A DNA stretch of 64,000 nucleotides, from NCBI RefSeq assembly GCF_002289565.1, contig NZ_NTFY01000015.1, positions 1 through 64,000 of the forward strand, given 5' to 3'. The notes under the pieces were generated by a model that was given only the letters and a program-made list of their open reading frames with translations, made no database searches and had not been told where the DNA came from. The stretch comes from Rhodopirellula sp. SM50 (GTDB taxonomy: Bacteria; Planctomycetota; Planctomycetia; Pirellulales; Pirellulaceae). How positions within the stretch are numbered: the first letter of the stretch is position 1; every line of letters starts with the position of its first letter. The position numbers and the translations under genes were made by a program. Positions 1 through 64,000 of the stretch are shown one piece after another.

Positions 1-118
1 TTGTTGATCGCCTTTGGCGAACCGAACCGAGTGAATCTTGATCCACCACGGAACAAGAACGACCAAAGTCTTAACCGGCACAACGCATGAAGTTGCGGGC
101 ATTCTGCGCAGCGCAGGC

Positions 119-224
119 TCCGCCGCGACGCGTGAGCGGCCGGGCATCCAGGCGCCCGCCCGAGGCCTTACGGCCAGCGGCTCACCATTGGCTCGACCAA
201 TCCCACTCAATCGACAGCCCGCGA
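119..224. repeat. Palindromic intergenic repeat, family A (copy 1)
   Basis: GC-rich imperfect palindrome built around CCCGAGGCCTTACGGCCAGC and flanked by GTGAGC / GCTCAC arms. A closely similar stretch lies at 19885-20008. It has no coding sense in any frame that I believe. With the family B copy that follows, it accounts for most of the first 577 bases, which hold no convincing gene. Confidence 0.75.
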
Positions 225-242
225 ACTCTCCGGCTTGCGCGT

Positions 243-316
243 TTTGCCAACATACCGGAGGGCTCGCGCCCTACCGCTAAAAAGTCGTTCACGGCGTAGG
301 GCGGAGCCCGGGAACA
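243..316. repeat. Palindromic intergenic repeat, family B (copy 1, half element)
   Basis: Contains the cores GAGGGCTCGCGCCCTACCGC and GTTCACGGCGTAGGGC, which recur at 21583-21755 and 38160-38316 (full inverted pairs), with diverged relatives at 51783-51872 and 60752-60836. Here only one arm of the pair is present. The rest of the stretch up to 577 shows nothing I can name. Confidence 0.75.
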
Positions 317-625
317 AGAGAAACGTGTGATCGGATTAAATCAACAAGCCGTCACGACACTTGAGCATGCCACGGCCGTGAAACGAAGCCGTGAAACTTT
401 GCGGAGCCCAGCTTGGCCATCCTTTCCCGACCACGCCCGCCTTGCAACTCGCGTAACCGGAAATCTTTCACAGGATTCGCCAGAAACCAGCTTCCGATTT
501 TGCCGCGTCACATTTTGCAAATGAACTCACGCGGGTGATTTGCCGATCACCATAGACGGGCACGTAGCGAAACGCGTGTGCGACACAGAACGCCATCGAA
601 ACACAAACCGCAATGGAATGCGACG

Positions 626-2044
626 GTGAAAACAAATAATCTCATTTGGATTTCGGTGGCAGCGTTAGCCATTTCCACCGTATCCACGACTCAGGCGCAA
701 GTCCCTGAAGCCCCCGTGCCGACCATTTGGCGGTTCATCGGAATTCCTCAGGGCATCCAAAAGATCCGCGACGTCACGTTGAACCGGCGTGGGAATTTTC
801 CCGGCCTGGAGCGAAAGCCGCCGTTGAAGCGAATCGGTGACCCGGCAAACCTTGAATCCCCCAACCCGGCGATCAAAGCCGCCGCGGAGATCAAGCAAGC
901 CGAGGACTTGAAAGCTCAAAAGATCAAGGCGATCAAGTTCCTGGCCAAGATGGGTTGTGGGTGCTACGACAAGGAAGGAAAGATCACCGACGCCTTGCTC
1001 GCGGCGATGGACGACTGCACGCCAGACGTGCGATTGGCGGCCATGGATGCCATCGAGACGGCTGCCAACGGCGAAGGTTGCAGCAAATGCGGATCGACGT
1101 CCTGCTGTAGCGAGAAAGTCACAAAACGTCTGAGCGAAATTGCCTACGAACGCGACGACAGCGGATGTTACTTGGAACCCAATGCGGACGTGCGTGCGGC
1201 TGCCGCGAAGGCACTTTTTGTGTGCTGCCCGAATCGTGCAACCGGCCCGATCGAAGAAGACATTCCCGAAGAGCTGATGCCACCGCCCGTCGTGCCCGAT
1301 CCGATCTCCGGCGAAGGAGCCGCGGACCCCGAAGGCATCCAGGGCGAGGGTGCTCCGGAAGTGGACGTCGATGTTGATGTCGATGTCGATGTGAATGGGG
1401 CGGGCGAAGTCGACGACAGCGAGGCGGATTCGGCAAGCGATGCGACGAGCGTGGACGCCACCACCACCGCCGACAGCCTGAAGCTGTTTCAAGCGGCGAA
1501 GACGGTGGAACGAAGCGACGTCGAAGTCGGGCAAGTCAAGATGATTGGAGGCATGGCGATCCAGCCGGTCACGATCTCGCCCGTCACCGCAACGTCCAAC
1601 GTCCAAGACGACGAGCCCCAATCGAGCCAACCGGTCTCTCTGTCCCTGAGCGACGACTCGACCAAGTTGACATTGCCCAAGCCGATCGCACTTCCGATCC
1701 AAAACGCCCAGCCGGTTGACGACGCCGAAGCGGTCGCCGCACCTAAAGCTCGCACGGCTCATCGTGTCACAGCCCAACGCGTCACGGCCCAGCCGGTCCA
1801 GCGGAAAAACGCGGTCGCTACGGTTGTCCGTGTCGATCAACGGACCGGACGCGTGATCTTGCGGAGCGGCCAGGAAATGCGTCCCGGAGCCTCCGTCACC
1901 GTCTATCACCAGTACTTGACCGGCGAGCGACTCGTGGCACACCTGCTGATCAACAGCGTCAACGGCAACCAATCGATCGCAACGGTCACGGACCCGACGA
2001 GCCTGGACAAGATTCATTCCGGCGACCGAGCCGTCTGCTTCTAA
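626..2044 (+). CDS. Exported HEAT-like repeat protein with Cys-rich segment
   Basis: Predicted secreted or periplasmic protein of 472 residues, function unknown. The frame is open from a GTG at 578, but the GTG at 626 starts an ideal signal peptide (MKTNNLIWISVAALAIS..., cut after about residue 25), so I use it. Residues ~100-205 look like degenerate alpha-helical HEAT-type repeats (DVRLAAMDAIE, DVRAAAAKALF). About ten cysteines cluster there (GCGC, GCSKCGSTSCC, VCC), which may bind metal or form disulfides. An acidic linker follows with a (DV)n run, then a low-complexity Ser/Thr/Val region. The C-terminus is a ~75-residue beta-rich domain (VVRVDQRTGRVILRSG...). The gene stands alone and is followed directly by a strong intrinsic terminator. 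HEAT assignment is by pattern only. Confidence 0.8.
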   Translation: MKTNNLIWISVAALAISTVSTTQAQVPEAPVPTIWRFIGIPQGIQKIRDVTLNRRGNFPGLERKPPLKRIGDPANLESPNPAIKAAAEIKQAEDLKAQKIKAIKFLAKMGCGCYDKEGKITDALLAAMDDCTPDVRLAAMDAIETAANGEGCSKCGSTSCCSEKVTKRLSEIAYERDDSGCYLEPNADVRAAAAKALFVCCPNRATGPIEEDIPEELMPPPVVPDPISGEGAADPEGIQGEGAPEVDVDVDVDVDVNGAGEVDDSEADSASDATSVDATTTADSLKLFQAAKTVERSDVEVGQVKMIGGMAIQPVTISPVTATSNVQDDEPQSSQPVSLSLSDDSTKLTLPKPIALPIQNAQPVDDAEAVAAPKARTAHRVTAQRVTAQPVQRKNAVATVVRVDQRTGRVILRSGQEMRPGASVTVYHQYLTGERLVAHLLINSVNGNQSIATVTDPTSLDKIHSGDRAVCF

Positions 2045-2070
2045 GCAGCACTCAACGATCACAAACCGAC

Positions 2071-2104
2071 AAAAGCGTCAGCGAACCCCGCTGACGCTTT
2101 TTTT
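2071..2104 (+). terminator. Intrinsic terminator
   Basis: Perfect 9-bp stem AGCGTCAGC / GCTGACGCT with a 7-base loop, followed by a run of seven T, 27 bases after the stop of the HEAT-like gene. Textbook Rho-independent form. Confidence 0.93.
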
Positions 2105-2158
2105 GTAGGCAGTAGGCTTCGCTCGACCCTGCCGCACGGAGGTGATGTAAGTATTAAG

Positions 2159-2345
2159 GTCACCCTCCCGTGTGCGGGAGGGTCGAGCGCAGCGTGGGGA
2201 GGGTTTCCGACATTGATGCTCCATCGTTGTGAGCAACTTTAGCCTCGCAACAACCCTCCCCGCGTCGTCGCACACTCCTCCGCGACCCTCCCAGAGGGAG
2301 TGTGACTATAACTTCGTTGATGAACGGATCGCTTAATCTGGCAAA
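2159..2345 (+). repeat. ~185-bp composite repeat, family F (copy 1)
   Basis: Starts with the hairpin CACCCTCCCGTGTGCGGGAG and ends near GATGAACGGATCGCTTAATC. An almost full-length copy in the opposite orientation lies at 23335-23516, and a short one-arm copy at 19046-19095. The element fills the space between the terminator of the HEAT-like gene and the 3' end of the primase-like gene. No gene is visible in it. Confidence 0.85.
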
Positions 2346-2372
2346 AGGGGGCAGCACAGCAAGCCACACCCC

Positions 2373-3479
2373 TCACCCAAACTCAAACGTCGTTTGTTTC
2401 ATCGGGGCGAACGTGGCGAGTTTTGGGGCGTCTGCCAATTCGATCGGGGCTGTTGCTGCTGCAACCCATTCGCGGAAGTCATTGGCCGGGGCTGGCGGTA
2501 CGATCACATCGATTTCGGACAGCGATTTTGGCAAGCCTTGGCAAAGCGACTTCGCCAACCGCTTGGCTCCGTTTTTTCCCCCATCGTCGTTGTCGGCGAT
2601 GATGGTCAACCGGCTCGGTTGATGATGATGGATGTAACGGTCGACAAAAAACGTCGACGCGCTACAGCTGGCTCGTCCGATCACCCACAGCCCCAGGCCG
2701 ATCGCGGCGGCCGTGTCCGACGCACCTTCGGTGATGAACAGGGGCGTCGAGTCCGCGTTGGACGTGGTGTTTGTCGTCTTGGGGCGGGCAACAAAGATCC
2801 CGCTTTGGCTGCCCCGCCGCGACCATTTCCCGCGGCGTTGGTCGGTCCAGGGCAGCCCGCTGATCCGGACGCCGATCACAGCGTGGGCTTCATTGCGCAT
2901 CGGCCAGGTTGAACCTTGTCCGTCGGCGGTCAGCCCGACTCGCAGCGCCCGCAAGGCGTCTTCGCAGACGGACAGGTGTTCGGCCAGCCGGCGACGTGTT
3001 TTTCGGTCGATCCGGCGGTAGGCGTCACGCGCGAACTGGGTGTGCGCGTCAATGACGTCTTGGGGCAGTTCGGTGCGAAAGGACGTTGGGAATGTCGAAG
3101 CCGGCTGCGCAGCGAAATGACTCGCCCGGCTGCCGCCGCCCGACAGCGACGGCGAATGGTTGCCTCGTTCGGGGGCGACCCCGACCGCGTCGGCTAAGAA
3201 CGACAGCGATTCGGCGAACGAACAGCCCAGCCACCAACGGAGCGTAGCAATCCCGTCGCTTGGCGAAATAGCGCAGCCGCGGGTGAAGCAGTGACGGCAA
3301 TGGACGGCCCCGCGTTGCTGCAAATCCGGAAACGCCGCGAACCGGTCGCGTCCGCCGCACTTGGGACAGGGACGGTTGCGACCGTCCAGCACTTGGGCGG
3401 GAAGGCCGGCGGAGATCAGGATCTGTGCCCAACGTCCCGCGGCGGCTCGACGGAGTTCATCCAGATTGTAAAACGGCAT
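2373..3479 (-). CDS. Stand-alone primase-like protein (zinc ribbon + Toprim)
   Basis: Putative DNA-primase-type protein of about 368 residues. Residues ~38-65 form a zinc ribbon of the phage P4/T7 primase-helicase type (CPKCGGRDRF ... HCRHC). Residues ~245-320 resemble a Toprim fold: LFITEGASD supplies the conserved Glu and IIADNDDGG the DxD. No helicase motif follows, so it is not a full P4 alpha or gp4 protein. The frame is open to 3623, but residues upstream of the ATG at 3479 are encoded by a family C repeat and are unlikely to be translated, so I start at 3479. No integrase, capsid or replication gene is nearby. It may be a relic of a mobile element or a domesticated primase-like protein. 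Confidence 0.7.
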   Translation of the reverse strand: MPFYNLDELRRAAAGRWAQILISAGLPAQVLDGRNRPCPKCGGRDRFAAFPDLQQRGAVHCRHCFTRGCAISPSDGIATLRWWLGCSFAESLSFLADAVGVAPERGNHSPSLSGGGSRASHFAAQPASTFPTSFRTELPQDVIDAHTQFARDAYRRIDRKTRRRLAEHLSVCEDALRALRVGLTADGQGSTWPMRNEAHAVIGVRISGLPWTDQRRGKWSRRGSQSGIFVARPKTTNTTSNADSTPLFITEGASDTAAAIGLGLWVIGRASCSASTFFVDRYIHHHQPSRLTIIADNDDGGKNGAKRLAKSLCQGLPKSLSEIDVIVPPAPANDFREWVAAATAPIELADAPKLATFAPMKQTTFEFG

Positions 3480-3524
3480 TTCAGCGATGATCGGACGGAG
3501 TTCAGCTGACGAGGGTTCAACGTC

Positions 3525-3592
3525 GGATAGGCTTCCAGCCTGTCGTTCCCGAGTGGGATAGGCTTCCAGCCTGTCATTCCCGAGTGGAACAG
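3525..3592. repeat. Intergenic repeat, family C (two direct units)
   Basis: Two direct units of GGATAGGCTTCCAGCCTGTC separated by TTCCCGAGT. The same unit recurs at 6978, 18975, 21549, 32632, 33595 and 38080, often followed by its reverse complement to make a hairpin. Confidence 0.9.
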
Positions 3593-3777
3593 CCTCGCTG
3601 CCTTTCCCCTTTTCCATCGTCAAGCCACCGGCCGCTGCAGCGGTCTTCTGTCCAGCTCGGATCGACCCACGCCCCGCTGCATCGACTGGCTCCGAATGTG
3701 ACGGTCATTCCAACGAGCCTTTCCTGTCCAGCGTGCCTCCTATCTTCAATCGCGGCGCGGCTTGTTACACTTCGTCC

Positions 3778-4884
3778 ATGAGCGAAATTGATTTTTATGA
3801 TTACGAATTGCCCCGCGAACTGATCGCCCAGGAACCCCTGACGACCCGCAGTGACGCCAGGCTGATGTTGGTCAATCGTGCCAGCGGCGAGATCGAGCAC
3901 CACCATGTGCGTGATTTACCAGACCTGTTGCGCAGCGAAGACACGTTGGTGCTCAATGACAGTCGCGTGATCCCGGCCCGAATGGTCGGATTCCGCACGC
4001 GAACGCAGGGTCGTTGGCAGGGCTTGTTTTTGCGAGAAGACTCGGGGTCGGGCATTTGGGAGGTGCTGACGAAAACGCGCGGCAAACTGGTGCCCGGCGA
4101 GACGATCACGATCGAAGATCGCAACGGCTTGCCCGGCATGCGGCTGGAGGTGGTCGCGCGGACCGAGCACGGGCACCTGCTCGTGTTGCCTCGACCGCCG
4201 GCCGATCGTCTGGCCGCTGCCAACGACGAAGAACATCAATTGTCGCAATCCTCCAGCGCCGATCAGTGGCTGAATCGTTACGGCCGCGTGCCGCTGCCGC
4301 CCTACATTCGCGACGGGCACATGGTCGATGCGGACGTCTCGAACTATCAGACGGTGTTCGCCAAAACCCCCGGCAGCGTGGCGGCACCGACCGCGGGATT
4401 GCATTTCACGCCCAGCCTGCTCGGTCAGATCACCGACGGGGGAACGGAAACGGCATCGGTGACGCTGCATGTCGGACTGGGGACGTTTCGTCCGATCAGC
4501 AGCGAGACGCTGGAGGAGCACGAGATGCACACCGAATGGGGGCAGATCACGGCGGAAAATGCCGAATTGATCGTCGAGCGACGGGCCGCGGGAGGTCGCT
4601 GCGTGGCCGTCGGCACGACCAGCGTCCGGGTGCTCGAAAGCGCCGCGGCCGACTTGTCGGGCGATCTGCGGGCCTGGACGTCAACCACCGATCTGTTCAT
4701 CCGGCCGCCGTATCCCTTTCAAATCGTCGACACGCTGATGACCAATTTCCACCTGCCCAAGAGCACCTTGCTGGTGTTGGTCAGCGCCTTTGCTTCGCGG
4801 GAATTGATTCTCGAAGCCTACGCCAAAGCGATCGAAAACGAATACCGCTTCTTCAGCTATGGGGATGCGATGCTGATCGTGTAG
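3778..4884 (+). CDS. queA: S-adenosylmethionine:tRNA ribosyltransferase-isomerase
   Basis: Transfers and isomerises the ribosyl part of SAM onto preQ1 in tRNA anticodons to give epoxyqueuosine; cytoplasmic. The 368-residue protein starts with the family signature MSEIDFYDYELPRELIAQEP and carries LNDSRVIPAR, PLPPYI, KTPGSVAAPTAGLHFT and TNFHLPKSTL, all typical of QueA. I chose the ATG at 3778 because homology begins exactly there; the frame is open to 3733 without conserved sequence. The last 32 bases overlap the 3' end of the convergent membrane-protein gene. No other queuosine gene is nearby. Confidence 0.96.
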   Translation: MSEIDFYDYELPRELIAQEPLTTRSDARLMLVNRASGEIEHHHVRDLPDLLRSEDTLVLNDSRVIPARMVGFRTRTQGRWQGLFLREDSGSGIWEVLTKTRGKLVPGETITIEDRNGLPGMRLEVVARTEHGHLLVLPRPPADRLAAANDEEHQLSQSSSADQWLNRYGRVPLPPYIRDGHMVDADVSNYQTVFAKTPGSVAAPTAGLHFTPSLLGQITDGGTETASVTLHVGLGTFRPISSETLEEHEMHTEWGQITAENAELIVERRAAGGRCVAVGTTSVRVLESAAADLSGDLRAWTSTTDLFIRPPYPFQIVDTLMTNFHLPKSTLLVLVSAFASRELILEAYAKAIENEYRFFSYGDAMLIV

Positions 4885-5275
4885 CCCGCGCGCCGATCAA
4901 CAGCACCACAATCGCGGGAATCATCGCAAACCCCGCCCAGGCGTGAATCGACATCAAGGAGTGCATTTGGTGCGTCGATGGAATCGGCAACATGCACAGA
5001 AAGACCGTCACGATGGTGACCAGCCCGGTCGCCACGGTCGCTAAATAGCCCAGATTCTGGACTCTCGATGTCGGCCGCTTGGCGACAAAGTACCGCAGGA
5101 AAAACAGGGCAAAAATCGGTAATCCCATCACCAGGACCCCGCTGGCCATCATGTGGGCCAGCAGCATCTGGCCGCCCAGTGTTTCGCCGCCGAGCGAGGG
5201 CAACGAGGTCATCGTGAGCACCGCGACGACAAGGACGAGAGCCAAAAGCAGCAGCCGGTCGATCCAGACAAACAT
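4853..5275 (-). CDS. Small integral membrane protein, cytochrome b561-like?
   Basis: Predicted inner-membrane protein of 140 residues with four hydrophobic segments (about residues 5-25, 38-62, 78-98 and 110-132). Several histidines lie near membrane ends (LLAHMMAS, STHQMHSLMSIHAW), which recalls small di-heme cytochrome b561-type or DUF-type four-helix proteins. Heme binding is inference only. The gene converges on queA and overlaps its 3' end by 32 bases. Upstream lie family D repeats. I do not recognise a specific family. Confidence 0.7.
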   Translation of the reverse strand: MFVWIDRLLLLALVLVVAVLTMTSLPSLGGETLGGQMLLAHMMASGVLVMGLPIFALFFLRYFVAKRPTSRVQNLGYLATVATGLVTIVTVFLCMLPIPSTHQMHSLMSIHAWAGFAMIPAIVVLLIGARATRSASHPHS

Positions 5276-5358
5276 GTTCGGGTAGATTCTTCGCGGTAAA
5301 AAGGGATCCGGTAACGGCCCCGATTCTACGCTTTCGCAAGCCCCCCGGGGACCGGTCC

Positions 5359-5410
5359 AGTGGCCAAGCTTCCCGCTTGCGATCCAGTGGCGTAAGCTTC
5401 CAGCTTGCGA
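5359..5410. repeat. Intergenic repeat, family D (two direct units)
   Basis: Two near-direct units of AGTGGCGTAAGCTTCCAGCTTGCG type. Same family as 9612-9770, 30788-30832 and the shorter copies at 36903 and 38350. It occupies part of the 268-base gap before leuC, where no other element is evident. Confidence 0.85.
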
Positions 5411-5543
5411 TCCTTTGACCCAGCCTCGCAGCGTGCCGCCCCCCGAACATTCTGGTCGCCGGATCGCTCATTGACAATTCACAGCTTTCAGCCGACAGTG
5501 AAGGCTTCGATTTCAGCATTCCTACGCTTCCCCCACCCCACTT

Positions 5544-6968
5544 ATGACCGATGCCGACACGTCCGCCCCGCGGACCTTGCTAGACAAAATCTGGGACCAA
5601 CACGTCGTCCACCAACCGGAATCCGGACCGGCGATTTTGTACATCGATCTGCACCTGGTTCACGAAGTCACCAGCCCCCAGGCTTTTGAAGGGCTGCGGA
5701 TCAACGGGCGTCCGGTGCGTCGGCCGGAGCGAACGCTCGCCACGCCGGACCACAATGTCCCGACCAGCGACCGATCACTGCCCATCGCCGACCCGATCAG
5801 CCGCAAACAGATCGAAACGCTGCGGAACAACTGTGCCGAGTTCGGCGTCCAGCTGTTCGACATCGGCGACGTCCGCCAAGGGATCGTCCACGTCATCGGC
5901 CCCGAAAACGGCTACACCCAACCCGGCATGACGATCGTCTGTGGCGACAGCCACACGGCCACCCACGGTGCGTTCGGCGCCCTCGCCTTCGGGATCGGGA
6001 CCAGCGAAGTCGAGCACGTTCTGGCGACGCAGACCTTGCTGCAATTCAAACCGAAAACGTTTGAATTGCGCGTCGACGGCGAATTGCCCAAGGGCGTGAC
6101 CGCCAAGGACATGATCTTGTACTTGATCGGCAAGATCGGAACCGCCGGCGGCACCGGCTATGTGCTCGAGTACACCGGCGACTGTGTTCGAAATCTGACG
6201 ATGGAAGAACGCATGACGGTCTGCAACATGTCGATCGAGGCGGGGGCACGGGCAGGGATGATCGCACCCGACCAAACCACCTTCGATTACTTGAAAGGGT
6301 TGCCCGAAGCACCGGCCGATTTCGATGCCGCCGTCGCCCGCTGGAAACAACTCTCCACCGACGCCGGAGCGACCTATGACAAGTCGCTTCATTTCAACGG
6401 TGCCGACATCCAGCCCCAAGTCACCTGGGGCACCAACCCCGGCCAAGTGATCAGCGTCAAAGACAAGACACCTGATCCGGCTGAATTCTCCGATCCGACC
6501 GATCAGAAAACCACCCGCGACGCGCTCAGCTACATGGGACTTCAAGCGAGCACTGCGATGGAGGACGTCGCGATCGACCGCGTGTTCATCGGATCCTGCA
6601 CCAACGCACGCATCGAAGACCTGCGGGCGGCCGCCGAAGTCATCAAGGGCTACCACGTCAGCGACAAAGTCAACGCGATGGTCGTTCCGGGCAGCGGCAA
6701 AGTCAAAGTGCATGCCGAACGCGAAGGCCTGGACAAGATCTTCCGCGAAGCCGGGTTCGATTGGCGCGAAGCCGGTTGCAGCATGTGTTTGGCCATGAAC
6801 CCCGACAAATTGGCGCCGGGCGAGCGCTGTGCCAGCACCAGCAATCGAAACTTCGAAGGCCGGCAAGGCAAGGGCGGACGAACACACCTGGTCAGCCCCG
6901 CGATGGCCGCCGCCGCAGCCATCCAAGGACACTTCGTCGATATCCGCGACTGGGACTACAAGTCCTAA
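5544..6968 (+). CDS. leuC: 3-isopropylmalate dehydratase large subunit
   Basis: Isomerises 2-isopropylmalate to 3-isopropylmalate in leucine synthesis, as a heterodimer with LeuD; cytoplasmic [4Fe-4S] enzyme. The 474-residue protein is of normal family length and starts [20 protein letters not shown]. Aconitase-family signatures are [32 protein letters not shown] (cluster cysteine) and [13 protein letters not shown] (the other two cluster cysteines). leuD follows after 147 bases, most of which is a family C repeat hairpin, so the two genes are probably co-transcribed through it. No leuA or leuB is in the window. Confidence 0.97.
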
Positions 6969-6977
6969 GCGACCTCA

Positions 6978-7067
6978 GTGGGATAGGCTTCCAGCCTGTC
7001 GTTCCCGAGTGGGATAGGCTTCCAGCCTGTCATCGCTCTGAATCGACAGGCTGGAAGCCTATCCCAC
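6978..7067. repeat. Intergenic repeat hairpin, family C, between leuC and leuD
   Basis: Two direct units of GTGGGATAGGCTTCCAGCCT followed by one inverted unit (GACAGGCTGGAAGCCTATCC), able to fold as a long stem-loop in a leuCD transcript. Confidence 0.9.
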
Positions 7068-7115
7068 GGCCAAACCCCGAAGCGACCAGAACAAAACACT
7101 ACCCTTCAATCAACC

Positions 7116-7709
7116 ATGCAAAGCTTTACCAAACACACCGGCGTCGTCGCGACGATGGATCGTGCCAACGTGGACACCGATCAAATCATCCCCAAGCAGT
7201 TTCTCAAACGGATCGAACGAACCGGATTCGGGCAATTCCTGTTCTACGATTGGCGTTTTCTGGAAGACGGCGAAACGCCCAACCCGGAATTTGAACTGAA
7301 CCAACCCGCCGTCAAAGGCGCCTCGATCCTGGTCGCCCGTCGTAATTTCGGCAGCGGATCGAGCCGCGAACACGCCGTCTGGGCGCTCGACGATTATGGG
7401 TTTCGCAGCGTGATCGCCCCTTCGTTCGCCGACATTTTCTTCAACAACTGTTTCAAGAACGGCGTGCTGCCGATCACCTTGGCCGAGTCCGATATCGATC
7501 ATCTGTTCGAAACCGCAAAAGCCAAGGGCACGTACGAATTGACCGTCGATCTGGAGAATCAAGTCGTCAAAGACGGCGACGGTTGGGAGCGGTCTTTCGA
7601 AGTCGACGCCAGCCGGCGCGACAAGATGCTGCAAGGCTTGGACGATATCGGACAAACCCTCAAGTTCGAAGACAAAATCTCACAGTACGAAGCCGCACGG
7701 ACCTGGTAG
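7116..7709 (+). CDS. leuD: 3-isopropylmalate dehydratase small subunit
   Basis: Small (swivel-domain) partner of LeuC, 197 residues, normal length. Recognisable motifs are [20 protein letters not shown] near the start, [20 protein letters not shown], and [20 protein letters not shown]. Starts at ATG 7116. It lies downstream of leuC on the same strand. The stop is followed almost at once by a GGGCATGCTGTGCATGCC palindrome (family E). Confidence 0.97.
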
Positions 7710-7727
7710 GGCATGCTGTGCATGCCA
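7706..7727. repeat. Short palindrome, family E
   Basis: GTAGGGCATGCTGTGCATGC immediately at the leuD stop. Related to the GTAGGTCACGCTGTGCGTGA units at 8060-8105 and 21845-21960. The bases between 7728 and 7872 show nothing I recognise. Confidence 0.75.
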
Positions 7728-7872
7728 AGGGGGCCTTACCTACGGACCCGTCGAGCGATCCATGTCATGCGCCGCTGATTCGTCTGATTGGATCGCGGAC
7801 TCAAGCCGGTGGATTGCGGTGCGACGCTGGAAGCGCCAGCCCGAGGACACCCCCAGTGCCCCATTTAAATGA

Positions 7873-7946
7873 ACCCACGGATGGCAGAGCGTACCCACGG
7901 ATAAAAGCAGCCAGGGATCCGTGGGTACGCGCTGCCATCCGTGGGT
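7873..7946. repeat. Long inverted repeat (29-bp arms)
   Basis: Arms 7873-7901 and 7918-7946 are reverse complements with one mismatch in 29 bases; the core of each arm is CCGTGGGT...CCATCCGTGGGT. The 16-base loop gives a very stable stem in RNA or a cruciform in DNA. No following T-run is present, so it is not a canonical terminator. Confidence 0.88.
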
Positions 7947-8059
7947 GTGATCCATTGCTGTGGTACCGGAGATCGTCTGTTCGATCAGATCGATCGAGGG
8001 AAGCGGATTGCCAGACGGTCCATGGCTCCCCCGCATGACATCTACCGATAGACGCTGCA

Positions 8060-8105
8060 GTAGGTCACGCTGTGCGTGACAGGTGGCATGCACAGCATGC
8101 CCTAC
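8060..8105. repeat. Paired palindromes, family E
   Basis: GTAGGTCACGCTGTGCGTGA followed by GGCATGCACAGCATGCCCTA: each is itself a palindrome and together they form an interrupted inverted pair. Lies 80 bases upstream of mgtE. Confidence 0.85.
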
Positions 8106-8185
8106 ATCGCTAGGCGGCTTGTCAGCGCACCAATCACCGTCAGACTAAAGCCGCACTCGACCGATTCAGAAAAAAGGCTAGCACT

Positions 8186-9613
8186 GTGACGACTCCAGAC
8201 GAACCGACCACGCTCGACACCGCTGGCGATTCCGATTCGCTTGTCAGCGACGTTGCCGTTTCCGACCGCCCCTGGGAAGAACTCTCCCGCTTGGCCGAAC
8301 AGGGCGACGCCGAGCGGCTGGAAGAATTTCTTTCAGAACTCTCGACGACCGACCAGGCGCTGGCGCTGAGTCGGTTGGATGAAATCCATCGTGTTCAGGT
8401 GCTCAAGGGGCTCGATGCCGAAGACGCCGCGGATTTGATCGCGGCGCTGCCCGAGGTCCAGGCCGCCGAGGCGATCGCGTCGTTGGAACCGGACACCGCC
8501 GCGGCGATCGTCCACGAATTGCCCAGCGACGAACAGGCAGACGTCCTGGGCGATTTGAGCGACCGACAGGCGGCCGCCATCCTGGACGTGTTGCCCGACA
8601 CCGAAGCCGACGCGGCCCGCCAATTGGCGGCCTACGAAGACGACGTCGCCGGCGGAATGATGGTGCTGGAGATGCTTCGCTTTACCCCCGACATGACCGT
8701 CGCGGACGTCATCGCCGAGCTGAATACCAACGCCGAGATCTACAGCGATTTTGATGTCCGCTACGCCTACGTCTGCCAGCACGATGGTTCGCTGGTCGGC
8801 GTGCTGCCGATGCAAAACCTGCTGTTCGTCCGGCGCGGATCCAAACTGGCCGATCTGATGATCACCGATCCGATCTCGGTGCTCGACACGACGCCGCTGG
8901 ACGACCTGATCGAACTCTTCGACGCCCATCACTTTCTGGGTGTTCCGGTGGTCGACCACGGCGGACGCCTGAAAGGAGTCCTGCACCGTGAAGCGGTCAA
9001 TTACGAAGAAACCCGTGCGGCCGAAAGCGACTACCTGAAAAGCCAGGGGATCGTGGGCGGCGAGGAGCTGCGTTCGATGCCGCTGTGGCTTCGTGCCCGG
9101 CGACGCCTGAGCTGGTTGAGCATCAACATCTTGCTCAATATCGGTGCCGCCGCGGTGATCGCCTACTTTCAAGAAACCCTGCAGGCGGTGATCGCGTTGG
9201 CCGTCTTTCTGCCGATCATCAGCGACATGAGCGGCTGCAGCGGCAACCAAGCGGTCGCGGTCAGCATGCGTGAACTGTCGCTCGGTTTGGTGCGTCCCTC
9301 GGAAGTCTTTCGTGTTTGGTGGAAAGAGGTTTCGGTGGGGTTGATCAACGGCGCGGTGTTGGGATTGCTGGTCGCCATCTGTGCCGTGATCTTTGACGGC
9401 AACGGCTACCTGGGGCTGGTCGTCGGCGTTGCGTTATTCGCCAACACGATCGTGGCGGTTTCCATCGGCGGCGTGGTGCCGCTGGTGCTGAAACGATTCG
9501 GGTTTGACCCCGCCGTCGCCAGCGGACCGTTGCTGACCACGGTGACCGACATGTGCGGCTTCTTCTTCGTGTTGGGTTTGGCCACGCTACTGCTCTCGCG
9601 GCTGGTCGCCTGA
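8186..9613 (+). CDS. mgtE: Magnesium transporter MgtE
   Basis: Mg2+-gated Mg2+ channel of the inner membrane. The 475-residue protein has the full MgtE plan: an acidic helical N domain (residues ~30-155, with repeated LDEIHRVQVLKGLDAEDAADL-type units), a CBS pair (~165-285, SDFDVRYAYVCQHDGSLVGV and DAHHFLGVPVVDHGGRLKGV), then about five membrane helices (~310-475) including the pore signature LPIISDMSGCSGNQAVAVSM. The start is GTG at 8186 with a purine-rich AAAAAGG about ten bases upstream. No M-box riboswitch is evident in the upstream space, which instead holds family E repeats. Confidence 0.95.
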   Translation: MTTPDEPTTLDTAGDSDSLVSDVAVSDRPWEELSRLAEQGDAERLEEFLSELSTTDQALALSRLDEIHRVQVLKGLDAEDAADLIAALPEVQAAEAIASLEPDTAAAIVHELPSDEQADVLGDLSDRQAAAILDVLPDTEADAARQLAAYEDDVAGGMMVLEMLRFTPDMTVADVIAELNTNAEIYSDFDVRYAYVCQHDGSLVGVLPMQNLLFVRRGSKLADLMITDPISVLDTTPLDDLIELFDAHHFLGVPVVDHGGRLKGVLHREAVNYEETRAAESDYLKSQGIVGGEELRSMPLWLRARRRLSWLSINILLNIGAAAVIAYFQETLQAVIALAVFLPIISDMSGCSGNQAVAVSMRELSLGLVRPSEVFRVWWKEVSVGLINGAVLGLLVAICAVIFDGNGYLGLVVGVALFANTIVAVSIGGVVPLVLKRFGFDPAVASGPLLTTVTDMCGFFFVLGLATLLLSRLVA

Positions 9614-9770
9614 CAAAGTGGCCAAAGCTTCCAGCTTGCAAAAGTGGCGTAAGCTTCCAGCTTGCGTCCCGGCAAGCGAAAGCTTGCCCCCTACCACACG
9701 CCAAGCGAAAGCTTGCGACGCGGCAAGCTGGAAGCGTGCCCCACTGCGACATCGCAAGCGTGCCCCACAT
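9612..9770. repeat. Cluster of family D repeats after mgtE
   Basis: At least five direct and inverted units built on AAGCTTCCAGCTTGC and GCAAGCTGGAAGCGTGCCCC fill the whole gap between the mgtE stop and the convergent PP2C gene. This could form multiple hairpins at the 3' ends of both genes. Confidence 0.88.
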
Positions 9771-10522
9771 CAGGGCGTCAGCATAATGAGACTCAAATCG
9801 TCCGGCTTGCCGTGCTCGGAGTGCATCCGCTGGGTCGCCTGATCGACCAGCGAGCGCATGCGTTTGATCGGCGGACCGACCCTGGCGAGCGCGCAAACCT
9901 CGTCCAGGTGCAAGTTATCGAACAGCCCATCGCTTGCCAGCAGGATGGTATCGCGTGCGGCCAGGCGAACGGCCGGTCCGATTTCGATGTGCATGCTCTT
10001 GGAACCGACCAGATTGGAGACGTAGTGGCGTTCGTCGTGGTGCATCGCTTCGTCTTCGCCCATCATGCCGGACTGGATGGCATAGCCCACCGGTGAATGG
10101 GACGTCGATTTCCACTTGATCAAACCACGTTGGCCGACGACGAGCGCCATGGAGTCACCGACTTGGTAGCCGCGGGCGACGCGATCCTGAACTTCGATCA
10201 CGGTCAGGGTGGTCGCCGCGCCGATCGCGAGTTCCAGTATTTCGGAATTGGCCCGCTCGATCCCGTCGAGAATCAACGGTCGGAGATCACCGCTGGCGGT
10301 TTGGGACGCCACGCTGTCGCGCAGACATTGCATGGCGATGGCCGACGCCTTGTGCCCGACCGGAGCCCCACCGACACCGTCGGCGACGGCCAACACCAAC
10401 CCGCCATCCAATGTTCCGATGACCGCGGCGCTGTCGTCATTGGGGTCCTGTTTGCCCGGGCAGGTGCGGGCAAACGCCAGCACACGACCTTGGTCATGGC
10501 CGAGGACCTCTGGTTCGTCCAT
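9770..10522 (-). CDS. PP2C-family Ser/Thr protein phosphatase
   Basis: Mn2+/Mg2+-dependent Ser/Thr phosphatase, 250 residues, soluble. Recognised from NDDSAAVIGTLDGGLVLAVADGVGG near the N-terminus (metal-binding Asp residues), GDSMALVV in the middle and DTILLASDGLFDNL toward the C-terminus. The ATG at 10522 begins MDEPEVLGHDQGRVL; the frame is open to a TTG at 10573 but that extension has no family resemblance. It lies 99 bases downstream of a Ser/Thr kinase on the same strand, so the two likely act on common targets. Confidence 0.92.
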   Translation of the reverse strand: MDEPEVLGHDQGRVLAFARTCPGKQDPNDDSAAVIGTLDGGLVLAVADGVGGAPVGHKASAIAMQCLRDSVASQTASGDLRPLILDGIERANSEILELAIGAATTLTVIEVQDRVARGYQVGDSMALVVGQRGLIKWKSTSHSPVGYAIQSGMMGEDEAMHHDERHYVSNLVGSKSMHIEIGPAVRLAARDTILLASDGLFDNLHLDEVCALARVGPPIKRMRSLVDQATQRMHSEHGKPDDLSLIMLTP

Positions 10523-10621
10523 CGCGCTTTCGAGATAGAGTCGCGTCGGTGATGGTGAGTTGGCGGGGAGCAAACGTGAGCCCTACGGCGTCGGTGGGAA
10601 AACAAAGTGCCCGGAAACGAT

Positions 10622-11467
10622 TTAACTCGATTTTCGTTTACGAATGACGTGGCGAATCGCCTTCATCCGTGATTTCTCCCAATCCTGGGCCATTTTACCG
10701 GCATCGGCGTACCGATCGCGCGGCTTGACGGCAACGGATTTACGGATGATGCCGATCAGGTCTGGATGAACGCGTTTGCGAATCGTCGCCGCACCGGGAA
10801 AAGGCCAGTCGAAGGGGTACTCGGGCCACTTGCTGGAAAACAGGCGATAGGCGATCAGGCCGAGTGAAAACACGTCGCTGCGGGTCGACGGTTTTCCCAT
10901 CGCCTGCTCCGGAGGCATGTAGCCGAGTGTCCCGGTCCCCGAACCGTTGATCGTTTGCTGAGCGACCTTGGCGATCCCGAAATCAGCCAGTCGCAACCAG
11001 TCGTCGTCAAACAGCAGGATGTTTTCGGGCTTGATGTCGCAGTGAATCACGCCCATCGAATGGGCGTAAGAGACCGCTTCGAGCAATTGCGACATCAATT
11101 CGAAGCCGAGTTCGAAACGCATGCGCTTGGTCAACCGATCATTGAGCGTTCGTTTGGCCAGCGGCGAGACGATGACGAAATGCCCGTCGATAAAACGGGC
11201 GTCGCGGATCGGCAGGATGTTGGGGTGATCCAGTTCGATCGTCAACTTGACCTCGCGGCGAAATTCATCGATCAGTTCGGGCGTGACCCAGCGTGAATTC
11301 GGGATTTTCAGCGCCACCTTGGTCGACAGCAGGGTATCGGTGGCGGCGTAGACGTCGGCGAACCCTCCCTGACCGATCCGTCGGTTGAGCCGATATTTTC
11401 CCAGACGGCTTCCGACTCGAAGTCGCGGGGCATCGCTGGAAATGGGGTAGTCAGTTCGTTTTGCCAT
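10622..11467 (-). CDS. Soluble Hanks-type Ser/Thr protein kinase
   Basis: Kinase of 281 residues, consisting almost only of the catalytic domain (~20-270) with no membrane segment. Motifs: GQGGFADVYAATD (Gly loop), VALKIP (ATP Lys), HCDIKPEN (catalytic loop, with Cys where Arg is usual, so an RD-minus kinase), ADFGIAK (DFG), and GTLGYMPPEQ. Loss of the Arg suggests activity that does not depend on activation-loop phosphorylation. It ends in a basic tail (RHVIRKRKSS). Followed on the same strand by a PP2C phosphatase and divergent from the M14-type peptidase gene. Confidence 0.93.
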   Translation of the reverse strand: MAKRTDYPISSDAPRLRVGSRLGKYRLNRRIGQGGFADVYAATDTLLSTKVALKIPNSRWVTPELIDEFRREVKLTIELDHPNILPIRDARFIDGHFVIVSPLAKRTLNDRLTKRMRFELGFELMSQLLEAVSYAHSMGVIHCDIKPENILLFDDDWLRLADFGIAKVAQQTINGSGTGTLGYMPPEQAMGKPSTRSDVFSLGLIAYRLFSSKWPEYPFDWPFPGAATIRKRVHPDLIGIIRKSVAVKPRDRYADAGKMAQDWEKSRMKAIRHVIRKRKSS

Positions 11468-11686
11468 GCCTTTGTCGTCAACACCTGATAACCAGGGGAC
11501 CCGTTTGTCGTCGCTCGTCGTCTTCGCTCCGCATCACTTTAGCGTCCATCCGGCGGCAGCGGCGAGCGGTCGACTGCCGTGACGGAGAGAATCGCCCGCT
11601 GCAAAGAATGCACCACGTTCCCTATAATAGAAGCCGATTTGCCCAATACTCATTGAAAGCTGCGCGCTTTGCGATCGTCTTTTTCC

Positions 11687-12757
11687 ATGGTCCCAGGTTC
11701 TTCTCATTCTTCCAGCCAAACTTGGTTCGGCAAGTCCGTCGCTCCCGGCGAATCGGTCAACTCGGAATTGTTGATCACCGAAAGCTACAGCAGTCGGGAT
11801 GTTGGGATTTCCTTGCGGGTGATCCGAGGGCTTCGCGACGGCCCCACGGTTTTCGTCTCCGGGGCGCTCCACGGCGATGAAATCAACGGCACCGGTGCGA
11901 TCCGGTCCCTGATCGCCGACAACGACCTGCAACTCACCGCCGGCACAGTCGTGCTGATTCCGGTGCTGAACGTGCTGGGATTCGAGCGGCACTCACGGTA
12001 TTTGCCCGACCGCCGTGATCTGAACCGTTGTTTTCCCGGCAACGCCAGCGGAAGCATGGCGACACGGATGGCCAAGGTGATCTTTGATGCCATCGTACGC
12101 CGCTGCGATTACGGCGTCGACCTCCACACCGCCGCGGTGCGGCGGACGAATTACCCGAACGTTCGCGCCGATTTTCGCAATCCCGACTGCGTGCGACTGG
12201 CCGAAGCGTTTGGTGCCGGCGTGATCCTCGATGGCAAAGGCCCCAAAGGATCGTTACGTCGCGAGGCCACTCTGGCGGACTGCCCGACGATCGTCGTCGA
12301 GGGCGGCGAAGTCTGGAAGGTCGAACCGTCGATCGTCGAATGCATGAGACGCGGCGTCCTGAACGTGCTGAAAAAACTGGAGATGATGGACGGTGAACCT
12401 GAACTGCCGATCGGGCAGGTCAAGATCAGACAAACCAAGTGGATTCGCGCTGAACGTGGCGGATTCATGGACTTGCACGTCTCCCCGGGCAGCACCGTCA
12501 CCGCCGGGCAGCCGATCGCGACCAATAGCACCTTGGTGCACCAAGACCAGAATCAACTGCTCGCCCCCTTTGACGGGATCGTGATCGGGATGTCGACCCT
12601 GCCCGCGGTCCAGCCCGGCGAGCCCGTCGTTCATCTGGGGCGACTGGCCGGAGCCAAAAGCGCGCGCCGAGTGGAAAAGCACTCCCAGGCCGACGACGTG
12701 CAACGGACCGCCCAGGAACATCTCTCAACCAACATCCAAATCGTCGATCCGAATTAA
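11687..12757 (+). CDS. Succinylglutamate desuccinylase/aspartoacylase-family zinc hydrolase
   Basis: Predicted M14-like zinc hydrolase of 356 residues. Zinc ligands are visible as HGDE (about residue 63) and DLHT (about 145), with VVEGGEVWK as the likely catalytic Glu region. The C-terminal ~90 residues have the barrel-like domain usual in this subfamily (LHVSPGSTVTAGQPIA ... GEPVVHLG). Start ATG 11687. The RimK-like ligase gene follows after 24 bases, so an operon is likely. In other bacteria RimK-like ligases and aspartoacylase-like hydrolases occur side by side and have been proposed to add and remove amino acids on a shared substrate. The substrate here is unknown. Confidence 0.9.
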   Translation: MVPGSSHSSSQTWFGKSVAPGESVNSELLITESYSSRDVGISLRVIRGLRDGPTVFVSGALHGDEINGTGAIRSLIADNDLQLTAGTVVLIPVLNVLGFERHSRYLPDRRDLNRCFPGNASGSMATRMAKVIFDAIVRRCDYGVDLHTAAVRRTNYPNVRADFRNPDCVRLAEAFGAGVILDGKGPKGSLRREATLADCPTIVVEGGEVWKVEPSIVECMRRGVLNVLKKLEMMDGEPELPIGQVKIRQTKWIRAERGGFMDLHVSPGSTVTAGQPIATNSTLVHQDQNQLLAPFDGIVIGMSTLPAVQPGEPVVHLGRLAGAKSARRVEKHSQADDVQRTAQEHLSTNIQIVDPN

Positions 12758-12781
12758 CCCCCAACCCTTGACCGCAACGCC

Positions 12782-14011
12782 ATGAAACTCGGAATCCTCT
12801 CGCGAAGCATCCGCTGCTACAGCACCCGCCGGCTGCGCGAGGCCGCCATCCAACGCGGTCACCAGGTGAAAGTCCTGGACACGTTGAAATTTGCCATCGA
12901 CCTCAAACCCGCCGAGCCCGATCTGTTCTTTCGCGGCAAGCAGCTGTCGCATTACGATGCCGTGCTGCCACGAATCGGGGCGTCGATCACCCAGTTCGGC
13001 ACCGCGGTGGTACGGCAGTTCGAACAGATGGATATCTTCACCACCAACTCCTCCGCCGGCATCTCCAATTCCCGCGATAAACTTCGCAGCCTGCAGATTC
13101 TCAGTCGACACCAAATCGGGATCCCCGAAACGACCTTCGTTCGCGACAAACGGGACGTGCTGCCGGCCATCGAACGCGTCGGCGGCTCCCCGGTCATCAT
13201 CAAACTGCTGGAAGGCACCCAAGGCATCGGCGTGTTGTTGGCGGAATCGGTCAAGGCCGCCGAAGCGATCGTGGAGCTGCTGCAAAGTCAGAAGCAAAAC
13301 GTGCTGATCCAAAAGTTTGTCGCCGAAAGCAAGGGCAAAGACATTCGTGCGTTCGTCGTCGGCGACCAGGTCGTCGGCGCCATGCGTCGCGTCGCCCAAG
13401 GCCAAGAATTTCGTAGTAATGTGCACCGGGGTGGCGTGACCGAACCGGTCGATCTGGCCGATGACTATCGCGAGGCCGCCATCCGGACCACCCAAATCAT
13501 GGGACTGAGAGTCGCCGGCGTCGACATGCTCGAAGGCAAAAATGGCCCCCAGATCATGGAAGTTAATTCGTCCCCAGGACTAGAGGGAATCGAGCACTGC
13601 ACGCAACTGGACATCGCCGGGTCCATCATCGACTACATCGCCGCCCAAGTCGATTTCCCCGAAATTGATTTGCGCCAACGATTGACCGTCAGCCGCGGTT
13701 ACGGTGTGGCCGAAATCCATATCCCCGAAGGATCCGAGTTCGTCAACAAAACCGTCCAGTCATCGGGGCTACGCGAAAAAGACATCAACGCGCTGACACT
13801 CTACCGCGGTTCAACCGTCATTCCCAACCCACGCTCGGATCGCGAATTGATGGCCGGCGATCGACTGCTGTGCTTCGGCAAACTGGAACTGATGCGAGGT
13901 TTGATTCCCAAGAAGACGCGGCGAATTCGCAAGCCCAAAGTCCTCCACCTGCCCGACCTGCCCGTCGCCCACGAAGCCATGACCAGCGATTCCGAAGAGA
14001 CGGGGTCCTGA
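12782..14011 (+). CDS. RimK-like ATP-grasp ligase fused to a C-terminal RCK_C-like domain
   Basis: ATP-dependent carboxylate-amine ligase of the RimK alpha-L-glutamate ligase family, 409 residues. The N-terminal ~95 residues match the RimK preATP-grasp domain (MKLGILSRSIRCYSTRRL). The ATP-grasp domain (~100-295) shows NSRDKLRSLQIL, IIKLLEGTQGIGV, IRAFVVGDQVVGAM and the Mg-binding EVNSSPGLEGIE. After it, ~residues 305-385 (VAEIHIPEGSEFVNKTVQ ... NPRSDRELMAGDRLLCFG) look like the RCK_C/TrkA-C ligand-binding domain of potassium channels. RimK of E. coli is ~300 residues and lacks this part. The fusion suggests control by a small ligand; that is inference. Probably one operon with the preceding zinc hydrolase. 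Confidence 0.9.
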   Translation: MKLGILSRSIRCYSTRRLREAAIQRGHQVKVLDTLKFAIDLKPAEPDLFFRGKQLSHYDAVLPRIGASITQFGTAVVRQFEQMDIFTTNSSAGISNSRDKLRSLQILSRHQIGIPETTFVRDKRDVLPAIERVGGSPVIIKLLEGTQGIGVLLAESVKAAEAIVELLQSQKQNVLIQKFVAESKGKDIRAFVVGDQVVGAMRRVAQGQEFRSNVHRGGVTEPVDLADDYREAAIRTTQIMGLRVAGVDMLEGKNGPQIMEVNSSPGLEGIEHCTQLDIAGSIIDYIAAQVDFPEIDLRQRLTVSRGYGVAEIHIPEGSEFVNKTVQSSGLREKDINALTLYRGSTVIPNPRSDRELMAGDRLLCFGKLELMRGLIPKKTRRIRKPKVLHLPDLPVAHEAMTSDSEETGS

Positions 14012-14082
14012 GCGGGTGGTGCGGCTTCTATCGATATTTGTCGCGCGAAGCGTTTGTATGACTGACGCACCATCAAGTACGC

Positions 14083-14420
14083 CAGGTAGGGGCAACGCCC
14101 CAATCGTTTACCTAGCCCAGCCCAACGGGCTGGGTACCAGCACCAAACGAAAATTGCAGGGCCAACGGCCCGACCGTTTGATTTGACCGAGGAGAAGGCG
14201 GATCAAACGGCCGGACCTTCGGCCCTCTCGACCCCATTGCACATTCACCCCAGCCCGTTGGGCTGGGCTAGGCAAGCTGCAGGGCCGTTGGCCCGTTAAG
14301 AAACAACGCGCCCAACGGATGCGGGCAATGCCCCGTTCATTGACCTAAACCAGTCCGACAGGCCGGGCATCCCCGATAAGGGCAACGCCCCGATGGTTTG
14401 CCCAGTACCGCCCAAGGGAT
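14083..14420. repeat. Cluster of GC-rich palindromes, family H
   Basis: Intergenic stretch with repeated short hairpins: CCCAGCCCAACGGGCTGGGT, CAGCCCGTTGGGCTGGGC, GGGCCAACGGCCC, GGCCGGACCTTCGGCCC, GGGCCGTTGGCCC and GGGCAACGCCCC (three variants). This accounts for most of the 594 bases between the RimK-like gene and the giant cytochrome gene. No gene is visible here. Confidence 0.85.
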
Positions 14421-14605
14421 GTCGATCTAAGTAGCGGAGCCGATCGCAGCGGCACGCCCCCACGTAAAATACCACAGGACCAGTGCGCAATAATACATAC
14501 CCTCCGCGGCTGCGATGCCTACACTGTAGGGACCTCACGGACCTCTCTCCTCGCGCCTCCCAATCCAGTCACTGCGAATTCTCCAAGCAGATTGACCAAC
14601 TTCCC

Positions 14606-17600
14606 ATGAAAACCCTGACGTCCTTCTTCAGTCTTCTGATCGCCGGCGTGATGCTCTTGCCGGGCCAGTCGTCCCACGGCGACGACATCCAGGTGTTGTT
14701 TCTTGGTGACAACGGACACCATCAACCCGGCATCCGATTCCGCGAACTCGAACCGGTCTTGCGGACGCGCGGCATCGCGATGACGTACACCGACCAGATG
14801 TCGGATTTGACGCCGTCCAAGCTGGATCAGTACGACGTGTTGGCGGTCTATGCCAACATTGACGCAATCGCTCCCGACCAGGCCGACGCCATCCTGGATT
14901 ACGTCCGCGGCGGCGGCGGTTTTGTGCCGTTGCACTGCGCGACGTACTGCTTTCGCAATGCCCCCGAAATCGTCGCTTTGATGGGCGCCCAATTTCAACG
15001 CCACGGCACCGGCGTTTTTCGCTCCGAAGTCGCCGCGCCCGACCACGAACTGATGAAGGGATACGGCGGGTTCCAGAGCTGGGATGAAACCTATGTGCAT
15101 CATTTGCACAACGACACCAACCGCACCGTTTTGGAATACCGCACCGACGACGAAGGTCGCGAACCGTGGACGTGGATTCGGACCGAGGGACAAGGCCGCG
15201 TTTTCTACACCGCCTGGGGACACGACTCGCGGACTTGGACGAACCCCGGGTTCCAGAATTTGGTCGAACGCGGGATCCGCTGGGCGGCGAAACAGGATCC
15301 AGCGGCCGCCGGCACCTACCTGGCCGATCAAGCCTTTCCCGTCCCCGCGATGACCAAGATCCCCGACGACGCGGCGGAATTTGAATACGTCGACGTCGGT
15401 GGCCAGATCCCCAACTACACGCCGTCGAAGCAATGGGGCGTTCAGGGCAAACCGCTGAACCTGATGCAAAAACCGCTCGCGCCCGAAGCTTCGATGCAAC
15501 ACCTGGTGGTCCCCGAAGGCTTTCACGTCGAACTGTTCGTCTCCGAGCCGACACTCGGCGGCAAACCGATCTGCATGGCATGGGATGAGCGTGGACGGTT
15601 GTGGGTCGCCGAGACCATGGACTATCCCAACGAACTGCAACCGCCCGGGATGGGGCGCGATCGCATCCGCATCTGCGAAGACAGCGACGGCGACGGCCGG
15701 GCCGACACGTTCACGGTGTTCGCCGAAAACCTCAGCATCCCGACCAGCATCGCGTTTTCTCGCGGTGGCGTGATCGTCCAGAACGCGGTCGAGACGCTTT
15801 ACTTGAAAGACACCGACGGAGACGACCGCGCGGACGAACGTCGCGTGTTGGTATCCGGATGGGATCTCGGCGACACCCACGGCGGTGTCAGCAATTTCCA
15901 GTACGGTCTGGACAACTGGATCTGGGCGATGCAGGGATACAACAATTCCCAGCCCGTCGCGGGTGATCAGACCGAGCGGTTTCGGATGGGATTCTTTCGC
16001 ATGCGTCCCGACGGAAGCGAAATCGAGTTCATCCGCTCGACCAACAACAACACATGGGGACTGGGGATCAGCGAAGAGGGCTTGATTTTCGGTTCGACGG
16101 CCAACGGATGCCCGAGCGTTTTCATGCCGATCCCCAACCGGTACTACGAACGCGTCCGCGGCTGGACACCGTCGCTGACGCTGCAGTCGATCGCCGACAC
16201 CAATGATTTTCAACCGATCACCGACAAGGTGCGTCAGGTCGATCATCACGGCGGATACACCGCCGGCGCCGGTCACGCCCTCTACACCGCCCGCGAATAC
16301 CCTCGCGAGTACTGGAACCGTGTCGCCTTCGTCAACGGTCCGACCGGACACCTGGTCGGCTCGTTCGTGTTGCGTAGCGAGGGCAGTGATTTCCAATCGA
16401 CCAGCCCCTTCAATCTGCTGGCCAGCGACGACGAATGGACCGCTCCGATCATGGCCGAGGTCGGCCCCGATGGCCACGTCTGGGTGATCGACTGGTACAA
16501 CTACATCGTGCAGCACAACCCGACGCCGGAAGGTTTCAAGACCGGCAAGGGCCGTGCCTATGAGACTGAACTGAGAGACAAAAAGCACGGCCGTATTTAT
16601 CGCGTCGTTCCGGATGGTTCTGCGGGAGCCCCCGTGCCCGATCTGTCGAAAGCCGATGCGGCCGGACTCGTTGCCGCGCTTACCCACCCGACCATGCTGG
16701 TTCGCAAACACGCCCAGCGGTTGTTGGTCGAGCGCGGCCGCCGTGATGTCGCCGACGCCTTGATCGAACTGGTGAGCGACCGGCAGGTGGATGAGATCGG
16801 TTTGAACGTCGGCGCGATCCATGCCCTTTGGACGATGCACGGCCTGAGTTTGCTCAACGGTGACCATGCGGTGGCCAACCGAACGGTCGCTTCGGCGCTC
16901 AGGCACCCGTCGGCCGGAGTGCGCCGTAACGCCGTCGCCGTGCTGCCCCCGTCGAGCGACTCGACCCAAGCGATCCTGGACGCCAACTTGCTCGCCGATC
17001 GAGACGCCCATGTGCGGGTCGCCGCGTTGCTGGCCCTGTCCGATTTACCGACCCAATCCAATGCCGCAACGGCGCTGACGGCGGTGCTCACCCATCCGGT
17101 CTCGATGGCTGACCGCTGGACACGCGATGCGCTGACCAGCGCCGCGGCCAACAGCAGCGGTCCGTTTCTGAAATCGTTGGCATCCGTCGCCGAGGTGTCC
17201 GATCAAGCCATCGAACTGATCACGATCGTCAGCGAACACCACGCCCGCGGCGGTGACAACGACGATGCAGCCGAATTGCTCGCCGCTCTCAACGCCGCCC
17301 ATCCCGCCGTCGTCGAAGCGGTATTGCAGGGATTCAGTCAAGGCTGGAAAACCGGACAAACGGTCGCGCTGGACGACACGATCGAAGCCAACTTGGAGAA
17401 ACTGGTCGAACGCGTTTCGCCGGGGTCCAAGGGCTTGCTGGTTCGTCTGGCAACGCGTTGGGGCAGCAAACGATTCTCTCGCTACGGCAAAGAGATCGCC
17501 GACGGATTGTTGAACGTCGTTCGTGATTCGAAGGCCGACGAAGCAGCCCGAGTCGCCGCCGCGTCCCAGCTGGTCGAATTCATGCAGGATGACGGTGACG

Positions 17601-18973
17601 TCGTCCTGGACTTGCTCGATGAAGTGACTCCGCAAACACCGCCGTCGGTTTCGCTGGGAATCATCGCGGCCCTGGAAAAGAGTCGTTGGGAAGACGTCGG
17701 TGTCGAGCTGGTCGACCGTCTCGCCACCATGACGCCGGCGCTCAAAAAGGCGACGTTTTCGCAATTGCTCAAGCGCCCCACGTCGACCGCCGCGCTGCTG
17801 GACGCCGCCGAGTCGGGTGATGTGTCATTGGATGAATTGGCACTCGATCAAAAACAATCGCTCGCGGCGCACCCGGACCGTCAACTTCAACGCCGCGCCC
17901 AGAAACTGTTCGAACAAGGCGGCTCGCTGCCCAACGCCGATCGACAACAGGTCCTCGACAAGTACCTCGTGACGACCGAGCGTAGCGGCGACGCAGACAA
18001 GGGACTGGCGGTCTTCAAAGAACATTGCTCCAAGTGCCATGTCCACGGTGACATCGGCGTCGCGATCGGCCCCAATCTGACCGGAATGGCGGTTCACCCC
18101 AAAAAAGAATTGCTCACGCACATCCTCGACCCCAGCCGAAACGTCGAAGGCAACTTCAGGGCATACAGCTTGCTGAGCGTCGATGGGATTGTGCTGACGG
18201 GGATGCTGGCGTCCGAGTCGCGGACCGCCGTCGAGTTGATCGACACCGAAGGCAAGAAGAAAAGCGTGCTGCGCGAAGACATCGAACAATTGCGGATGTC
18301 GACCAAATCGATCATGCCCGAAGGATTCGAGAAATCGATCTCCCCCGAATCGATGACTGACTTGTTGGAATTCCTCACCCAACGAGGCCAGTTCGTTCCG
18401 CTGCCCCTGGATAAATTCGCCACCGCGGTCAGCACCAAGGGCCTGTTCAGCATGTCCGACAATGGGCCGGATCGAATGGTGTTCTCAGACTGGAAACCGA
18501 AAACGTTCAAGGGCGTTCCTTTCCTGCTGACCGATCCGCTCGGTAAGACCAAGCCGAACATCATCTTGCTGCACGGCCCCAACGGCCCCTTGCCGCCCAA
18601 GATGCCCAAGTCGGTGTCGCTACCGTGCAACAGCCCCGCCAAAGCGATCCACTTGCTGAGCGGCGTCGGCGGTTGGAGCTTTCCCTACGATCGCCGCAAG
18701 ACCGTGTCGATGACCGTGCGACTGCATTACGCGGGCGGTGAAACCGAAGACCATGAACTGGTCAACGGCGTCCACTTCGCCGATTACATTCGACGCGTCG
18801 ACGTCCCCGAGAGCGAATTCGCGTTTGCCCTTGGCGGACAGCAAATTCGTTACCTCGCCGTCATGCCAAAGAAGCAGGACGTGATCGAAACGATCCAGCT
18901 GGTCAAAGGCCCCGACAACAGCGCGCCCATCGTGATGGCCGTGACCGTCGAGTCCCCGGACGCCAAGCATTAA
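14606..18973 (+). CDS. Giant exported ThuA / PVC-dehydrogenase / HEAT / cytochrome c protein
   Basis: Predicted periplasmic protein of 1455 residues. A signal peptide (MKTLTSFFSLLIAGVMLLPG) fixes the start at 14606, although the frame is open to 14483. Domains in order: ThuA-like fold (~25-260, FVPLHCATYCF, YTAWGHDSRTW); planctomycete membrane-bound-dehydrogenase-type beta-propeller (~295-690, GRLWVAETMDYPNE, DSDGDGRADTFTVF, HVWVIDWYNYIVQH); HEAT-like helical repeats (~700-1110); one c-type heme site CSKCH at about residue 1140 with downstream IGPNLTGMA; and a C-terminal beta domain. This plan is characteristic of Planctomycetes and Verrucomicrobia, where such proteins are presumed carbohydrate or alcohol oxidoreductases. 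Substrate unknown. Appears monocistronic. Confidence 0.93.
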   Translation: MKTLTSFFSLLIAGVMLLPGQSSHGDDIQVLFLGDNGHHQPGIRFRELEPVLRTRGIAMTYTDQMSDLTPSKLDQYDVLAVYANIDAIAPDQADAILDYVRGGGGFVPLHCATYCFRNAPEIVALMGAQFQRHGTGVFRSEVAAPDHELMKGYGGFQSWDETYVHHLHNDTNRTVLEYRTDDEGREPWTWIRTEGQGRVFYTAWGHDSRTWTNPGFQNLVERGIRWAAKQDPAAAGTYLADQAFPVPAMTKIPDDAAEFEYVDVGGQIPNYTPSKQWGVQGKPLNLMQKPLAPEASMQHLVVPEGFHVELFVSEPTLGGKPICMAWDERGRLWVAETMDYPNELQPPGMGRDRIRICEDSDGDGRADTFTVFAENLSIPTSIAFSRGGVIVQNAVETLYLKDTDGDDRADERRVLVSGWDLGDTHGGVSNFQYGLDNWIWAMQGYNNSQPVAGDQTERFRMGFFRMRPDGSEIEFIRSTNNNTWGLGISEEGLIFGSTANGCPSVFMPIPNRYYERVRGWTPSLTLQSIADTNDFQPITDKVRQVDHHGGYTAGAGHALYTAREYPREYWNRVAFVNGPTGHLVGSFVLRSEGSDFQSTSPFNLLASDDEWTAPIMAEVGPDGHVWVIDWYNYIVQHNPTPEGFKTGKGRAYETELRDKKHGRIYRVVPDGSAGAPVPDLSKADAAGLVAALTHPTMLVRKHAQRLLVERGRRDVADALIELVSDRQVDEIGLNVGAIHALWTMHGLSLLNGDHAVANRTVASALRHPSAGVRRNAVAVLPPSSDSTQAILDANLLADRDAHVRVAALLALSDLPTQSNAATALTAVLTHPVSMADRWTRDALTSAAANSSGPFLKSLASVAEVSDQAIELITIVSEHHARGGDNDDAAELLAALNAAHPAVVEAVLQGFSQGWKTGQTVALDDTIEANLEKLVERVSPGSKGLLVRLATRWGSKRFSRYGKEIADGLLNVVRDSKADEAARVAAASQLVEFMQDDGDVVLDLLDEVTPQTPPSVSLGIIAALEKSRWEDVGVELVDRLATMTPALKKATFSQLLKRPTSTAALLDAAESGDVSLDELALDQKQSLAAHPDRQLQRRAQKLFEQGGSLPNADRQQVLDKYLVTTERSGDADKGLAVFKEHCSKCHVHGDIGVAIGPNLTGMAVHPKKELLTHILDPSRNVEGNFRAYSLLSVDGIVLTGMLASESRTAVELIDTEGKKKSVLREDIEQLRMSTKSIMPEGFEKSISPESMTDLLEFLTQRGQFVPLPLDKFATAVSTKGLFSMSDNGPDRMVFSDWKPKTFKGVPFLLTDPLGKTKPNIILLHGPNGPLPPKMPKSVSLPCNSPAKAIHLLSGVGGWSFPYDRRKTVSMTVRLHYAGGETEDHELVNGVHFADYIRRVDVPESEFAFALGGQQIRYLAVMPKKQDVIETIQLVKGPDNSAPIVMAVTVESPDAKH

Positions 18974-18974
18974 A

Positions 18975-19005
18975 AGTGGGATAGGCTTCCAGCCTGTCGT
19001 TCCAG
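18975..19005. repeat. Family C repeat, single unit
   Basis: GTGGGATAGGCTTCCAGCCT directly after the stop of the giant cytochrome gene. Confidence 0.85.
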
Positions 19006-19045
19006 GATCAACGATACCTGACAGCATACTCTCATGCTCCCACTT

Positions 19046-19095
19046 GAAGTCACCCTCCCAGGCAGGGAGGGTCGAGCGAAGCGAGGGGAGGGTCG
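19046..19095. repeat. Family F repeat, one-arm copy
   Basis: Hairpin GTCACCCTCCCAGGCAGGGA followed by GGTCGAGCGAAGCGAGGGGA; matches only the outer arm of the full element at 2159-2345. It lies at the apparent 5' end of the Uma2 frame and should not be read as protein. Confidence 0.75.
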
Positions 19096-19214
19096 CCCCG
19101 AAACCGTCGACAGATTCCAAGCCACAACAGATTCCGATTGGTTTGCGACGCCAACTCGGCGAGAGTAAGATCGTCGGTATTCCGATCAACAGCACGAAAC
19201 AAGTGGAACTTTGG

Positions 19215-19760
19215 ATGTCGTTTCAAACGGAAACATCCGGCAAATTGGGCTATGCACATTACGTGGGTTTTCCCGATGATGGCCGCCGTCACGAAATCAT
19301 CGATGGAGACCACTACGTGAATCCTGCTCCGAGCACGTATCATCAAACCGTCTCCAAGCGACTGCAGTATCAGCTTTACACCCAATTCGAACTGGCAGGT
19401 AAGGGGCTCGTTTTTGATGCTCCCGTCGATGTTCAATTGACGGCACACGACATCGTCCAGCCGGATCTGGTCGTCATTCTTAACGCCAAAACCCAGATGA
19501 TCACTCCGACCAAGATCAAGGGCATACCGGATCTGATCGTCGAGATTGTTTCGCCATCGAGCTCGGACAACGACCGAAAGCTAAAGAAGGAACTCTACGA
19601 GCGAGTCGGGGTGACGGAATACTGGATCGCCGACCCGTTTGAGCACCTGATTGAACAGTGGGTCCTGCAATCAGGCGGTTATCAAATGCAGCCGGTTTCG
19701 GATCCGCTATGCCCGACGATCGCTCCCGAGGTACGGGTCCCGATGAACGAGATCTGGTGA
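19215..19760 (+). CDS. Uma2-family (DUF820) putative restriction-endonuclease-fold protein
   Basis: Protein of 181 residues with the PD-(D/E)xK-type core of the Uma2 family: RRHEIIDGDHY near the start, VQPDLVVIL (Asp), and IPDLIVEIVSPSSSDNDRKLK (Glu and Lys), then YWIADP. The family is widespread in planctomycetes and cyanobacteria and its function is not established; nuclease activity is inferred from the fold. I chose ATG 19215 (MSFQTETSG), because the frame upstream to 19044 reads through a family F repeat. Stands alone. Confidence 0.85.
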   Translation: MSFQTETSGKLGYAHYVGFPDDGRRHEIIDGDHYVNPAPSTYHQTVSKRLQYQLYTQFELAGKGLVFDAPVDVQLTAHDIVQPDLVVILNAKTQMITPTKIKGIPDLIVEIVSPSSSDNDRKLKKELYERVGVTEYWIADPFEHLIEQWVLQSGGYQMQPVSDPLCPTIAPEVRVPMNEIW

Positions 19761-19788
19761 CGCGATCCGTCATGGACGAGCATCCCTC

Positions 19789-19848
19789 ATCCCAGCGGGA
19801 AGCGTCAGCGAGCGGCAAATCCCAGCGGGAAGCGTCAGCGAGCGGCGC
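19789..19848 (+). repeat. Two direct 30-bp repeats
   Basis: Two copies of ATCCCAGCGGGAAGCGTCAG + CGAGCGGC in direct tandem just after the Uma2-like gene. Confidence 0.88.
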
Positions 19849-19884
19849 GTGACGGGGACCCAACACAACCGCCCGCCACTGGTT

Positions 19885-20008
19885 GACGGTCTGTTGATTG
19901 AGTGAGCCGTGACGCGTAAGCGGCCGGGCATTCTGGGGCCCGCCCGAGGCCTTACGGCCAGCGGCTCACCATTGACTCAGCAGATCCCGAATCAATCAAC
20001 AGCCCGCT
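19885..20008. repeat. Palindromic intergenic repeat, family A (copy 2)
   Basis: Imperfect palindrome with outer arms CTGTTGATTGAGTGAGCC and GGCTCACCATTGACTCAG...AATCAATCAACAG and inner core CCCGAGGCCTTACGGCCAGC. Matches 119-224. It precedes the sulfatase gene. Confidence 0.8.
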
Positions 20009-20136
20009 GAGGCCCCGTGGCGGCACCTGGACCGCCCACTCATACCCGCGATTTCGTATATCCTGTTGGGTTCTTTCACTCGCACCTCGCGATCCAGGTG
20101 CCGACATCCAACCCTCCCGCCCACATAGAACGAACC

Positions 20137-21549
20137 ATGCCCCGTGTTGCCGCGATCCGCTTTGCGCTGATTTGCTTTGCCTTGTTCCTGCCGCATTGTC
20201 TCTCTGCGGCGGACGCCAAACCGAATTTTGTGATCATCTTCGCCGACGACCAGGGCTACGGCGACCTGGGCTGTTTCGGCTCGACCAAAATTAAAACGCC
20301 GAACATCGACCGGATGGCTGCCGAAGGCCGACGGTTCACCAATTTCATGGTCGCCTCTCCGGTCTGCACCCCGTCTCGGGCTGCCCTGCTGACCGGATGC
20401 TATCCCAAACGCGTCGGGATGCACCAGCACGTCTTGTTCCCCGCGTCGACCAAGGGGCTCAATCCGACCGAGCACACCATCGCCGATCACCTGAAAGCCC
20501 AAGGTTATGCAACGGCGTGCTTTGGCAAATGGCACTTGGGACATCATCCTGAAACGCTGCCACAACAAAACGGATTCGACACCTACTTGGGGATCCCCTA
20601 CTCCAACGACATGAACCATCCCGACAACAAGGGCAAGCCCAGGGTGCCGTCGGACGAACTGTGGAAGAACCAGGAAAGCGCGATCACGTTGTGGAACACG
20701 CCGCTGATGGAAAACGAAAAGATCGTCGAGTTGCCGGTCGATCAACGCACCGTCACGCGACGTTACACCGACCGAGCAGTCGAGTTCATCAAGGCGAATC
20801 GGGACAGTCCGTTCTTCCTGTACCTGCCGCATTCGATGCCGCACATCCCGTTGTACGTTCCCGACGACGCGTATGACCCCGATCCGCAAAACGCGTACAC
20901 CTGCGTGATCGAGCACATCGACGCCGAAGTCGGACGGGTGATGGACACGATTCGCGAACTCGATTTGGCCGACAACACGTATGTGATCTACACGTCCGAC
21001 AACGGTCCCTGGTTGCAATTCAAAAACCACGGCGGCTCGGCCGGACCGTTGCGGGCCGGCAAAGGCACGACGTTCGAAGGCGGCCAACGGGTGCCCTGCG
21101 TGATGTGGGGCCCCGGTCGCATTCCCGCCGGAACCGAATGCGACGAGCTTGTCGGCACCATCGACTTGCTGCCCACGATCGCCGCGATCACCGAATCGCC
21201 ACTTGCCAATGACCGCAAGATCGACGGCATGGACGTCTCGGGACTGTTGACCGGAAGCTGGGATCAAACGCCGCGTGAGGAGTACCTGTACTACACGTCA
21301 CAAGGCGCGATCGAAGGCCTGCGGAAAGGCAAATGGAAACTGTTGGTCAAGAAGAATCGTCCGCCACGCAATCGACCGAACGCCAAAGTTCCGCCGCCGG
21401 AGATTTTGTTGTTCGACTTGTCACAAGACATCGGCGAGCAAACCAACCTGTCGGAGGAGAAACCAGAACTCGTCGCGTCGATGCGTTCCCGGATGGAAGA
21501 GCTGGACGCCGAAGTCACCGCCAACGCGAGAGAACCCTGGCGCAAGTAG
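20137..21549 (+). CDS. Exported sulfatase (formylglycine-dependent, Cys type)
   Basis: Periplasmic or secreted arylsulfatase-type enzyme, 470 residues. Signal peptide MPRVAAIRFALICFALFLPH with cleavage near LSA-ADA. Metal-binding start FVIIFADDQGYGDLG, the formylglycine motif CTPSR followed by AALLTG, FGKWHLGHH, and TSDNGPW are all typical of the sulfatase S1 family. The Cys of CTPSR must be converted to formylglycine by a maturase, which is not in this window. I start at ATG 20137; the longer frame to 20017 lacks a signal. In planctomycetes such enzymes remove sulfate from algal polysaccharides; this substrate is not known. Confidence 0.95.
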   Translation: MPRVAAIRFALICFALFLPHCLSAADAKPNFVIIFADDQGYGDLGCFGSTKIKTPNIDRMAAEGRRFTNFMVASPVCTPSRAALLTGCYPKRVGMHQHVLFPASTKGLNPTEHTIADHLKAQGYATACFGKWHLGHHPETLPQQNGFDTYLGIPYSNDMNHPDNKGKPRVPSDELWKNQESAITLWNTPLMENEKIVELPVDQRTVTRRYTDRAVEFIKANRDSPFFLYLPHSMPHIPLYVPDDAYDPDPQNAYTCVIEHIDAEVGRVMDTIRELDLADNTYVIYTSDNGPWLQFKNHGGSAGPLRAGKGTTFEGGQRVPCVMWGPGRIPAGTECDELVGTIDLLPTIAAITESPLANDRKIDGMDVSGLLTGSWDQTPREEYLYYTSQGAIEGLRKGKWKLLVKKNRPPRNRPNAKVPPPEILLFDLSQDIGEQTNLSEEKPELVASMRSRMEELDAEVTANAREPWRK

Positions 21550-21576
21550 TGGGATAGGCTTCCAGCCTGTCATTCC
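21549..21576. repeat. Family C repeat, single unit
   Basis: GTGGGATAGGCTTCCAGCCT overlapping the last base of the sulfatase stop codon. Confidence 0.85.
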
Positions 21577-21582
21577 ACTTGT

Positions 21583-21755
21583 TCCCGGGCTTCAGCCCTA
21601 CGCCGTGAACGATTTATTTCCTGTGTTTGACGAGGTTTTAGCGGTAGGGCGCAAGCCCTCCGGTTCCGCTGCTTTGCCAACACACCGGAGGGCTCGCGCC
21701 CTACCGCTAAAATGTCGTTCACGGCGTAGGGCTCCAGCCTGGGAACACACTGTCA
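21583..21755. repeat. Family B full inverted element
   Basis: Left arm CCCTACGCCGTGAACGATTT ... GCGGTAGGGCGCAAGCCCTC and right arm GAGGGCTCGCGCCCTACCGC ... GTTCACGGCGTAGGGC form a long interrupted palindrome. Near-identical to 38160-38316. Followed by AGGCTCCCGCCT / GGCGGAGCCTTGGAACG palindromic bits of family G. Confidence 0.88.
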
Positions 21756-21844
21756 TGGAGGCTCCCGCCTCCCGACCGCCAACCGCGTGTGGCGAGAGCC
21801 ACACCGACATTGCGTTCCAAGGCGGAGCCTTGGAACGAGTTGAA

Positions 21845-21960
21845 GCTGGGTAGGTCACGCTGTGCGTGACACTTGGCTGGGTAGGTCACGCTGTGCGTGA
21901 CACTTGGCTGGGTAGGTCACGCTGTGCGTGACAATTGGCATGCACAGCATGCCCTACTGT
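21845..21960. repeat. Three tandem 31-bp family E units
   Basis: Three direct copies with period 31 (GCTGGGTAGGTCACGCTGTG..), ending in an inverted GGCATGCACAGCATGCCCTA. Each unit contains its own GTCACGC/GCGTGAC palindrome. Lies just past the stop of the 438-residue amidohydrolase-like gene. Confidence 0.92.
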
Positions 21961-21976
21961 TCGCTCCCACGCTTCA

Positions 21977-23293
21977 TCACGGCCGCTGGTACTTTTGGCG
22001 ATACTTCTCCGCCAGCGTCTTGTGTTTGCTGCCCAGGTCCACGTCCGCACCGGCGATGTAGGCCGCGGTGACGTTGGATTCGGTCTGCAAGACATCGCCG
22101 TCGACGACGATCAACGTGGCATCTTTGCCGACCGTGATCGATCCGACGCGATCACCCACGCCCATGATCTCCGCCGGTGACAGCGTGATCGCGCGGAGGG
22201 CTTGATCGGCCGGCAAACCGTATGCCACCGCGACCGCGGCATGGTACGGCAAGTTCCTGGCCGCCGCTCCGCCACCGGGACTGCCCGCCCCCGCACCACC
22301 GATCGCAAAACGGATCCCCGCGTCCATCAACCGGCGCGGCAGCGTGTAGGGATGGTCATAGGGATCATGGCGTCGCAGTGGCAAGCGATACGTGGCGTGG
22401 ACAATCACCGGCACATCGCATTTCGTCAACATCGCCGCACACAGCGGTGCGTCATAGCCGCCATAGATGATCGGTCGGATCCCACGTGCAACGCAAAACG
22501 AAACGGCCGCCTCGATTTCACGTCGCGAATCGGCGTCGATGATCATCGGCGTCGTGCCTTCCAGCACCGGCACCAACGCTTCGAGTCGCAAATCCGTCGG
22601 TGTCGCATCCGGGCGTGCCTGTCTGGCGATGGCATAGCGAGCCGCGGTTTCCAACCGATCCGAAAGTCGTTTCAATCGTTCATCGCGTTCTTTGGCACGA
22701 TCCGCTTCGTTGCTTTTGCGCGAATCATAACCGCGCCAGTCGACCACCAACCCGGTATCGCCCTTGAGCAGCATGTCCTTGTACGTCCAGCCGTCCAACT
22801 GAATCACGCCCGACTGACCGCGTATGTCTCCGCGTTTGGGCGCGATCGACGCGAGCAGCACGCCTCCGGCTCGGGCGACCGGGATCCATTCGCTGTCGGC
22901 ATTGACCGCGACCCAGGGTCGGAGGTTTCCGTTTTCGTTTCCGACCTCATCGGTATCGATCGTGGAACGCACCGCGTTGACTTCGGCCAGACCGATGTTG
23001 GACAGCGATTCCATCAGCCCGGGATAGATGTGTTTGCCAGCGACATCGACCCTCAGGCACCCCTTCGGCAACGCCACCTTCTTCCCCACCGCGGTGACCT
23101 TGCCTTGGTCAAACACGACGGTGCCGTTTTCGATTTGGCGGCCATCGATGGGATGAATCGTCCCGCCGACGAGTGCGATCGGTTTGGTTTGCGGTGTCCC
23201 CGGAATCTGGTCGTGGGCGGAGGCGGTGCAGGCGAGGCAGACCATCACCGCAACAACCGCTGCCAGACGCTGGATCGGCCTGTGGCGATTCAC
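21977..23293 (-). CDS. Exported amidohydrolase-fold protein, probably without the HxH metal site
   Basis: Predicted periplasmic protein of about 438 residues. The GTG at 23293 gives a signal peptide (NRHRPIQRLAAVVAVMVCLA, cut near ASA-HDQ). An ATG at 23332 is possible but lies in repeat sequence. The N-terminal beta part (GGTIHPIDGRQIENGTVVFD) and C-terminal GVGDRVGSITVGKDATLIVV are typical of the amidohydrolase superfamily. Where active members have the metal-binding HxH after PGL, this protein reads HIYPGLMESLSNIG, so the usual metal site is missing. It follows the 1101-residue amidohydrolase gene on the same strand after 371 bases of repeats. Possibly a non-catalytic partner. Confidence 0.82.
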   Translation of the reverse strand: MNRHRPIQRLAAVVAVMVCLACTASAHDQIPGTPQTKPIALVGGTIHPIDGRQIENGTVVFDQGKVTAVGKKVALPKGCLRVDVAGKHIYPGLMESLSNIGLAEVNAVRSTIDTDEVGNENGNLRPWVAVNADSEWIPVARAGGVLLASIAPKRGDIRGQSGVIQLDGWTYKDMLLKGDTGLVVDWRGYDSRKSNEADRAKERDERLKRLSDRLETAARYAIARQARPDATPTDLRLEALVPVLEGTTPMIIDADSRREIEAAVSFCVARGIRPIIYGGYDAPLCAAMLTKCDVPVIVHATYRLPLRRHDPYDHPYTLPRRLMDAGIRFAIGGAGAGSPGGGAAARNLPYHAAVAVAYGLPADQALRAITLSPAEIMGVGDRVGSITVGKDATLIVVDGDVLQTESNVTAAYIAGADVDLGSKHKTLAEKYRQKYQRP

Positions 23294-23334
23294 CGCTCGA
23301 CCTGCCCTCGCTTCGCTCGACCCTCTAGGCATCA

Positions 23335-23516
23335 AGTTGAGCGATCTGTTCATCAACGACGTTGTAGTCACCCTCCCTCTGGGAGGGTCGCGGAGGAGTG
23401 TGCGACGACGCGGGGAGGGTTGCTGCGACGCCACAGTTGGCCGCAACGAGGGAGCCTCAATGTCGGAAACCCTCCCCTCGCTGCGCTCGACCCTCCCGCA
23501 CACGGGAGGGTGACTT
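23335..23516 (-). repeat. ~185-bp composite repeat, family F (copy 2, inverted)
   Basis: Reverse-complement copy of 2159-2345 over nearly its full length, including the inner GAGTGTGCGACGACGCGGGG and the end hairpin CTCCCGCACACGGGAG. Sits between the two amidohydrolase-like genes. Confidence 0.88.
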
Positions 23517-23535
23517 CCTGGCAACTCAAGCCCGT

Positions 23536-23622
23536 TGTGGCTCCCGCCACGCACCGATGGCGGCCTGGAGGCGGGAGCCTCCAGGACAGTGTGTTCCAAG
23601 GCGGAGCCCTGGAACAAGGGAA
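23536..23622. repeat. Family G repeat (GGCTCCCGCC / GGCGGAGCC palindromes)
   Basis: GTGGCTCCCGCCACGCACCG, GGAGGCGGGAGCCTCC and AAGGCGGAGCCCTGGAAC are palindromic pieces shared with 30852-30970 and 36570-36855. They fill the remaining gap between the two amidohydrolase-like genes. Confidence 0.75.
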
Positions 23623-23664
23623 AAGTGTCTTGCGAGGCCGACCCTCGCGATGAGCTGGGACGAT

Positions 23665-26600
23665 TCATCGAAGCACTCCATGGTTGTGTCCGGCGTGTTG
23701 GTCTTGTTCGTCGTCGTGATCGTGTCCGTGACAAAACTCGTCATAACGCAGCCATCGATCTTCTTCGTCGACCTCTTCGTCTCCGCCTTTGGACCGTCCA
23801 AAATCTTTATCGAGTATTTTCCCGATCAGCAGGGAGCGCCACCGAGCGTCCCGCTGACGGCGCTGGCGATCCTGATCGATGGAAAACATCATCCGGCCGT
23901 CGACCCAAGTCTGTTCACAGCGGGAAAGTGTCGACAGCGGCGGTCCGCTCCAGACGACCAGGTCGGCGTCTTTGCCGATTTCGATGGAACCCACGCGGTC
24001 GTCGATCCGCAACTGTTTGGCCGGATTGAGCGTCACAAATTTCAGCGCCTCTTGCGGCGGCACACCGCCGTATTTGACTGCTTTGGCGGCTTCGCTGTTC
24101 AAATGCCGCGCCAGTTCGCGATCGTCGCTGTTGAAGGAAACGACGATACCGACATCATGCATGATCGCGCCGTTGTATGGGATCGCATCATAGACTTCGA
24201 ACTTGTACGCCCACCAGTCCGAGAACGCCGATGCCATCGCGCCGTGCTGTTTCATACGGTCGGCGACCTTGTAGCCTTCCAAAATGTGTTGCAACGTTCC
24301 GATCGTGACGTCGAACGTGTCCAGCAAATCCAACAACGCCACGATCTCGTCCTGGCGATAACTGTGGCAATGAATCCAACGTTCGCCGCGGAGGATTTCC
24401 GCCACCGCTTCGAGTTCGTAGTCCACCCGCGGTGGCAACCCGTCGCGTCGGCCGCTGCGCCAACGTCGATGTTGTTCGTCGTATTCTTTGGCGGCCAGAA
24501 ACCGGTCGCGGAACAACTGTTCGACACCCATGCGGCTGGCCGGATAGCGAGTCGGTGACTCCGCACGATTGCTGCGTTTGACGTTTTCCCCGAGCGCGAA
24601 TTTGATCCCCGCCGGGGCCTCGGCGAACTCCATCGCCTGCATGCCGTCGCCCCAACGCAACTTGATCACTTGGTTTTGCCCGCCGATCGGATTGGCCGAT
24701 CCGTGCAAGATGTTCGACGTTGTCAATCCTCCGGCGAGTTGACGGTAGATGTTGATGTCGCTGTTGTCGATGAAGTCGCCGACGCGAACTTCTGCCGTCA
24801 CCGCCTGTCCCGACTCGTTGACACCGCCGTCGGTGCCCATGTGCGAGTGGCAATCGATCAACCCCGGCGACAGATGTTTGTCGCGGGCGTCGACCGTCAC
24901 GCACCCTTGGGGCGGTTTCAGCGAAACACCGACTGCGGCGACTTTGCCCTCGACAACCAACACGTCCGTATTTTCAAGCACGCCGCGGTCCCCGCAGGTC
25001 CAAACGGTCGCGCCGCGAAACAGAACCGCGGGTGCAACAGGTACGGGCTCAGTCACGCCGAGCCCGCCGAGCGGATGCGTGATGACGATTTCATCCAGGA
25101 TCGCATCGTCCGCTTGATCGGCATCGGATTTCGCCTCGTCGGAATCATCGCTCGCCTCGTCCTCTTGACCATCCTCTTGATCGACTTCGTCCGACTCTTC
25201 GGCATCTGTCTCAGGCGATTCGGCACGCTGCCAGTCCAGCGTTTGCGATGCTCCATCGGGCAGCGTCAGTGTCGAAAACACGGTCAACGCATCCGATTCG
25301 GCGACACTGACGATGGTGATCCGTGTCGGGCCGTCGGGCAATCGATCGTCGGCACCACCCAGGTCGACCCAAGCAGTCAAGCGATCGACCGCGCGGGTGA
25401 CCTTGTTCAGCTTTGCCGAGGTCTCGTCGTTTTTCTTTCCGTCTTCCTTCTCGTCGTCCGTCTTCGCATCTTTTTTGTTTGCGTCAGCATCTCTCTTTTT
25501 CTTCGATGTGTTGTCCGCCGATTGCGTCGGGGGTGGATTCTCGCTGACCACGCTGCCGGACCACTTTTTCTTTTCCCGTTTCAGTTCCAAACGTATCGGG
25601 AACCGTTTCCCATCGATCCTGAGGTTTGTTTTCCATTGGCCGATCAGAGCATCGGGATCCGGGTTGGGCGAAGCGTCGTGCTCGAATCGTTTTCCCGCCA
25701 CCCAAGTCTCCAAGACCTCGCCGTCTTTGTCGAACAGGTCTCCCTCGGTCACGACCAAGTTGGCGAGCGAACCGACGCGCACTTGACCGACCAGATCGTC
25801 GACTCCGAACAACCGCGCCGGTGTGGTCGTGACCGCCGCCAAGGCGGCATCGGGCGACAAGCCACGATCGACCGCCGCACGGATGTTCTTGAGAAAGGAC
25901 TTGGGGTCGTCCAACCCGTCGGAGGTCAAACAAAGCGTGGCACCGGCGGCGGCGAGCAAGGCGGGGTTTTCGGGGGCAAAATGCCAGTGCATCAATTCCA
26001 ACGAAGTCACATCGTCGGCGGCCGCCTCGGAGCTGACATCCGCCGCGTCGGGAAAGTCGACGGGAACCAACAGCGGCCGGCCGGCGTCGGCGATCGCGTT
26101 CAAGTCGCGGTACTCCCGCCCCGATCCGCGGATCACGAGATCGAGCGAAAACTCGTCGGCGAGTTGCACGGCTCGCAATGCCATCCGTTCGTTGGGCGCA
26201 TCGATGATGAACAGGCCGCCGGTTCGGTCGCCGGCCAGACGGGCCAGGTCGTCGTTCCGGGTTGGTCGCGGCAATTCGGGTTTGGCGTTGTACGCTTGCC
26301 AGAGACGCGTGTACCACTCCGCGTCGGCCAACGTTTGACGCAGCAGCGCAATCGCGCCCATCGGTGAATTCGGATAGCTGTCGCGGCGTTTGTCGCGCGG
26401 CACGGTCAGCTGTAGGTGCTGTGCGACGTCACCATCAAACAGACTGACGCGACTGGTTCCATCGAGCAACACCAAACAACTCGAACCCTTCACGATCGCG
26501 CCCCGGGGTGCGATCAACCGCATCGTGACGCCCTGCGTTCTCGATGCCGAGACATTCGAGACCGACTCGATCGCCGCTGCGGCAGCGCGTCGCGGCAGGA

Positions 26601-26970
26601 CGTTCCCGTTCCAGTGTCCGGTGCCGCCGGTCGGCGGTTCCGGCGTTTCCACTTCGCCATAGCCATCGATCAGACCGGCGTAGATCGTTTTGCCGGTGCA
26701 GTCGATGACGAGCGCGCCGGCTGGAGGCTTGATGCCGGTGCCCACGGCGACGATCGACGTGCCCTGAATCGAGACTGACGCCGATTCCAAAACCTGACCG
26801 GGCTGAACGACAACGCGAGCGTCCTTCAAAAACACACGGTCCGGTGGATTTTCACGGAGCCCCACGACGGGGCGGGCGTCGCCGGGATCTTGTGCGACCG
26901 CAGCTGAAATCGCGATCAAGGTCAGAAAACAGCCGAGTAGGCATTTGCGTTGGCGCAGCATCGTGGTCAC
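23665..26970 (-). CDS. Double amidohydrolase-domain exported protein
   Basis: Periplasmic protein of 1101 residues with signal peptide (MTTMLRQRKCLLGCFLTLIA, cut near AVA-QDP). Residues ~40-440 form a first amidohydrolase-type unit in which the HxH position reads AGLIDGYGEVE, so it is probably inactive. Residues ~440-640 are a linker: a beta part plus strongly Lys/Asp/Glu-rich low-complexity stretches. Residues ~650-1040 form a second unit with intact features: LSPGLIDCHSHMG (HxH, about residue 707), WIHCHSY (~867), LQHILEGY, and FNSDDREL (Asp). The C-terminus is His/Asp-rich (CHGHDHDDEQDQHAGHNHG), perhaps for metal binding. The substrate is unknown; related proteins are annotated as imidazolonepropionase-like hydrolases. 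Confidence 0.88.
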   Translation of the reverse strand: MTTMLRQRKCLLGCFLTLIAISAAVAQDPGDARPVVGLRENPPDRVFLKDARVVVQPGQVLESASVSIQGTSIVAVGTGIKPPAGALVIDCTGKTIYAGLIDGYGEVETPEPPTGGTGHWNGNVLPRRAAAAAIESVSNVSASRTQGVTMRLIAPRGAIVKGSSCLVLLDGTSRVSLFDGDVAQHLQLTVPRDKRRDSYPNSPMGAIALLRQTLADAEWYTRLWQAYNAKPELPRPTRNDDLARLAGDRTGGLFIIDAPNERMALRAVQLADEFSLDLVIRGSGREYRDLNAIADAGRPLLVPVDFPDAADVSSEAAADDVTSLELMHWHFAPENPALLAAAGATLCLTSDGLDDPKSFLKNIRAAVDRGLSPDAALAAVTTTPARLFGVDDLVGQVRVGSLANLVVTEGDLFDKDGEVLETWVAGKRFEHDASPNPDPDALIGQWKTNLRIDGKRFPIRLELKREKKKWSGSVVSENPPPTQSADNTSKKKRDADANKKDAKTDDEKEDGKKNDETSAKLNKVTRAVDRLTAWVDLGGADDRLPDGPTRITIVSVAESDALTVFSTLTLPDGASQTLDWQRAESPETDAEESDEVDQEDGQEDEASDDSDEAKSDADQADDAILDEIVITHPLGGLGVTEPVPVAPAVLFRGATVWTCGDRGVLENTDVLVVEGKVAAVGVSLKPPQGCVTVDARDKHLSPGLIDCHSHMGTDGGVNESGQAVTAEVRVGDFIDNSDINIYRQLAGGLTTSNILHGSANPIGGQNQVIKLRWGDGMQAMEFAEAPAGIKFALGENVKRSNRAESPTRYPASRMGVEQLFRDRFLAAKEYDEQHRRWRSGRRDGLPPRVDYELEAVAEILRGERWIHCHSYRQDEIVALLDLLDTFDVTIGTLQHILEGYKVADRMKQHGAMASAFSDWWAYKFEVYDAIPYNGAIMHDVGIVVSFNSDDRELARHLNSEAAKAVKYGGVPPQEALKFVTLNPAKQLRIDDRVGSIEIGKDADLVVWSGPPLSTLSRCEQTWVDGRMMFSIDQDRQRRQRDARWRSLLIGKILDKDFGRSKGGDEEVDEEDRWLRYDEFCHGHDHDDEQDQHAGHNHGVLR

Positions 26971-27066
26971 ACAGTCGGCGAGTCGAGTTGGTAGGCTGCG
27001 GCCTATTGTAGCTCGATCGTCGTCCGATGCTGAAATGACAGGCTATCTATTTTTTTAGCCGCCCGC

Positions 27067-27276
27067 TCACTGCTCGAGCGTGAAGCCGATCTTGACGGTG
27101 ACCTGCCAATGACCAATTTTGCCTTCAATGATGTCGCCGCGAGTTTCGGTGACTTCAAACCAACGCATCTCACGCACGGTCTTGGACGCCTGAGCAATTG
27201 CATTGGCCACGGCGTCTTCAATGGACGTTTTGGACGTCCCGGTGATCTCGATCTTTTTGTAGACGTGGCCTGGCAT
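27067..27276 (-). CDS. Dodecin-family flavin-binding protein
   Basis: Dodecins are small dodecameric flavin-storage proteins. The 69-residue product [20 protein letters not shown]... shows the typical plan: KKIEITGTS start, [15 protein letters not shown] helix, WFEV with the flavin-stacking Trp, RGDIIEGKI and a closing [10 protein letters not shown] strand. The start at 27276 is firm, because an AAGGAGAT ribosome binding site lies just upstream. It is the last of three same-strand genes after DedA and transaldolase, at 154 bases from the latter, so it may have its own promoter. Confidence 0.95.
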
Positions 27277-27430
27277 GGATGTATCTCCTTCGCTGGGAAT
27301 GGCTAATCGATGGAACGCTTCCTTTATTATGATCGTTCGGGACAAACAGTGTCCAGCGATTGCAAGGGACGATGGAAATTGATCCCGCAACGCGGCTGGG
27401 GAGGTTTTACACGGCAACGCGTGCGTCAGA

Positions 27431-28708
27431 TCAACGCAGATGCTTTGAAATCCGCTGATCCAGTTTCGCCTGAGCGTCGGCAAACGACGCCAGCCCCGCC
27501 AGTGTCATCAGGCTGTCAATTGCGATATCGCCACGGACGATCCGATCTTGCCAGCGTTGGTGGTTGGGAATCTTTCCGTCTTCGGCAATCGTGCTCAGCT
27601 CCTCGTCCGCCATCACCGGGAACAGGTCTTCTAAGTCGTAATCAGCGGCCATCTCCCTCAACTCAATGCCATCGGTTGGGGGTGAGAGAATCGCCTTCTG
27701 CACGAAGGACCGCTCGATCTTTCGCACCGCCCACAACTTTTCCAATTGCACCGTTTCGGAATCAACCTTGTCATCGAGATGGACGTCGTAGGTGTCATGA
27801 AGTTGAGATTGCCAAGGATCCTGCAGTGTCTCTTCCGCCTGACGCGCGACTTTAAGAGGCATCGTGATCACATCGACACCGGCTAGACGCGGCAACTGCG
27901 ACGCGTCGCGGAGGCTGGCGGCGATCTGCCGCGTGTCGGTCCTTGGCAATCCGCGGGTGAACGTCGCGACTTCGCCTTGACTGGCCAGCGTCGTTTTCTC
28001 GCCGACCAGATTTCCATCGCCCAACTGATTCTCAGCGACGTATGAATTCAATCGCCCCAGAAACACATTGACGAACGACGGCCGCGAGAGTGCAGTGGCG
28101 ACGTAGTTCTGCCTGGCGCTGAACCCGAGCGTGCAGTTGACGCGAATGCCTTCATCACGGAGTTGCTTGATCGCGATCAGGCCCGCGGGGGTGAGCGGCA
28201 CCTTGACGATAAAAAACTTCGGACAGATCTGATGACAGCGTCGCGCGTAAGCCAACGTCGCCTCGGTGTCGTTGGCGACATCGGTGTGTAGTTCGACACT
28301 CACGTCGCAACGAAACCGCTCGACCAACCGCAACGCGTGTCGGACATTCAGGATGAATGCGATCTCGCGCAGCAACGCTTGTTCGGACAGATTGCCAACC
28401 ACGTCTTGAGCCGACGGGATGAGGTCGTCATAGATTCCATTTTGAATCTCGCGATTCAACAACGTGTTGTTGGTCGTCAGTCCACTGAACTGTTCGTTCC
28501 AGAGCGAATCGATCGACTCGATATCACCGCTATCGATCCAAAGCGACGTTTCGGCACCGTTGATTCGCTGCCAGAACGAACTCGGCTGAACCGCGCGCGG
28601 TGGCGAATCCAGGTCGATGCCATCGTGAACGAAGTCAGCGATACGCTCGACCTGCGGAGAATCGGGGGAGATGATTTCGATTGATTTGGCCGTGTCTAAG
28701 TTTGACAT
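27431..28708 (-). CDS. Transaldolase-family protein
   Basis: Class I aldolase-type enzyme of 425 residues that probably moves a dihydroxyacetone unit between sugar phosphates in the pentose phosphate pathway. [12 protein letters not shown] (about residue 168) holds the Schiff-base Lys; [24 protein letters not shown] and [11 protein letters not shown] are family-like segments. It is longer than E. coli TalB (317 residues), because of an N-terminal ~60 residues and a C-terminal extension. ATG 28708 is preceded by AGGAG at proper spacing. Lies between DedA and dodecin genes on the same strand. Exact donor/acceptor not deducible. Confidence 0.88.
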
Positions 28709-28783
28709 GCTGGTTTGCTCCTGTGGTTAAATCAGTTCAGATGGATAGTTATGGATTTGCGAGGTTGCAGACAAAGCGTTTCA

Positions 28784-29398
28784 TCACGGTTTGGCCACGT
28801 GCCGGACCCACCCGTCTTTGGCGAACCGGACCAGCCACCAAACAAACAGACTGGCAACAACGACTGTGCTCACCCAGCTCAACGGTGCTACCAATTGCTC
28901 GTAGTGATCAGCCAACCACCAACCCAAGGCGGCCAGCAGCGCGGTCCAAAGTACCGTTCCCAGCGCGGTGTACAGACAGAACTTTCCGATCGGCATGGCG
29001 GCAAATCCCGCGGGCACGCTGATCAGTGTTCGCAACCCCGGGATCATTCGACAACTGAACACTGCCCAATGCCCCCATCGCTCGAACCACTTGTTCATCT
29101 GTTCGATATCGGAACGGGAAAGGGTCAACCACCAACCGTGTCGTTGCACCCACGTGGTCAATCGTTCCTGTCCCAACCATTTCGCAAAGAGGTACCACAG
29201 CAAGGCGCCGATGAAAGAACCGACGCTACCGGCCGTGACCACGCCCACGAAGGACAGGTCACCTTGACTGACGGCGTAGCCAGCCCATGGCATCACGACT
29301 TCCGACGGGATGGGTGGGAAAATATTCTCGGCCAGCATCATCAGACCGACGCCGATAAGCCCGAACTGATCAAGAATGTCGTGAATCCAGTCGCTCAT
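28784..29398 (-). CDS. DedA-family membrane protein
   Basis: Integral inner-membrane protein of 204 residues of the DedA/SNARE-associated family, members of which support undecaprenyl-phosphate or phospholipid translocation. Shows the conserved ENIFPPIPSEVVMPWAGY, GALLWYLFAKWLG, and SCRMIPGLRTLISVPAGFA with the essential Arg residues, plus about five hydrophobic stretches. I use ATG 29398 (MSDWIHDIL); a TTG at 29425 would add nine residues. Upstream of the transaldolase gene on the same strand by 75 bases. Confidence 0.93.
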   Translation of the reverse strand: MSDWIHDILDQFGLIGVGLMMLAENIFPPIPSEVVMPWAGYAVSQGDLSFVGVVTAGSVGSFIGALLWYLFAKWLGQERLTTWVQRHGWWLTLSRSDIEQMNKWFERWGHWAVFSCRMIPGLRTLISVPAGFAAMPIGKFCLYTALGTVLWTALLAALGWWLADHYEQLVAPLSWVSTVVVASLFVWWLVRFAKDGWVRHVAKP

Positions 29399-29509
29399 AC
29401 CCGTTTTTCCTCGAAAGAGACCCAAACCGTAGGCGTTGCAAATGAAATGCCGATCCGGAATCGCCTGCTGGCGCCGGAAAGCCCGATACCGCGAAGTGAA
29501 CGCTAGCGG

Positions 29510-29605
29510 GGAGGCCCGGACGCTGGCGCGAACCGGCTGATCCCAAACGATGATCAGCCGTTTGGCGCGAGCCTACGGGCCACTCCCCGACGCATCGACG
29601 CTTCA
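29510..29605. repeat. Family I palindromic repeat (copy 1)
   Basis: GGCCCGGACGCTGGCGCGAA ... TTTGGCGCGAGCCTACGGGCC forms a long imperfect stem, with an inner CTGATCCCAAACGATGATCAG. A second copy lies at 57026-57115. The remaining bases up to 29824 show nothing else recognisable. Confidence 0.85.
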
Positions 29606-29824
29606 CCTAGCGGCATGGCCCGAAAGCCTGGGCACTGGGATCGCGTCAGCAAGATCCCGTCAACGCCGCAAAGCAGGGGGGCATGGTCGATTTCGGAGCA
29701 CCCGTTGACCGGTGACGCACCCCATTGACCGTCTCGACACCTGATCGACGAACGGACCTTCCGCTACCGACGCTCGATTTGGTATGGGCTCGGTTGCAGT
29801 CGCTTCGCCACCAACCGCCTCGCC

Positions 29825-30784
29825 ATGGATGAAATGATGTCCCTCACCCGGATTGCTAGCTTTGCGTACGTTGTCGTCCTTGGAGTTTGCACGACGGCAA
29901 GTGCGGATCCGCCGGTCGCGGACTCGGGACCGTTCGCCGACGGCAAGGTGATCCACGCGGTCGGCAGCGGGACGGTTGCTTCGCGGGCGCTGCAGAAAAC
30001 GTCCTTCACCGCTGCCAAGGGTCAAATCAAGTTTGAGGTTCAAATTCTGTCAGTTGATTCGGAAACACGTGACAAGATTTACGCCGAACTAGGTGACGAA
30101 AACGTTCAGACGCAGATCACTCAGGTGACCGATCCGTCCGCCGAAATGATCGCCGATGAAGAACTGGATCTCGGCAGTCGGCACACCGTGACGACCAGCA
30201 GCATTGTCTCTACCGCCGTGATCAGTCCCGATCAAGTCGAGCGACTGTATGTGCTGGCGCAAGAGAGCGACAACAGCAAGGTGCTCGCGCGTCCGAACAT
30301 CATCGCCGGCGACGGACAAGCCGCCTCGCTGCAACAGCAAGTGCAACGGCCGTTTCTGTCGGATCTGCAAGAGGTCGAGCACGAAGGACAGGTCGCGGTG
30401 CAAACCGGCATCCAAGTGCTCAGCGAAGGCACCGACGTGACGGTCCTGGGCGAGGTCGACGGCGAAGCGTTGAAGGTGCGGACTAAGATCCAACATTCAC
30501 GAGTGGCCGATGTCCAACACCACCACGTCTACGGTGTCGGCGAAGGGCAAAAGACGATCCAGGTGCCCAGCCATGAAGTGCGACAGGCGACCGCGACGGC
30601 AAGATTGTTGCCCAAGCAAACGCTGCTGCTCGATCCGTACTTTCAGTCCAACACGCAAACCGAATCTGTCTCCGGGACTCCGATACTCTCGAACCTTCCC
30701 TACCTGCAAAAGACATTCAAGCAAGCCGAACCGAAGCAAGTGACGATGAACACGATCGTGTTGCTGAAGGCCAAGCAACTGTGA
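29825..30784 (+). CDS. Exported stand-alone secretin-like domain protein
   Basis: Predicted periplasmic or outer-membrane-associated protein of 319 residues. A signal peptide is clear (MSLTRIASFAYVVVLGVCTT, from ATG 29825 or 29837). Residues ~60-315 resemble the C-terminal secretin module of type II/III secretion and pilus systems: FEVQILSVDS, a SKVLARPNIIAGDGQAASLQ strand-turn typical of GspD-like proteins, GIQVLSEGTDVTV, and TPILSNLPYLQKTFK, comparable with the P-x-L-x-x-I-P-x-x-x-x-L-F end motif. N-domains are absent and no secretion gene is nearby. It may not form a pore. Relationship is by pattern and should be treated as moderate. Confidence 0.75.
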   Translation: MDEMMSLTRIASFAYVVVLGVCTTASADPPVADSGPFADGKVIHAVGSGTVASRALQKTSFTAAKGQIKFEVQILSVDSETRDKIYAELGDENVQTQITQVTDPSAEMIADEELDLGSRHTVTTSSIVSTAVISPDQVERLYVLAQESDNSKVLARPNIIAGDGQAASLQQQVQRPFLSDLQEVEHEGQVAVQTGIQVLSEGTDVTVLGEVDGEALKVRTKIQHSRVADVQHHHVYGVGEGQKTIQVPSHEVRQATATARLLPKQTLLLDPYFQSNTQTESVSGTPILSNLPYLQKTFKQAEPKQVTMNTIVLLKAKQL

Positions 30785-30787
30785 CCC

Positions 30788-30997
30788 ACGTGGCGTAAGC
30801 TTCCAGCTTGCGATTCCCGGCACGGCAAGCTAGAAGCGTCACGTCTCGTTACGGGGCTCCGCCTCGTAACGCAATGCTCAAGAGGCTCCCGCCTCATACC
30901 CGACCGGTCGTGCAGGCGGAGCCTGTCGATGTCCCGTCCCCAGGCGGAGCCTGGGAACGAGGTCCCAGCCGGCATGCATAGCATGCCCTACTTGGTT
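30788..30997. repeat. Mixed family D, G and E repeats
   Basis: Family D GTGGCGTAAGCTTCCAGCTT, then GGGCTCCGCCTCGTAACG, GAGGCTCCCGCCTC, AGGCGGAGCCTGGGAACG pieces and GGCATGCATAGCATGCCCTA. This fills the gap between two convergent genes. Confidence 0.8.
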
Positions 30998-32490
30998 TTC
31001 CAGACCGGGTCGTGATGGGATTCGCTGGAAGATTCGAACCAGCGGGTGAGTGTCATTTTTTGGCGGGTATAAAAGTGGACGCCTTCGGTGCCCTGAATGT
31101 GCAGGTCCCCGAAGAACGATTGATTCCAACCGGTAAACGGCAACCACGCCATCGGCGCGGGCACGCCGACGTTGATGCCGATCATGCCGGCGTTGAAGTG
31201 ACGTTTGAATTCGCGTGCCGCATATCCGTCACTGGTGAAGATCGAGGCGCCGTTTCCGAACGGACAGGACTTGCCGATCGCCAGCGCCTCTTGCAACGAA
31301 TCGGCGCGAACGACCGACAACACCGGTCCAAAGATTTCTTCTTTCCACAGCGGCATATCGGTGGTGACTTGGTCGACGACGCTGGGACCGAGCAGAAAGG
31401 CGTCACCGGCATCCACTTGGCGGCCGTCCAAAACGACCTTGGCCCCCGCTCGCTCGGCCGTTTCCAAATAACCTGCCACACGATCGCGATGGTCGGCGCT
31501 GATCACCGGTCCCATCTCGGCTGCGTCATTGTTGTCGGTCGGTGCGACTTTCAGATTGCCGGCAAAACCGACCAATTGATCGAGCAACGGTTCCGCGGCT
31601 GATCCGACGGCGATCGCGACCGAACCGGCCATGCATCGCTGACCGGCACAGCCGAATGCCGACGCGGCCAGCGCCTTGGAAGACTGGTCGACGTCGGCGT
31701 CGGGCATGATGATCAAATGGTTTTTGGCTCCGCCGGCCGCCTGCACCCGTTTCCCGTGCGCGGTGCCGACTTGGTAGACGTGTTTGGCGACGGATGTCGA
31801 ACCGACAAATGACACCGCCGCGACGTCGCGATGCTGCAGCAGCGCGTCGACGACTTCTTTCCCGCCATGGACCAGATTGATCACCCCGTCGGGAAGTCCC
31901 GCTTCGACGAGCAGTTCGACCAACCGGATCGCACTCAGCGGCACCTTTTCGCTGGGCTTGAGCACGAACGTGTTTCCGCAGGTGATCGCGATCGGAAACA
32001 TCCACAGCGGAACCATGTTGGGAAAGTTGTAAGGCGTGATCCCCACGCAAACCCCGACGGGATGTCGATTCGTTTCTCCGTCGACGCTTTCGGCGATTTG
32101 CGGGAACGTGTCGCCGGAGAGCATCACGGGAACGCTGCAGGCGAATTCGACCATTTCCAGCCCGCGTTGGACTTCCGCACGAGCTTCTCCGTACGTCTTG
32201 CCGTGTTCGCGAGTCACCAGCCGTGCCAATTCCTCAAAGTGACGGGCGATCAGTTCGCGATAGGCGAACATCACGCGAGCCCGCTCGACGACCGGGGTTT
32301 CAGCCCACTCGGGCAGGGCATTCCCGGCCGCGGCCACGGCGGCATCGACGTCGGAGCTCGAGCCGACCGGAGTTCTTGCGATGATTTCACCGGTCGACGG
32401 ATTGAACACCGGTGTGGAAGCGTTTGCAGCGCCGCCGTCCATCCATTTCGATCCGATCCGCAGTTTCGCCGTCGGTGTTTCTGTACTCAT
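30988..32490 (-). CDS. mmsA: CoA-acylating methylmalonate-semialdehyde dehydrogenase
   Basis: Converts malonate or methylmalonate semialdehyde plus CoA and NAD+ to acetyl-CoA or propionyl-CoA with CO2. The 500-residue protein has normal family length. Signatures: VCVGITPYNFPNMVPLWMFP, FVLKPSEKVPLSA, SFVGSTSVAKHVY, and the catalytic FGCAGQRCMAG (Cys ~285), and a C-terminal PMAWLPFTGWNQSFFGDLH typical of MmsA rather than generic aldehyde dehydrogenases. Start ATG 32490 (MSTETPTAKLRIG). Transcribed divergently from the beta-ureidopropionase-like gene, with a family C hairpin in the shared promoter space. Fits the last step of pyrimidine/beta-alanine degradation. Confidence 0.95.
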   Translation of the reverse strand: MSTETPTAKLRIGSKWMDGGAANASTPVFNPSTGEIIARTPVGSSSDVDAAVAAAGNALPEWAETPVVERARVMFAYRELIARHFEELARLVTREHGKTYGEARAEVQRGLEMVEFACSVPVMLSGDTFPQIAESVDGETNRHPVGVCVGITPYNFPNMVPLWMFPIAITCGNTFVLKPSEKVPLSAIRLVELLVEAGLPDGVINLVHGGKEVVDALLQHRDVAAVSFVGSTSVAKHVYQVGTAHGKRVQAAGGAKNHLIIMPDADVDQSSKALAASAFGCAGQRCMAGSVAIAVGSAAEPLLDQLVGFAGNLKVAPTDNNDAAEMGPVISADHRDRVAGYLETAERAGAKVVLDGRQVDAGDAFLLGPSVVDQVTTDMPLWKEEIFGPVLSVVRADSLQEALAIGKSCPFGNGASIFTSDGYAAREFKRHFNAGMIGINVGVPAPMAWLPFTGWNQSFFGDLHIQGTEGVHFYTRQKMTLTRWFESSSESHHDPVWKTK

Positions 32491-32631
32491 CGCGCATTCC
32501 GTTGAGCTGGCGTTCGGTTGAATTTGGGAGTGAAATCGGGTGACGCGGGCGCGTCGGCAAAGTCGTATCACGAAAATCACCCGATGCTGTTAAGCTTAGC
32601 GTTCACGTGGTTGACGTGGGTATGGCTTCCA

Positions 32632-32690
32632 GTGGGATAGGCTTCCAGCCTGTCAAATCCAGGCAATGACAGGCTGGAAGCCTCTCCCAC
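32632..32690. repeat. Family C inverted pair in the mmsA/amidohydrolase divergent promoter space
   Basis: GTGGGATAGGCTTCCAGCCT... and ...GACAGGCTGGAAGCCTCTCC form a near-perfect hairpin (one mismatch seen) between the two divergent starts. It could also act as a DNA cruciform or binding site, but its presence at many unrelated loci argues that it is a generic repeat. Confidence 0.88.
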
Positions 32691-32715
32691 TTTCGACAAC
32701 GAGGAAATTTGACCG

Positions 32716-33588
32716 ATGGCACGAATCGTCCGAGGGGCTTTGATCCAGGCAAAGCTTTGTGAACCCGCGACATCGCCGGTGGAAACGATCAAGGCGTCGA
32801 TGATCGATTTGCACGTCGATCTGATTGCCCAGGCCGCCGACCAAGGTGCACAGGTCTGCTGTTTGCAAGAACTGTTTTACGGCCCGTATTTTTGCGCCGA
32901 ACAAGACGCCAAGTGGTACGAGATGACCGAGCGGGTCCCCGACGGCCCGACGACGAAGTTGATGATGGAACTGGCCAAGAAGCATCAAATGGCGATGATC
33001 GTGCCGGTCTACGAAGAAGACCTGACGGGGGTTTATTACAACGCCGCCGCGGTGATCGATGCCGACGGCTCGTACCTGGGCAAGTTTCGCAAAATTCATA
33101 TCCCGCACTGCAGCCCCGGGTTTTGGGAGAAGTTTTACTTCCGCCCCGGCAACCTCGGCTATCCGGTCTTCGACACGCGGATCGGAAAAGTCGGCGTCTA
33201 CATTTGTTACGACCGACACTTCCCCGACGGGGCGCGATGCCTGGGACTCGGCGGGGCGGAGATCGTGTTCAACCCCAGTGCGACCGTCGCCGGCCTGAGC
33301 GAATACTTGTGGAAACTCGAGCAACCGGCCCACGCGGTCGCCAATCAGTACTTCGTCGGTGCGATCAATCGCCCCGGCACCGAAGCCCCCTGGAACATCG
33401 GCCAGTTTTACGGACAAAGTTATTTCTGTGACCCGCGCGGCCAGTTGTTCGCGCAGAGTGAGAAACGCGACGAAACGGACATCGTGATCGGAGAGATGGA
33501 CTTCGACATGATCCGCGAAGTCCGTAACACCTGGCAATTCTTTCGCGATCGACGCCCGGAGACGTACGGGGCAATCACGGAGTTGTAG
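32716..33588 (+). CDS. Nitrilase-superfamily amidohydrolase, probable beta-ureidopropionase
   Basis: Cytoplasmic carbon-nitrogen hydrolase of 290 residues with the Glu-Lys-Cys triad visible: E52 in CLQELFYGPYF, K126 in KFRKIHIPH and C164 in VYICYDRHFPDG. Closest in style to N-carbamoyl-beta-alanine amidohydrolase and N-carbamoylputrescine amidase. The neighbours (PreA, NCS2 permease, class III aminotransferase, MmsA) favour the former, which yields beta-alanine or 3-aminoisobutyrate, CO2 and ammonia. ATG 32716. Followed after 137 bases of family C repeats by the permease gene. Polyamine function remains an alternative. Confidence 0.87.
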   Translation: MARIVRGALIQAKLCEPATSPVETIKASMIDLHVDLIAQAADQGAQVCCLQELFYGPYFCAEQDAKWYEMTERVPDGPTTKLMMELAKKHQMAMIVPVYEEDLTGVYYNAAAVIDADGSYLGKFRKIHIPHCSPGFWEKFYFRPGNLGYPVFDTRIGKVGVYICYDRHFPDGARCLGLGGAEIVFNPSATVAGLSEYLWKLEQPAHAVANQYFVGAINRPGTEAPWNIGQFYGQSYFCDPRGQLFAQSEKRDETDIVIGEMDFDMIREVRNTWQFFRDRRPETYGAITEL

Positions 33589-33594
33589 CAAAAC

Positions 33595-33717
33595 TGGGAT
33601 AGGCTTCCAGCCTGTCGATTCAGAGTGTGGGATAGGCTTCCAGCCTGTCGATTCAGGGGATGACAGGCTGGAAGCCTATCCCACATCAGGGGATGACAGG
33701 CAAGATGCCTATCCCAC
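33595..33717. repeat. Family C repeats, two direct and two inverted units
   Basis: Two direct TGGGATAGGCTTCCAGCCTG units followed by two inverted GACAGGCTGGAAGCCTATCC-type units (the last reads GACAGGCAAGATGCCTATCC). They fold as a double stem inside the presumed operon, immediately upstream of the permease start, and account for a false 22-residue N-terminal extension of that frame. Confidence 0.9.
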
Positions 33718-33725
33718 TTAATTCT

Positions 33726-35135
33726 ATGCAGAACAAAATCATTTACGGCCTAGACGATCGGCCGCCGCTTGGCAAAGCGGTGGTGCTGGCGATGCAACAT
33801 GTCCTGACCATGTTCGGTTCGACGGTGGCGGTCCCCTTGTTGCTCGGACCGGCGATGGGCATGGACACCGCTGCGATTGCGTTGTTGATTTCCAGTGTGA
33901 TGCTCTGCTCGGGGATCGCGACGCTGATTCAAGCGACGTTCGGCTCGCGATTACCGATCATCCAAGGGGTCAGTTTTTCGTTCCTCGCGGCGTTCTTCAT
34001 GATCATCGCGACGATCCACCCCGAAGGCGAAACCGTCACGCCGGGTGCCGCGATGCCGTACATCGCCGGTGCGATCCTCGTCGGCGCCGTTTTCGAAATC
34101 GCGGTCGGTTTCAGCGGGCTGATGGGCCAGATTCGAAAAGTGCTCTCGCCGGTCGTCGTCGGCCCGGTGATCATGTTGATCGGATTGGCGCTGTACTCTG
34201 CCGGCGCCCCGATCGCCGCGTCCCACTGGCCGATCTCCATTTTGACGATGGTGTTGATCACCACGTTTTCGTTTATCTGGGCGCGTCATCACCTGATTTT
34301 CCAGATGTTCCCGATGCTGTTGGCGATTGTCGGCGCGGTCTCGGTTTGCGCCCTCTGTTCCTTGCTCGGCATCTTTGGTCCCGGTCATCCGGCGCGGCCG
34401 AATCTGGACGCCTTCGAGCAGGCGTCTTGGTTTCGCCTCAACGACGTCGTCTTGCCCTGGGGCATGCCCAAGTTTCAACTGGGATTCATCCTCGCGGTGA
34501 TCGCCGGATACTTGGCGTCGATGATCGAAAGCTTTGGCGACTACCACGCCTGCAAGCAGATGGCCGGTGGTGGTGATCCGACGCCGGAAGAAATCTCCAG
34601 GGGGATCGGATGCGAAGGCATCGGTTGCGCGCTGACGGGAATCTTTGGCGGTTTCAGCTCGACGTCGTATTCGGAAAACGTCGGGCTGATCGGATTGACC
34701 AAAGTCGGCTCGCGGTATGTCGTTCAGCTCGGGGCCGTGATCCTGATCCTGCTGGGATTATTCGGAAAATTCGGAGCCTTGGCTGCCGCGATCCCGCAAC
34801 CGGTCGTCGGCGGGTTGTATTGTGTGATGTTCGGGTTGATCTCCGCGGTCGGCATTCGACAGTTCGCCAGGGCCGAATTGTCCAGTGACCGCAACCTGTT
34901 TATCGGAGGATTCGCATTGTTCATGGGAATCAGTGTCCCCTACTATTTCGCCAACGGCGGCTCCGAAGCAGTCCAAGCGACGTTCATCGATGGCTTGGAC
35001 GATGTGATCAACGCGATCGGACAAACGGGAATGGCGGTCGCGGCAATCCTCGGGATCACGCTGGACAATCTCATTCCAGGAACACGTCGAGAACGCGGCT
35101 TGGAGCCGCGGGAACCTTTCACGGAGCCATCGTGA
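33726..35135 (+). CDS. NCS2-family nucleobase:cation symporter (uracil/xanthine permease type)
   Basis: Inner-membrane nucleobase importer of 469 residues with 12-14 hydrophobic segments. Family marks: LAMQHVLTMFGSTVAVPLLL near the start, SRLPIIQGVSFSFLAAFF, IESFGDYHACKQM (substrate-binding Glu), GFSSTSYSENVGLIGLTKVGSR, and AAIPQPVVGGLYCVMFG. ATG 33726 (MQNKIIYGL) is used because upstream codons are repeat sequence. The stop overlaps the start of the aminotransferase (GTGATG). Genomic context suggests uracil or thymine as substrate; xanthine or urate cannot be excluded from sequence. Confidence 0.93.
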   Translation: MQNKIIYGLDDRPPLGKAVVLAMQHVLTMFGSTVAVPLLLGPAMGMDTAAIALLISSVMLCSGIATLIQATFGSRLPIIQGVSFSFLAAFFMIIATIHPEGETVTPGAAMPYIAGAILVGAVFEIAVGFSGLMGQIRKVLSPVVVGPVIMLIGLALYSAGAPIAASHWPISILTMVLITTFSFIWARHHLIFQMFPMLLAIVGAVSVCALCSLLGIFGPGHPARPNLDAFEQASWFRLNDVVLPWGMPKFQLGFILAVIAGYLASMIESFGDYHACKQMAGGGDPTPEEISRGIGCEGIGCALTGIFGGFSSTSYSENVGLIGLTKVGSRYVVQLGAVILILLGLFGKFGALAAAIPQPVVGGLYCVMFGLISAVGIRQFARAELSSDRNLFIGGFALFMGISVPYYFANGGSEAVQATFIDGLDDVINAIGQTGMAVAAILGITLDNLIPGTRRERGLEPREPFTEPS

Positions 35136-36511
35136 TGCCACCCGTCGATCTGCCCCAAGCCCAATTGCCGCCGTGCCGCCATACGCCAGAACCCTACGAC
35201 GGACCGTCGCGTGATGAAGTGCTGGCGATGCGCCACCAATACGTCAATCCGGGCGTGCTGACGTATTATCGCGAACCGCTGATGATCGTCGAAGGGAACA
35301 TGCAGTACCTGTGGGACGAGACCGGCAAACGCTACCTGGATGCGTTCGCGGGGATCGTCACGGTCAGTGTCGGGCACTGTCATCCCCACGTGGCCCAGGC
35401 GGTCCAATCACAAGCGGGTCGGCTGCAGCACACCACCACGATCTACCTGCACCCGACGATCGCCCAATTTGCCGCCAAGCTGGCGTCCAAAATGCCGCCC
35501 GACCCCGCCGGCATTCCGCTGGACCGAACCTATTTCACCAACTCGGGCAGCGAAGCCAATGAGATCGCGGTGCTGATGTCGCGCGAGTTCACGGGAAATC
35601 AAGACGTCGTCGCTCTCCGCAACGGTTATCACGGCGGCACCACCACCGCGATGGGCATGACGGCGCACGGGACCTGGAAATTCCCCAGCAACCCGCAACC
35701 CAACATCACCCACAGCGTGCCCGGCTACTGCTATCGGTGCCCGCTGGGGCTGCAGTATCCCAGTTGTGAACTGAAGTGTGCCCACGACATCAAGAATGTG
35801 ATCGAGTACCAGACACCGGGCCAAATCGCTTGCTTCATCGGTGAACCGATCCAAGGTGTCGGCGGAGCGATCGTGCCACCGCCGGAATTCTTTTCGATCG
35901 TGTACGACATCGTGCGTCAGCACGGCGGGCTGTGCATCGCCGATGAAGTTCAAGGGGGATTCGGACGCACCGGAAAACACTACTGGTCGCACCAGAACTG
36001 GGGCGTCAGGCCCGACATCATCACGATGGCCAAAGGGATCGGCAACGGCGCGCCGCTGGCCGCCGTGACCGCGACCGAGCCCGTGGCGTCGACGATGACC
36101 CACCGAGTCCACTTCAACACCTTTGGCGGAAACCCCGTTTCGATGGCGTCGGGATTGGCGACAATGGAAGTGATCGACGCCGAGGGAATTCAAGAGAACG
36201 CGGCCGTGATCGGCGAGTTTCTCCTCGATGGCCTAATGCAGTTGAAAGAAAAACATCCGCTGATCGGAGACGTCCGCGGCATGGGACTGATGCTGGGCGT
36301 CGAACTGGTCAAAGATCGAACGTCCAAAGAACCGGCGTCGGCCGAAGCCGCGGAACTGATGGAACAGACCAAACGGCGCGGCTTGATCCTCGGCAAAGGC
36401 GGATTGTTCGGCAACACCATGCGGATCAAACCGCCAATGTGTCTCACCAAGGATGACGCCCAATTCATGCTGGCAACGATCGATGAATGTTTAGCAGAGA
36501 TGGGGAAATAG
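35135..36511 (+). CDS. Class III PLP aminotransferase (AGXT2 / beta-alanine type)
   Basis: PLP-dependent aminotransferase of 458 residues. Motifs: DAFAGIVTVSVGHCHP, FTNSGSEANEIA, YHGGTTTAMG, CIADEVQGGFGRTG (Asp binding the PLP nitrogen), and MAKGIGNGAPLAAV with the Schiff-base Lys at about 300. A Cys-rich insert (YCYRCPLGLQYPSCELKCA) is typical of the AGXT2-like branch, which handles beta-alanine and 3-aminoisobutyrate. The ATG at 35135 overlaps the permease stop codon, so translation is probably coupled. In this cluster it would yield malonate or methylmalonate semialdehyde for MmsA. Confidence 0.93.
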   Translation: MPPVDLPQAQLPPCRHTPEPYDGPSRDEVLAMRHQYVNPGVLTYYREPLMIVEGNMQYLWDETGKRYLDAFAGIVTVSVGHCHPHVAQAVQSQAGRLQHTTTIYLHPTIAQFAAKLASKMPPDPAGIPLDRTYFTNSGSEANEIAVLMSREFTGNQDVVALRNGYHGGTTTAMGMTAHGTWKFPSNPQPNITHSVPGYCYRCPLGLQYPSCELKCAHDIKNVIEYQTPGQIACFIGEPIQGVGGAIVPPPEFFSIVYDIVRQHGGLCIADEVQGGFGRTGKHYWSHQNWGVRPDIITMAKGIGNGAPLAAVTATEPVASTMTHRVHFNTFGGNPVSMASGLATMEVIDAEGIQENAAVIGEFLLDGLMQLKEKHPLIGDVRGMGLMLGVELVKDRTSKEPASAEAAELMEQTKRRGLILGKGGLFGNTMRIKPPMCLTKDDAQFMLATIDECLAEMGK

Positions 36512-36524
36512 GCTGTATTTTGTA

Positions 36525-36895
36525 GGGCATGCTGTGCATGCCTGCTGTCACGCTCAGCGTGACCGACACCCGCTCGTTCCAAGGCTCTGCCTTGGAACGG
36601 GGATTCCCCGAGGCTCCGCCTCCGGCATGATGGAACGGAGGCAGAGCCTCCACAAAGTGCGTCCCCAGGCGGGAGCCTGGGAACGAGAGAGGGCATGCTG
36701 TGCATGCCCACTATCACGCTCAGCGTGACCGACACCCGCTCGTTCCAAGGCTCTGCCTTGGAACGGGGATTGCCCGAGGCTCCGCCTCCGGCATGATGGA
36801 ACGGAGGCAGAGCCTCCACAAAGTGCGTCCCCAGGCGGGAGCCTGGGAACGAGAGAATGCATGCCTGCTGTCACGCACAGCGTGACCGACACGAC
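36525..36895 (+). repeat. Two 166-bp tandem repeats plus a partial third
   Basis: Units at 36525-36690 and 36691-36855 are nearly identical over their length, and 36856-36892 begins a third. Each unit is itself composed of family E palindromes (GGGCATGCTGTGCATGCC, CACGCTCAGCGTG) and family G palindromes (TTCCAAGGCTCTGCCTTGGAA, GAGGCTCCGCCTC, CAGGCGGGAGCCTG). The array lies between the aminotransferase and preA-like genes. A family D piece (GGCAAGCTGGAAGCTTACCC) follows at 36903-36923, 20 bases before preA. Confidence 0.93.
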
Positions 36896-36942
36896 TGCAT
36901 TGGCAAGCTGGAAGCTTACCCCACAACTGAAAGACGACTGAG

Positions 36943-38070
36943 ATGCCGACGCTCGAAACGACTGTCAATGGAATCAAATTCCCCAATCCGTTCGTGATCG
37001 GATCGGGACCGCCGGGAACCAACGCCCGGGTGATCTGCCGTTCCTTTGCCGACGGTTGGGGCGCGTCGTGTGCGAAAACGGTCAGCTTGGATGCCTCCAA
37101 GGTCATCAACGTTGCTCCACGCTACGGACGATTGAAGGACAGCTCCGGCGAGCCCTACGGCTGGGAGAACATCGAGCTGATTTCCACGATGTCGTTCGAC
37201 CAGTGGATCGACGAATACAAACGGGTCAAAGACGCCTATCCCGACAACGTCTTGATCGCTTCGATCATGGAAGAGTTCAACAAAGACGCCTGGTTCGAAA
37301 TCATCGAGCGCTGCGAGGCCGCCGGCGTGGACATGTTCGAGTGTAATTTCTCCTGCCCCCACGGATTGCCCGAACGCAAGATGGGCGCGGCGATGGGCGA
37401 AAACCCGGATATCTTGAGCGAGGTGTGTACTTGGGTGCGGGCCGCGACCACCAAGCCGGTGTGGGCCAAGATGACGCCCAATGTGACGCATATCGAAGAT
37501 CCTTCTCGGGCTTGTTTGGCTGCGGGCCTGGACGGCATCACCGCGATCAATACCATCCGAAGCGTCATCGGCGTCGACTTGGAAACATTGCGGCCGATGC
37601 CCACGGTTGAAGGCTACACGACACCGGGCGGCTATTCCTGCAAGGCCGTCAAGCCGATCGCGCTGCGGATGAACATGGAGATCGCCACGTTGATCCGGGA
37701 CGAATTCCCCGGACGCACCCTGTCAGGGCTGGGAGGGATCGAGACGGGGGAGGACGCTGCAGAATTCTTCTTGCTGGGCGCCGACACCGTTCAAGTCTGC
37801 ACCGGCGTGATGAAACACGGCTACAAGCTCGTGGAATCCATGAAGGAACAGTTGCTCGCGTTCATGGACATGCACGGCTTCGAAACCCTGGATGATTTTA
37901 AGGGCAAAGCGCTGCCCTATTTCACGACCCACGCGGACCTGGTCCGGCGTCAGGCGGACGCGAAAGCGGAGAAGGCGGAAGCCAAGGCAAAGCGGGCTGC
38001 CGGGATCACGACCGACGAAAACTGGGACGGAGACGAGTTCGTCAAGCAGTCCGACGATTTGGTCGGCTAG
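36943..38070 (+). CDS. preA: Dihydropyrimidine dehydrogenase, PreA-type catalytic subunit (no C-terminal ferredoxin part)
   Basis: Reduces uracil/thymine to the dihydro forms. The 375-residue protein has the dihydroorotate-dehydrogenase-like FMN barrel: LETTVNGIKFPNPFVIGSGP at the start, ECNFSCPHGLPERKMG with the active-site Cys (~137), KMTPNVT, LAAGLDGITAINTI, LSGLGGIETGEDAAEF and VQVCTGVM. E. coli PreA is ~411 residues and ends in a two-cluster ferredoxin domain; here the C-terminus instead is an Ala/Lys/Glu-rich helix (KAEKAEAKAKRAA) and acidic tail without any CxxCxxC. No PreT is nearby, so the electron donor is unclear. Separated from the aminotransferase gene by 431 bases of repeats. 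Confidence 0.9.
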   Translation: MPTLETTVNGIKFPNPFVIGSGPPGTNARVICRSFADGWGASCAKTVSLDASKVINVAPRYGRLKDSSGEPYGWENIELISTMSFDQWIDEYKRVKDAYPDNVLIASIMEEFNKDAWFEIIERCEAAGVDMFECNFSCPHGLPERKMGAAMGENPDILSEVCTWVRAATTKPVWAKMTPNVTHIEDPSRACLAAGLDGITAINTIRSVIGVDLETLRPMPTVEGYTTPGGYSCKAVKPIALRMNMEIATLIRDEFPGRTLSGLGGIETGEDAAEFFLLGADTVQVCTGVMKHGYKLVESMKEQLLAFMDMHGFETLDDFKGKALPYFTTHADLVRRQADAKAEKAEAKAKRAAGITTDENWDGDEFVKQSDDLVG

Positions 38071-38077
38071 GCTGCAC

Positions 38078-38375
38078 AGTGGGATAGGCTTCCAGCCTGT
38101 CAGAACCGGGGCACGACAGGCAAGATGCCTATCCCACATGTTTTGCCAAATCGTTTGTTCCCAAACGGAGCCCTACGCCGTGAACGATTTGTTTCCTGTG
38201 TTTGACGAGGTTTTAGCGGCAGGACGCAAGCCCTCCGGCTTGCGCATCGTTGCCAACACACCGGAGGGCTCGCGCCCTACCGCTAAAAATCGTTCACGGC
38301 GTAGGGCGGAACCTGGGAACACGATTGGTTCGTCACGCGGTGCGTGACGTTTGGCAAGCTGGAAGCTTACCCCAC
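38078..38375. repeat. Repeat block: families C, B, E, D
   Basis: Family C inverted pair (38080-38138), full family B palindrome (38160-38316, nearly identical to 21583-21755), family E GTCACGCGGTGCGTGAC (38332-38348) and family D GGCAAGCTGGAAGCTTACCC (38354-38373). The block separates the convergent preA-like and sigma-factor genes and reaches to the sigma stop codon. Confidence 0.88.
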
Positions 38376-40045
38376 TATTGCTCGAAGTCGATTTCGATGT
38401 TGTTTTCGCTGGCGGCGGTTCTGAGTTTCGCCAACGCCCGCGCTTCGAGCTGTCGAACGCGTTCTTTGGTCACGCCCATTTCTTCACCGACTTCCTTGAG
38501 CGTCAGCGGCTCGCTGCCGCGTTCGAGTCCGAAACGTGCAGAGATGATTTTCTGCTCGCGTTCATCCAATCGGTTGAGGATCCGGGACAATTCGCGTTTG
38601 CGGGTGCGTTGAGCGGATTCTTCCACGTAGGGATCGACCCGTTCGTCTTGTCGCGCCAGGAACAATTCTTCCGTCGTAGTACGGAACCGATCGCGGTGTT
38701 TGAATTCGTTCGGGATCGTGCGGGCGAAGTTTTTCATGATCGCCCACGACGCATACGTGCTGAATTTGTTGCCCCGCGAGTAGTCAAATTTCTCCACCGC
38801 GCGGATCAACGACATGTTTCCGTCGCTGACCAAGGAGAAGAAATCGTCGGTGCCGGCCAGGTGGCGTTTGGCGATCGACACGACCAGACGCAGGTTGGCT
38901 TGGACGATCCGGTTCTTGACCTTGACCGCTTGTTCGTACAACGACTCGATCTCGTTCATCACCGCGGACTTCCCGGCAGCCTCGGTTCCGATCGTCTCCC
39001 GCAAGCGACTGGCTTTGTGCTTGAGGTAGTTCATCTTTCGGAACAGATGGTATTCCTGCTCGCGGGTCAGCAGCGGAACGTCGTACAGCGATGCGAGATA
39101 GCTTGGCAAATCGCTCGGCACACGGACTTTCCGTGGTGCGCTGGCCGGTTCCGGCTCGACGCCCAGGTACTCCGCTTCGCGCGAGACCGCTTCAAAGTCT
39201 TCGTTGTAGATGTAGTCCAATGGCAGCTCCATGATCCGTTGCCGTCGCATTTCGACCAGGATCCGTTGGATGCTGTTACGGGTTCGTTTGAAACGCCGAC
39301 ACAGCTGCGGAACGGAGACGCCGCCGAGGTATTGATTGAAGATCGAACGCTTGTCGTCGTCGGACAGGATGCCGCGATGATTGGGGAAAATCGCGATCGA
39401 CTTGTTGTCGGCGTCGAAGTTCTTGAGCGTGTAACGGATCGTCTCGGCGCTTCGTCCCATCTGCTCGGACAACAGGCGAGTCACGTCGGCCAGGGCCGCC
39501 CCGCCTTCGACCAACTGTCTGGCCCGTTCGATGATTTCACTTTTTTCATCTTCGGTCAGCTGGCTGAAGCGTTCTCCACGCTGGATTTTGGCCTTGTTGC
39601 GGGCGACAAACTGTTCCACGCTGCTGTTGAGGAACCCGACGCGTTTGCGTCCGCCGAAGAGCAACCGCCGACTGACCAAGCCGGCTTCGCGCCAACGGCT
39701 GATCGTCTTGGTCGACACGTTGAACTGGCGACTGAGGTCTTGAACGGTGTGAACCTGTTCGGCGATTTCTTCGACCGACAAATCCGCCAACTCGCTGAGA
39801 TCCTCGATCAGCAAGCGCAAGTCGTGAGCCAAATCGGCCGAGGCAATGTTGTGCCGCCCGGGTCGATCGGAGCGATAATTGGTGATTCGATAGCACAAGA
39901 AATCGTAGGCGTATTCTCGATCCTCTTCGATTTCGCTCAGTAGTGTTTCTGCAGCGGCAGCCTGCTCAATCAATTTTGTTTTTTGATTGAAGCGAAGCTG
40001 ATCGCGCAGGTCTTTGATTTTTATGTCGCGGTAATTGTCGTGCAT
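38375..40045 (-). CDS. Sigma-70 family factor with long HTH-rich N-terminal extension
   Basis: RNA polymerase sigma factor of 556 residues. Residues ~300-335 resemble region 1.2 (YLASLYDVPLLTREQEYHLF), ~370-445 region 2 (LRLVVSIAKRHLAG, FSLVSDGNMSLIRAVEKFDY, FSTYASWAIMKNFAR), ~490-545 region 4 (LTLKEVGEEMGVTKERVRQL). The first ~295 residues are unusual: they contain a MerR/excisionase-like helix-turn-helix (~100-150, DLSRQFNVSTKTISRWREAG), a second HTH-like stretch (~183-210, SEQMGRSAETIRYTLKNF) and a third (~240-265, VPQLCRRFKRTRNSIQRILV). ATG 40045 has GGGAG at good spacing. No anti-sigma gene adjoins. Probably a planctomycete-specific group 2/3 sigma. Confidence 0.9.
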   Translation of the reverse strand: MHDNYRDIKIKDLRDQLRFNQKTKLIEQAAAAETLLSEIEEDREYAYDFLCYRITNYRSDRPGRHNIASADLAHDLRLLIEDLSELADLSVEEIAEQVHTVQDLSRQFNVSTKTISRWREAGLVSRRLLFGGRKRVGFLNSSVEQFVARNKAKIQRGERFSQLTEDEKSEIIERARQLVEGGAALADVTRLLSEQMGRSAETIRYTLKNFDADNKSIAIFPNHRGILSDDDKRSIFNQYLGGVSVPQLCRRFKRTRNSIQRILVEMRRQRIMELPLDYIYNEDFEAVSREAEYLGVEPEPASAPRKVRVPSDLPSYLASLYDVPLLTREQEYHLFRKMNYLKHKASRLRETIGTEAAGKSAVMNEIESLYEQAVKVKNRIVQANLRLVVSIAKRHLAGTDDFFSLVSDGNMSLIRAVEKFDYSRGNKFSTYASWAIMKNFARTIPNEFKHRDRFRTTTEELFLARQDERVDPYVEESAQRTRKRELSRILNRLDEREQKIISARFGLERGSEPLTLKEVGEEMGVTKERVRQLEARALAKLRTAASENNIEIDFEQ

Positions 40046-40880
40046 CACTGTGGTCTCCCAGCGCTATTGGCGTAGACTGGCCAAACGTCCTTGCAATCCC
40101 GGCGGATCGCCCAGTCCAATCGCCTCGGTTGCCCGGGGTCACCTGTCTCCTCCAGGTGATATTGGTCGCTTGGCCTAGGGTTCAATGTCGAGCCGTGGCA
40201 CGACACCTCTGGTCAAACCGGATGGCTGACCCCCCAGAACAAGTTCCCTGCCGACTCCTTGTCGACCGAAATGACAGTCGCAGGACAACAGTCGTTAAAA
40301 ACGGTGCTGTCCATAAATGCGGATGCCTGTAGGACGAGAGCCTCCGCCGCTCGGTTCACCTCGATTGAATGAGTTTCTAAAAAACCACTCGTTGCTTGGG
40401 GAAGAAACCCGACACTTTGAGTCGATTTTTTTTCCACTATTCCAACTCGATGAGCTTGGCAGCGGTTGCCTGCGTCCAGGACATCTACTAGGAAATTTGG
40501 GGCCAATTCTGAAGCGATTTGTCACAATTTTCCAGAATTTCAACCGCAACCCGTTGACTGGCAACAACTTAGAAACCCCAAAACCTTTTCGGGGTCTCGA
40601 CGATTTTTGCGCCGCTGCCTGTTTTGAGTGTAAAAATTTCAGACAGGCTGCACAAAAGGCAGTCTCGCATTGCGACCCGCTGTCTAAGAATCGACTTTGC
40701 CGAACACGACGGCTACACACGTTTGGGGCCCGGGAACTGCCCCCGGAATCGTCTCGAGCGGGGCAATTCGGCTGAACCGCCCCGCGGCCGACGGTCGATC
40801 ATTGCGAGACAGGCGATCCCCCAAGCCGCGGCACCGCGTGCCGCGAGGGTCGATCCGCCGTTTCCGGACTGCCCACCGAA
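40046..40880. other. Large gene-free divergent intergenic region
   Basis: 835 bases between the divergent sigma-factor gene and an exported-protein gene, less GC-rich than its surroundings between about 40200 and 40680. It holds a hairpin ACCCCAAAACCTTTTCGGGGT at 40575-40595 with T-runs nearby, a T8 run near 40430, but none of the repeat families seen elsewhere. Short frames here look random. Room for a regulatory RNA or multiple promoters, neither of which I can prove. Confidence 0.5.
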
Positions 40881-42398
40881 ATGGACTTTCAGATGCCCAG
40901 CAACGACGCCGCCGCCAATCGTCGCTCTTTTCTCGCCAGCTCCCTCGCGATCGCATCGGCCTCGCTCGCGCCCCCCAGTCGGGCGGCGATCGTTTCGACG
41001 GGATCGGCAACCATCGCTGCGGCGCCCCAGGAATTGATGCGGGTGCGGATCGAGATGGATGTCAAAGGAAACGTCAGGGTTTCCGACAACGCGATCGCGT
41101 CCAAAGAGACGCGTCAAACGTTCCCGATCACGTCCCAGGCGGTGCTGGACTACGAAGAGCGTTATCGGCGGCCCGCCGATGCGGCCGCGTCGTCGGAGGT
41201 GGTTGCCGCCGAGCGGTATTACCACACCGCGTCCAACAAGAGCGTGTTGAACAAGACATCCAGCGAGCAGGATCTGCGAAAATCGATGCGACACGCGATC
41301 GTGCGCCGCGAATCGCTGCCCGAGTCGATCTATTCGCCGGACAATTTTTTCACCCACGGCGAGCTTTCGCTGCTCAAATCACCGGTCTCGAGCGTCTCGG
41401 TCGACCGTTTCTTGCCGGGCGAAAGCGTGATCGAAGGAGACCGCTATGAGATCGATACGGACGCCTTGTGCTCCGTTTTGAATCTGACCTCGGTCGACAG
41501 CGGACGGGTGGAGAGCAAGGTCGTCGGGGTTGCCGAGGACGCGGTGCGTTTCAAACTCGAAGGCGACATCGAGGGTTCGATCGACGGCGTCGGCACCCGG
41601 CTTCGTCTGATCGGCAAAATGACGTTCGATCGCAACGCAAACACCTGCACTTGGCTGGCATTGGCGATCCACGAGACCCGCGAAATCAGCCGCGCCGAAC
41701 CTGGATTCGACGTCTCGGCCACCATCCGAATGGTGCGTCGCCCGATGGCCCAACCGGTGGCACTGCCGGCCGAGCGGGCGATGATTGAGTTTGACCAGCC
41801 GCTCCCTCCGGAGCGGATGTACGTCGAGCTGCAAAGCCGGCAGCTGGAGGTCGGGACGATGATGGACCGCAAATGGCGGATGATCAGTGACGCCCCCGGT
41901 TCGGCGGTGATGCGAATGATCGACCATGATCTTAGTATCGCCCAGTGCAATCTGCGTCCACTGGTCCAGCTGCCCGAAGGCAAACAGTGGACGCTGGAGG
42001 CATTTGAGGCGGCCGTCCGCCAGACGCTCGGCGAAAAGCTGACGCGGCTGGTGGAGGGGGATCAGCGTGTCAGCGCGCAAGGATTACAGGTTTTGCGCGT
42101 CGTCGCAGACGGAGAAACCCAAGGCGTTCCGATTCGATGGATTATGATGCACTTCTCCGATGACCAGGGGCGGCGCGTTCAAGCAACGTTCACACTGTCG
42201 GCCGACAAGCTGGAAGCGTTTGCCGGCAATGACGCCCAACTCGCCGATTCCCTGCGATTTCTCGACCCCGCGGAAATCCACGACGGAAAGCCGGCTGACG
42301 AAAAATCGATCGCCGGAGAGCCCGGGGCCGACCGGGAGATCGCCAGTCGCCCGCCGACCGATGACACCGAAACCCTCAGTTCCAGTGATTTGAAGTAG
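40881..42398 (+). CDS. Exported protein of unknown function (Tat-like signal)
   Basis: Protein of 505 residues, not recognised. The N-terminus has a twin-arginine-like signal (NRRSFLASSLAIASASLAPP), from ATG 40881 or in-frame ATG 40893. The mature part is predicted mixed alpha/beta with no cysteine-rich, membrane or enzymatic motif that I can name; a central segment reads like a beta-rich lipoprotein-type domain (VEGDRYEIDTDALCSVLNL, LEGDIEGSIDGVGTRLRLIG). The last ~50 residues are disordered and acidic. The next exported-protein gene follows on the same strand after 60 bases, so they may be co-transcribed. Confidence 0.75.
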   Translation: MDFQMPSNDAAANRRSFLASSLAIASASLAPPSRAAIVSTGSATIAAAPQELMRVRIEMDVKGNVRVSDNAIASKETRQTFPITSQAVLDYEERYRRPADAAASSEVVAAERYYHTASNKSVLNKTSSEQDLRKSMRHAIVRRESLPESIYSPDNFFTHGELSLLKSPVSSVSVDRFLPGESVIEGDRYEIDTDALCSVLNLTSVDSGRVESKVVGVAEDAVRFKLEGDIEGSIDGVGTRLRLIGKMTFDRNANTCTWLALAIHETREISRAEPGFDVSATIRMVRRPMAQPVALPAERAMIEFDQPLPPERMYVELQSRQLEVGTMMDRKWRMISDAPGSAVMRMIDHDLSIAQCNLRPLVQLPEGKQWTLEAFEAAVRQTLGEKLTRLVEGDQRVSAQGLQVLRVVADGETQGVPIRWIMMHFSDDQGRRVQATFTLSADKLEAFAGNDAQLADSLRFLDPAEIHDGKPADEKSIAGEPGADREIASRPPTDDTETLSSSDLK

Positions 42399-42458
42399 GC
42401 CGACGCCGGCCGCCGAGAATCGATCCGCTCATCCAAAATCTTTGACCGAGTTCCTGAC

Positions 42459-43508
42459 ATGACGCTTGCTGAAAATCAATTCACGCCCGTGCGGCTGACT
42501 CCGCACCGCGCTACGGTGCTGTTGGGATCGATGCTGGTTTGTCTGGCGGCGGTTCGCTGCCCCCAAGCAAACGCCCAAGCATCCGGTCAACCCCAAGACG
42601 CCACCACCGAGCAGGCGACCCAGTTCGCCCCCGGCGTGGTGACGATCGTCCCCGGAGATGCCAGCCCCGAAGAAACCTTTGACGGCCCGCTGACGCTGAA
42701 GACGTTTCTCAGCGCCCATCCCGAACTGGAGTGGAAAGCGCCGACGTTCGAAAACGGCGCGCCGCATTTCGATCCCCGCTCGCGCACGTTGGTCGAAATG
42801 GCCAAGCAGGTCGTCTTACGCCGCGAAATCTATTGCTTGGAATTCTCGTTCAAACCACTCCGTCAAATGTATGTCGACGTCCCCGTCGGCAGCGGAAAAC
42901 TGCAACGCAAACTGATCTGGTACATGGTCTATCGGGTGCGGTATCGGGGCGGCGATCTGCGACCGGCGGCCGATGAAGTGGGCGGTTCCAAACTGTATCA
43001 ACGGCTCGAATCGGTCTCCTACGACTCGCGACGGTTCTTTCCCCTGGTCACCCTGAGAGATCATGTCAGCGGCCAAGAGTACCTGGACCGGATCATCCCC
43101 AGCGCCAAGGAAATGATCGCCGCACGAGAACAGATCACCGCACCGCTGTACAACAGCGTCGAAATCACTCGCCAACGGATTCCGCTTTCCTCCGACGAGA
43201 GCGCCCCAGGTGTCTGGGGCATTCTGACCTGGATGGATGTCAATCCGAACGTCGATTACGTCTCGCTGTACGTTTCAGGACTGACCAACGCGTTCCAGCA
43301 AGACGGCGAAGGCGATGACGCACCGTACCGTCGCAAAGCGTTGCAATTGAATTTCTTTCGGCCCGGCGACGCAATGAGTCAAACCGAAGACACCATCCGA
43401 TTCGGAATGCCTTCGTTCGAAGACTCCGAAGAGCAAGCGTACATTTTGGACAAGTACAACATGCCCGAACCCCTTAACTATCGCTGGGTCTTTCGCTCGG
43501 TGAAGTGA
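42459..43508 (+). CDS. Exported protein of unknown function
   Basis: Protein of 349 residues with an N-terminal signal (PHRATVLLGSMLVCLAAVRC, cut near ANA-QAS). The mature part carries LEFSFKPLRQMYVDVPVGSG, LIWYMVYRVRYRGGD and GILTWMDVNPNVDYVSLYVSGLTNAF, which read like a beta-sandwich; it ends in YNMPEPLNYRWVFRSV. I recognise this only as a type of conserved secreted planctomycete protein without known role. Lies 60 bases after the preceding exported-protein gene, and its last 31 bases overlap the 3' end of the convergent sulfatase. Confidence 0.75.
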   Translation: MTLAENQFTPVRLTPHRATVLLGSMLVCLAAVRCPQANAQASGQPQDATTEQATQFAPGVVTIVPGDASPEETFDGPLTLKTFLSAHPELEWKAPTFENGAPHFDPRSRTLVEMAKQVVLRREIYCLEFSFKPLRQMYVDVPVGSGKLQRKLIWYMVYRVRYRGGDLRPAADEVGGSKLYQRLESVSYDSRRFFPLVTLRDHVSGQEYLDRIIPSAKEMIAAREQITAPLYNSVEITRQRIPLSSDESAPGVWGILTWMDVNPNVDYVSLYVSGLTNAFQQDGEGDDAPYRRKALQLNFFRPGDAMSQTEDTIRFGMPSFEDSEEQAYILDKYNMPEPLNYRWVFRSVK

Positions 43509-44881
43509 TCGGTTCGCGCGCGCAACCGTTCCCGCAACCCCTTGAGCACCTCGGCGTATTCAGATTGATTCGCCAGGTTGGTCGTTTCACCGGGGTCATG
43601 GTGCATGTCGTAGAGCTCTTCGCTGTCGTCGTTGTAACGCATCATGTGCCAGCGGTCGGTGCGGATCGACGTCCCGTTTTGAAACGAGAGCGCTTCGGAT
43701 TTGACGCTGGCGGTCGAGTCGGCAAGCACCGGCATCAGGCTCGTTCCCTCGGCGGCCGGCGCGACCGGCACGCCGACCAAGTCACAGATCGTCGGGTACA
43801 GATCAACCAACTCGGCGAGCGATTCGGTTTGCCCGGATGGCATGCCCGGGGCGTCGATCAGCAACGGAACGCGAATCACTTCTTCGTGCAGGTTGCTTTT
43901 TTGCCAGAACCCATGCTCCCCGAGATGGTAACCGTGATCGCTGGTGAAGATCACGGCCGTCTGATCGCGGTGGGGTGAATCCTCAAGCGCGTCCAGGATT
44001 CGACCGACCTGATGATCCATGAAGGTCACGCTGGCGTAGTAGGCCGCCCACATGCGTTTCTGGTTGTCGGGATACTTTCCGATCGAGTTCTTTCGATTGT
44101 TGGTCTTGGCGATCCCCAGTTTCGGAATGTCATCGGTGTCGTCGTGCCAGTTGGCCGGCATTTCAATGCGTTCCATTGGATACGGCTCAAAATACTCGCT
44201 CGGGGCAACCATCGGGTAATGCGGTCGCACCAACCCGACGGCGAGAAAGAACGGGCGCTGTGGCGACTGTTTCAAGAGTTCAATCGCTTTGCCGGCCGAT
44301 TTATAGTCCGGTTGCTCGGTCCCATCGGCGTCGCCTTTGACCGAAACAAACATGCGGTGGGGCATTCGAGTCGATTGCCGATTCTGCAACTCACGCGTGA
44401 CGAGGTTCAGATTCAAACACGCGTACTCACCCGGCGTGTGTGCCTCCGGTCCGGGCGAATTAAACCGTGCCGACCAACACTCCGGATGATCCTGGCCGTC
44501 GGTCCCGGCGATGATGTCGCCCGGGACACGCATGTGAAAGATCTTGCCGACACGCGTGCTGCTGAATCCGTGGGTTTGTAAGTGTTGCCCCAGGGAAACA
44601 TTCTCTTTGTCGCGATAGCGGCCGAACATAAACGAGATTCGCGAGGGCAAACACCACGTGCCCTGACAGTAAGCGCGTTGGAAAACCATTCCGTTGCGGG
44701 CCAGGCGGTCCAGGTTGGGTGTGGCACAGACCTTGTCGCCATAACACCCCAGCACACTCGCCTTGAGATCGTCGGCAACGATCATCACGACGTTTTTGAT
44801 TTCACGCGGCGGCTGGGCGGCAGCGCTGCCTGCCGCGAAGGTGAATGCGGCAAGGCAAGCAAAGAGCAATCTTGGGATCAT
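43478..44881 (-). CDS. Exported sulfatase, iduronate-2-sulfatase-like
   Basis: Secreted or periplasmic sulfatase of 467 residues. Signal peptide MIPRLLFACLAAFTFAAGSA; metal site start VVMIVADDLKASVLGCYGD; formylglycine motif CLPSR at residue 77 (CxPxR type, needs a maturase); VGKIFH, FLAVGLVRPHYPMVAP, and FTSDHGYHLGEHGFW, which together resemble iduronate-2-sulfatases. The polysaccharide substrate cannot be told from sequence. Overlaps the preceding convergent gene by 31 bases. Confidence 0.94.
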   Translation of the reverse strand: MIPRLLFACLAAFTFAAGSAAAQPPREIKNVVMIVADDLKASVLGCYGDKVCATPNLDRLARNGMVFQRAYCQGTWCLPSRISFMFGRYRDKENVSLGQHLQTHGFSSTRVGKIFHMRVPGDIIAGTDGQDHPECWSARFNSPGPEAHTPGEYACLNLNLVTRELQNRQSTRMPHRMFVSVKGDADGTEQPDYKSAGKAIELLKQSPQRPFFLAVGLVRPHYPMVAPSEYFEPYPMERIEMPANWHDDTDDIPKLGIAKTNNRKNSIGKYPDNQKRMWAAYYASVTFMDHQVGRILDALEDSPHRDQTAVIFTSDHGYHLGEHGFWQKSNLHEEVIRVPLLIDAPGMPSGQTESLAELVDLYPTICDLVGVPVAPAAEGTSLMPVLADSTASVKSEALSFQNGTSIRTDRWHMMRYNDDSEELYDMHHDPGETTNLANQSEYAEVLKGLRERLRARTDHFTERKTQR

Positions 44882-44960
44882 CGTCGTGGTTTTTGCGGGG
44901 TGTCGCGATACAGATCGATCATCACGCGATTGTAACCCAAGACGTGTCAGGCATGCATGT

Positions 44961-47000
44961 TCACCGGGTGGGCAGTTGAATCCCGCCGGTCGGACCGCCG
45001 GCCGGACTGGCGGGCATCGTCACGGGGGCCGGGACCGTCGACTTTAGAATCTTGATCCCGTCGCTTTCACCGGGTGTGATCAGCAATCGTTCCAGCTGGA
45101 CGATATCCAGCGGCGGCGCAAAGATGTAGCCTTGGGCGAGGTCACATCCCCACTGTTGCAGCAAATTCAATTGCTGAGCCGACTCGACGCCCTGGCAGAC
45201 GATGTTGGCCATCAGGTGGTGCGCCAGTTGAACGATGGCTTGGGTGATGATCGCATGCCCATGGTCAATCGTGATCGACGCGGTGAACGTGCGATCGATC
45301 TTCACCGTTTCGATCGGATAGTCGTGAAAGCAGGTCAGCGACGAGTTGCCTTTGCCAAAATCGTCGATGTGAATCCCGACACCGCTTTGGTGCAGATCCA
45401 ACATCGTTTGCAGTGACCGTTCGTTGTGACGGGTGTCACCGTTTTCTGACATTTCCAGTTTCAAGGACCACTTGAACCGCGTGCGATCGATGATCGCCTG
45501 CAGTCGATCAATGAAAAAGGGATCGGCGAGCTGGCGTCGCGAGATATTGACGCCCAGATAAACTTGCGGTCGCTGTGCATCATCAAACGAGGCCATCATG
45601 GCGCTGAATTCACGCATCGATCGCTCCAGCACCCATTCGCCGAAGTGGTTGATCAATCCGATCTCTTCGGCCACGGGCACAAACTCGCTCGGGGGCACGT
45701 ATTCTCCATCGTCCCCACGCCATCGCGACAAGACTTCGACGCCTTGAATCTGGCAGGTCTTCAGGTTCACGATCGGTTGGTATCGCAGTTCAAACTTTTC
45801 TTCCCGCAGTGCGACGCGAAGCTGAGCTTCCAACTCATGCCGGGCGACGACCGCGTCGTGCATGGTTTGGTCGAACACCGCGATCTGACCTTTGCCGGAG
45901 TTTTTGGCCTGATACATCGCCGTGTCGGCGTTGCGAAGGGCTTCGTGGCCGTCGGCCAGCGAGTCATCGATGAAAGCGACTCCCACACTGGTCCCGACGG
46001 TGACCAGCCGATCACCGAGCGAAAACGGTTCACAGATTCGCTGGACGATACGGCGGGCGACCAGCAAGGCATCGTCGCGATGGGCCAACCGTTCCAGCAG
46101 CACGACGAACTCATCGCCCCCCAAGCGGATCGTTTCATCGCCGGCGGCATCGTTGCTGGTTTCAACCGAATCGCTGCAGCGGGAGGCGGTATCGTGATCG
46201 CGGACGCATTCTTGAAGCCGGACGGCGACCTGATTGAGCAGGTCGTCACCCGCCTCATGCCCGAGGCTGTCGTTGATGATTTTGAAATTATCCAGATCGA
46301 GAAACAGCAGCGCGTCATGGGAGCGCCGTCTCGGTCCTTGATTGGCGAGCACTTGTTCCAGTTTTTCGATCAAGAACGGGCGGTTGGGAAGCGCGGTGAG
46401 CGCATCCCGATGCGCCATGTCTCTCAGTTCTGATTCCGCTTTGCGGCGCCGATTCACTTCGCTCTTGAGCAGTTCCAGTTTCTCTTCCTGGCGGATCGAG
46501 AGTCGGTATTTCTCACTGAGCGCCAACGCCAATTGGCGGGCTTCGTCATGTTCAAACGGTTTGCGAAGCAGCAACAACTTGTCGCTGTAGCCGAGGCTGC
46601 GAACGATGTCGTCCCAGGTGTGATCGCTGTAGGCGGTGCAGATCACGACTTGCAAATCGGAATCGATCCGCCACAGCCGACGGATGGTCGCCAATCCGTC
46701 CATTCCCCGGGGCATCCGCATATCGACAAAGGCGACCGAAAACCGCTCTCCCGCGTCGACGGATTTCTGGACTTCATAGACGCCTTCTTCGCCGCTGTAG
46801 GCGTGCGTCAGCGCAAAGACCGGTGCACTGGAAGGCTGGCGTTCTTGTGGTTCGGAATCATCTAACAAGAACCGCGCTTCGAAATCATCCAATTCATGTT
46901 CACTGCGGTGATCGCACTGGAAAATTCGCGCAAACGTTTCGTGAATCTGTGATTGGTCATCAATGATCAGAACGCGGCGTTCCGTTTCAAAGTCTGTCAT
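44961..47000 (-). CDS. REC-GGDEF-EAL response regulator
   Basis: Cytoplasmic regulator of 679 residues. REC domain ~8-170 (VLIIDDQSQIHETFAR, phospho-Asp in FVDMRMPRG, Lys in LLRKPFEH), longer than usual by an acidic insert at ~35-60. GGDEF domain ~195-385 with an intact RLGGDEFVVLL, preceded by a ~17-residue insert (RCSDSVETSNDAAGDETI); no RxxD I-site is evident. EAL domain ~400-650: EVLSRW replaces EALxR, IDDFGKGNSSL and VKIDRTF are kept, but the usual AEGVE reads CQGVES. So it can plausibly make c-di-GMP, while phosphodiesterase activity is doubtful. Its gene follows the histidine kinase by 22 bases. Confidence 0.92.
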   Translation of the reverse strand: MTDFETERRVLIIDDQSQIHETFARIFQCDHRSEHELDDFEARFLLDDSEPQERQPSSAPVFALTHAYSGEEGVYEVQKSVDAGERFSVAFVDMRMPRGMDGLATIRRLWRIDSDLQVVICTAYSDHTWDDIVRSLGYSDKLLLLRKPFEHDEARQLALALSEKYRLSIRQEEKLELLKSEVNRRRKAESELRDMAHRDALTALPNRPFLIEKLEQVLANQGPRRRSHDALLFLDLDNFKIINDSLGHEAGDDLLNQVAVRLQECVRDHDTASRCSDSVETSNDAAGDETIRLGGDEFVVLLERLAHRDDALLVARRIVQRICEPFSLGDRLVTVGTSVGVAFIDDSLADGHEALRNADTAMYQAKNSGKGQIAVFDQTMHDAVVARHELEAQLRVALREEKFELRYQPIVNLKTCQIQGVEVLSRWRGDDGEYVPPSEFVPVAEEIGLINHFGEWVLERSMREFSAMMASFDDAQRPQVYLGVNISRRQLADPFFIDRLQAIIDRTRFKWSLKLEMSENGDTRHNERSLQTMLDLHQSGVGIHIDDFGKGNSSLTCFHDYPIETVKIDRTFTASITIDHGHAIITQAIVQLAHHLMANIVCQGVESAQQLNLLQQWGCDLAQGYIFAPPLDIVQLERLLITPGESDGIKILKSTVPAPVTMPASPAGGPTGGIQLPTR

Positions 47001-47022
47001 CTATTCTCTCCGTGATTTCCCT

Positions 47023-49266
47023 TCATCGATGGCTGCCGGTAGATCCGGTGGCGGTGCCGACCAGATCGGGGTCTTGGCTGGAATGCCCAGGGTCACTTTC
47101 GTCGGATGGTTTGACGACCGGCACCTCAAGAATGAAGGTGGCACCCCGGTCGGGACCGTCGCTTTCGGCATGAATGGCGCCACCGATTCGTTTCATTGCG
47201 ATCGCGCAGAAATGCAATCCCAGTCCGCTTCCCGACTGGCGGGTCGTGAAGTGGGCATCAAAGACGCGTGCCAGGGTCGCTTCGTCCATCCCGCAACCGT
47301 TGTCGCGGAATCGAAGCTGGACGGTCGATCGGTTGCCGATCAGATCAATCGTGAGCGTCGGCTGGCGGTGACGGATGTCCTGTGTGGCGTTGCCGGCGTT
47401 GGTGATGATGTTGATCAGGATTTGCAGCAACAGCGATCGATCGGTCCAGATATGAACCGCATCCTGCCGCTTGAAGTCGACCGAGACGTTGTCCTTTTCC
47501 AAGCGGGCCTGACTGCACCGGACCGCCTCGGCGATCACACCGTTGACATCCAGGTGGGCCCATTTGATCGGCTGGTTGGCATGCCGCCGCTGGTCACGAA
47601 TCACTTGGTGAATGTGCTGGATGTTGTCATTGAGCGTTTGCAGCAGAGCAGCCAAATCGTCTTTGTCGTCTTCCAAGGTCGCGCTCAAACGCTGCAGATA
47701 ATCCGGTGTCGCGCGTTGTAGAGCGGCGTCGACGTCGTCTTGTCGCAACCGGGACGCAAGCTTTTCGAGCGGTTCGATCCGCAGGCTTTCCACCCGTCGC
47801 GTCGCCGTTTCGATCAGGCTATTGACGTTCGTCAGCACATTCCCGACGTTGTGAATCACCGTGTCGGCCACCAGACTCATTCCCGCCGCGTGCGATGCGT
47901 CGGAGAGACGTCGCTGGGCATCGCCCAATCGAGTCCGCATCCGATCGAAGGACTGGGCCAACTGGCCGATCTCGTCGTGACCGGCGACTCGCAAAACCGG
48001 CGCGCTGGCCGCTTCGGAAATGATCCCGGTGCGTGCAATCTGTTCGGTGTGCTCACGAATTCTTTCGATTCGCCCGATGACGATCCGCTGCAACAACAGC
48101 AACAACAGTAACAGCGAGGCACACGCCCCGCACAGTGAAAGGTAGCGGGCAAAGGCGGTGGTCCGGTTGCTGCGACTGGTGACCTCGCGTGGCAAATGGA
48201 CGGTCAGTTCAGCCAACGGGCTGCCGGAGGGACTCAATAGCGGCCATTGGACACACAGCAGCGAACGGTCGGTCGGTTCCACCTCAATGGACTGTTTCAA
48301 TGTTGTATCGTGCAACAGGGGGCGAACGGAAAACAGAACGCTGGTCCGTTGCTGAAGATCCGTCATCACCGCATCACCGAACTGGCGGCCGACGACGTAG
48401 AACGACGCCGACGTCTGCCAATCCGCATCACTGCGGGTGTTGCGAGGCGATGATCCGTTGCTGTGATGGTGCAATGGGACGGCGGCGAATAAATACAACT
48501 GGCCGTCGCTGCCGCGAGTCATCCCGCGAACGGTGTTCGCATCGTCCGGGCTGCTCGGTTGGTCTGGTTGAGCCGCAATCCGCCGGACGATCCCCGGGAA
48601 CACGAGCTCGGCCACGTCGGGCCGTTTCGAGTCGGCCTCGTCGGCCGAGTCGGGCGGGGTCGTCGCCAGCCACGTCCAACGCCCGTCGGGACGGGTGATC
48701 GCAGCCCACTCGACGCGTTTGCCCTGCCCGAGCATCCCGAGCGGCAACGCCGTGGCAAGCTGTTCGGCAGGATCACCTCCGTTCTGTGCCCGCAGATGGA
48801 GATCGATTCGGATCGCGTCTTGGGCCGCCGTTTCGGAGAGAAATTCGACTTCGGTGTTGATCGCCGAGAGGACTCGATTGGTGTCCTTGAGTGCCGCGAC
48901 GCGTTCCAGGTTGGCGAATTCCGGCGCGATCACTTTTTGCCGGACGATTTCATCGATGCTGACCACCACACCCAACATCAACGCGAGCGCCAAGACCAAC
49001 TTGCTGCGGAGTGACTGTGAGTGCTCGCTCTCAAATTGACTGGCAGAAAGCGTCGGGATCGATTCGTCGCGATCGCCCGACGTGCCGTCTCGGTCAGGTG
49101 AATCCCGTGCGGAGCGATTGTCTTTTTTCGTCGTTGCGGTCTCGCCCGAACGCGCCCCAGCTTCCCGACGTCCGTCGATTATCTCACCGGCCCCATCCGA
49201 CGGCATACCCGTTGAGGGCTCGTCGGCTGTGGGGGGATCGTGTGAGAAAGGTAATCGCGTCGACAT
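47023..49266 (-). CDS. Membrane histidine kinase with extracytoplasmic sensor
   Basis: Sensor kinase of 747 residues. The N-terminal ~85 residues are hydrophilic and disordered, then a membrane helix (KLVLALALMLGVVVSIDEI), a ~280-residue periplasmic sensor perhaps of CHASE4 type, a second helix (LSLCGACASLLLLLLLL), a HAMP-like linker (~400-460), a histidine box VADTVIHNVGNVLTNVN, and a HATPase domain with LINIITNAGNATQD, DNGCGMDE and SGSGLGLHF. The HNVGNVL type of H-box is a non-classical variant known in other kinases. The REC-GGDEF-EAL gene starts 22 bases downstream, so the pair probably forms a two-component c-di-GMP switch. Confidence 0.92.
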   Translation of the reverse strand: MSTRLPFSHDPPTADEPSTGMPSDGAGEIIDGRREAGARSGETATTKKDNRSARDSPDRDGTSGDRDESIPTLSASQFESEHSQSLRSKLVLALALMLGVVVSIDEIVRQKVIAPEFANLERVAALKDTNRVLSAINTEVEFLSETAAQDAIRIDLHLRAQNGGDPAEQLATALPLGMLGQGKRVEWAAITRPDGRWTWLATTPPDSADEADSKRPDVAELVFPGIVRRIAAQPDQPSSPDDANTVRGMTRGSDGQLYLFAAVPLHHHSNGSSPRNTRSDADWQTSASFYVVGRQFGDAVMTDLQQRTSVLFSVRPLLHDTTLKQSIEVEPTDRSLLCVQWPLLSPSGSPLAELTVHLPREVTSRSNRTTAFARYLSLCGACASLLLLLLLLQRIVIGRIERIREHTEQIARTGIISEAASAPVLRVAGHDEIGQLAQSFDRMRTRLGDAQRRLSDASHAAGMSLVADTVIHNVGNVLTNVNSLIETATRRVESLRIEPLEKLASRLRQDDVDAALQRATPDYLQRLSATLEDDKDDLAALLQTLNDNIQHIHQVIRDQRRHANQPIKWAHLDVNGVIAEAVRCSQARLEKDNVSVDFKRQDAVHIWTDRSLLLQILINIITNAGNATQDIRHRQPTLTIDLIGNRSTVQLRFRDNGCGMDEATLARVFDAHFTTRQSGSGLGLHFCAIAMKRIGGAIHAESDGPDRGATFILEVPVVKPSDESDPGHSSQDPDLVGTATGSTGSHR

Positions 49267-49470
49267 GCGGTGGGTTCCTGGGGGCCGAAGACTCAGGCAA
49301 CCCTAGGTTTCGCAATTTGAAACTGGCTCCGCACGATTCGACGAACCTGACCGGACGGGAATGGCGGAGACCGATCGTGTCGACTGAACCGATCATGACG
49401 CTTGCCCGCCGAGCCAACTGCCTTCATTCGGCCCCGCTGAGACCAAACAAGTCGGGGGGCTGTGACGCCC

Positions 49471-51657
49471 TCATCTCGATTCGATGTCGAGCGATTCGAA
49501 GTAGCCCCGGGCGGCGTGGTGGAGATCCAATCCCTGCCATTCGGCGGCGCGTTCCCTGGGGATCAGGTCGACGAACAGACGCGGAGATTGATAAAGCAGT
49601 TCCAGCGTGGTTTGCACCAGAGCCGAGGGAGCATCCCGGCGGGTGACCAAGAAGGCGGTGGTGCCGACCGTCGCCAGCCCGCCCTCGGGGATGCCGGCGG
49701 TCGGGTAATCCGTTGGATCGATCGTGATCGTTCGCAATGTCGGATGTTGCATGGAAATCGTGATGCCTTGCGGGATCGCAACCAACCGCCAGTCGCGCCG
49801 CAGCAATTGGGAAACCAGCTCACTGCCACGGCCGACACAGATCAGTGCGACATCAGGCGCGTCGGGTGATTGCAGCTGGTCCCAGGCGATGACTTCACGC
49901 GGCGTGACGTCGGCGGGAAGTTTCAGCGAGTCGAGAATCATGTCCGCGGCGCGGCGCGATCCGCTACCGATCGGACCGACCGCGATCCGCTGTCCGGCCA
50001 GAAACGGCAAGCCGAAGGAATCTTGGTGTTCCAACAGTTCGGGGGCGCGGACAAGCAGATGCGCCGCTTCATAAAACAACGGTGCGATGACACACAGATC
50101 ATCGCCGCTGATCGCCGAGGCCTGCATCGGCGCCAACTGGACCTCTCGGGTGATCAACCGTTGGCGGTTGTCCAGTGACCCACCGCTGGCGACGACACGT
50201 GTCGCCACTCCGGCGGATTGTTCCAACCGATCGGCGAGCGCCTGCGAGACGCGATTGTAGGTGCCTTGATCCAGCCCGCCGGCGAGCGTCACCGATTGCG
50301 GCATCGCTTCGATATGGTGACTCCAGAGCATCGCCCCGATGACAAACAGGAATGGCGACAGGGCCAACAGCAACAGCATCGCGGCTTGAAAACGGCGGTG
50401 TCCTGGTGAGGTCCGCACGATCTTGCGACCGATCAAGGCGCCGACCAAGGGGACGCCCGCCACCCAGTGCCACATTTTCAGCAACCGCCCACGGGGTCGC
50501 GCCAGAATCGGCCGGCCCTCCATGAACGCATCCAGATCTTCGGCGAGGTCTCCGGCTGATTGATAGCGTTTACGAGGTTCCTTTTCCAGACACTTGGCAA
50601 CAATCGTCTCCAAGTCCGTCGGCACGTTGCCGCGAAACGAACGCATCGCCGGCGGCGGCTCGTGCACGACCTGCATCAACGTCTCCATGACCGTGTCGCC
50701 GACCAGGGGCGGCCGCCCGGTGACACAGGCAAACAGAATCGCGCCGAGTGAATACACGTCGCTTTGCCGCGTGGCACGATCACTGTGTCCCCCCGCCTGC
50801 TCGGGTGCCATGTAATTGGGCGTGCCCACGGCCGCCCCGCTGCCGGTCACGCTGCTGTCGGTGCTCAGATTCTTGGCCAAGCCGAAGTCGGTGATGTGAA
50901 CCCGGTCCTTTTGATCGATCAGAATATTGGCGGGCTTCATGTCGCGATGCAGCAAGTCGTTCTGATGGGCGTGCTCCAATGCCCGCGTGACGTCACGTAC
51001 GTATCGGGCGGCATCTTCGATCGGCAGCTCGCCGTCGTTGATCTTGCGTTGCAGATCGGTCCCTTCGATCAGCGCCATCGAAAAGAAGTGATGACCGGCT
51101 TCGTGACCGAATTGATAGACGGGCACGATTCCCGGATGGTGCAGCCGGGCGGCGGCCTGGGCTTCGGTGTAAAACCGCCGCACATCGTTCTCACAGGCCA
51201 GCATTCCGCCGCGAATCATTTTGACCGCCACGGTTCGATTGAGCATGCGTTGGGTCGCCCGATACACCACGCCCATCCCACCGCGACCGATCACCTCCAA
51301 CAGTTCATAGTCGCCGAGCGAGTAAGGCAGCGTCGGTCCCGGATCGCCTTTGGGGCGATGTGCCTCGGGAAGTGTCGCGGCAGGGTCGTCGCCGGAATCG
51401 TCGGGACCGGCGACCATCACATCGACGGTGTCCGCGGTGGCGGCGGCTTGAACGACTTCGCCTGATTCCGGGACGCTTGCCCCGGTGAAACGATGAATCG
51501 CGTCGGCCGCGTCCATCAAACTTTTCAGTTCCTCGGCCATCTCGGGAAACTGCGCCAAGAACTCTTCTCGCGAACCGACAGATCCTTCATCGCACGAACG
51601 CAGATAGGCTGCGAACGCTTCGTCGATCGGATCGTCGGCTTCGGACGGAACGGGCAT
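49471..51657 (-). CDS. Ser/Thr kinase fused to a TAXI-type solute-binding domain
   Basis: Membrane kinase of about 728 residues. N-terminal ~30-60: FAAYLRSCDEG..FLAQFP, a short segment common before planctomycete kinases. Kinase domain ~118-385: GRGGMGVVYRAT, VAVKMI, HRDMKPANIL, ITDFGLAK, GTPNYMAPEQ. One membrane helix ~430-450 (AMLLLLALSPFLFVIGAML). Beyond it, ~452-715 matches the TRAP-associated TAXI binding-protein fold: TLAGGLDQGTYNRVSQALAD, VVASGGSLDNRQRL, AVGPIGSGSRRAADMIL. So it likely binds a small solute outside and signals by phosphorylation inside. I start at ATG 51657, since the frame up to 51912 reads through a family B repeat. Follows an ECF sigma gene on the same strand. Confidence 0.88.
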   Translation of the reverse strand: MPVPSEADDPIDEAFAAYLRSCDEGSVGSREEFLAQFPEMAEELKSLMDAADAIHRFTGASVPESGEVVQAAATADTVDVMVAGPDDSGDDPAATLPEAHRPKGDPGPTLPYSLGDYELLEVIGRGGMGVVYRATQRMLNRTVAVKMIRGGMLACENDVRRFYTEAQAAARLHHPGIVPVYQFGHEAGHHFFSMALIEGTDLQRKINDGELPIEDAARYVRDVTRALEHAHQNDLLHRDMKPANILIDQKDRVHITDFGLAKNLSTDSSVTGSGAAVGTPNYMAPEQAGGHSDRATRQSDVYSLGAILFACVTGRPPLVGDTVMETLMQVVHEPPPAMRSFRGNVPTDLETIVAKCLEKEPRKRYQSAGDLAEDLDAFMEGRPILARPRGRLLKMWHWVAGVPLVGALIGRKIVRTSPGHRRFQAAMLLLLALSPFLFVIGAMLWSHHIEAMPQSVTLAGGLDQGTYNRVSQALADRLEQSAGVATRVVASGGSLDNRQRLITREVQLAPMQASAISGDDLCVIAPLFYEAAHLLVRAPELLEHQDSFGLPFLAGQRIAVGPIGSGSRRAADMILDSLKLPADVTPREVIAWDQLQSPDAPDVALICVGRGSELVSQLLRRDWRLVAIPQGITISMQHPTLRTITIDPTDYPTAGIPEGGLATVGTTAFLVTRRDAPSALVQTTLELLYQSPRLFVDLIPRERAAEWQGLDLHHAARGYFESLDIESR

Positions 51658-51782
51658 GGAAACGTCAGCGGAAGAATCGGAGGAAGGGGTGGCGTCTTCG
51701 CATCGACCACCCTCAGGGGCCGCAACGGAGACGGCGGGGGGCGCGCCCCCAAAGCCACGTACTTTGAAATCAATCGGGGTAT

Positions 51783-51872
51783 TTTTTGTTAGCGGTAGGG
51801 CGCGAGCCCTCCGGTCATTCACGGTGTTTTCAAGCTTAAACCGGACGGCTCGCGCCGTTCCGCTACCTCCTT
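51783..51872. repeat. Family B repeat, diverged inverted pair
   Basis: AGCGGTAGGGCGCGAGCCCT ... and ... CGGCTCGCGCCGTTCCGCT form an interrupted palindrome between the ECF sigma gene and the kinase-TAXI gene. Confidence 0.82.
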
Positions 51873-51941
51873 CAGTGCCAAAGTAGGTGGCATTGGGCGG
51901 ACAAGCAGTCAACGGTCTGCAGACCGCCGCCGCGATCGGAC

Positions 51942-52580
51942 CTACATGTACGGATTGTTCTTCGGATCAATGATCGTTCGCAACTTTTGCAGACCTCGTT
52001 TTAACAGGCCGGCGACGGCGGTGTCGGATTTTCCCATCCGCTCGACGATGATTGCCAGCGGCAAACCTTCCATGTAACGCAATCGGATCGCTTCGGCCTG
52101 CGTTTCGGGCAATTGGTGCAACGCTTCCAGCAGCGCGATGGCGGTTTCCTCCTTGATCACCACACCGGATGGGCTGGTGGTGCTACCGGGCAATTGGGCG
52201 ATCCAGGGTGCACCGCCGGAATCGTTTCCCGCCTTCGCATCGGCATTGACTTCACGTCGAATACTTCGCTTTTGCGTCATCACGTGACGCGTCACGGCCG
52301 TGGCGACGTTGTTTTTCAGCATTCCGCGTAACCAGGCGGCGAACTCTCCCGGTGAATTGCCGCGAAACGAATGCAGGTCGCGTTTTGCTTCCAAAAAAGT
52401 GATTTGAACAATGTCTCCAGGATCGACACGGCGACGAAGCTGTTCGGACAAATTGCGATGCGCCAACATCAACAAGTACCCGCGATACTGTTCCAGCAAT
52501 TGCCCCAGCGCCGAATTGTCGCCGGCTTTGGATGCGACCACTAATTCGGTCGTCGACATGTCTCCATCAGTTGCGGTCAT
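51942..52580 (-). CDS. ECF-type RNA polymerase sigma factor
   Basis: Sigma factor of 212 residues with regions 2 and 4 only. Region 2: LEQYRGYLLMLAHRNL ... DPGDIVQITFLEAKRDLHSF, with the planctomycete-type GNSPGEFAAWLRGML. Region 4: ALHQLPETQAEAIRLRYMEGLPLAIIVERMGKSDTAVAGLLKRG. Start ATG 52580 or in-frame ATG 52559. The kinase-TAXI gene lies downstream on the same strand (about 280 bases, containing a repeat), which matches the planctomycete habit of pairing ECF sigmas with Ser/Thr kinases. Probably activated through that kinase; inference. Confidence 0.92.
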   Translation of the reverse strand: MTATDGDMSTTELVVASKAGDNSALGQLLEQYRGYLLMLAHRNLSEQLRRRVDPGDIVQITFLEAKRDLHSFRGNSPGEFAAWLRGMLKNNVATAVTRHVMTQKRSIRREVNADAKAGNDSGGAPWIAQLPGSTTSPSGVVIKEETAIALLEALHQLPETQAEAIRLRYMEGLPLAIIVERMGKSDTAVAGLLKRGLQKLRTIIDPKNNPYM

Positions 52581-52727
52581 CAATCAAATTCTGGACAATG
52601 TTGGTGCTCGGCGGATGCGAGACAGTTTATCTCAAGAATGGTGGTCCCAAAGCCAACGGAGCCTGTTCGTCGCCGATTTTTCGCCTCTTCACCATCCTTC
52701 CCTTCCCAACTTCGGCAGACTTCAACG

Positions 52728-53606
52728 ATGTCCATGCGTCACTCCGATCAAAGGCCTTTACGACAACGGGCTCGGAAGCTGTCCCGTGTTCTGGTCGTCC
52801 TCGCCGCCGCCCTCGTCATCGGCTGCGGCGGCGAGCCGAGCGACACCCCGCCACCCGAATCGGCCTCGGTCGACACCGGTGAATCGGCTGCCAGCGAGAA
52901 CGCCGGCGAATCAACCACCCCTGCGGCACCGGCGATGTCCGCCTCCCCGACACCGGCGGTGCCGGCTGCCGGCACCGGGATACAGCTTCCCGATCAAGCC
53001 GTCGAAATCGACAATCCAACCGACGCCCCTTCGACCCCAGGACAGCCCGAATCCGGCGGACCGACCCAACCGGGGGCCGGCGGCATTGAAATGCCCGATC
53101 TCGACCCCGCCCCCCCGTCCGACGAATCGGCTGCCAATGCCGGGCCAAGTGACAGCGGCGTGGACTTGCAATTCGCAGCCTGGCCGGCGATCGAATCCCG
53201 CGCAAAATCGACCGGGAAAATCACCGTCGTCGACCTCTGGTCCACCGTTTGCGAACCCTGCATCAAGGAATTCCCCGGCCTCGTCCGGCTCAGCGAATCC
53301 ATGTCCGACGAAGTGGTCTGCATCGGCGTGTCGGTGGACTACGACGGGCGAAAATCGCGTCCGCCGGAGTACTATTCGGAAAAGGTCACCGCGTTCCTGG
53401 GTGCGATGGGCGCCGACTTTGAAAACTACCTGTGCAATACGCCGAGCGATGACGTCTTTGCAACCGTCGGAATTCCTTCGATTCCCGCCGTGCTGATTTT
53501 TGACGCCGATGGCAAACTGGTCAAACAGTTTGTCGATGCCGGCGACACCGTGGGTTTCTCTTATGAAACCCACATCATTCCGTTTGTCGAAAAGTTGGCC
53601 GGATGA
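52728..53606 (+). CDS. TlpA-like thioredoxin-fold lipoprotein
   Basis: Predicted lipoprotein of 292 residues. The signal LVVLAAALVIGCGG has a lipobox-like VIGC, so Cys would be the lipidated residue. A ~110-residue Pro/Ala/Ser/Glu-rich linker follows, then a thioredoxin-like domain (~155-290): ITVVDLWSTVCEPCIKEFPG, with the redox CEPC motif, and TVGIPSIPAVLIFDADGKLV, with the cis-Pro. Likely a periplasmic disulfide reductant tethered to a membrane. Start ATG 52728 (MSMRHSDQRP); the longer frame has no signal. Ends eight bases before the stop of the convergent membrane-protein gene. Confidence 0.9.
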   Translation: MSMRHSDQRPLRQRARKLSRVLVVLAAALVIGCGGEPSDTPPPESASVDTGESAASENAGESTTPAAPAMSASPTPAVPAAGTGIQLPDQAVEIDNPTDAPSTPGQPESGGPTQPGAGGIEMPDLDPAPPSDESAANAGPSDSGVDLQFAAWPAIESRAKSTGKITVVDLWSTVCEPCIKEFPGLVRLSESMSDEVVCIGVSVDYDGRKSRPPEYYSEKVTAFLGAMGADFENYLCNTPSDDVFATVGIPSIPAVLIFDADGKLVKQFVDAGDTVGFSYETHIIPFVEKLAG

Positions 53607-53614
53607 TTCCGCGA

Positions 53615-54430
53615 TCACCGTGCCCCCGACACGCGGTTGACAATGCTCAGCGTGATCACGATGCACCCAGCCTGGGTTCCCAGCAGCACGACGGCCAAGG
53701 TGGGATCGGCAGATCGGTCCATTCCCGCTTGGACGGCCCCCCATTGCAACAAGATTGCCAGTAGAAGCACCGATCCGGTGACCGCGACCAGACGTGCGGC
53801 AACCACATGCCGCTTTGGCGACGCCAAAGCGATCACGCACAGCAGTGCGGTGACGCCAACAATGAACCCGACCACCACCATCATGATGCCTTCCTGGACG
53901 TTCAACGAATCGGTCGACCACCAACCCCGCCGCTGACCAAAGTCGACCACCGCGAACCCGATCGCAGCCATGGTCGTCAGCACGATCAAAGATCGGATGG
54001 GAAACTGAAACGGAGTGCTTCCCGATTGCAAGGCAACCGCCGACGAAGTTGAGCAATGACTTCTTGTTCGCTCAATCACCTCCATCCCCACCAAACACAC
54101 GATCGTCTGCACGCTGATTGCGATCGCCCACCACGCGGCGCCGGGTTCACCGAGTCCCCAGTAAAAGACCGTCGAAATCCCGTACCAACACGCCAGAGCG
54201 GCGCTGCACGCGATCGCGATTCGGGCGAGTTTGCCTGACACAAACATCGTCGCCAGGATCACCGCCAACGAACACTGACCGAGCATCACGCCGACCGCGA
54301 TCACCCGGTGAACATCATCGGACGACCGCAAGGCGAACGCCAACGACCAGTAAATAAAGACGTGGATCGCCAGGACGCCGCCGAGAACCATCCGCCGAAA
54401 CTGACGTCTGCGCTGCGGGGGTTCGCTCAT
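53615..54430 (-). CDS. Polytopic membrane protein of unknown function
   Basis: Inner-membrane protein of 271 residues with about eight hydrophobic segments (for example MVLGGVLAIHVFIYWSLAFA, AIACSAALACWYGISTVFYW and LLLAILLQWGAVQAGM). No family recognised. The central LQSGSTPFQFPIRSLIVLTTM resembles a short motif (FSIR-LL-LT) common in planctomycete membrane proteins. ATG 54430 overlaps the TGA of the VWA gene (ATGA), a strong sign of translational coupling. Confidence 0.85.
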   Translation of the reverse strand: MSEPPQRRRQFRRMVLGGVLAIHVFIYWSLAFALRSSDDVHRVIAVGVMLGQCSLAVILATMFVSGKLARIAIACSAALACWYGISTVFYWGLGEPGAAWWAIAISVQTIVCLVGMEVIERTRSHCSTSSAVALQSGSTPFQFPIRSLIVLTTMAAIGFAVVDFGQRRGWWSTDSLNVQEGIMMVVVGFIVGVTALLCVIALASPKRHVVAARLVAVTGSVLLLAILLQWGAVQAGMDRSADPTLAVVLLGTQAGCIVITLSIVNRVSGAR

Positions 54431-56616
54431 CGGCGTTGCGTGTCGTCCATCTTCCGAATCAACTCCGCTTCCTGTTTTTCCACGGCGGCTTCCCATTTGG
54501 GCAGCTGATCCAATTGGGCCTTCGCCTGACGGGTGGCGAGCGCATCGGGATAGCGGCGGATGATCGCTTCGAGCTGCTGCCGTTTCTGTTTGAGTCCCGC
54601 GTAAACGTTCTCGCTGCCGATTTGCAACAGCATCCGCCGGGCGTTCAGTTCACAACTGATGCGTTCTTTGCGGAACCGGTCGAGCAGCGGATCGCCACCG
54701 AACCCCAACTCCAACTGCTCGTTGATGGCATTTTTCAGTTCGCGATCACGCCGCATCGATGCGTCCCGCGCCGCGACCAATTGTTTCATCGTCAAATCGC
54801 GCAGTGCCGCGTCGGTGAGGGATCTGAGGGTCGGATCCGGTTGCCCCGACCTCGCCTCGCGCAGCTTCCCAATCGCCGCCGCCACTTCGCCCCGTTGGAG
54901 CATCTCGTTGGACTCGCCGATGATGCGATCACGAATCTGATCGCACACCGCCTGGCAGACCGCAACGGCCTTGGACCGCGGATGGACTCGCTTGACCAAT
55001 TGCAATCGCGCAAAGGCCTTTTCGGGAGAGTCGTGGTTCAGCGATCCCAGGTGATCGGCAATCCGGTCCAAAACGCTTGTCACGGCAACCGATCCCCGCC
55101 AACGCAAGACGGCGTCGCAGGTCGATTCGACGTCGGACGCGTCGGCCTCGTGCAATCGCCGCGAGAGTTCCCCGGCGACCTCGTCCTGCAAGGACGCGAT
55201 CGCGAGACGGCGGGGATCGGCATGGACCAATGCTTCGAGCAAGCCGAACAATTCATCCAAGGGAGGAACGCTGACGATCGACTCCAGTTGGCCGATGTCA
55301 CCATAGGTGTTCTCGAATTCATCGACCAACAACTCGGCGTAGATTTGTTTGACGCTGCCGGACATCTGAGGCGAGCCGAATTGGTGGCTCAGTTGGCGCA
55401 GACGACCCGCCCTGGCATTACCCTGCGGCTGAGCGACGATCGCCTTGGCGTCGGCGATCAACTGGGCCGGCGTCTTGGCGGACGCGTTGACAAACCGGTA
55501 CTCACCGCCGGTCAACTCGGCCAGACGCATCATGTTCTTGCAACTGCGGGGATCTTCAAACGCGATCGCGTGAATCGGGATCGAACCGCCGGAGGCTTGG
55601 ACGATCGAAAACGCGTCTCCGCCGGCGTTCAATAGACTGCCCCGCCTGCTGGTCTTCATGTCGCTGAATTCTCCGTCGGACAGCATGAACACCGCACTCG
55701 GCTTCATCCTCAGCGCGGTCCGCAGCGAGGAATTCGGATTCGTCCCGCCGCCGGCGCCGATCGTCGCCAACCAAGCTTCCAGCTTGTCCTTGTTCTCCGC
55801 AGTCGCCTCCATCATCGCCATCGATCGAGACCCCTGAAACATCGGCGTGCTGGAACTGCTAAACAGCACCACAAAGAATTTTTGGTCCTCCCGCAGTTCA
55901 CGAACCGATCGCTTCAATTCTTCGATCGCGCGTCGATAGCGGACCCCGTTCATGCTTCCTGACCGATCGACGATATAGACAAACTCTTGTCCGACCGCTT
56001 CGATGCCGAAAAATGAACCGCGCGATCCGCCACTGACATTGCCGACGGATTGACCGGGCTTGGATTTCAAACCGGAAAGTTTGATGACCGGACGAGCCAC
56101 GTCCAACGAAACATCAACCGGCTCAAGCATCTCCGCTTCCGGCTCCAGCTCGCTCAGCAACGAGGAGTCATCGGCCGCTATTTCATCGACCAACATCATC
56201 GGAATCGGAATCTCCGGTTGATCGTCGTTGAGCGTCATCACCAAGACTTGCGTCCTGGCGCCCCCGAAATCCGCCGGGACGATCAGAAAGGCAACCAGCA
56301 GCACGATCACCGCGTGAACAATGATCGAGCCGAACCAGCCGGCCGACTTCTGGCGACTCCCGGCCTCCGCCGTACGCCGCGCAGTTTGAATCTGATCCAA
56401 CGTCGGAAACAGGCGTACGCTGTCGCCGTCGCTGTCACTCTCGCCGGTGTAGGAAACCAGGCAAGAAACCGGCGGTGAGCCGCGGTAGATCACCGAATCG
56501 GCCGCGGCCCGTCGTTCACCAGGAATCGGGGGCGGAAAATCGATCGGCAGGGATTCACGGTCATCCGAGCCGAGATCAAGTCCGTCGGTCAGCCATCGTT
56601 TCCGAGCTGAAGCCAT
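54427..56616 (-). CDS. VWA-domain membrane protein
   Basis: Protein of 729 residues. Cytoplasmic Pro-rich N-terminus, one membrane helix at ~95-115 (FGSIIVHAVIVLLVAFLIVP), then a von Willebrand factor A domain (~205-385): FVYIVDRSGSMNGVRYRRAI gives the MIDAS DxSxS, followed by GGGTNPNSSLRTAL and MLSDGEFSD. The remaining ~340 residues are helical and charged, with possible coiled coil near the end (LKQKRQQLEAIIRRYPDALA). It is the first gene of a coupled pair with the downstream membrane protein. Possible assembly or adhesion role; the function is unknown. Confidence 0.9.
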   Translation of the reverse strand: MASARKRWLTDGLDLGSDDRESLPIDFPPPIPGERRAAADSVIYRGSPPVSCLVSYTGESDSDGDSVRLFPTLDQIQTARRTAEAGSRQKSAGWFGSIIVHAVIVLLVAFLIVPADFGGARTQVLVMTLNDDQPEIPIPMMLVDEIAADDSSLLSELEPEAEMLEPVDVSLDVARPVIKLSGLKSKPGQSVGNVSGGSRGSFFGIEAVGQEFVYIVDRSGSMNGVRYRRAIEELKRSVRELREDQKFFVVLFSSSSTPMFQGSRSMAMMEATAENKDKLEAWLATIGAGGGTNPNSSLRTALRMKPSAVFMLSDGEFSDMKTSRRGSLLNAGGDAFSIVQASGGSIPIHAIAFEDPRSCKNMMRLAELTGGEYRFVNASAKTPAQLIADAKAIVAQPQGNARAGRLRQLSHQFGSPQMSGSVKQIYAELLVDEFENTYGDIGQLESIVSVPPLDELFGLLEALVHADPRRLAIASLQDEVAGELSRRLHEADASDVESTCDAVLRWRGSVAVTSVLDRIADHLGSLNHDSPEKAFARLQLVKRVHPRSKAVAVCQAVCDQIRDRIIGESNEMLQRGEVAAAIGKLREARSGQPDPTLRSLTDAALRDLTMKQLVAARDASMRRDRELKNAINEQLELGFGGDPLLDRFRKERISCELNARRMLLQIGSENVYAGLKQKRQQLEAIIRRYPDALATRQAKAQLDQLPKWEAAVEKQEAELIRKMDDTQRR

Positions 56617-57025
56617 TTCGGGTGCCTCGATCCGGTCCTTTGAACAATCAGCAATGTGAGAGAATTCAATCCAGCAATCAGCCCACCGCGCAAAACCGAC
56701 AGCGCCGTGATCCGTCCATCGGCAGACGAGTGATAAGATGAATAAGAAATGACTTCACGCCGCCTACGAGCGTTAGCGTGGCGGATCTCGCTGGCGTTGT
56801 CAAATCTTGACCGTCCAACCCGACGCAACGCTCGCCAGCCCTTGATCTTTGTACACTTCTCTGACGAATCCACCACGTTTCCTCTCTCGCCGAACCTTGG
56901 CTCGTTCTGAGAAAAATAAAAAGTGTGCAAAAATGTCTCTGATCTGCTGACAGATTTGCTCACCTGGTGTGTGTAGGACGTCTGATGGCGCTCCGCTTTG
57001 GGCCAATACCGCTAAGTCAACATCC

Positions 57026-57115
57026 ATGAGAGAGGCCCGGACGCTGGCGCGAACCGGCTGATATCATCCGAATCTCAACTGTTTGGCGCGCGCCTCAGGG
57101 CCCAAACGAAGGGAA
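57026..57115. repeat. Family I palindromic repeat (copy 2)
   Basis: GGCCCGGACGCTGGCGCGAA ... CTGTTTGGCGCGCGCCTCAGGGCCC, matching 29510-29605, within the 522-base divergent gap between the VWA gene and an ECF operon. The rest of that gap (56617-57025) includes AT-rich GAAAAATAAAAAGTGTGC at about 56911, a possible promoter area, but nothing firm. Confidence 0.83.
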
Positions 57116-57138
57116 ACGACGCTTAACTATCTCACCGC

Positions 57139-57744
57139 ATGTCCGTTCCCGAAACACGACCGAGCCTGCTGATGCGGATCCGCGATCCGCGTGATCGCCA
57201 AGCGTGGAGCGAGTTTTCGGACCTGTATCGCCCCGTCGTCTGCCGAATGGCGCGCCATCGTGGCATGCAGCCGGCCGATGCAGACGATTTGGCTCAGCAA
57301 GTCTTGATGGCCATTTCGCGAGCGATTAAAGGATTCACGCCCGACCATGGACAAGCAAAATTTCGGACGTGGCTGAAAACGATTGCCCGCCGCGCGATCA
57401 TCAATGCCCTCACCCGCAACGCGCCCGATCGCGCGATCGGAGGGAGCGACGTCATCGATTTGCTCCATCAACAGCCCGCCGCCGATGAGCAGACGCAAAC
57501 ACTGATGATGCAGTACCGGCGAGAAATCTTTCTCGTCGCCGCCTCACATATCCGCCCGGAGTTCCAGGGCAAGACTTGGCAAGCATTTTGGTCCAGCGTG
57601 GTGCTCGGTCAAGACGTTCAACGGGTCGCCGAGTCGTTGAATTGCTCCCGTGGAAATGTCTACACCGCCCGCAGCCGCGTCATGAAACGTCTCAAAGACA
57701 AGGTCCAGGAACTCGATCTGCGGCAGGAGCACGACGAATCATGA
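57139..57744 (+). CDS. ECF-type RNA polymerase sigma factor
   Basis: Sigma factor of 201 residues. Region 2: FSDLYRPVVCRMARHRGMQ, DADDLAQQVLMAISRAIKGF, FRTWLKTIARRAIINALTRN. Region 4: VQRVAESLNCSRGNVYTARSRVMKRL. Its stop overlaps the ATG of the following anti-sigma-kinase fusion (ATGA), so both are made together. Expected to be held inactive by that protein's zinc finger and freed by kinase signalling, as in other ECF/kinase pairs of Planctomycetes; this is inference from arrangement. Confidence 0.94.
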   Translation: MSVPETRPSLLMRIRDPRDRQAWSEFSDLYRPVVCRMARHRGMQPADADDLAQQVLMAISRAIKGFTPDHGQAKFRTWLKTIARRAIINALTRNAPDRAIGGSDVIDLLHQQPAADEQTQTLMMQYRREIFLVAASHIRPEFQGKTWQAFWSSVVLGQDVQRVAESLNCSRGNVYTARSRVMKRLKDKVQELDLRQEHDES

Positions 57745-59234
57745 AAGCATCAAGCCCGCCCTGCCGTTTCGATCAACTGGATGCTTTTCTGGCCGGTGAA
57801 CTCTCCGCCGCACAGGTGGAACAACTCGAACAGCATCTCGACGCGTGCCCCTTCTGTGACGAGGAGTTGACGCGGCGGACCGCTGACGAATCGTTCTGGG
57901 AGGATACCAAGACGTTTCTCAGCTCGGCCGACGGTTTGGCATCGGATCACGACACCGACAACCATCCGCTGCCCACGATGCCGGACCAGAACCGGTTCAA
58001 CGCGTCGGGCCAAGACACTCCACTTGGACAACTGAGCTTTTTGGATCCCACCGACGACCCGCACCGACTGGGACGCTTCGGCGGCTACGAGATCTCCGGC
58101 ATTATCGGCCAAGGCGGCATGGGCGTGGTGATGAAGGGCTGGGATGTCTCGCTGGATCGCTTCGTCGCGATCAAGGTGCTTAACCCCGCGTACGCCGGAC
58201 ACTCGGCGGCACGGCAACGGTTTGCCCGTGAAGCACAAGCCGCCGCGGCGATCCTTCACGACAACGTGATCGCCATCTATGGCGTCGATCATTGGAAGGA
58301 AATGCCCTACCTGGTCATGCCCTACATCAAGGGCGAATCGCTGCAGCAACGTATCGACCGCACCGCACCGCTGTCGTTGGAAAACATCCTCGAAATCTCG
58401 CTGCAAATTGCGCGTGGGTTGGCGGCCGCACACGATCAGGGCCTGATTCACCGCGACATCAAACCGGCAAACATCTTGATGCCCGCTAGCGTTTCGCGGG
58501 TCATCATCACCGACTTTGGCTTGGCGCGCACCGCCGATGATGCGAGTTTGACACGCAGCGGCGTGCTGGCCGGAACGCCCCAATACATGTCGCCCGAACA
58601 AGCCAAGGGTGAATCGATCGACGGCCGCACCGATCTGTTTAGCCTCGGCAGTGTCATGTACACGATGGCGTGCGGCCGACCACCGTTCCGCGCCGAAACA
58701 CCCTACGGAGTGCTTCGTAAGATCACCGACCAGCCGCATCGTCCGCTTTCGCAGCTTCGCGAAGATCTGCCCCCATGGCTGGAAACCATCGTCGACCGAC
58801 TGCTGCAAAAAGATCCCTCCGAGCGATTTGATGACGCCCATCAACTGGCTGACTATCTCGCAGATTACCTCGCGCATCTGCGTCAGCCGACGACGACACT
58901 GTTGCCCAAGATCGAAGCACCGACGAAACGACTGCGACCGGCGATCCCGCTCGTCGTGACGTTCACCTCTCTGCTACTGGTCGGCGGGTGGTTCGCCATC
59001 GATCGATTCGCCGCTCGCAATCGAAACGCCCCGCCATCGGTTCTCGATCCGAACGAGACCTCCGTTCCACCACGTGCCTCGGATGCCAATCCCTCGCCTT
59101 CGGCCCCATCGCCGGCACACTTGGAATGGGAGTTCGATGCAACTCCACTGGATCAATTGGAAACCGAACTCGATCTCCTGCTGAAAGAAACCGTCGCCGA
59201 TCCATTCGCCGATCCGTCACCCACATCGGAGTAA
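57741..59234 (+). CDS. Zinc-finger anti-sigma domain fused to Ser/Thr kinase
   Basis: Membrane protein of 497 residues. Residues 1-45 carry the zinc anti-sigma signature H32-x3-C36-x2-C39 (EQHLDACPFCDEEL). The kinase domain spans ~110-385: GQGGMGVVMKGWD, VAIKVL, HRDIKPANIL, ITDFGLAR, GTPQYMSPEQ. One membrane helix at ~408-428 (PLVVTFTSLLLVGGWFAI), then a short Pro-rich exterior ending in acidic residues. The start at 57741 overlaps the ECF stop. It joins sensor kinase and sigma sequestration in one chain. An exported TPR protein gene follows after 4 bases. Confidence 0.93.
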   Translation: MKASSPPCRFDQLDAFLAGELSAAQVEQLEQHLDACPFCDEELTRRTADESFWEDTKTFLSSADGLASDHDTDNHPLPTMPDQNRFNASGQDTPLGQLSFLDPTDDPHRLGRFGGYEISGIIGQGGMGVVMKGWDVSLDRFVAIKVLNPAYAGHSAARQRFAREAQAAAAILHDNVIAIYGVDHWKEMPYLVMPYIKGESLQQRIDRTAPLSLENILEISLQIARGLAAAHDQGLIHRDIKPANILMPASVSRVIITDFGLARTADDASLTRSGVLAGTPQYMSPEQAKGESIDGRTDLFSLGSVMYTMACGRPPFRAETPYGVLRKITDQPHRPLSQLREDLPPWLETIVDRLLQKDPSERFDDAHQLADYLADYLAHLRQPTTTLLPKIEAPTKRLRPAIPLVVTFTSLLLVGGWFAIDRFAARNRNAPPSVLDPNETSVPPRASDANPSPSAPSPAHLEWEFDATPLDQLETELDLLLKETVADPFADPSPTSE

Positions 59235-59238
59235 CACA

Positions 59239-60738
59239 ATGAAACGTATGAAATGCAAAACACTCGCGTTCGCGCTGCTAGGCATCCTGGCGATGCTGAT
59301 CGCCGTGACGCCCCGTGCGACCGCCGAACTGTTGCCGGCGGACCAACTCGCGTCGTGCCAGTTGCACGTGATCGGCATCTATTCGCCTGAAAGCAGTGCC
59401 GATGACCGCGTGTTCGTCGACGTGCAACCGACCGGCAAACCCGTCGTGCTGGTACTCACCGGCTACTACGGCGCCCAGTGGAACTTGGACATTGCCGCCG
59501 AGGCCGACGTCCGCCAGATCATCGTTGCGGGTTACTTTGAACACTCCGTGCGCGGAGTACCGGATCGCGTTCCGACAGAGATGATCACGTATTATCCGAA
59601 CGCGGACAAAACTCGCAAAGATTTCTTCTGGGCCTATTCATGGCATACCAAAAATGGCCGTGATTTGCGATCACGTCTCAAACAACTCACCGGACTGGAA
59701 GTCACGACCTTTCAGGGTGAGTATTCGGCAAAGCGGTTCGTCGTGGACGGAAAGAACGGCGACATCACGCAGTTTCTGACCGCTGAACCGCCGCCATCGG
59801 CGCCGGCAGGGAATGCCAATTCTCTTGAAAAGAAACTGCGTGAACACGGATTGGCGGCAAAGTCGAAACTGCTTGAACTGTCCAATCAATTCGGTCAGGA
59901 TCACCCGGCGGTCAAGCAACTCGAAAAGAGCCTTGACCTGATCGACGCCCAACTCAAACGATTGGGCGCCGCACCGCTTGGGCCTACGGCCAAACAACCG
60001 TCGACTGCCAAACCGCCGCTGGAAACCGACCAGAACAAAGTGATCGAAGCGTTGGTGCGACAATCATTCCAGTTGCAGATGCAACTGCAATTGGCACGAG
60101 TGGAAAAAGCCGAAGCCGACCTGCAGCGGGTCAAGCAGCAATTGCAGCAACGCCTCGATTCGGCAGAAGAAATCATCGCCGCTCGCGTGCAGGAATTGAT
60201 CAACCGCGATGTGGCCAAACCCGAGACGAAGCAAGAGGTGCCGGCGTCCGTGCTCACCGACGAAGGTTGGAAAGCGTGGCGAACCCAAGATACTCGCAAG
60301 GCTCTCAAGAGTTTCCTATCGGCGGTCGATCTTGAACCAGAGAACCAATCGGCGAGAAACGGTTTAGGCTGGACCTACGTGCATCTGGGGGAATACGACA
60401 AAGCGATCACGGAATTCAAAAAGATCGATCCAGACTCTCCGGTTCAAGGCGCGGCGCTCAACGGGATCGGCCAAAGTCTGCTCGCGTTGGGCAAATTGGA
60501 CGAGGCTGAGAAGGTGTTGCTCGACGCGACCGAAGAGGCGATTGCCGAGGTAGGCGAAGCCCGCGCCGCCAAGATGGGATTGGCCGCCTGGTATGGGTTG
60601 ATTCGCACCTATCTGGACAAGAAAGACTACACGCAAGCCAAACAGTGGAGCCAGCGATACCTCAAGCACAAACCCGATGACAAAATCATGAAGGACATGC
60701 TGGAACAAGCCGAATCGGCAAGCGATGTCGAGGATTAG
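59239..60738 (+). CDS. Exported coiled-coil/TPR protein
   Basis: Periplasmic protein of 499 residues, third gene of the ECF / anti-sigma-kinase operon (4-base gap). Signal peptide MKRMKCKTLAFALLGILAML, cut near ATA-ELL. Residues ~30-180 are a mixed alpha/beta domain (LHVIGIYSPESS, KPVVLVLTGYYGAQWNLDI) resembling a domain seen in other secreted planctomycete proteins. Residues ~190-330 are predicted coiled coil (RVEKAEADLQRVKQQLQQRL), ~335-480 TPR repeats (LGWTYVHLGEYDKAITEFKK, GKLDEAEKVLLDA). Possible periplasmic partner or target of the kinase; the role is inference. Confidence 0.87.
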   Translation: MKRMKCKTLAFALLGILAMLIAVTPRATAELLPADQLASCQLHVIGIYSPESSADDRVFVDVQPTGKPVVLVLTGYYGAQWNLDIAAEADVRQIIVAGYFEHSVRGVPDRVPTEMITYYPNADKTRKDFFWAYSWHTKNGRDLRSRLKQLTGLEVTTFQGEYSAKRFVVDGKNGDITQFLTAEPPPSAPAGNANSLEKKLREHGLAAKSKLLELSNQFGQDHPAVKQLEKSLDLIDAQLKRLGAAPLGPTAKQPSTAKPPLETDQNKVIEALVRQSFQLQMQLQLARVEKAEADLQRVKQQLQQRLDSAEEIIAARVQELINRDVAKPETKQEVPASVLTDEGWKAWRTQDTRKALKSFLSAVDLEPENQSARNGLGWTYVHLGEYDKAITEFKKIDPDSPVQGAALNGIGQSLLALGKLDEAEKVLLDATEEAIAEVGEARAAKMGLAAWYGLIRTYLDKKDYTQAKQWSQRYLKHKPDDKIMKDMLEQAESASDVED

Positions 60739-60751
60739 TTCGACTCGTTCC

Positions 60752-60836
60752 AGGATGTTAGCGGAACGGCGCGAGCCGTCCGGTCGCGCTTCAAAAATAC
60801 ACCGTGAAAGACCGGAGGGCTCGCGGCCTAACGCTA
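60752..60836. repeat. Family B repeat, diverged inverted pair
   Basis: GTTAGCGGAACGGCGCGAGC ... and ... GGAGGGCTCGCGGCCTAACG form an interrupted palindrome just after the ECF operon; may help end transcription. Confidence 0.83.
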
Positions 60837-60876
60837 AATCGAGAAGAGATCATGAATCACCCGCGATTTTGCATCC

Positions 60877-61075
60877 CGGATGGGATGGCAGCAAGTAGCC
60901 GGCGGTCGAGCGAAGCGAACACCGCCGGAACGGTAAAAAGCGGTACAACACGACCCCGACGGGGTCGCAGCGTCTGAATGCTGTGACCCCGTCCGGGGTC
61001 AATCCGCAATTGATTTGGGGATTCCGGTGGTGCGCTAAGGCGACCACCGGCTACCCGTTGCAACCCCTGTCGGGG
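60877..61075. repeat. Palindrome cluster, family J
   Basis: GTAGCCGGCGGTCGAGCGAA, ACGACCCCGACGGGGTCG, GTGACCCCGTCCGGGGTCAA, GCGACCACCGGCTACCC and CAACCCCTGTCGGGGT. Several nested inverted repeats, including GTAGCCGGCGGT at one end and ACCACCGGCTAC at the other, span the space up to and into the 3' end of the asparagine-synthetase-like gene. Confidence 0.8.
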
Positions 61076-62895
61076 TAAACCATCATCTTGCCGCCCTTCA
61101 CTCCCCTCATGTCGCGATCGACCACGACGCGGCGCCACAGTTCAAAAGTCATCAGCATCCACAGCCGCATGCCGTAGCGACCGGCGCCTTCTTCGATGTC
61201 GTAACGCAACAGCTGTCGGATCCGATCGGGATCAAACACCTCGGCCTCCCGGACGTGTCGCGATGCCAGCGTCTTTTTAGCCAACCGCCGCATTTCACCG
61301 CGAAACCAATAATGGACCGGGACCCGCATCCCGCTCTTGGGCCGCTCGATCACTTCCCGCGGCAAGTCGTCTTCGTAGGCTCGTTTGAGCACCCACTTCT
61401 CGTCACCGCTGCGGAGCTTCATGCGCGGCGGCATCTGGAAACTCAACCGAATCAATTCCTCGTCGAACAACGGCGCCAACGGTGTCAGGCCCGACGCGGC
61501 CAACATCCGTTCGACTTTGGGGAGAATCAGATGGGCTCCCTTGAGACGGATATTGATTGCCATCAACTTGTTCAAGAATGAACGCACCGACGACTGTTGA
61601 AAGAACGGCGCCAGAATCGATTCGAGATCACGTTCGGGGTCAATCTGGTCTCGAACCCTCGGGTGCAGCACACGGGACCATTCCTCATACGCCCGTCGAT
61701 AGGACGCCAGGTACGCCTTTTCGCGGAAGCCCGGTTCTCGCGGAACACCGTACCAGTGCTGCATCATCATCGGCAAATTTTTGGGACCGCCGAACAGCGG
61801 GTCGCCCCCTTCGCCGTTGAACACATACCGCACGTCTTGGCTGACGCGTCGGGCGAGTTCAAAATTCGGCTGCGTGATCGGATCACCGATCGGATCGTCG
61901 AGATGCCAGATCATCTGACGCAGCCGCGGCGCAAATTGCCTGGGATTGACCATGACTTCATGGTGTTCGGTCCCCAGTCGGTCTGCGACGCTGCGTGCGA
62001 ATTCCAGCTCGTTGGGATAGTGCTTGCCGAAATGAATCGCATAGGTCAGCACCCGGTGGCTGTGCTGACGTGCGACCTCGGCGGCGACGATGCTGGAATC
62101 CAAACCGCCGGACAGGAAGATGCCGACGGGCTCGCCCGACGGCAAACGCCGCGCGACGGCATCGCTGATCACACGCCGCGACTCGGCCACCCAGTGCCGA
62201 TGATCATCGCCGTCACCCCGGCCGTCCCATTCATCGTCCTCAAAAGGAAACAGATTCGTCAGCTCGCTGGACGCATCCCTGCCAAGCGTGACCGCGTGTC
62301 CGGCGGGCAATTCGTAAACATCCTTCAGCATCGTGCCGTGACCGGGAACGAAACTGAACGCCAAATACTGTGCGATCGCCGCCGGTCGAATCTCCGCGGC
62401 ATACCCCGGTGCCGAAGTGATCGCCTTGGGCTCCGACGCGACCAGCCAGCGCGACGTCGCGGCAGACGTCTCGGTGTATCGCCCGTAAAAAACTGTCCGC
62501 ACGCCGGCGCCGATTCTCGCAACATGCAGTGCACCGGCGGTCTCGTCAGCGATCGCCACGATCGCCGCCCCCTGTAAACGCGATAGTGCGGCAATCCCGC
62601 GTGCCCGATACTCCGCGATCAATCCGGACAGCGCGACCGAACCCCCGGCAGATTCATTTCCGTCGCGGGTCAAAAACCCACAGACCAGCAAGGTCACGTC
62701 GTCCTCGATCAACCCGCGGCGGTCCAAACGCAGACCGACGGCGTGGTCGTCACTCAACTGCAATCTTGCCAACGACGCATGGCTAGATTGCAGGAACACC
62801 TCGCCGGGTGCGTTCCCGCGATGCATCAGCGTCGCGACCATCGATCGCAACAGCGTCTCCGACGGCGGCCCCGTGAATCCCACCAATGCATCCAT
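61051..62895 (-). CDS. Asparagine-synthetase-like protein lacking the amidotransferase cysteine
   Basis: ATP-pyrophosphatase amide-forming enzyme of about 614 residues. The synthetase half shows VGIFLSGGLDSSIVAAEVAR (PP-loop) and YVFNGEGGDPLFGG. The N-terminal half resembles the class II glutamine amidotransferase fold (MDALVGFTGP ... TLMHRGNAPG), but position 2, which must be Cys in active glutaminases (MCG...), is Asp here. So it probably uses free ammonia or another nucleophile, or takes part in secondary amide formation. The start at 62895 is 4 bases after the lipoprotein stop. Substrate unknown; assignment as asnB proper is not certain. Confidence 0.87.
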   Translation of the reverse strand: MDALVGFTGPPSETLLRSMVATLMHRGNAPGEVFLQSSHASLARLQLSDDHAVGLRLDRRGLIEDDVTLLVCGFLTRDGNESAGGSVALSGLIAEYRARGIAALSRLQGAAIVAIADETAGALHVARIGAGVRTVFYGRYTETSAATSRWLVASEPKAITSAPGYAAEIRPAAIAQYLAFSFVPGHGTMLKDVYELPAGHAVTLGRDASSELTNLFPFEDDEWDGRGDGDDHRHWVAESRRVISDAVARRLPSGEPVGIFLSGGLDSSIVAAEVARQHSHRVLTYAIHFGKHYPNELEFARSVADRLGTEHHEVMVNPRQFAPRLRQMIWHLDDPIGDPITQPNFELARRVSQDVRYVFNGEGGDPLFGGPKNLPMMMQHWYGVPREPGFREKAYLASYRRAYEEWSRVLHPRVRDQIDPERDLESILAPFFQQSSVRSFLNKLMAINIRLKGAHLILPKVERMLAASGLTPLAPLFDEELIRLSFQMPPRMKLRSGDEKWVLKRAYEDDLPREVIERPKSGMRVPVHYWFRGEMRRLAKKTLASRHVREAEVFDPDRIRQLLRYDIEEGAGRYGMRLWMLMTFELWRRVVVDRDMRGVKGGKMMVYPDRGCNG

Positions 62896-62899
62896 GGAT

Positions 62900-63358
62900 T
62901 CACTCGGCCCGTTGCCGATCGAGCATGGCTCGCACCGCATGGGCTTCGGCGATGTAGATGCTGCGTGACTGGTTCACGATGTCTTGAATTTGTTGCTCCG
63001 CCTGCTGCGTGTTCCCCTCGAGCAACTCAATGAACGCCAGTTTGTAGCGTGCTTTGTCGGCCTCGTCCGACTTGGGAAACCGATCGATGGTTTGTTGAAA
63101 CAATTGCCGCGCTTGTGGAAGATCCCCTGCCCCGAGTTTGGCCTTCGCACGCAGGAAACGCGCCCGACTGGAGAGCGCATGACCGGGATTCTGTTCTTCG
63201 AATTCCGCCAACACAGAATCGGCCGCGTCGAATTGCCCCTTGATCAACAACTCTCTGCCGCGGTGAAAGGCTTCGCCGGATGGTTGGTTGTCGCATCCGG
63301 TCGTGCCGAACGCCATCAGCATCAGCACCGCGGCGAGGACAGCGAGGTTCGTTTTCAT
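62900..63358 (-). CDS. Small TPR-like lipoprotein
   Basis: Lipoprotein of 152 residues with lipobox FGTTGC after signal MKTNLAVLAAVLMLMA. The mature part is two or three TPR-like helical pairs (GREALLIKGQFDAADSVL-type, LGAGDLPQARQLFQQTIDRF, EGNTQQAEQQIQDIV). ATG 63358 is preferred to a GTG three bases upstream. Middle gene of a tight three-gene set, 6 bases after the upstream gene and 4 bases before the asparagine-synthetase-like gene. The function is unknown; possibly an assembly or scaffolding protein. Confidence 0.85.
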   Translation of the reverse strand: MKTNLAVLAAVLMLMAFGTTGCDNQPSGEAFHRGRELLIKGQFDAADSVLAEFEEQNPGHALSSRARFLRAKAKLGAGDLPQARQLFQQTIDRFPKSDEADKARYKLAFIELLEGNTQQAEQQIQDIVNQSRSIYIAEAHAVRAMLDRQRAE

Positions 63359-63364
63359 CACGGG

Positions 63365-64000
63365 CTACCCAAAACTGGAGGTGGAGGATGCGACCGCCTG
63401 TTCCCGAGCGTGTTCTTCCAGCAACGCACTCATCGTCATTTCGCTGGCAAAACAGGCGGCCAGTCCGGTGGACAGGAACGGCAGCGCCAACACGTCGACG
63501 GGCAAGGTGCGTTTGCGGTTTTTGGGATCAATCTGCTTGGCCCGTTTGAGACGGTTGAAATCGTCGGGGGAAAACCCCAGGTCGATGATGTTGCGACCCT
63601 GCAGCGGCAAACCAAGCTTTGGGAGCTGCGATTGCATCTGCTGTCCCGCGGCGTCGGCATCATGAAGCAGATGCACCGGCAAATCGGGCTGCTCTTCCAA
63701 CACGCGTCTGGCATGTCCGAGCAGGTAATGGGGATAGCCGTTGATGGACAACACCAGCATGGACTGTTCGGCGTGGAGATTGTTGAGGACAAACAGATCG
63801 ACGAGTTCGTCGCGCTGCACAATCAACAATCGCTGAACCCCATAGTCGTACAAATCCGACTCGGGTGATTGCGGCGGCGGTGACGTCAGCGACGGCGACA
63901 CGATCAGCTTGTCGAGTGGCTTGCCGTCGTTCATCCACCGATCGATCAGTCGCAAGAATCGGTCTCGCGGCAAAATCGACGGACGACTCAACAGCGTTGC
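63365..64000 (-). CDS. Protein of unknown function, cut by the window edge
   Basis: At least 211 residues; the frame runs open to the right edge, so the N-terminus is missing and the TTG at 63991 is not a real start. The visible part includes QRLLIVQRDELVDLFVLNNL, MLVLSINGYPHYLLGHARRV and VHLLHDADAAGQQMQSQL, where DADAAG recalls the acidic DxD of Toprim folds, then LSTGLAACFASEMTMSALLE. Toprim relation is weak and by pattern only. It leads the tight gene set with the lipoprotein and asparagine-synthetase-like genes. Confidence 0.7.
   Translation of the reverse strand, partial: ATLLSRPSILPRDRFLRLIDRWMNDGKPLDKLIVSPSLTSPPPQSPESDLYDYGVQRLLIVQRDELVDLFVLNNLHAEQSMLVLSINGYPHYLLGHARRVLEEQPDLPVHLLHDADAAGQQMQSQLPKLGLPLQGRNIIDLGFSPDDFNRLKRAKQIDPKNRKRTLPVDVLALPFLSTGLAACFASEMTMSALLEEHAREQAVASSTSSFG

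Follow-up and report, generated by a model that had tools for sequence, protein, structure and literature searches.

The gene island analysed here, together with a dihydropyrimidinase gene (hydA) elsewhere in the genome, on a different contig, would encode a complete reductive pyrimidine catabolic pathway that starts with a short, FMN-only, PreT-independent dehydrogenase of the plant PYD1 type; we give this reading a probability of about 80%. The pathway itself is already known; its first enzyme, to judge by the sequence, seems to be a bacterial variant of the plant type that works without PreT. In the proposed scheme, an NCS2 permease would import uracil or thymine, the short PYD1-type dehydrogenase would use its FMN to reduce either base to the dihydropyrimidine, and dihydropyrimidinase would open the ring. 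A nitrilase-type beta-ureidopropionase would then free NH3 and CO2, and an AGXT2-like aminotransferase with MmsA would turn the beta-amino acid into an acyl-CoA.

Genes of the island and their predicted roles

The island lies in a window (the whole stretch of DNA analysed) of 64,000 nucleotides from Rhodopirellula sp. SM50. G000 denotes the window's own genome, C numbers its contigs, other G numbers other genomes, and L numbers fetched loci. An earlier note on this DNA had described five open reading frames with mmsA divergent; all five are present, and mmsA indeed points away from the nitrilase, permease, aminotransferase and preA genes, which follow in this order:

30988..32490, minus strand: mmsA, CoA-acylating (methyl)malonate-semialdehyde dehydrogenase (TIGR01722 match)
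32716..33588, plus strand: nitrilase-superfamily amidase, beta-ureidopropionase-like (PYD3/UPB1 type; PF00795)
33726..35135, plus strand: NCS2 family nucleobase permease (PF00860)
35132..36511, plus strand: class III aminotransferase, AGXT2/PYD4-like by context (PF00202, 316 bits)
36524..36855, no strand: 166-nt element present twice in tandem (98%, repeat search) in the spacer between the aminotransferase gene and preA
36943..38070, plus strand: short PYD1-type preA, 375 aa (NF006183)

The aminotransferase start overlaps the stop codon of the permease gene, and the mmsA frame reaches 32580 if a GTG start is used. The permease start in the list of open reading frames (33660) falls within a dispersed repeat; ATG 33726 is the likely translation start. 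Promoter and terminator scans gave no excess above shuffled sequence.

In an NCBIfam profile search MmsA exceeded the cut-off of TIGR01722 (MMSDH; 612.9 versus 448.5 bits), and all 10 solved chains matched at E <= 1e-90 are (methyl)malonate-semialdehyde dehydrogenases. It is, as predicted from these matches, the enzyme of the final step, from malonate semialdehyde to acetyl-CoA or from methylmalonate semialdehyde to propionyl-CoA. The aminotransferase, with K301 as its PLP lysine by motif, had no NCBIfam model over its cut-off among the best 25 of 69. Its closest solved chain is ethanolamine-phosphate phospho-lyase (332 bits), and its substrate therefore rests on context, by which it would convert beta-alanine or beta-aminoisobutyrate to the semialdehyde in the manner of AGXT2 and PYD4.

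It is possible that the island mainly supplies beta-alanine for coenzyme A, rather than serving the use of pyrimidine nitrogen and carbon. We found no match to PanD (aspartate 1-decarboxylase, PF02261) in the window's own genome, in a search whose control was positive in 8 of 14 genomes. Rhizobium etli, likewise without panD, obtains beta-alanine through an enzyme of the uracil pathway (PMC7142369). The island's own aminotransferase and MmsA, however, would use up beta-alanine. We consider such a main role unlikely.

The permease exceeded the cut-off of NF037981 NCS2_1 (74.4 versus 40). Its highest NCBIfam score, 268.4 for xanthine permease PbuX, was under the cut-off of 414.15, as was that for TIGR00801 (234.4 versus 291.8). 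It was also under the cut-offs of the uracil permease equivalogs RutG (131.9 versus 758.65) and PRK10720 (120.9 versus 477); the closest solved chain is SLC23A1 (283 bits), with uracil permease at just 81. We infer the substrates of the permease, as of the amidase and the aminotransferase, from the surrounding genes.

The amidase has a likely triad of E52, K126 and C164, read from motifs, and genomic context supports a beta-ureidopropionase role for it. The earlier note had pointed to N-carbamoylputrescine amidase as the identity that would speak against its reading; the island would then be a cluster for polyamines or an accidental grouping. The best NCBIfam model of the protein is indeed TIGR03381 (AguB), and the genome encodes a PF04371 protein (agmatine deiminase family; C17, 340 bits). 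The AguB score of 240 bits, however, is far under the cut-off of 410.25; another nitrilase of the same genome (C62) outscores it at 290.7, also under the cut-off, and is the better AguB candidate. Furthermore, CG3027 of Drosophila, at 208 bits, and a beta-ureidopropionase, at 189, are the closest solved chains, with an N-carbamoylputrescine amidohydrolase behind them by a narrow margin (182), and the nitrilase accompanies preA and hydA in two phyla, where it is swapped for an M20 carbamoylase. We regard the polyamine reading as very improbable and keep beta-ureidopropionase as the probable identity.

The earlier note had also called the island short of two steps, dihydropyrimidinase and PreT. 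The first claim did not stand, as hydA is found on contig C57, with 510.2 bits against a TIGR02033 cut-off of 393.25 and hydantoinase 1gkp as its closest solved chain (654.7 bits). Genes 65-67% identical to it adjoin short preA in G004, G067 and G095, and the hydA found with short preA at L042 is 84% identical. The genome has 13 Amidohydro_1 matches, five of which were scanned with NCBIfam. Besides hydA, these were the C121 match (guanine deaminase-like, under cut-off), the C92 match (aminofutalosine deaminase-like, under cut-off) and those on C56 and C71 (dihydroorotase-type).

Conservation of the gene set around short preA

The counts in this section come from the 80 best of 370 relatives in the locus scan and so describe the nearest ones. 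Around their preA genes we found mmsA in 52 loci, the aminotransferase in 51 and hydA, within 10 kb of preA, in 51; nitrilase was present in 30, M20 carbamoylase in 27, NCS1 in 21 and NCS2 in 17. At least one further pathway enzyme accompanied preA in 75 of the 80 loci, at least two in 63 and at least three in 49, leaving five loci without any. The conservation that the earlier note had asked after is borne out by the computed gene content and gene order. Its assignment to reductive pyrimidine degradation is likewise well supported, since the same set recurs around short preA in Planctomycetota and Verrucomicrobiota.

Two functions appear to be exchanged between families. Nitrilase alone was found in 29 loci, M20 carbamoylase alone in 26, both in one and neither in 24; NCS2 alone occurred in 17, NCS1 alone in 21, both in none and neither in 42. 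Fisher p-values on such co-occurrence are underestimates, as they ignore the kinship among the loci.

In three further genomes from the genus of the window's own strain, no PreA was found at E <= 1e-50. Of 194 verrucomicrobial genomes sampled (phylum of G413), 24 gave a PreA match, six of them short, and loci L164-L168 (Roseibacillus phylum) all carried further pathway genes and no PreT. In 299 genomes from the phylum of G417, 39 PreAs were full-length; the only others were the copy in G417 itself and a distant short protein in G838 (32% identity, no pathway neighbours). Matches on 63 plasmid records were all less than 60% identical. Phyla beyond Planctomycetota and Verrucomicrobiota were hardly sampled, and Cyanobacteria and algae lie outside the sample.

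The short PreA and its electron donor

PreA of the island exceeded the cut-off of NF006183 (382.9 versus 335 bits), covering only positions 3-332 of the 422 in the profile. The protein consists of the FMN/uracil domain alone and lacks the C-terminal [4Fe-4S] part (domain V), a feature that the earlier note had not mentioned; its C-terminal tail instead reads FTTHADLVxRQ...WxGDxFV. A CxxCxxC-type motif was found in none of the 80 scan relatives and in none of 19 short loci of the phylum, and an HxxLVxxQ tail was present in 80/80 and in 16 of the 19 further loci. As judged from their sequences, the short PreAs keep the active-site residues. Of 14 pig DPD positions compared, 12 are identical in 108/108 short sequences (104 distinct, four being duplicates where scan loci and G loci overlap); position 817 is always Thr for Ser, and 793 is variable.

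A single structure prediction has a mean pLDDT of 79.6, falling to 54-72 over the tail (331-375); it supports a DPD fold and is silent on the electron donor. Among solved structures pig DPD matches it best (TMq 0.64-0.70), although the rmsd is 10-14 Å, and class 1A and 1B dihydroorotate dehydrogenases come next. These next best folds and the FMN-only architecture raise the possibility that short PreA acts in the manner of class 1A dihydroorotate dehydrogenases or of the dihydrouracil oxidases of fungi, with FMN coupled to a small molecule (fumarate/succinate or O2). That fungi have such oxidases, which are kin to class I dihydroorotate dehydrogenase (PMC9585004), counts in its favour. However, dihydrouracil oxidation would oppose the direction of the catabolic cluster, the sequence is nearer to DPD than to DHODH (225 versus 93 bits), and rice DHPD was inactive with dihydroorotate and fumarate in a class 1A style assay (PMC9930899). 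Small-molecule coupling is unlikely, and we infer that short PreA works as a reductase, probably fed by an electron carrier.

For PreT, the other step that the earlier note had found missing, the earlier note was right, as no good candidate was found anywhere in the window's own genome. We compared PreT content across planctomycetes. PreA matches occur in 43 planctomycete genomes; besides the window's own, 37 were fetched (12 full-length, 19 short and six others, L138-L143), and G153, G240, G338, G379 and G393 were not. The genome-wide PreT comparison leaves out the third-class genomes described below (L035, L138-L143) and G098, where short preA is split in two. In genomes with full-length PreA, PreT lies beside PreA in 13/13, and the best match to the PreT query has at least 344 bits and at least 42% identity; this pairing was checked in planctomycetes. 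In contrast, 28/28 genomes with short PreA had no match in this score range, the best reaching 257 bits. The PreT query had no match at E <= 1e-30 in 20 of these 28 or in 6 of 11 further ones; the other eight of the 28 have some, none near preA, with a top identity of 41% (G134), close to the lowest true PreT.

The pairing of Fe-S motifs with PreT has exceptions. In a third, smaller class (L035, L138-L140, L142 and L143), PreA-like proteins have one or two Fe-S motifs while the fetched stretch shows no PreT; at L141 a broken PreA is accompanied by just a PreT fragment, at the far edge of the stretch.

Several flavoproteins were rejected as PreT: that on C59 is GltD-like and beside GltB, and that on C130 is long with a NuoG-like N-terminus, both judged by eye. 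At the full-length preA of G023, L027:7682-9220 is a PilT ATPase; PreT there is L027:10642-11985. The C92 flavoprotein, a Fer4_20 protein (126.7 bits) and the sole own-genome match to the PreT query at E <= 1e-30 (233.8 bits, 37%), might still donate electrons in trans, as an NfnB/GltD-type subunit of a scattered PreTA, and the similar matches in 8/28 short-PreA genomes would fit this. It was rejected as PreT, however, since it exceeds the TIGR01316 cut-off (574.8 versus 471.75) and adjoins a gene that is NfnA-like by eye. The many short-PreA genomes without any such match also argue against donation in trans, as does the absence from short PreA of the Fe-S domain that pig DPD uses for electron transfer. 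We consider a scattered PreTA quite unlikely.

Because none of the 28 genomes with short, Fe-S-free PreA has a PreT-range match, short PreA probably does not need PreT. Its FMN would most likely be reduced by a general carrier common to other pathways; the candidate is ferredoxin or flavodoxin that receives its electrons from a housekeeping reductase. No recurrent electron carrier or reductase was seen near short preA among the families present in at least 4 of 80 loci (one sequence each, by eye), a survey that would overlook uncommon or far-off partners, so the choice of donor is a guess. A xanthine-dehydrogenase-like family in 5/80 loci probably belongs to purine breakdown.

The cut-off that short PreA exceeds carries the name 'NAD-dependent dihydropyrimidine dehydrogenase subunit PreA'. 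This name may be mechanistically wrong for the short clade, to which all 80 scan loci belong.

Comparison with known systems

Bacterial PreTA (E. coli; planctomycetes with full-length PreA, e.g. G023) shares the PreA catalytic domain family, NF006183. Short PreA differs in lacking Fe-S domain V and, in the window's own genome, any PreT-level match; its median identity to the 13 PreT-linked PreAs is 43%, and it has Ser137 where all 13 have Gly. Pig DPD shares domain IV with the catalytic Cys671 and the uracil/FMN residues. Short PreA lacks domains I-III and V of the pig enzyme, of which the Fe-S domain takes part in electron transfer, and the 108 short sequences have a median 41% identity to residues 536-853.

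The best solved relatives of the amidase are animal beta-ureidopropionases (Drosophila CG3027, human UPB1). Their chains align from residue 70-76, leaving about 70 N-terminal residues without counterpart in the 290-aa amidase. Brevibacillus agri PydA, a bacterial enzyme, is described in PMC2713857 as inactive and, as in plant PYD1, without the N-terminal GltD-like half; in this description it resembles short PreA.

A further close system is the plant pathway. The plant dehydrogenase has about 400 residues and FMN and uracil sites, without NADPH, FAD or Fe-S sites; its donor has not been found so far and recombinant plant enzymes were inactive (PMC9930899, PMC2713857). Short PreA fits this description. 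A tentative link by sequence comes from a provisional Arabidopsis PYD1, about eight residues short, which has a median 63% identity to the 108 short PreAs and 43% to the 13 PreT-linked ones. In the tree, the short PreAs form one side of a branch with this plant sequence inside (SH-aLRT 99), and starred SH-aLRT values of 97-99 place it within the short clade. We tentatively suggest that short PreA represents a separate class of electron input, independent of PreT and common to Planctomycetota, Verrucomicrobiota and plants, that plastid PYD1 may descend from the bacterial clade, and that a general carrier may supply the electrons.

The island resembles PYD1-PYD2-PYD3 of Arabidopsis and rice, with beta-alanine aminotransferase, in having a short dehydrogenase with no PreT found; plant PYD3 is a nitrilase-type beta-ureidopropionase, as the island amidase probably is. 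Unlike the plant genes, short preA is bacterial and usually near other pathway genes, with a permease and mmsA, and in the window's own genome hydA is on a separate contig. A bacterial clade with a plant-like reduced architecture makes the donor question testable in organisms that allow gene deletion and protein co-purification; if our suggestion is true, these clusters offer a system of simple genetics in which to look for the electron donor that the plant enzyme still lacks.

A predicted pathway, completed from another contig

We checked the island against the whole genome of Rhodopirellula sp. SM50 (9.8 Mb, 146 contigs, completeness 100), which has a preA sharing 98% identity with the preA of Stieleria sedimenti and with that of strain TBK1r. 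All five genes exist as the earlier note gave them, and profile searches identified them as mmsA (TIGR01722, above cut-off), a nitrilase (CN_hydrolase), an NCS2 permease, a class III aminotransferase and a PreA-type dehydrogenase. Dihydropyrimidinase, which that note had listed as absent from the window, is encoded elsewhere in the genome:

Contig C57, about 113307-114713: hydA, dihydropyrimidinase (TIGR02033, 510 bits; cut-off 393)

An hydA orthologue adjoins preA of the short type described below in three other family members (65-67% identity), yet in the three nearest loci (L039-L041) the 10 kb on either side of preA lack hydA, so the gene has probably moved away from preA in the Rhodopirellula sp. 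SM50 line. A further orthologue, with 84% identity, lies on a contig of the planctomycete MAG HKST-UBA42.

At the level of the pathway the finding is correct, and ordinary. As in the known pathway, beta-alanine or beta-aminoisobutyrate would be transaminated, and MmsA would then give acetyl-CoA or propionyl-CoA; we infer this substrate for the aminotransferase, the nearest solved chain of which is ethanolamine-phosphate phospho-lyase. Judging by its genes, uracil or thymine could serve this organism as a source of nitrogen and carbon. A search for the aspartate 1-decarboxylase PanD (PF02261) gave no match in this genome (the control search was positive in 8 of 14 genomes). Beta-alanine for coenzyme A may thus come from elsewhere than PanD, and the pathway might supply it, as is reported for beta-alanine from uracil in Rhizobium etli (PMC7142369).

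The identity for the nitrilase that the earlier note named as refuting, N-carbamoylputrescine amidase, is unlikely: the protein scored 240 on that model, against a cut-off of 410.25. The genome does encode an agmatine-deiminase-family protein, and a better N-carbamoylputrescine amidase candidate (290.7) lies on contig C62. Among solved structures Drosophila CG3027 and beta-ureidopropionase lead, with an N-carbamoylputrescine enzyme next by a small margin.

The window also carries a dispersed 16-mer, GACAGGCTGGAAGCCT, at 13 sites (3529-38101) where none is expected. Six of these are within island spacers or at the island edge. One copy of the 16-mer overlaps the start given for the NCS2 reading frame, which is why the true start is probably 33726. 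One spacer holds a longer repeat:

Window 36524-36855: a 166-nt element in two tandem copies (98% identity), in the spacer that separates the aminotransferase gene from preA

Conservation of the gene set

Relatives were sought with nine short PreAs across 84,980 species genomes; 370 were found, and the best 80 of these were analysed. By eye from record titles, 79 of the 80 belong to Planctomycetota or Verrucomicrobiota, and one is a MAG labelled Magnetospirillum. Contig ends interrupt many loci, and the following counts for the best 80 of 370 are lower bounds: mmsA in 52, aminotransferase in 51, hydA in 51, nitrilase in 30, a carbamoylase of the M20 family in 27, an NCS1 permease in 21 and NCS2 in 17. 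At least one further pathway enzyme was present in 75 of the 80, two in 63, three in 49, and none in five.

At the same best 80 of 370 loci, nitrilase and M20 carbamoylase were largely exclusive (29 versus 26, both in 1, neither in 24), and NCS2 and NCS1 entirely so (17 versus 21, both in 0, neither in 42). Both amidases occur together at L051 alone, where another, distant hydA homologue adjoins the M20 gene, the two perhaps forming a purine cluster. The amidase swap tracks phylum in part, with exceptions in the planctomycete loci L028 and L034 (M20) and in L168, from the phylum of Roseibacillus (nitrilase). Most simply read, the two amidases would act on one and the same N-carbamoyl amino acid, and the two permeases would carry the same bases. 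For the permease two observations speak against this: its best-scoring NCBIfam model is that for xanthine permease, PbuX (268.4 bits, under the cut-off), and its nearest solved chain is SLC23A1, with uracil permease far behind.

PreA has a patchy distribution, with a match in 12 of the 119 genomes from the family (E <= 1e-50) and in 43 of the 294 from the phylum (E <= 1e-60). The Magnetospirillum-labelled MAG (L090; contig JANQAI010000005.1, 1.4 Mb) has a short-preA cluster of Verrucomicrobial type, which points either to a transfer or to a wrong label on the genome.

A short PreA and its electron donor

The window PreA matches NF006183 only over positions 3-332 of 422; the C-terminal region, which in full-length PreA carries two [4Fe-4S] motifs, is missing. 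A CxxCxxC-type motif was found in none of the best 80 of 370 relatives, which share instead a tail motif, HxxLVxxQ (80/80; WxGxxF in 77/80), so the loss is not a local truncation. Among 19 planctomycete loci of wider diversity, 16 had HxxLVxxQ and 8 had WxGxxF; HxxLVxxQ was in 0 of 21 Fe-S-type rows.

We aligned 108 short PreAs (104 distinct) and compared 14 positions with pig DPD. Twelve were identical in all 108 (K574, N609, N668, S670, C671, H673, K709, N736, T737, G794, G795 and C816), so the catalytic half is intact; S817 is Thr throughout, and T793 is variable. C671A and C671S mutants occur among the solved chains matched by PreA. The catalytic Cys is preceded by Ser (residue 137 in the window protein) in 108/108 short PreAs, as in pig, and by Gly in 13/13 PreT-linked planctomycete PreAs.

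The absence of PreT from the window extends to the genome, where none was found. Three Fer4_20 proteins are each assigned otherwise: one is above TIGR01316, one is GltD-like and adjoins GltB, and one is long and NuoG-like (the last two by eye). At each of the 12 fetched loci where PreA is full-length and scores at least 620 bits, PreT directly adjoins preA, as it also does in G023, a planctomycete with both proteins. PreT was beside preA in 0 of 19 fetched short-PreA phylum loci, and in none of the short family loci, the 80 scan loci or L164-L168 (these sets overlap in part). With the G023 PreT as query against whole genomes, all 13 with full-length PreA had a hit of no less than 344 bits and 42% identity. 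Hits in 28 genomes with short PreA stayed at or below 257 bits (31-41% identity), 20 of these genomes having no match at E <= 1e-30; in eleven further genomes reached via scan loci hits did not exceed 237 bits, six having none. Short PreA and PreT thus did not co-occur in the set examined.

The reverse is no clean rule. Six loci (L035, L138-L140, L142 and L143) form a third class: each encodes a PreA-like protein that bears one or two Fe-S motifs, and the fetched stretch has no PreT. These proteins are 28-42% identical to the full-length PreA of G023, and some adjoin hydA. L141 has a broken PreA and only a PreT fragment at the edge of the stretch.

Most likely the FMN of short PreA receives its electrons from a donor other than PreT. 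At the best 80 of 370 loci, judged by eye, the surroundings of short preA show no other recurrent redox family; a dedicated partner encoded nearby is therefore unlikely, and a general carrier is our best guess, at a probability of about one half. The remaining probability is divided among direct reduction with NAD(P)H, coupling to a small molecule, and a protein resembling PreT that acts in trans.

Likeness to the plant enzyme

For comparison we used an approximate sequence of 418 residues, about 8 short, which we take to be Arabidopsis PYD1. Once 8 is subtracted from the published positions 256, 257, 280 and 328, it shows N, T, T and E there; I299 and H349, the ends of two ranges, are off by one more. 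Its identity to the window PreA is 57% over 379 columns, tail included; the median is 63% to the 108 short PreAs and 43% to 13 PreAs linked to PreT, while identity to pig DPD is 38%. A quick tree of 69 rows (every fourth scan sequence, 20 of 80, plus fetched G-locus PreAs over 300 aa) placed it inside the short clade (starred SH-aLRT 97-99). The tree is silent on the direction of transfer, because it has long branches elsewhere and no bootstrap, and its bacteria are almost only of two phyla. With an approximate plant sequence, the link to PYD1 is a strong lead, not proof.

In the open-licence papers searched we found no description of the short class in Planctomycetota or Verrucomicrobiota; one passage of PMC11136935 names preT in a gene list. 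An account of rice DHPD reports that FMN and uracil sites are kept, that Fe-S, FAD and NADPH sites are missing, that alignment to the pig enzyme is poor over the last 40 residues, that the recombinant protein was inactive and that a PreT-like partner was not found (PMC9930899). Another gives N256 and T257 as active-site residues of PYD1, and reports no activity for Arabidopsis PYD1 or Brevibacillus PydA and a partner yet to be identified (PMC2713857). The published architecture of the plant dehydrogenase, with FMN and uracil sites, no Fe-S sites and no PreT found, is the same as that of bacterial short PreA. What lifts the finding above an ordinary pathway is this match to the plant enzyme by a dehydrogenase class never found with PreT here.
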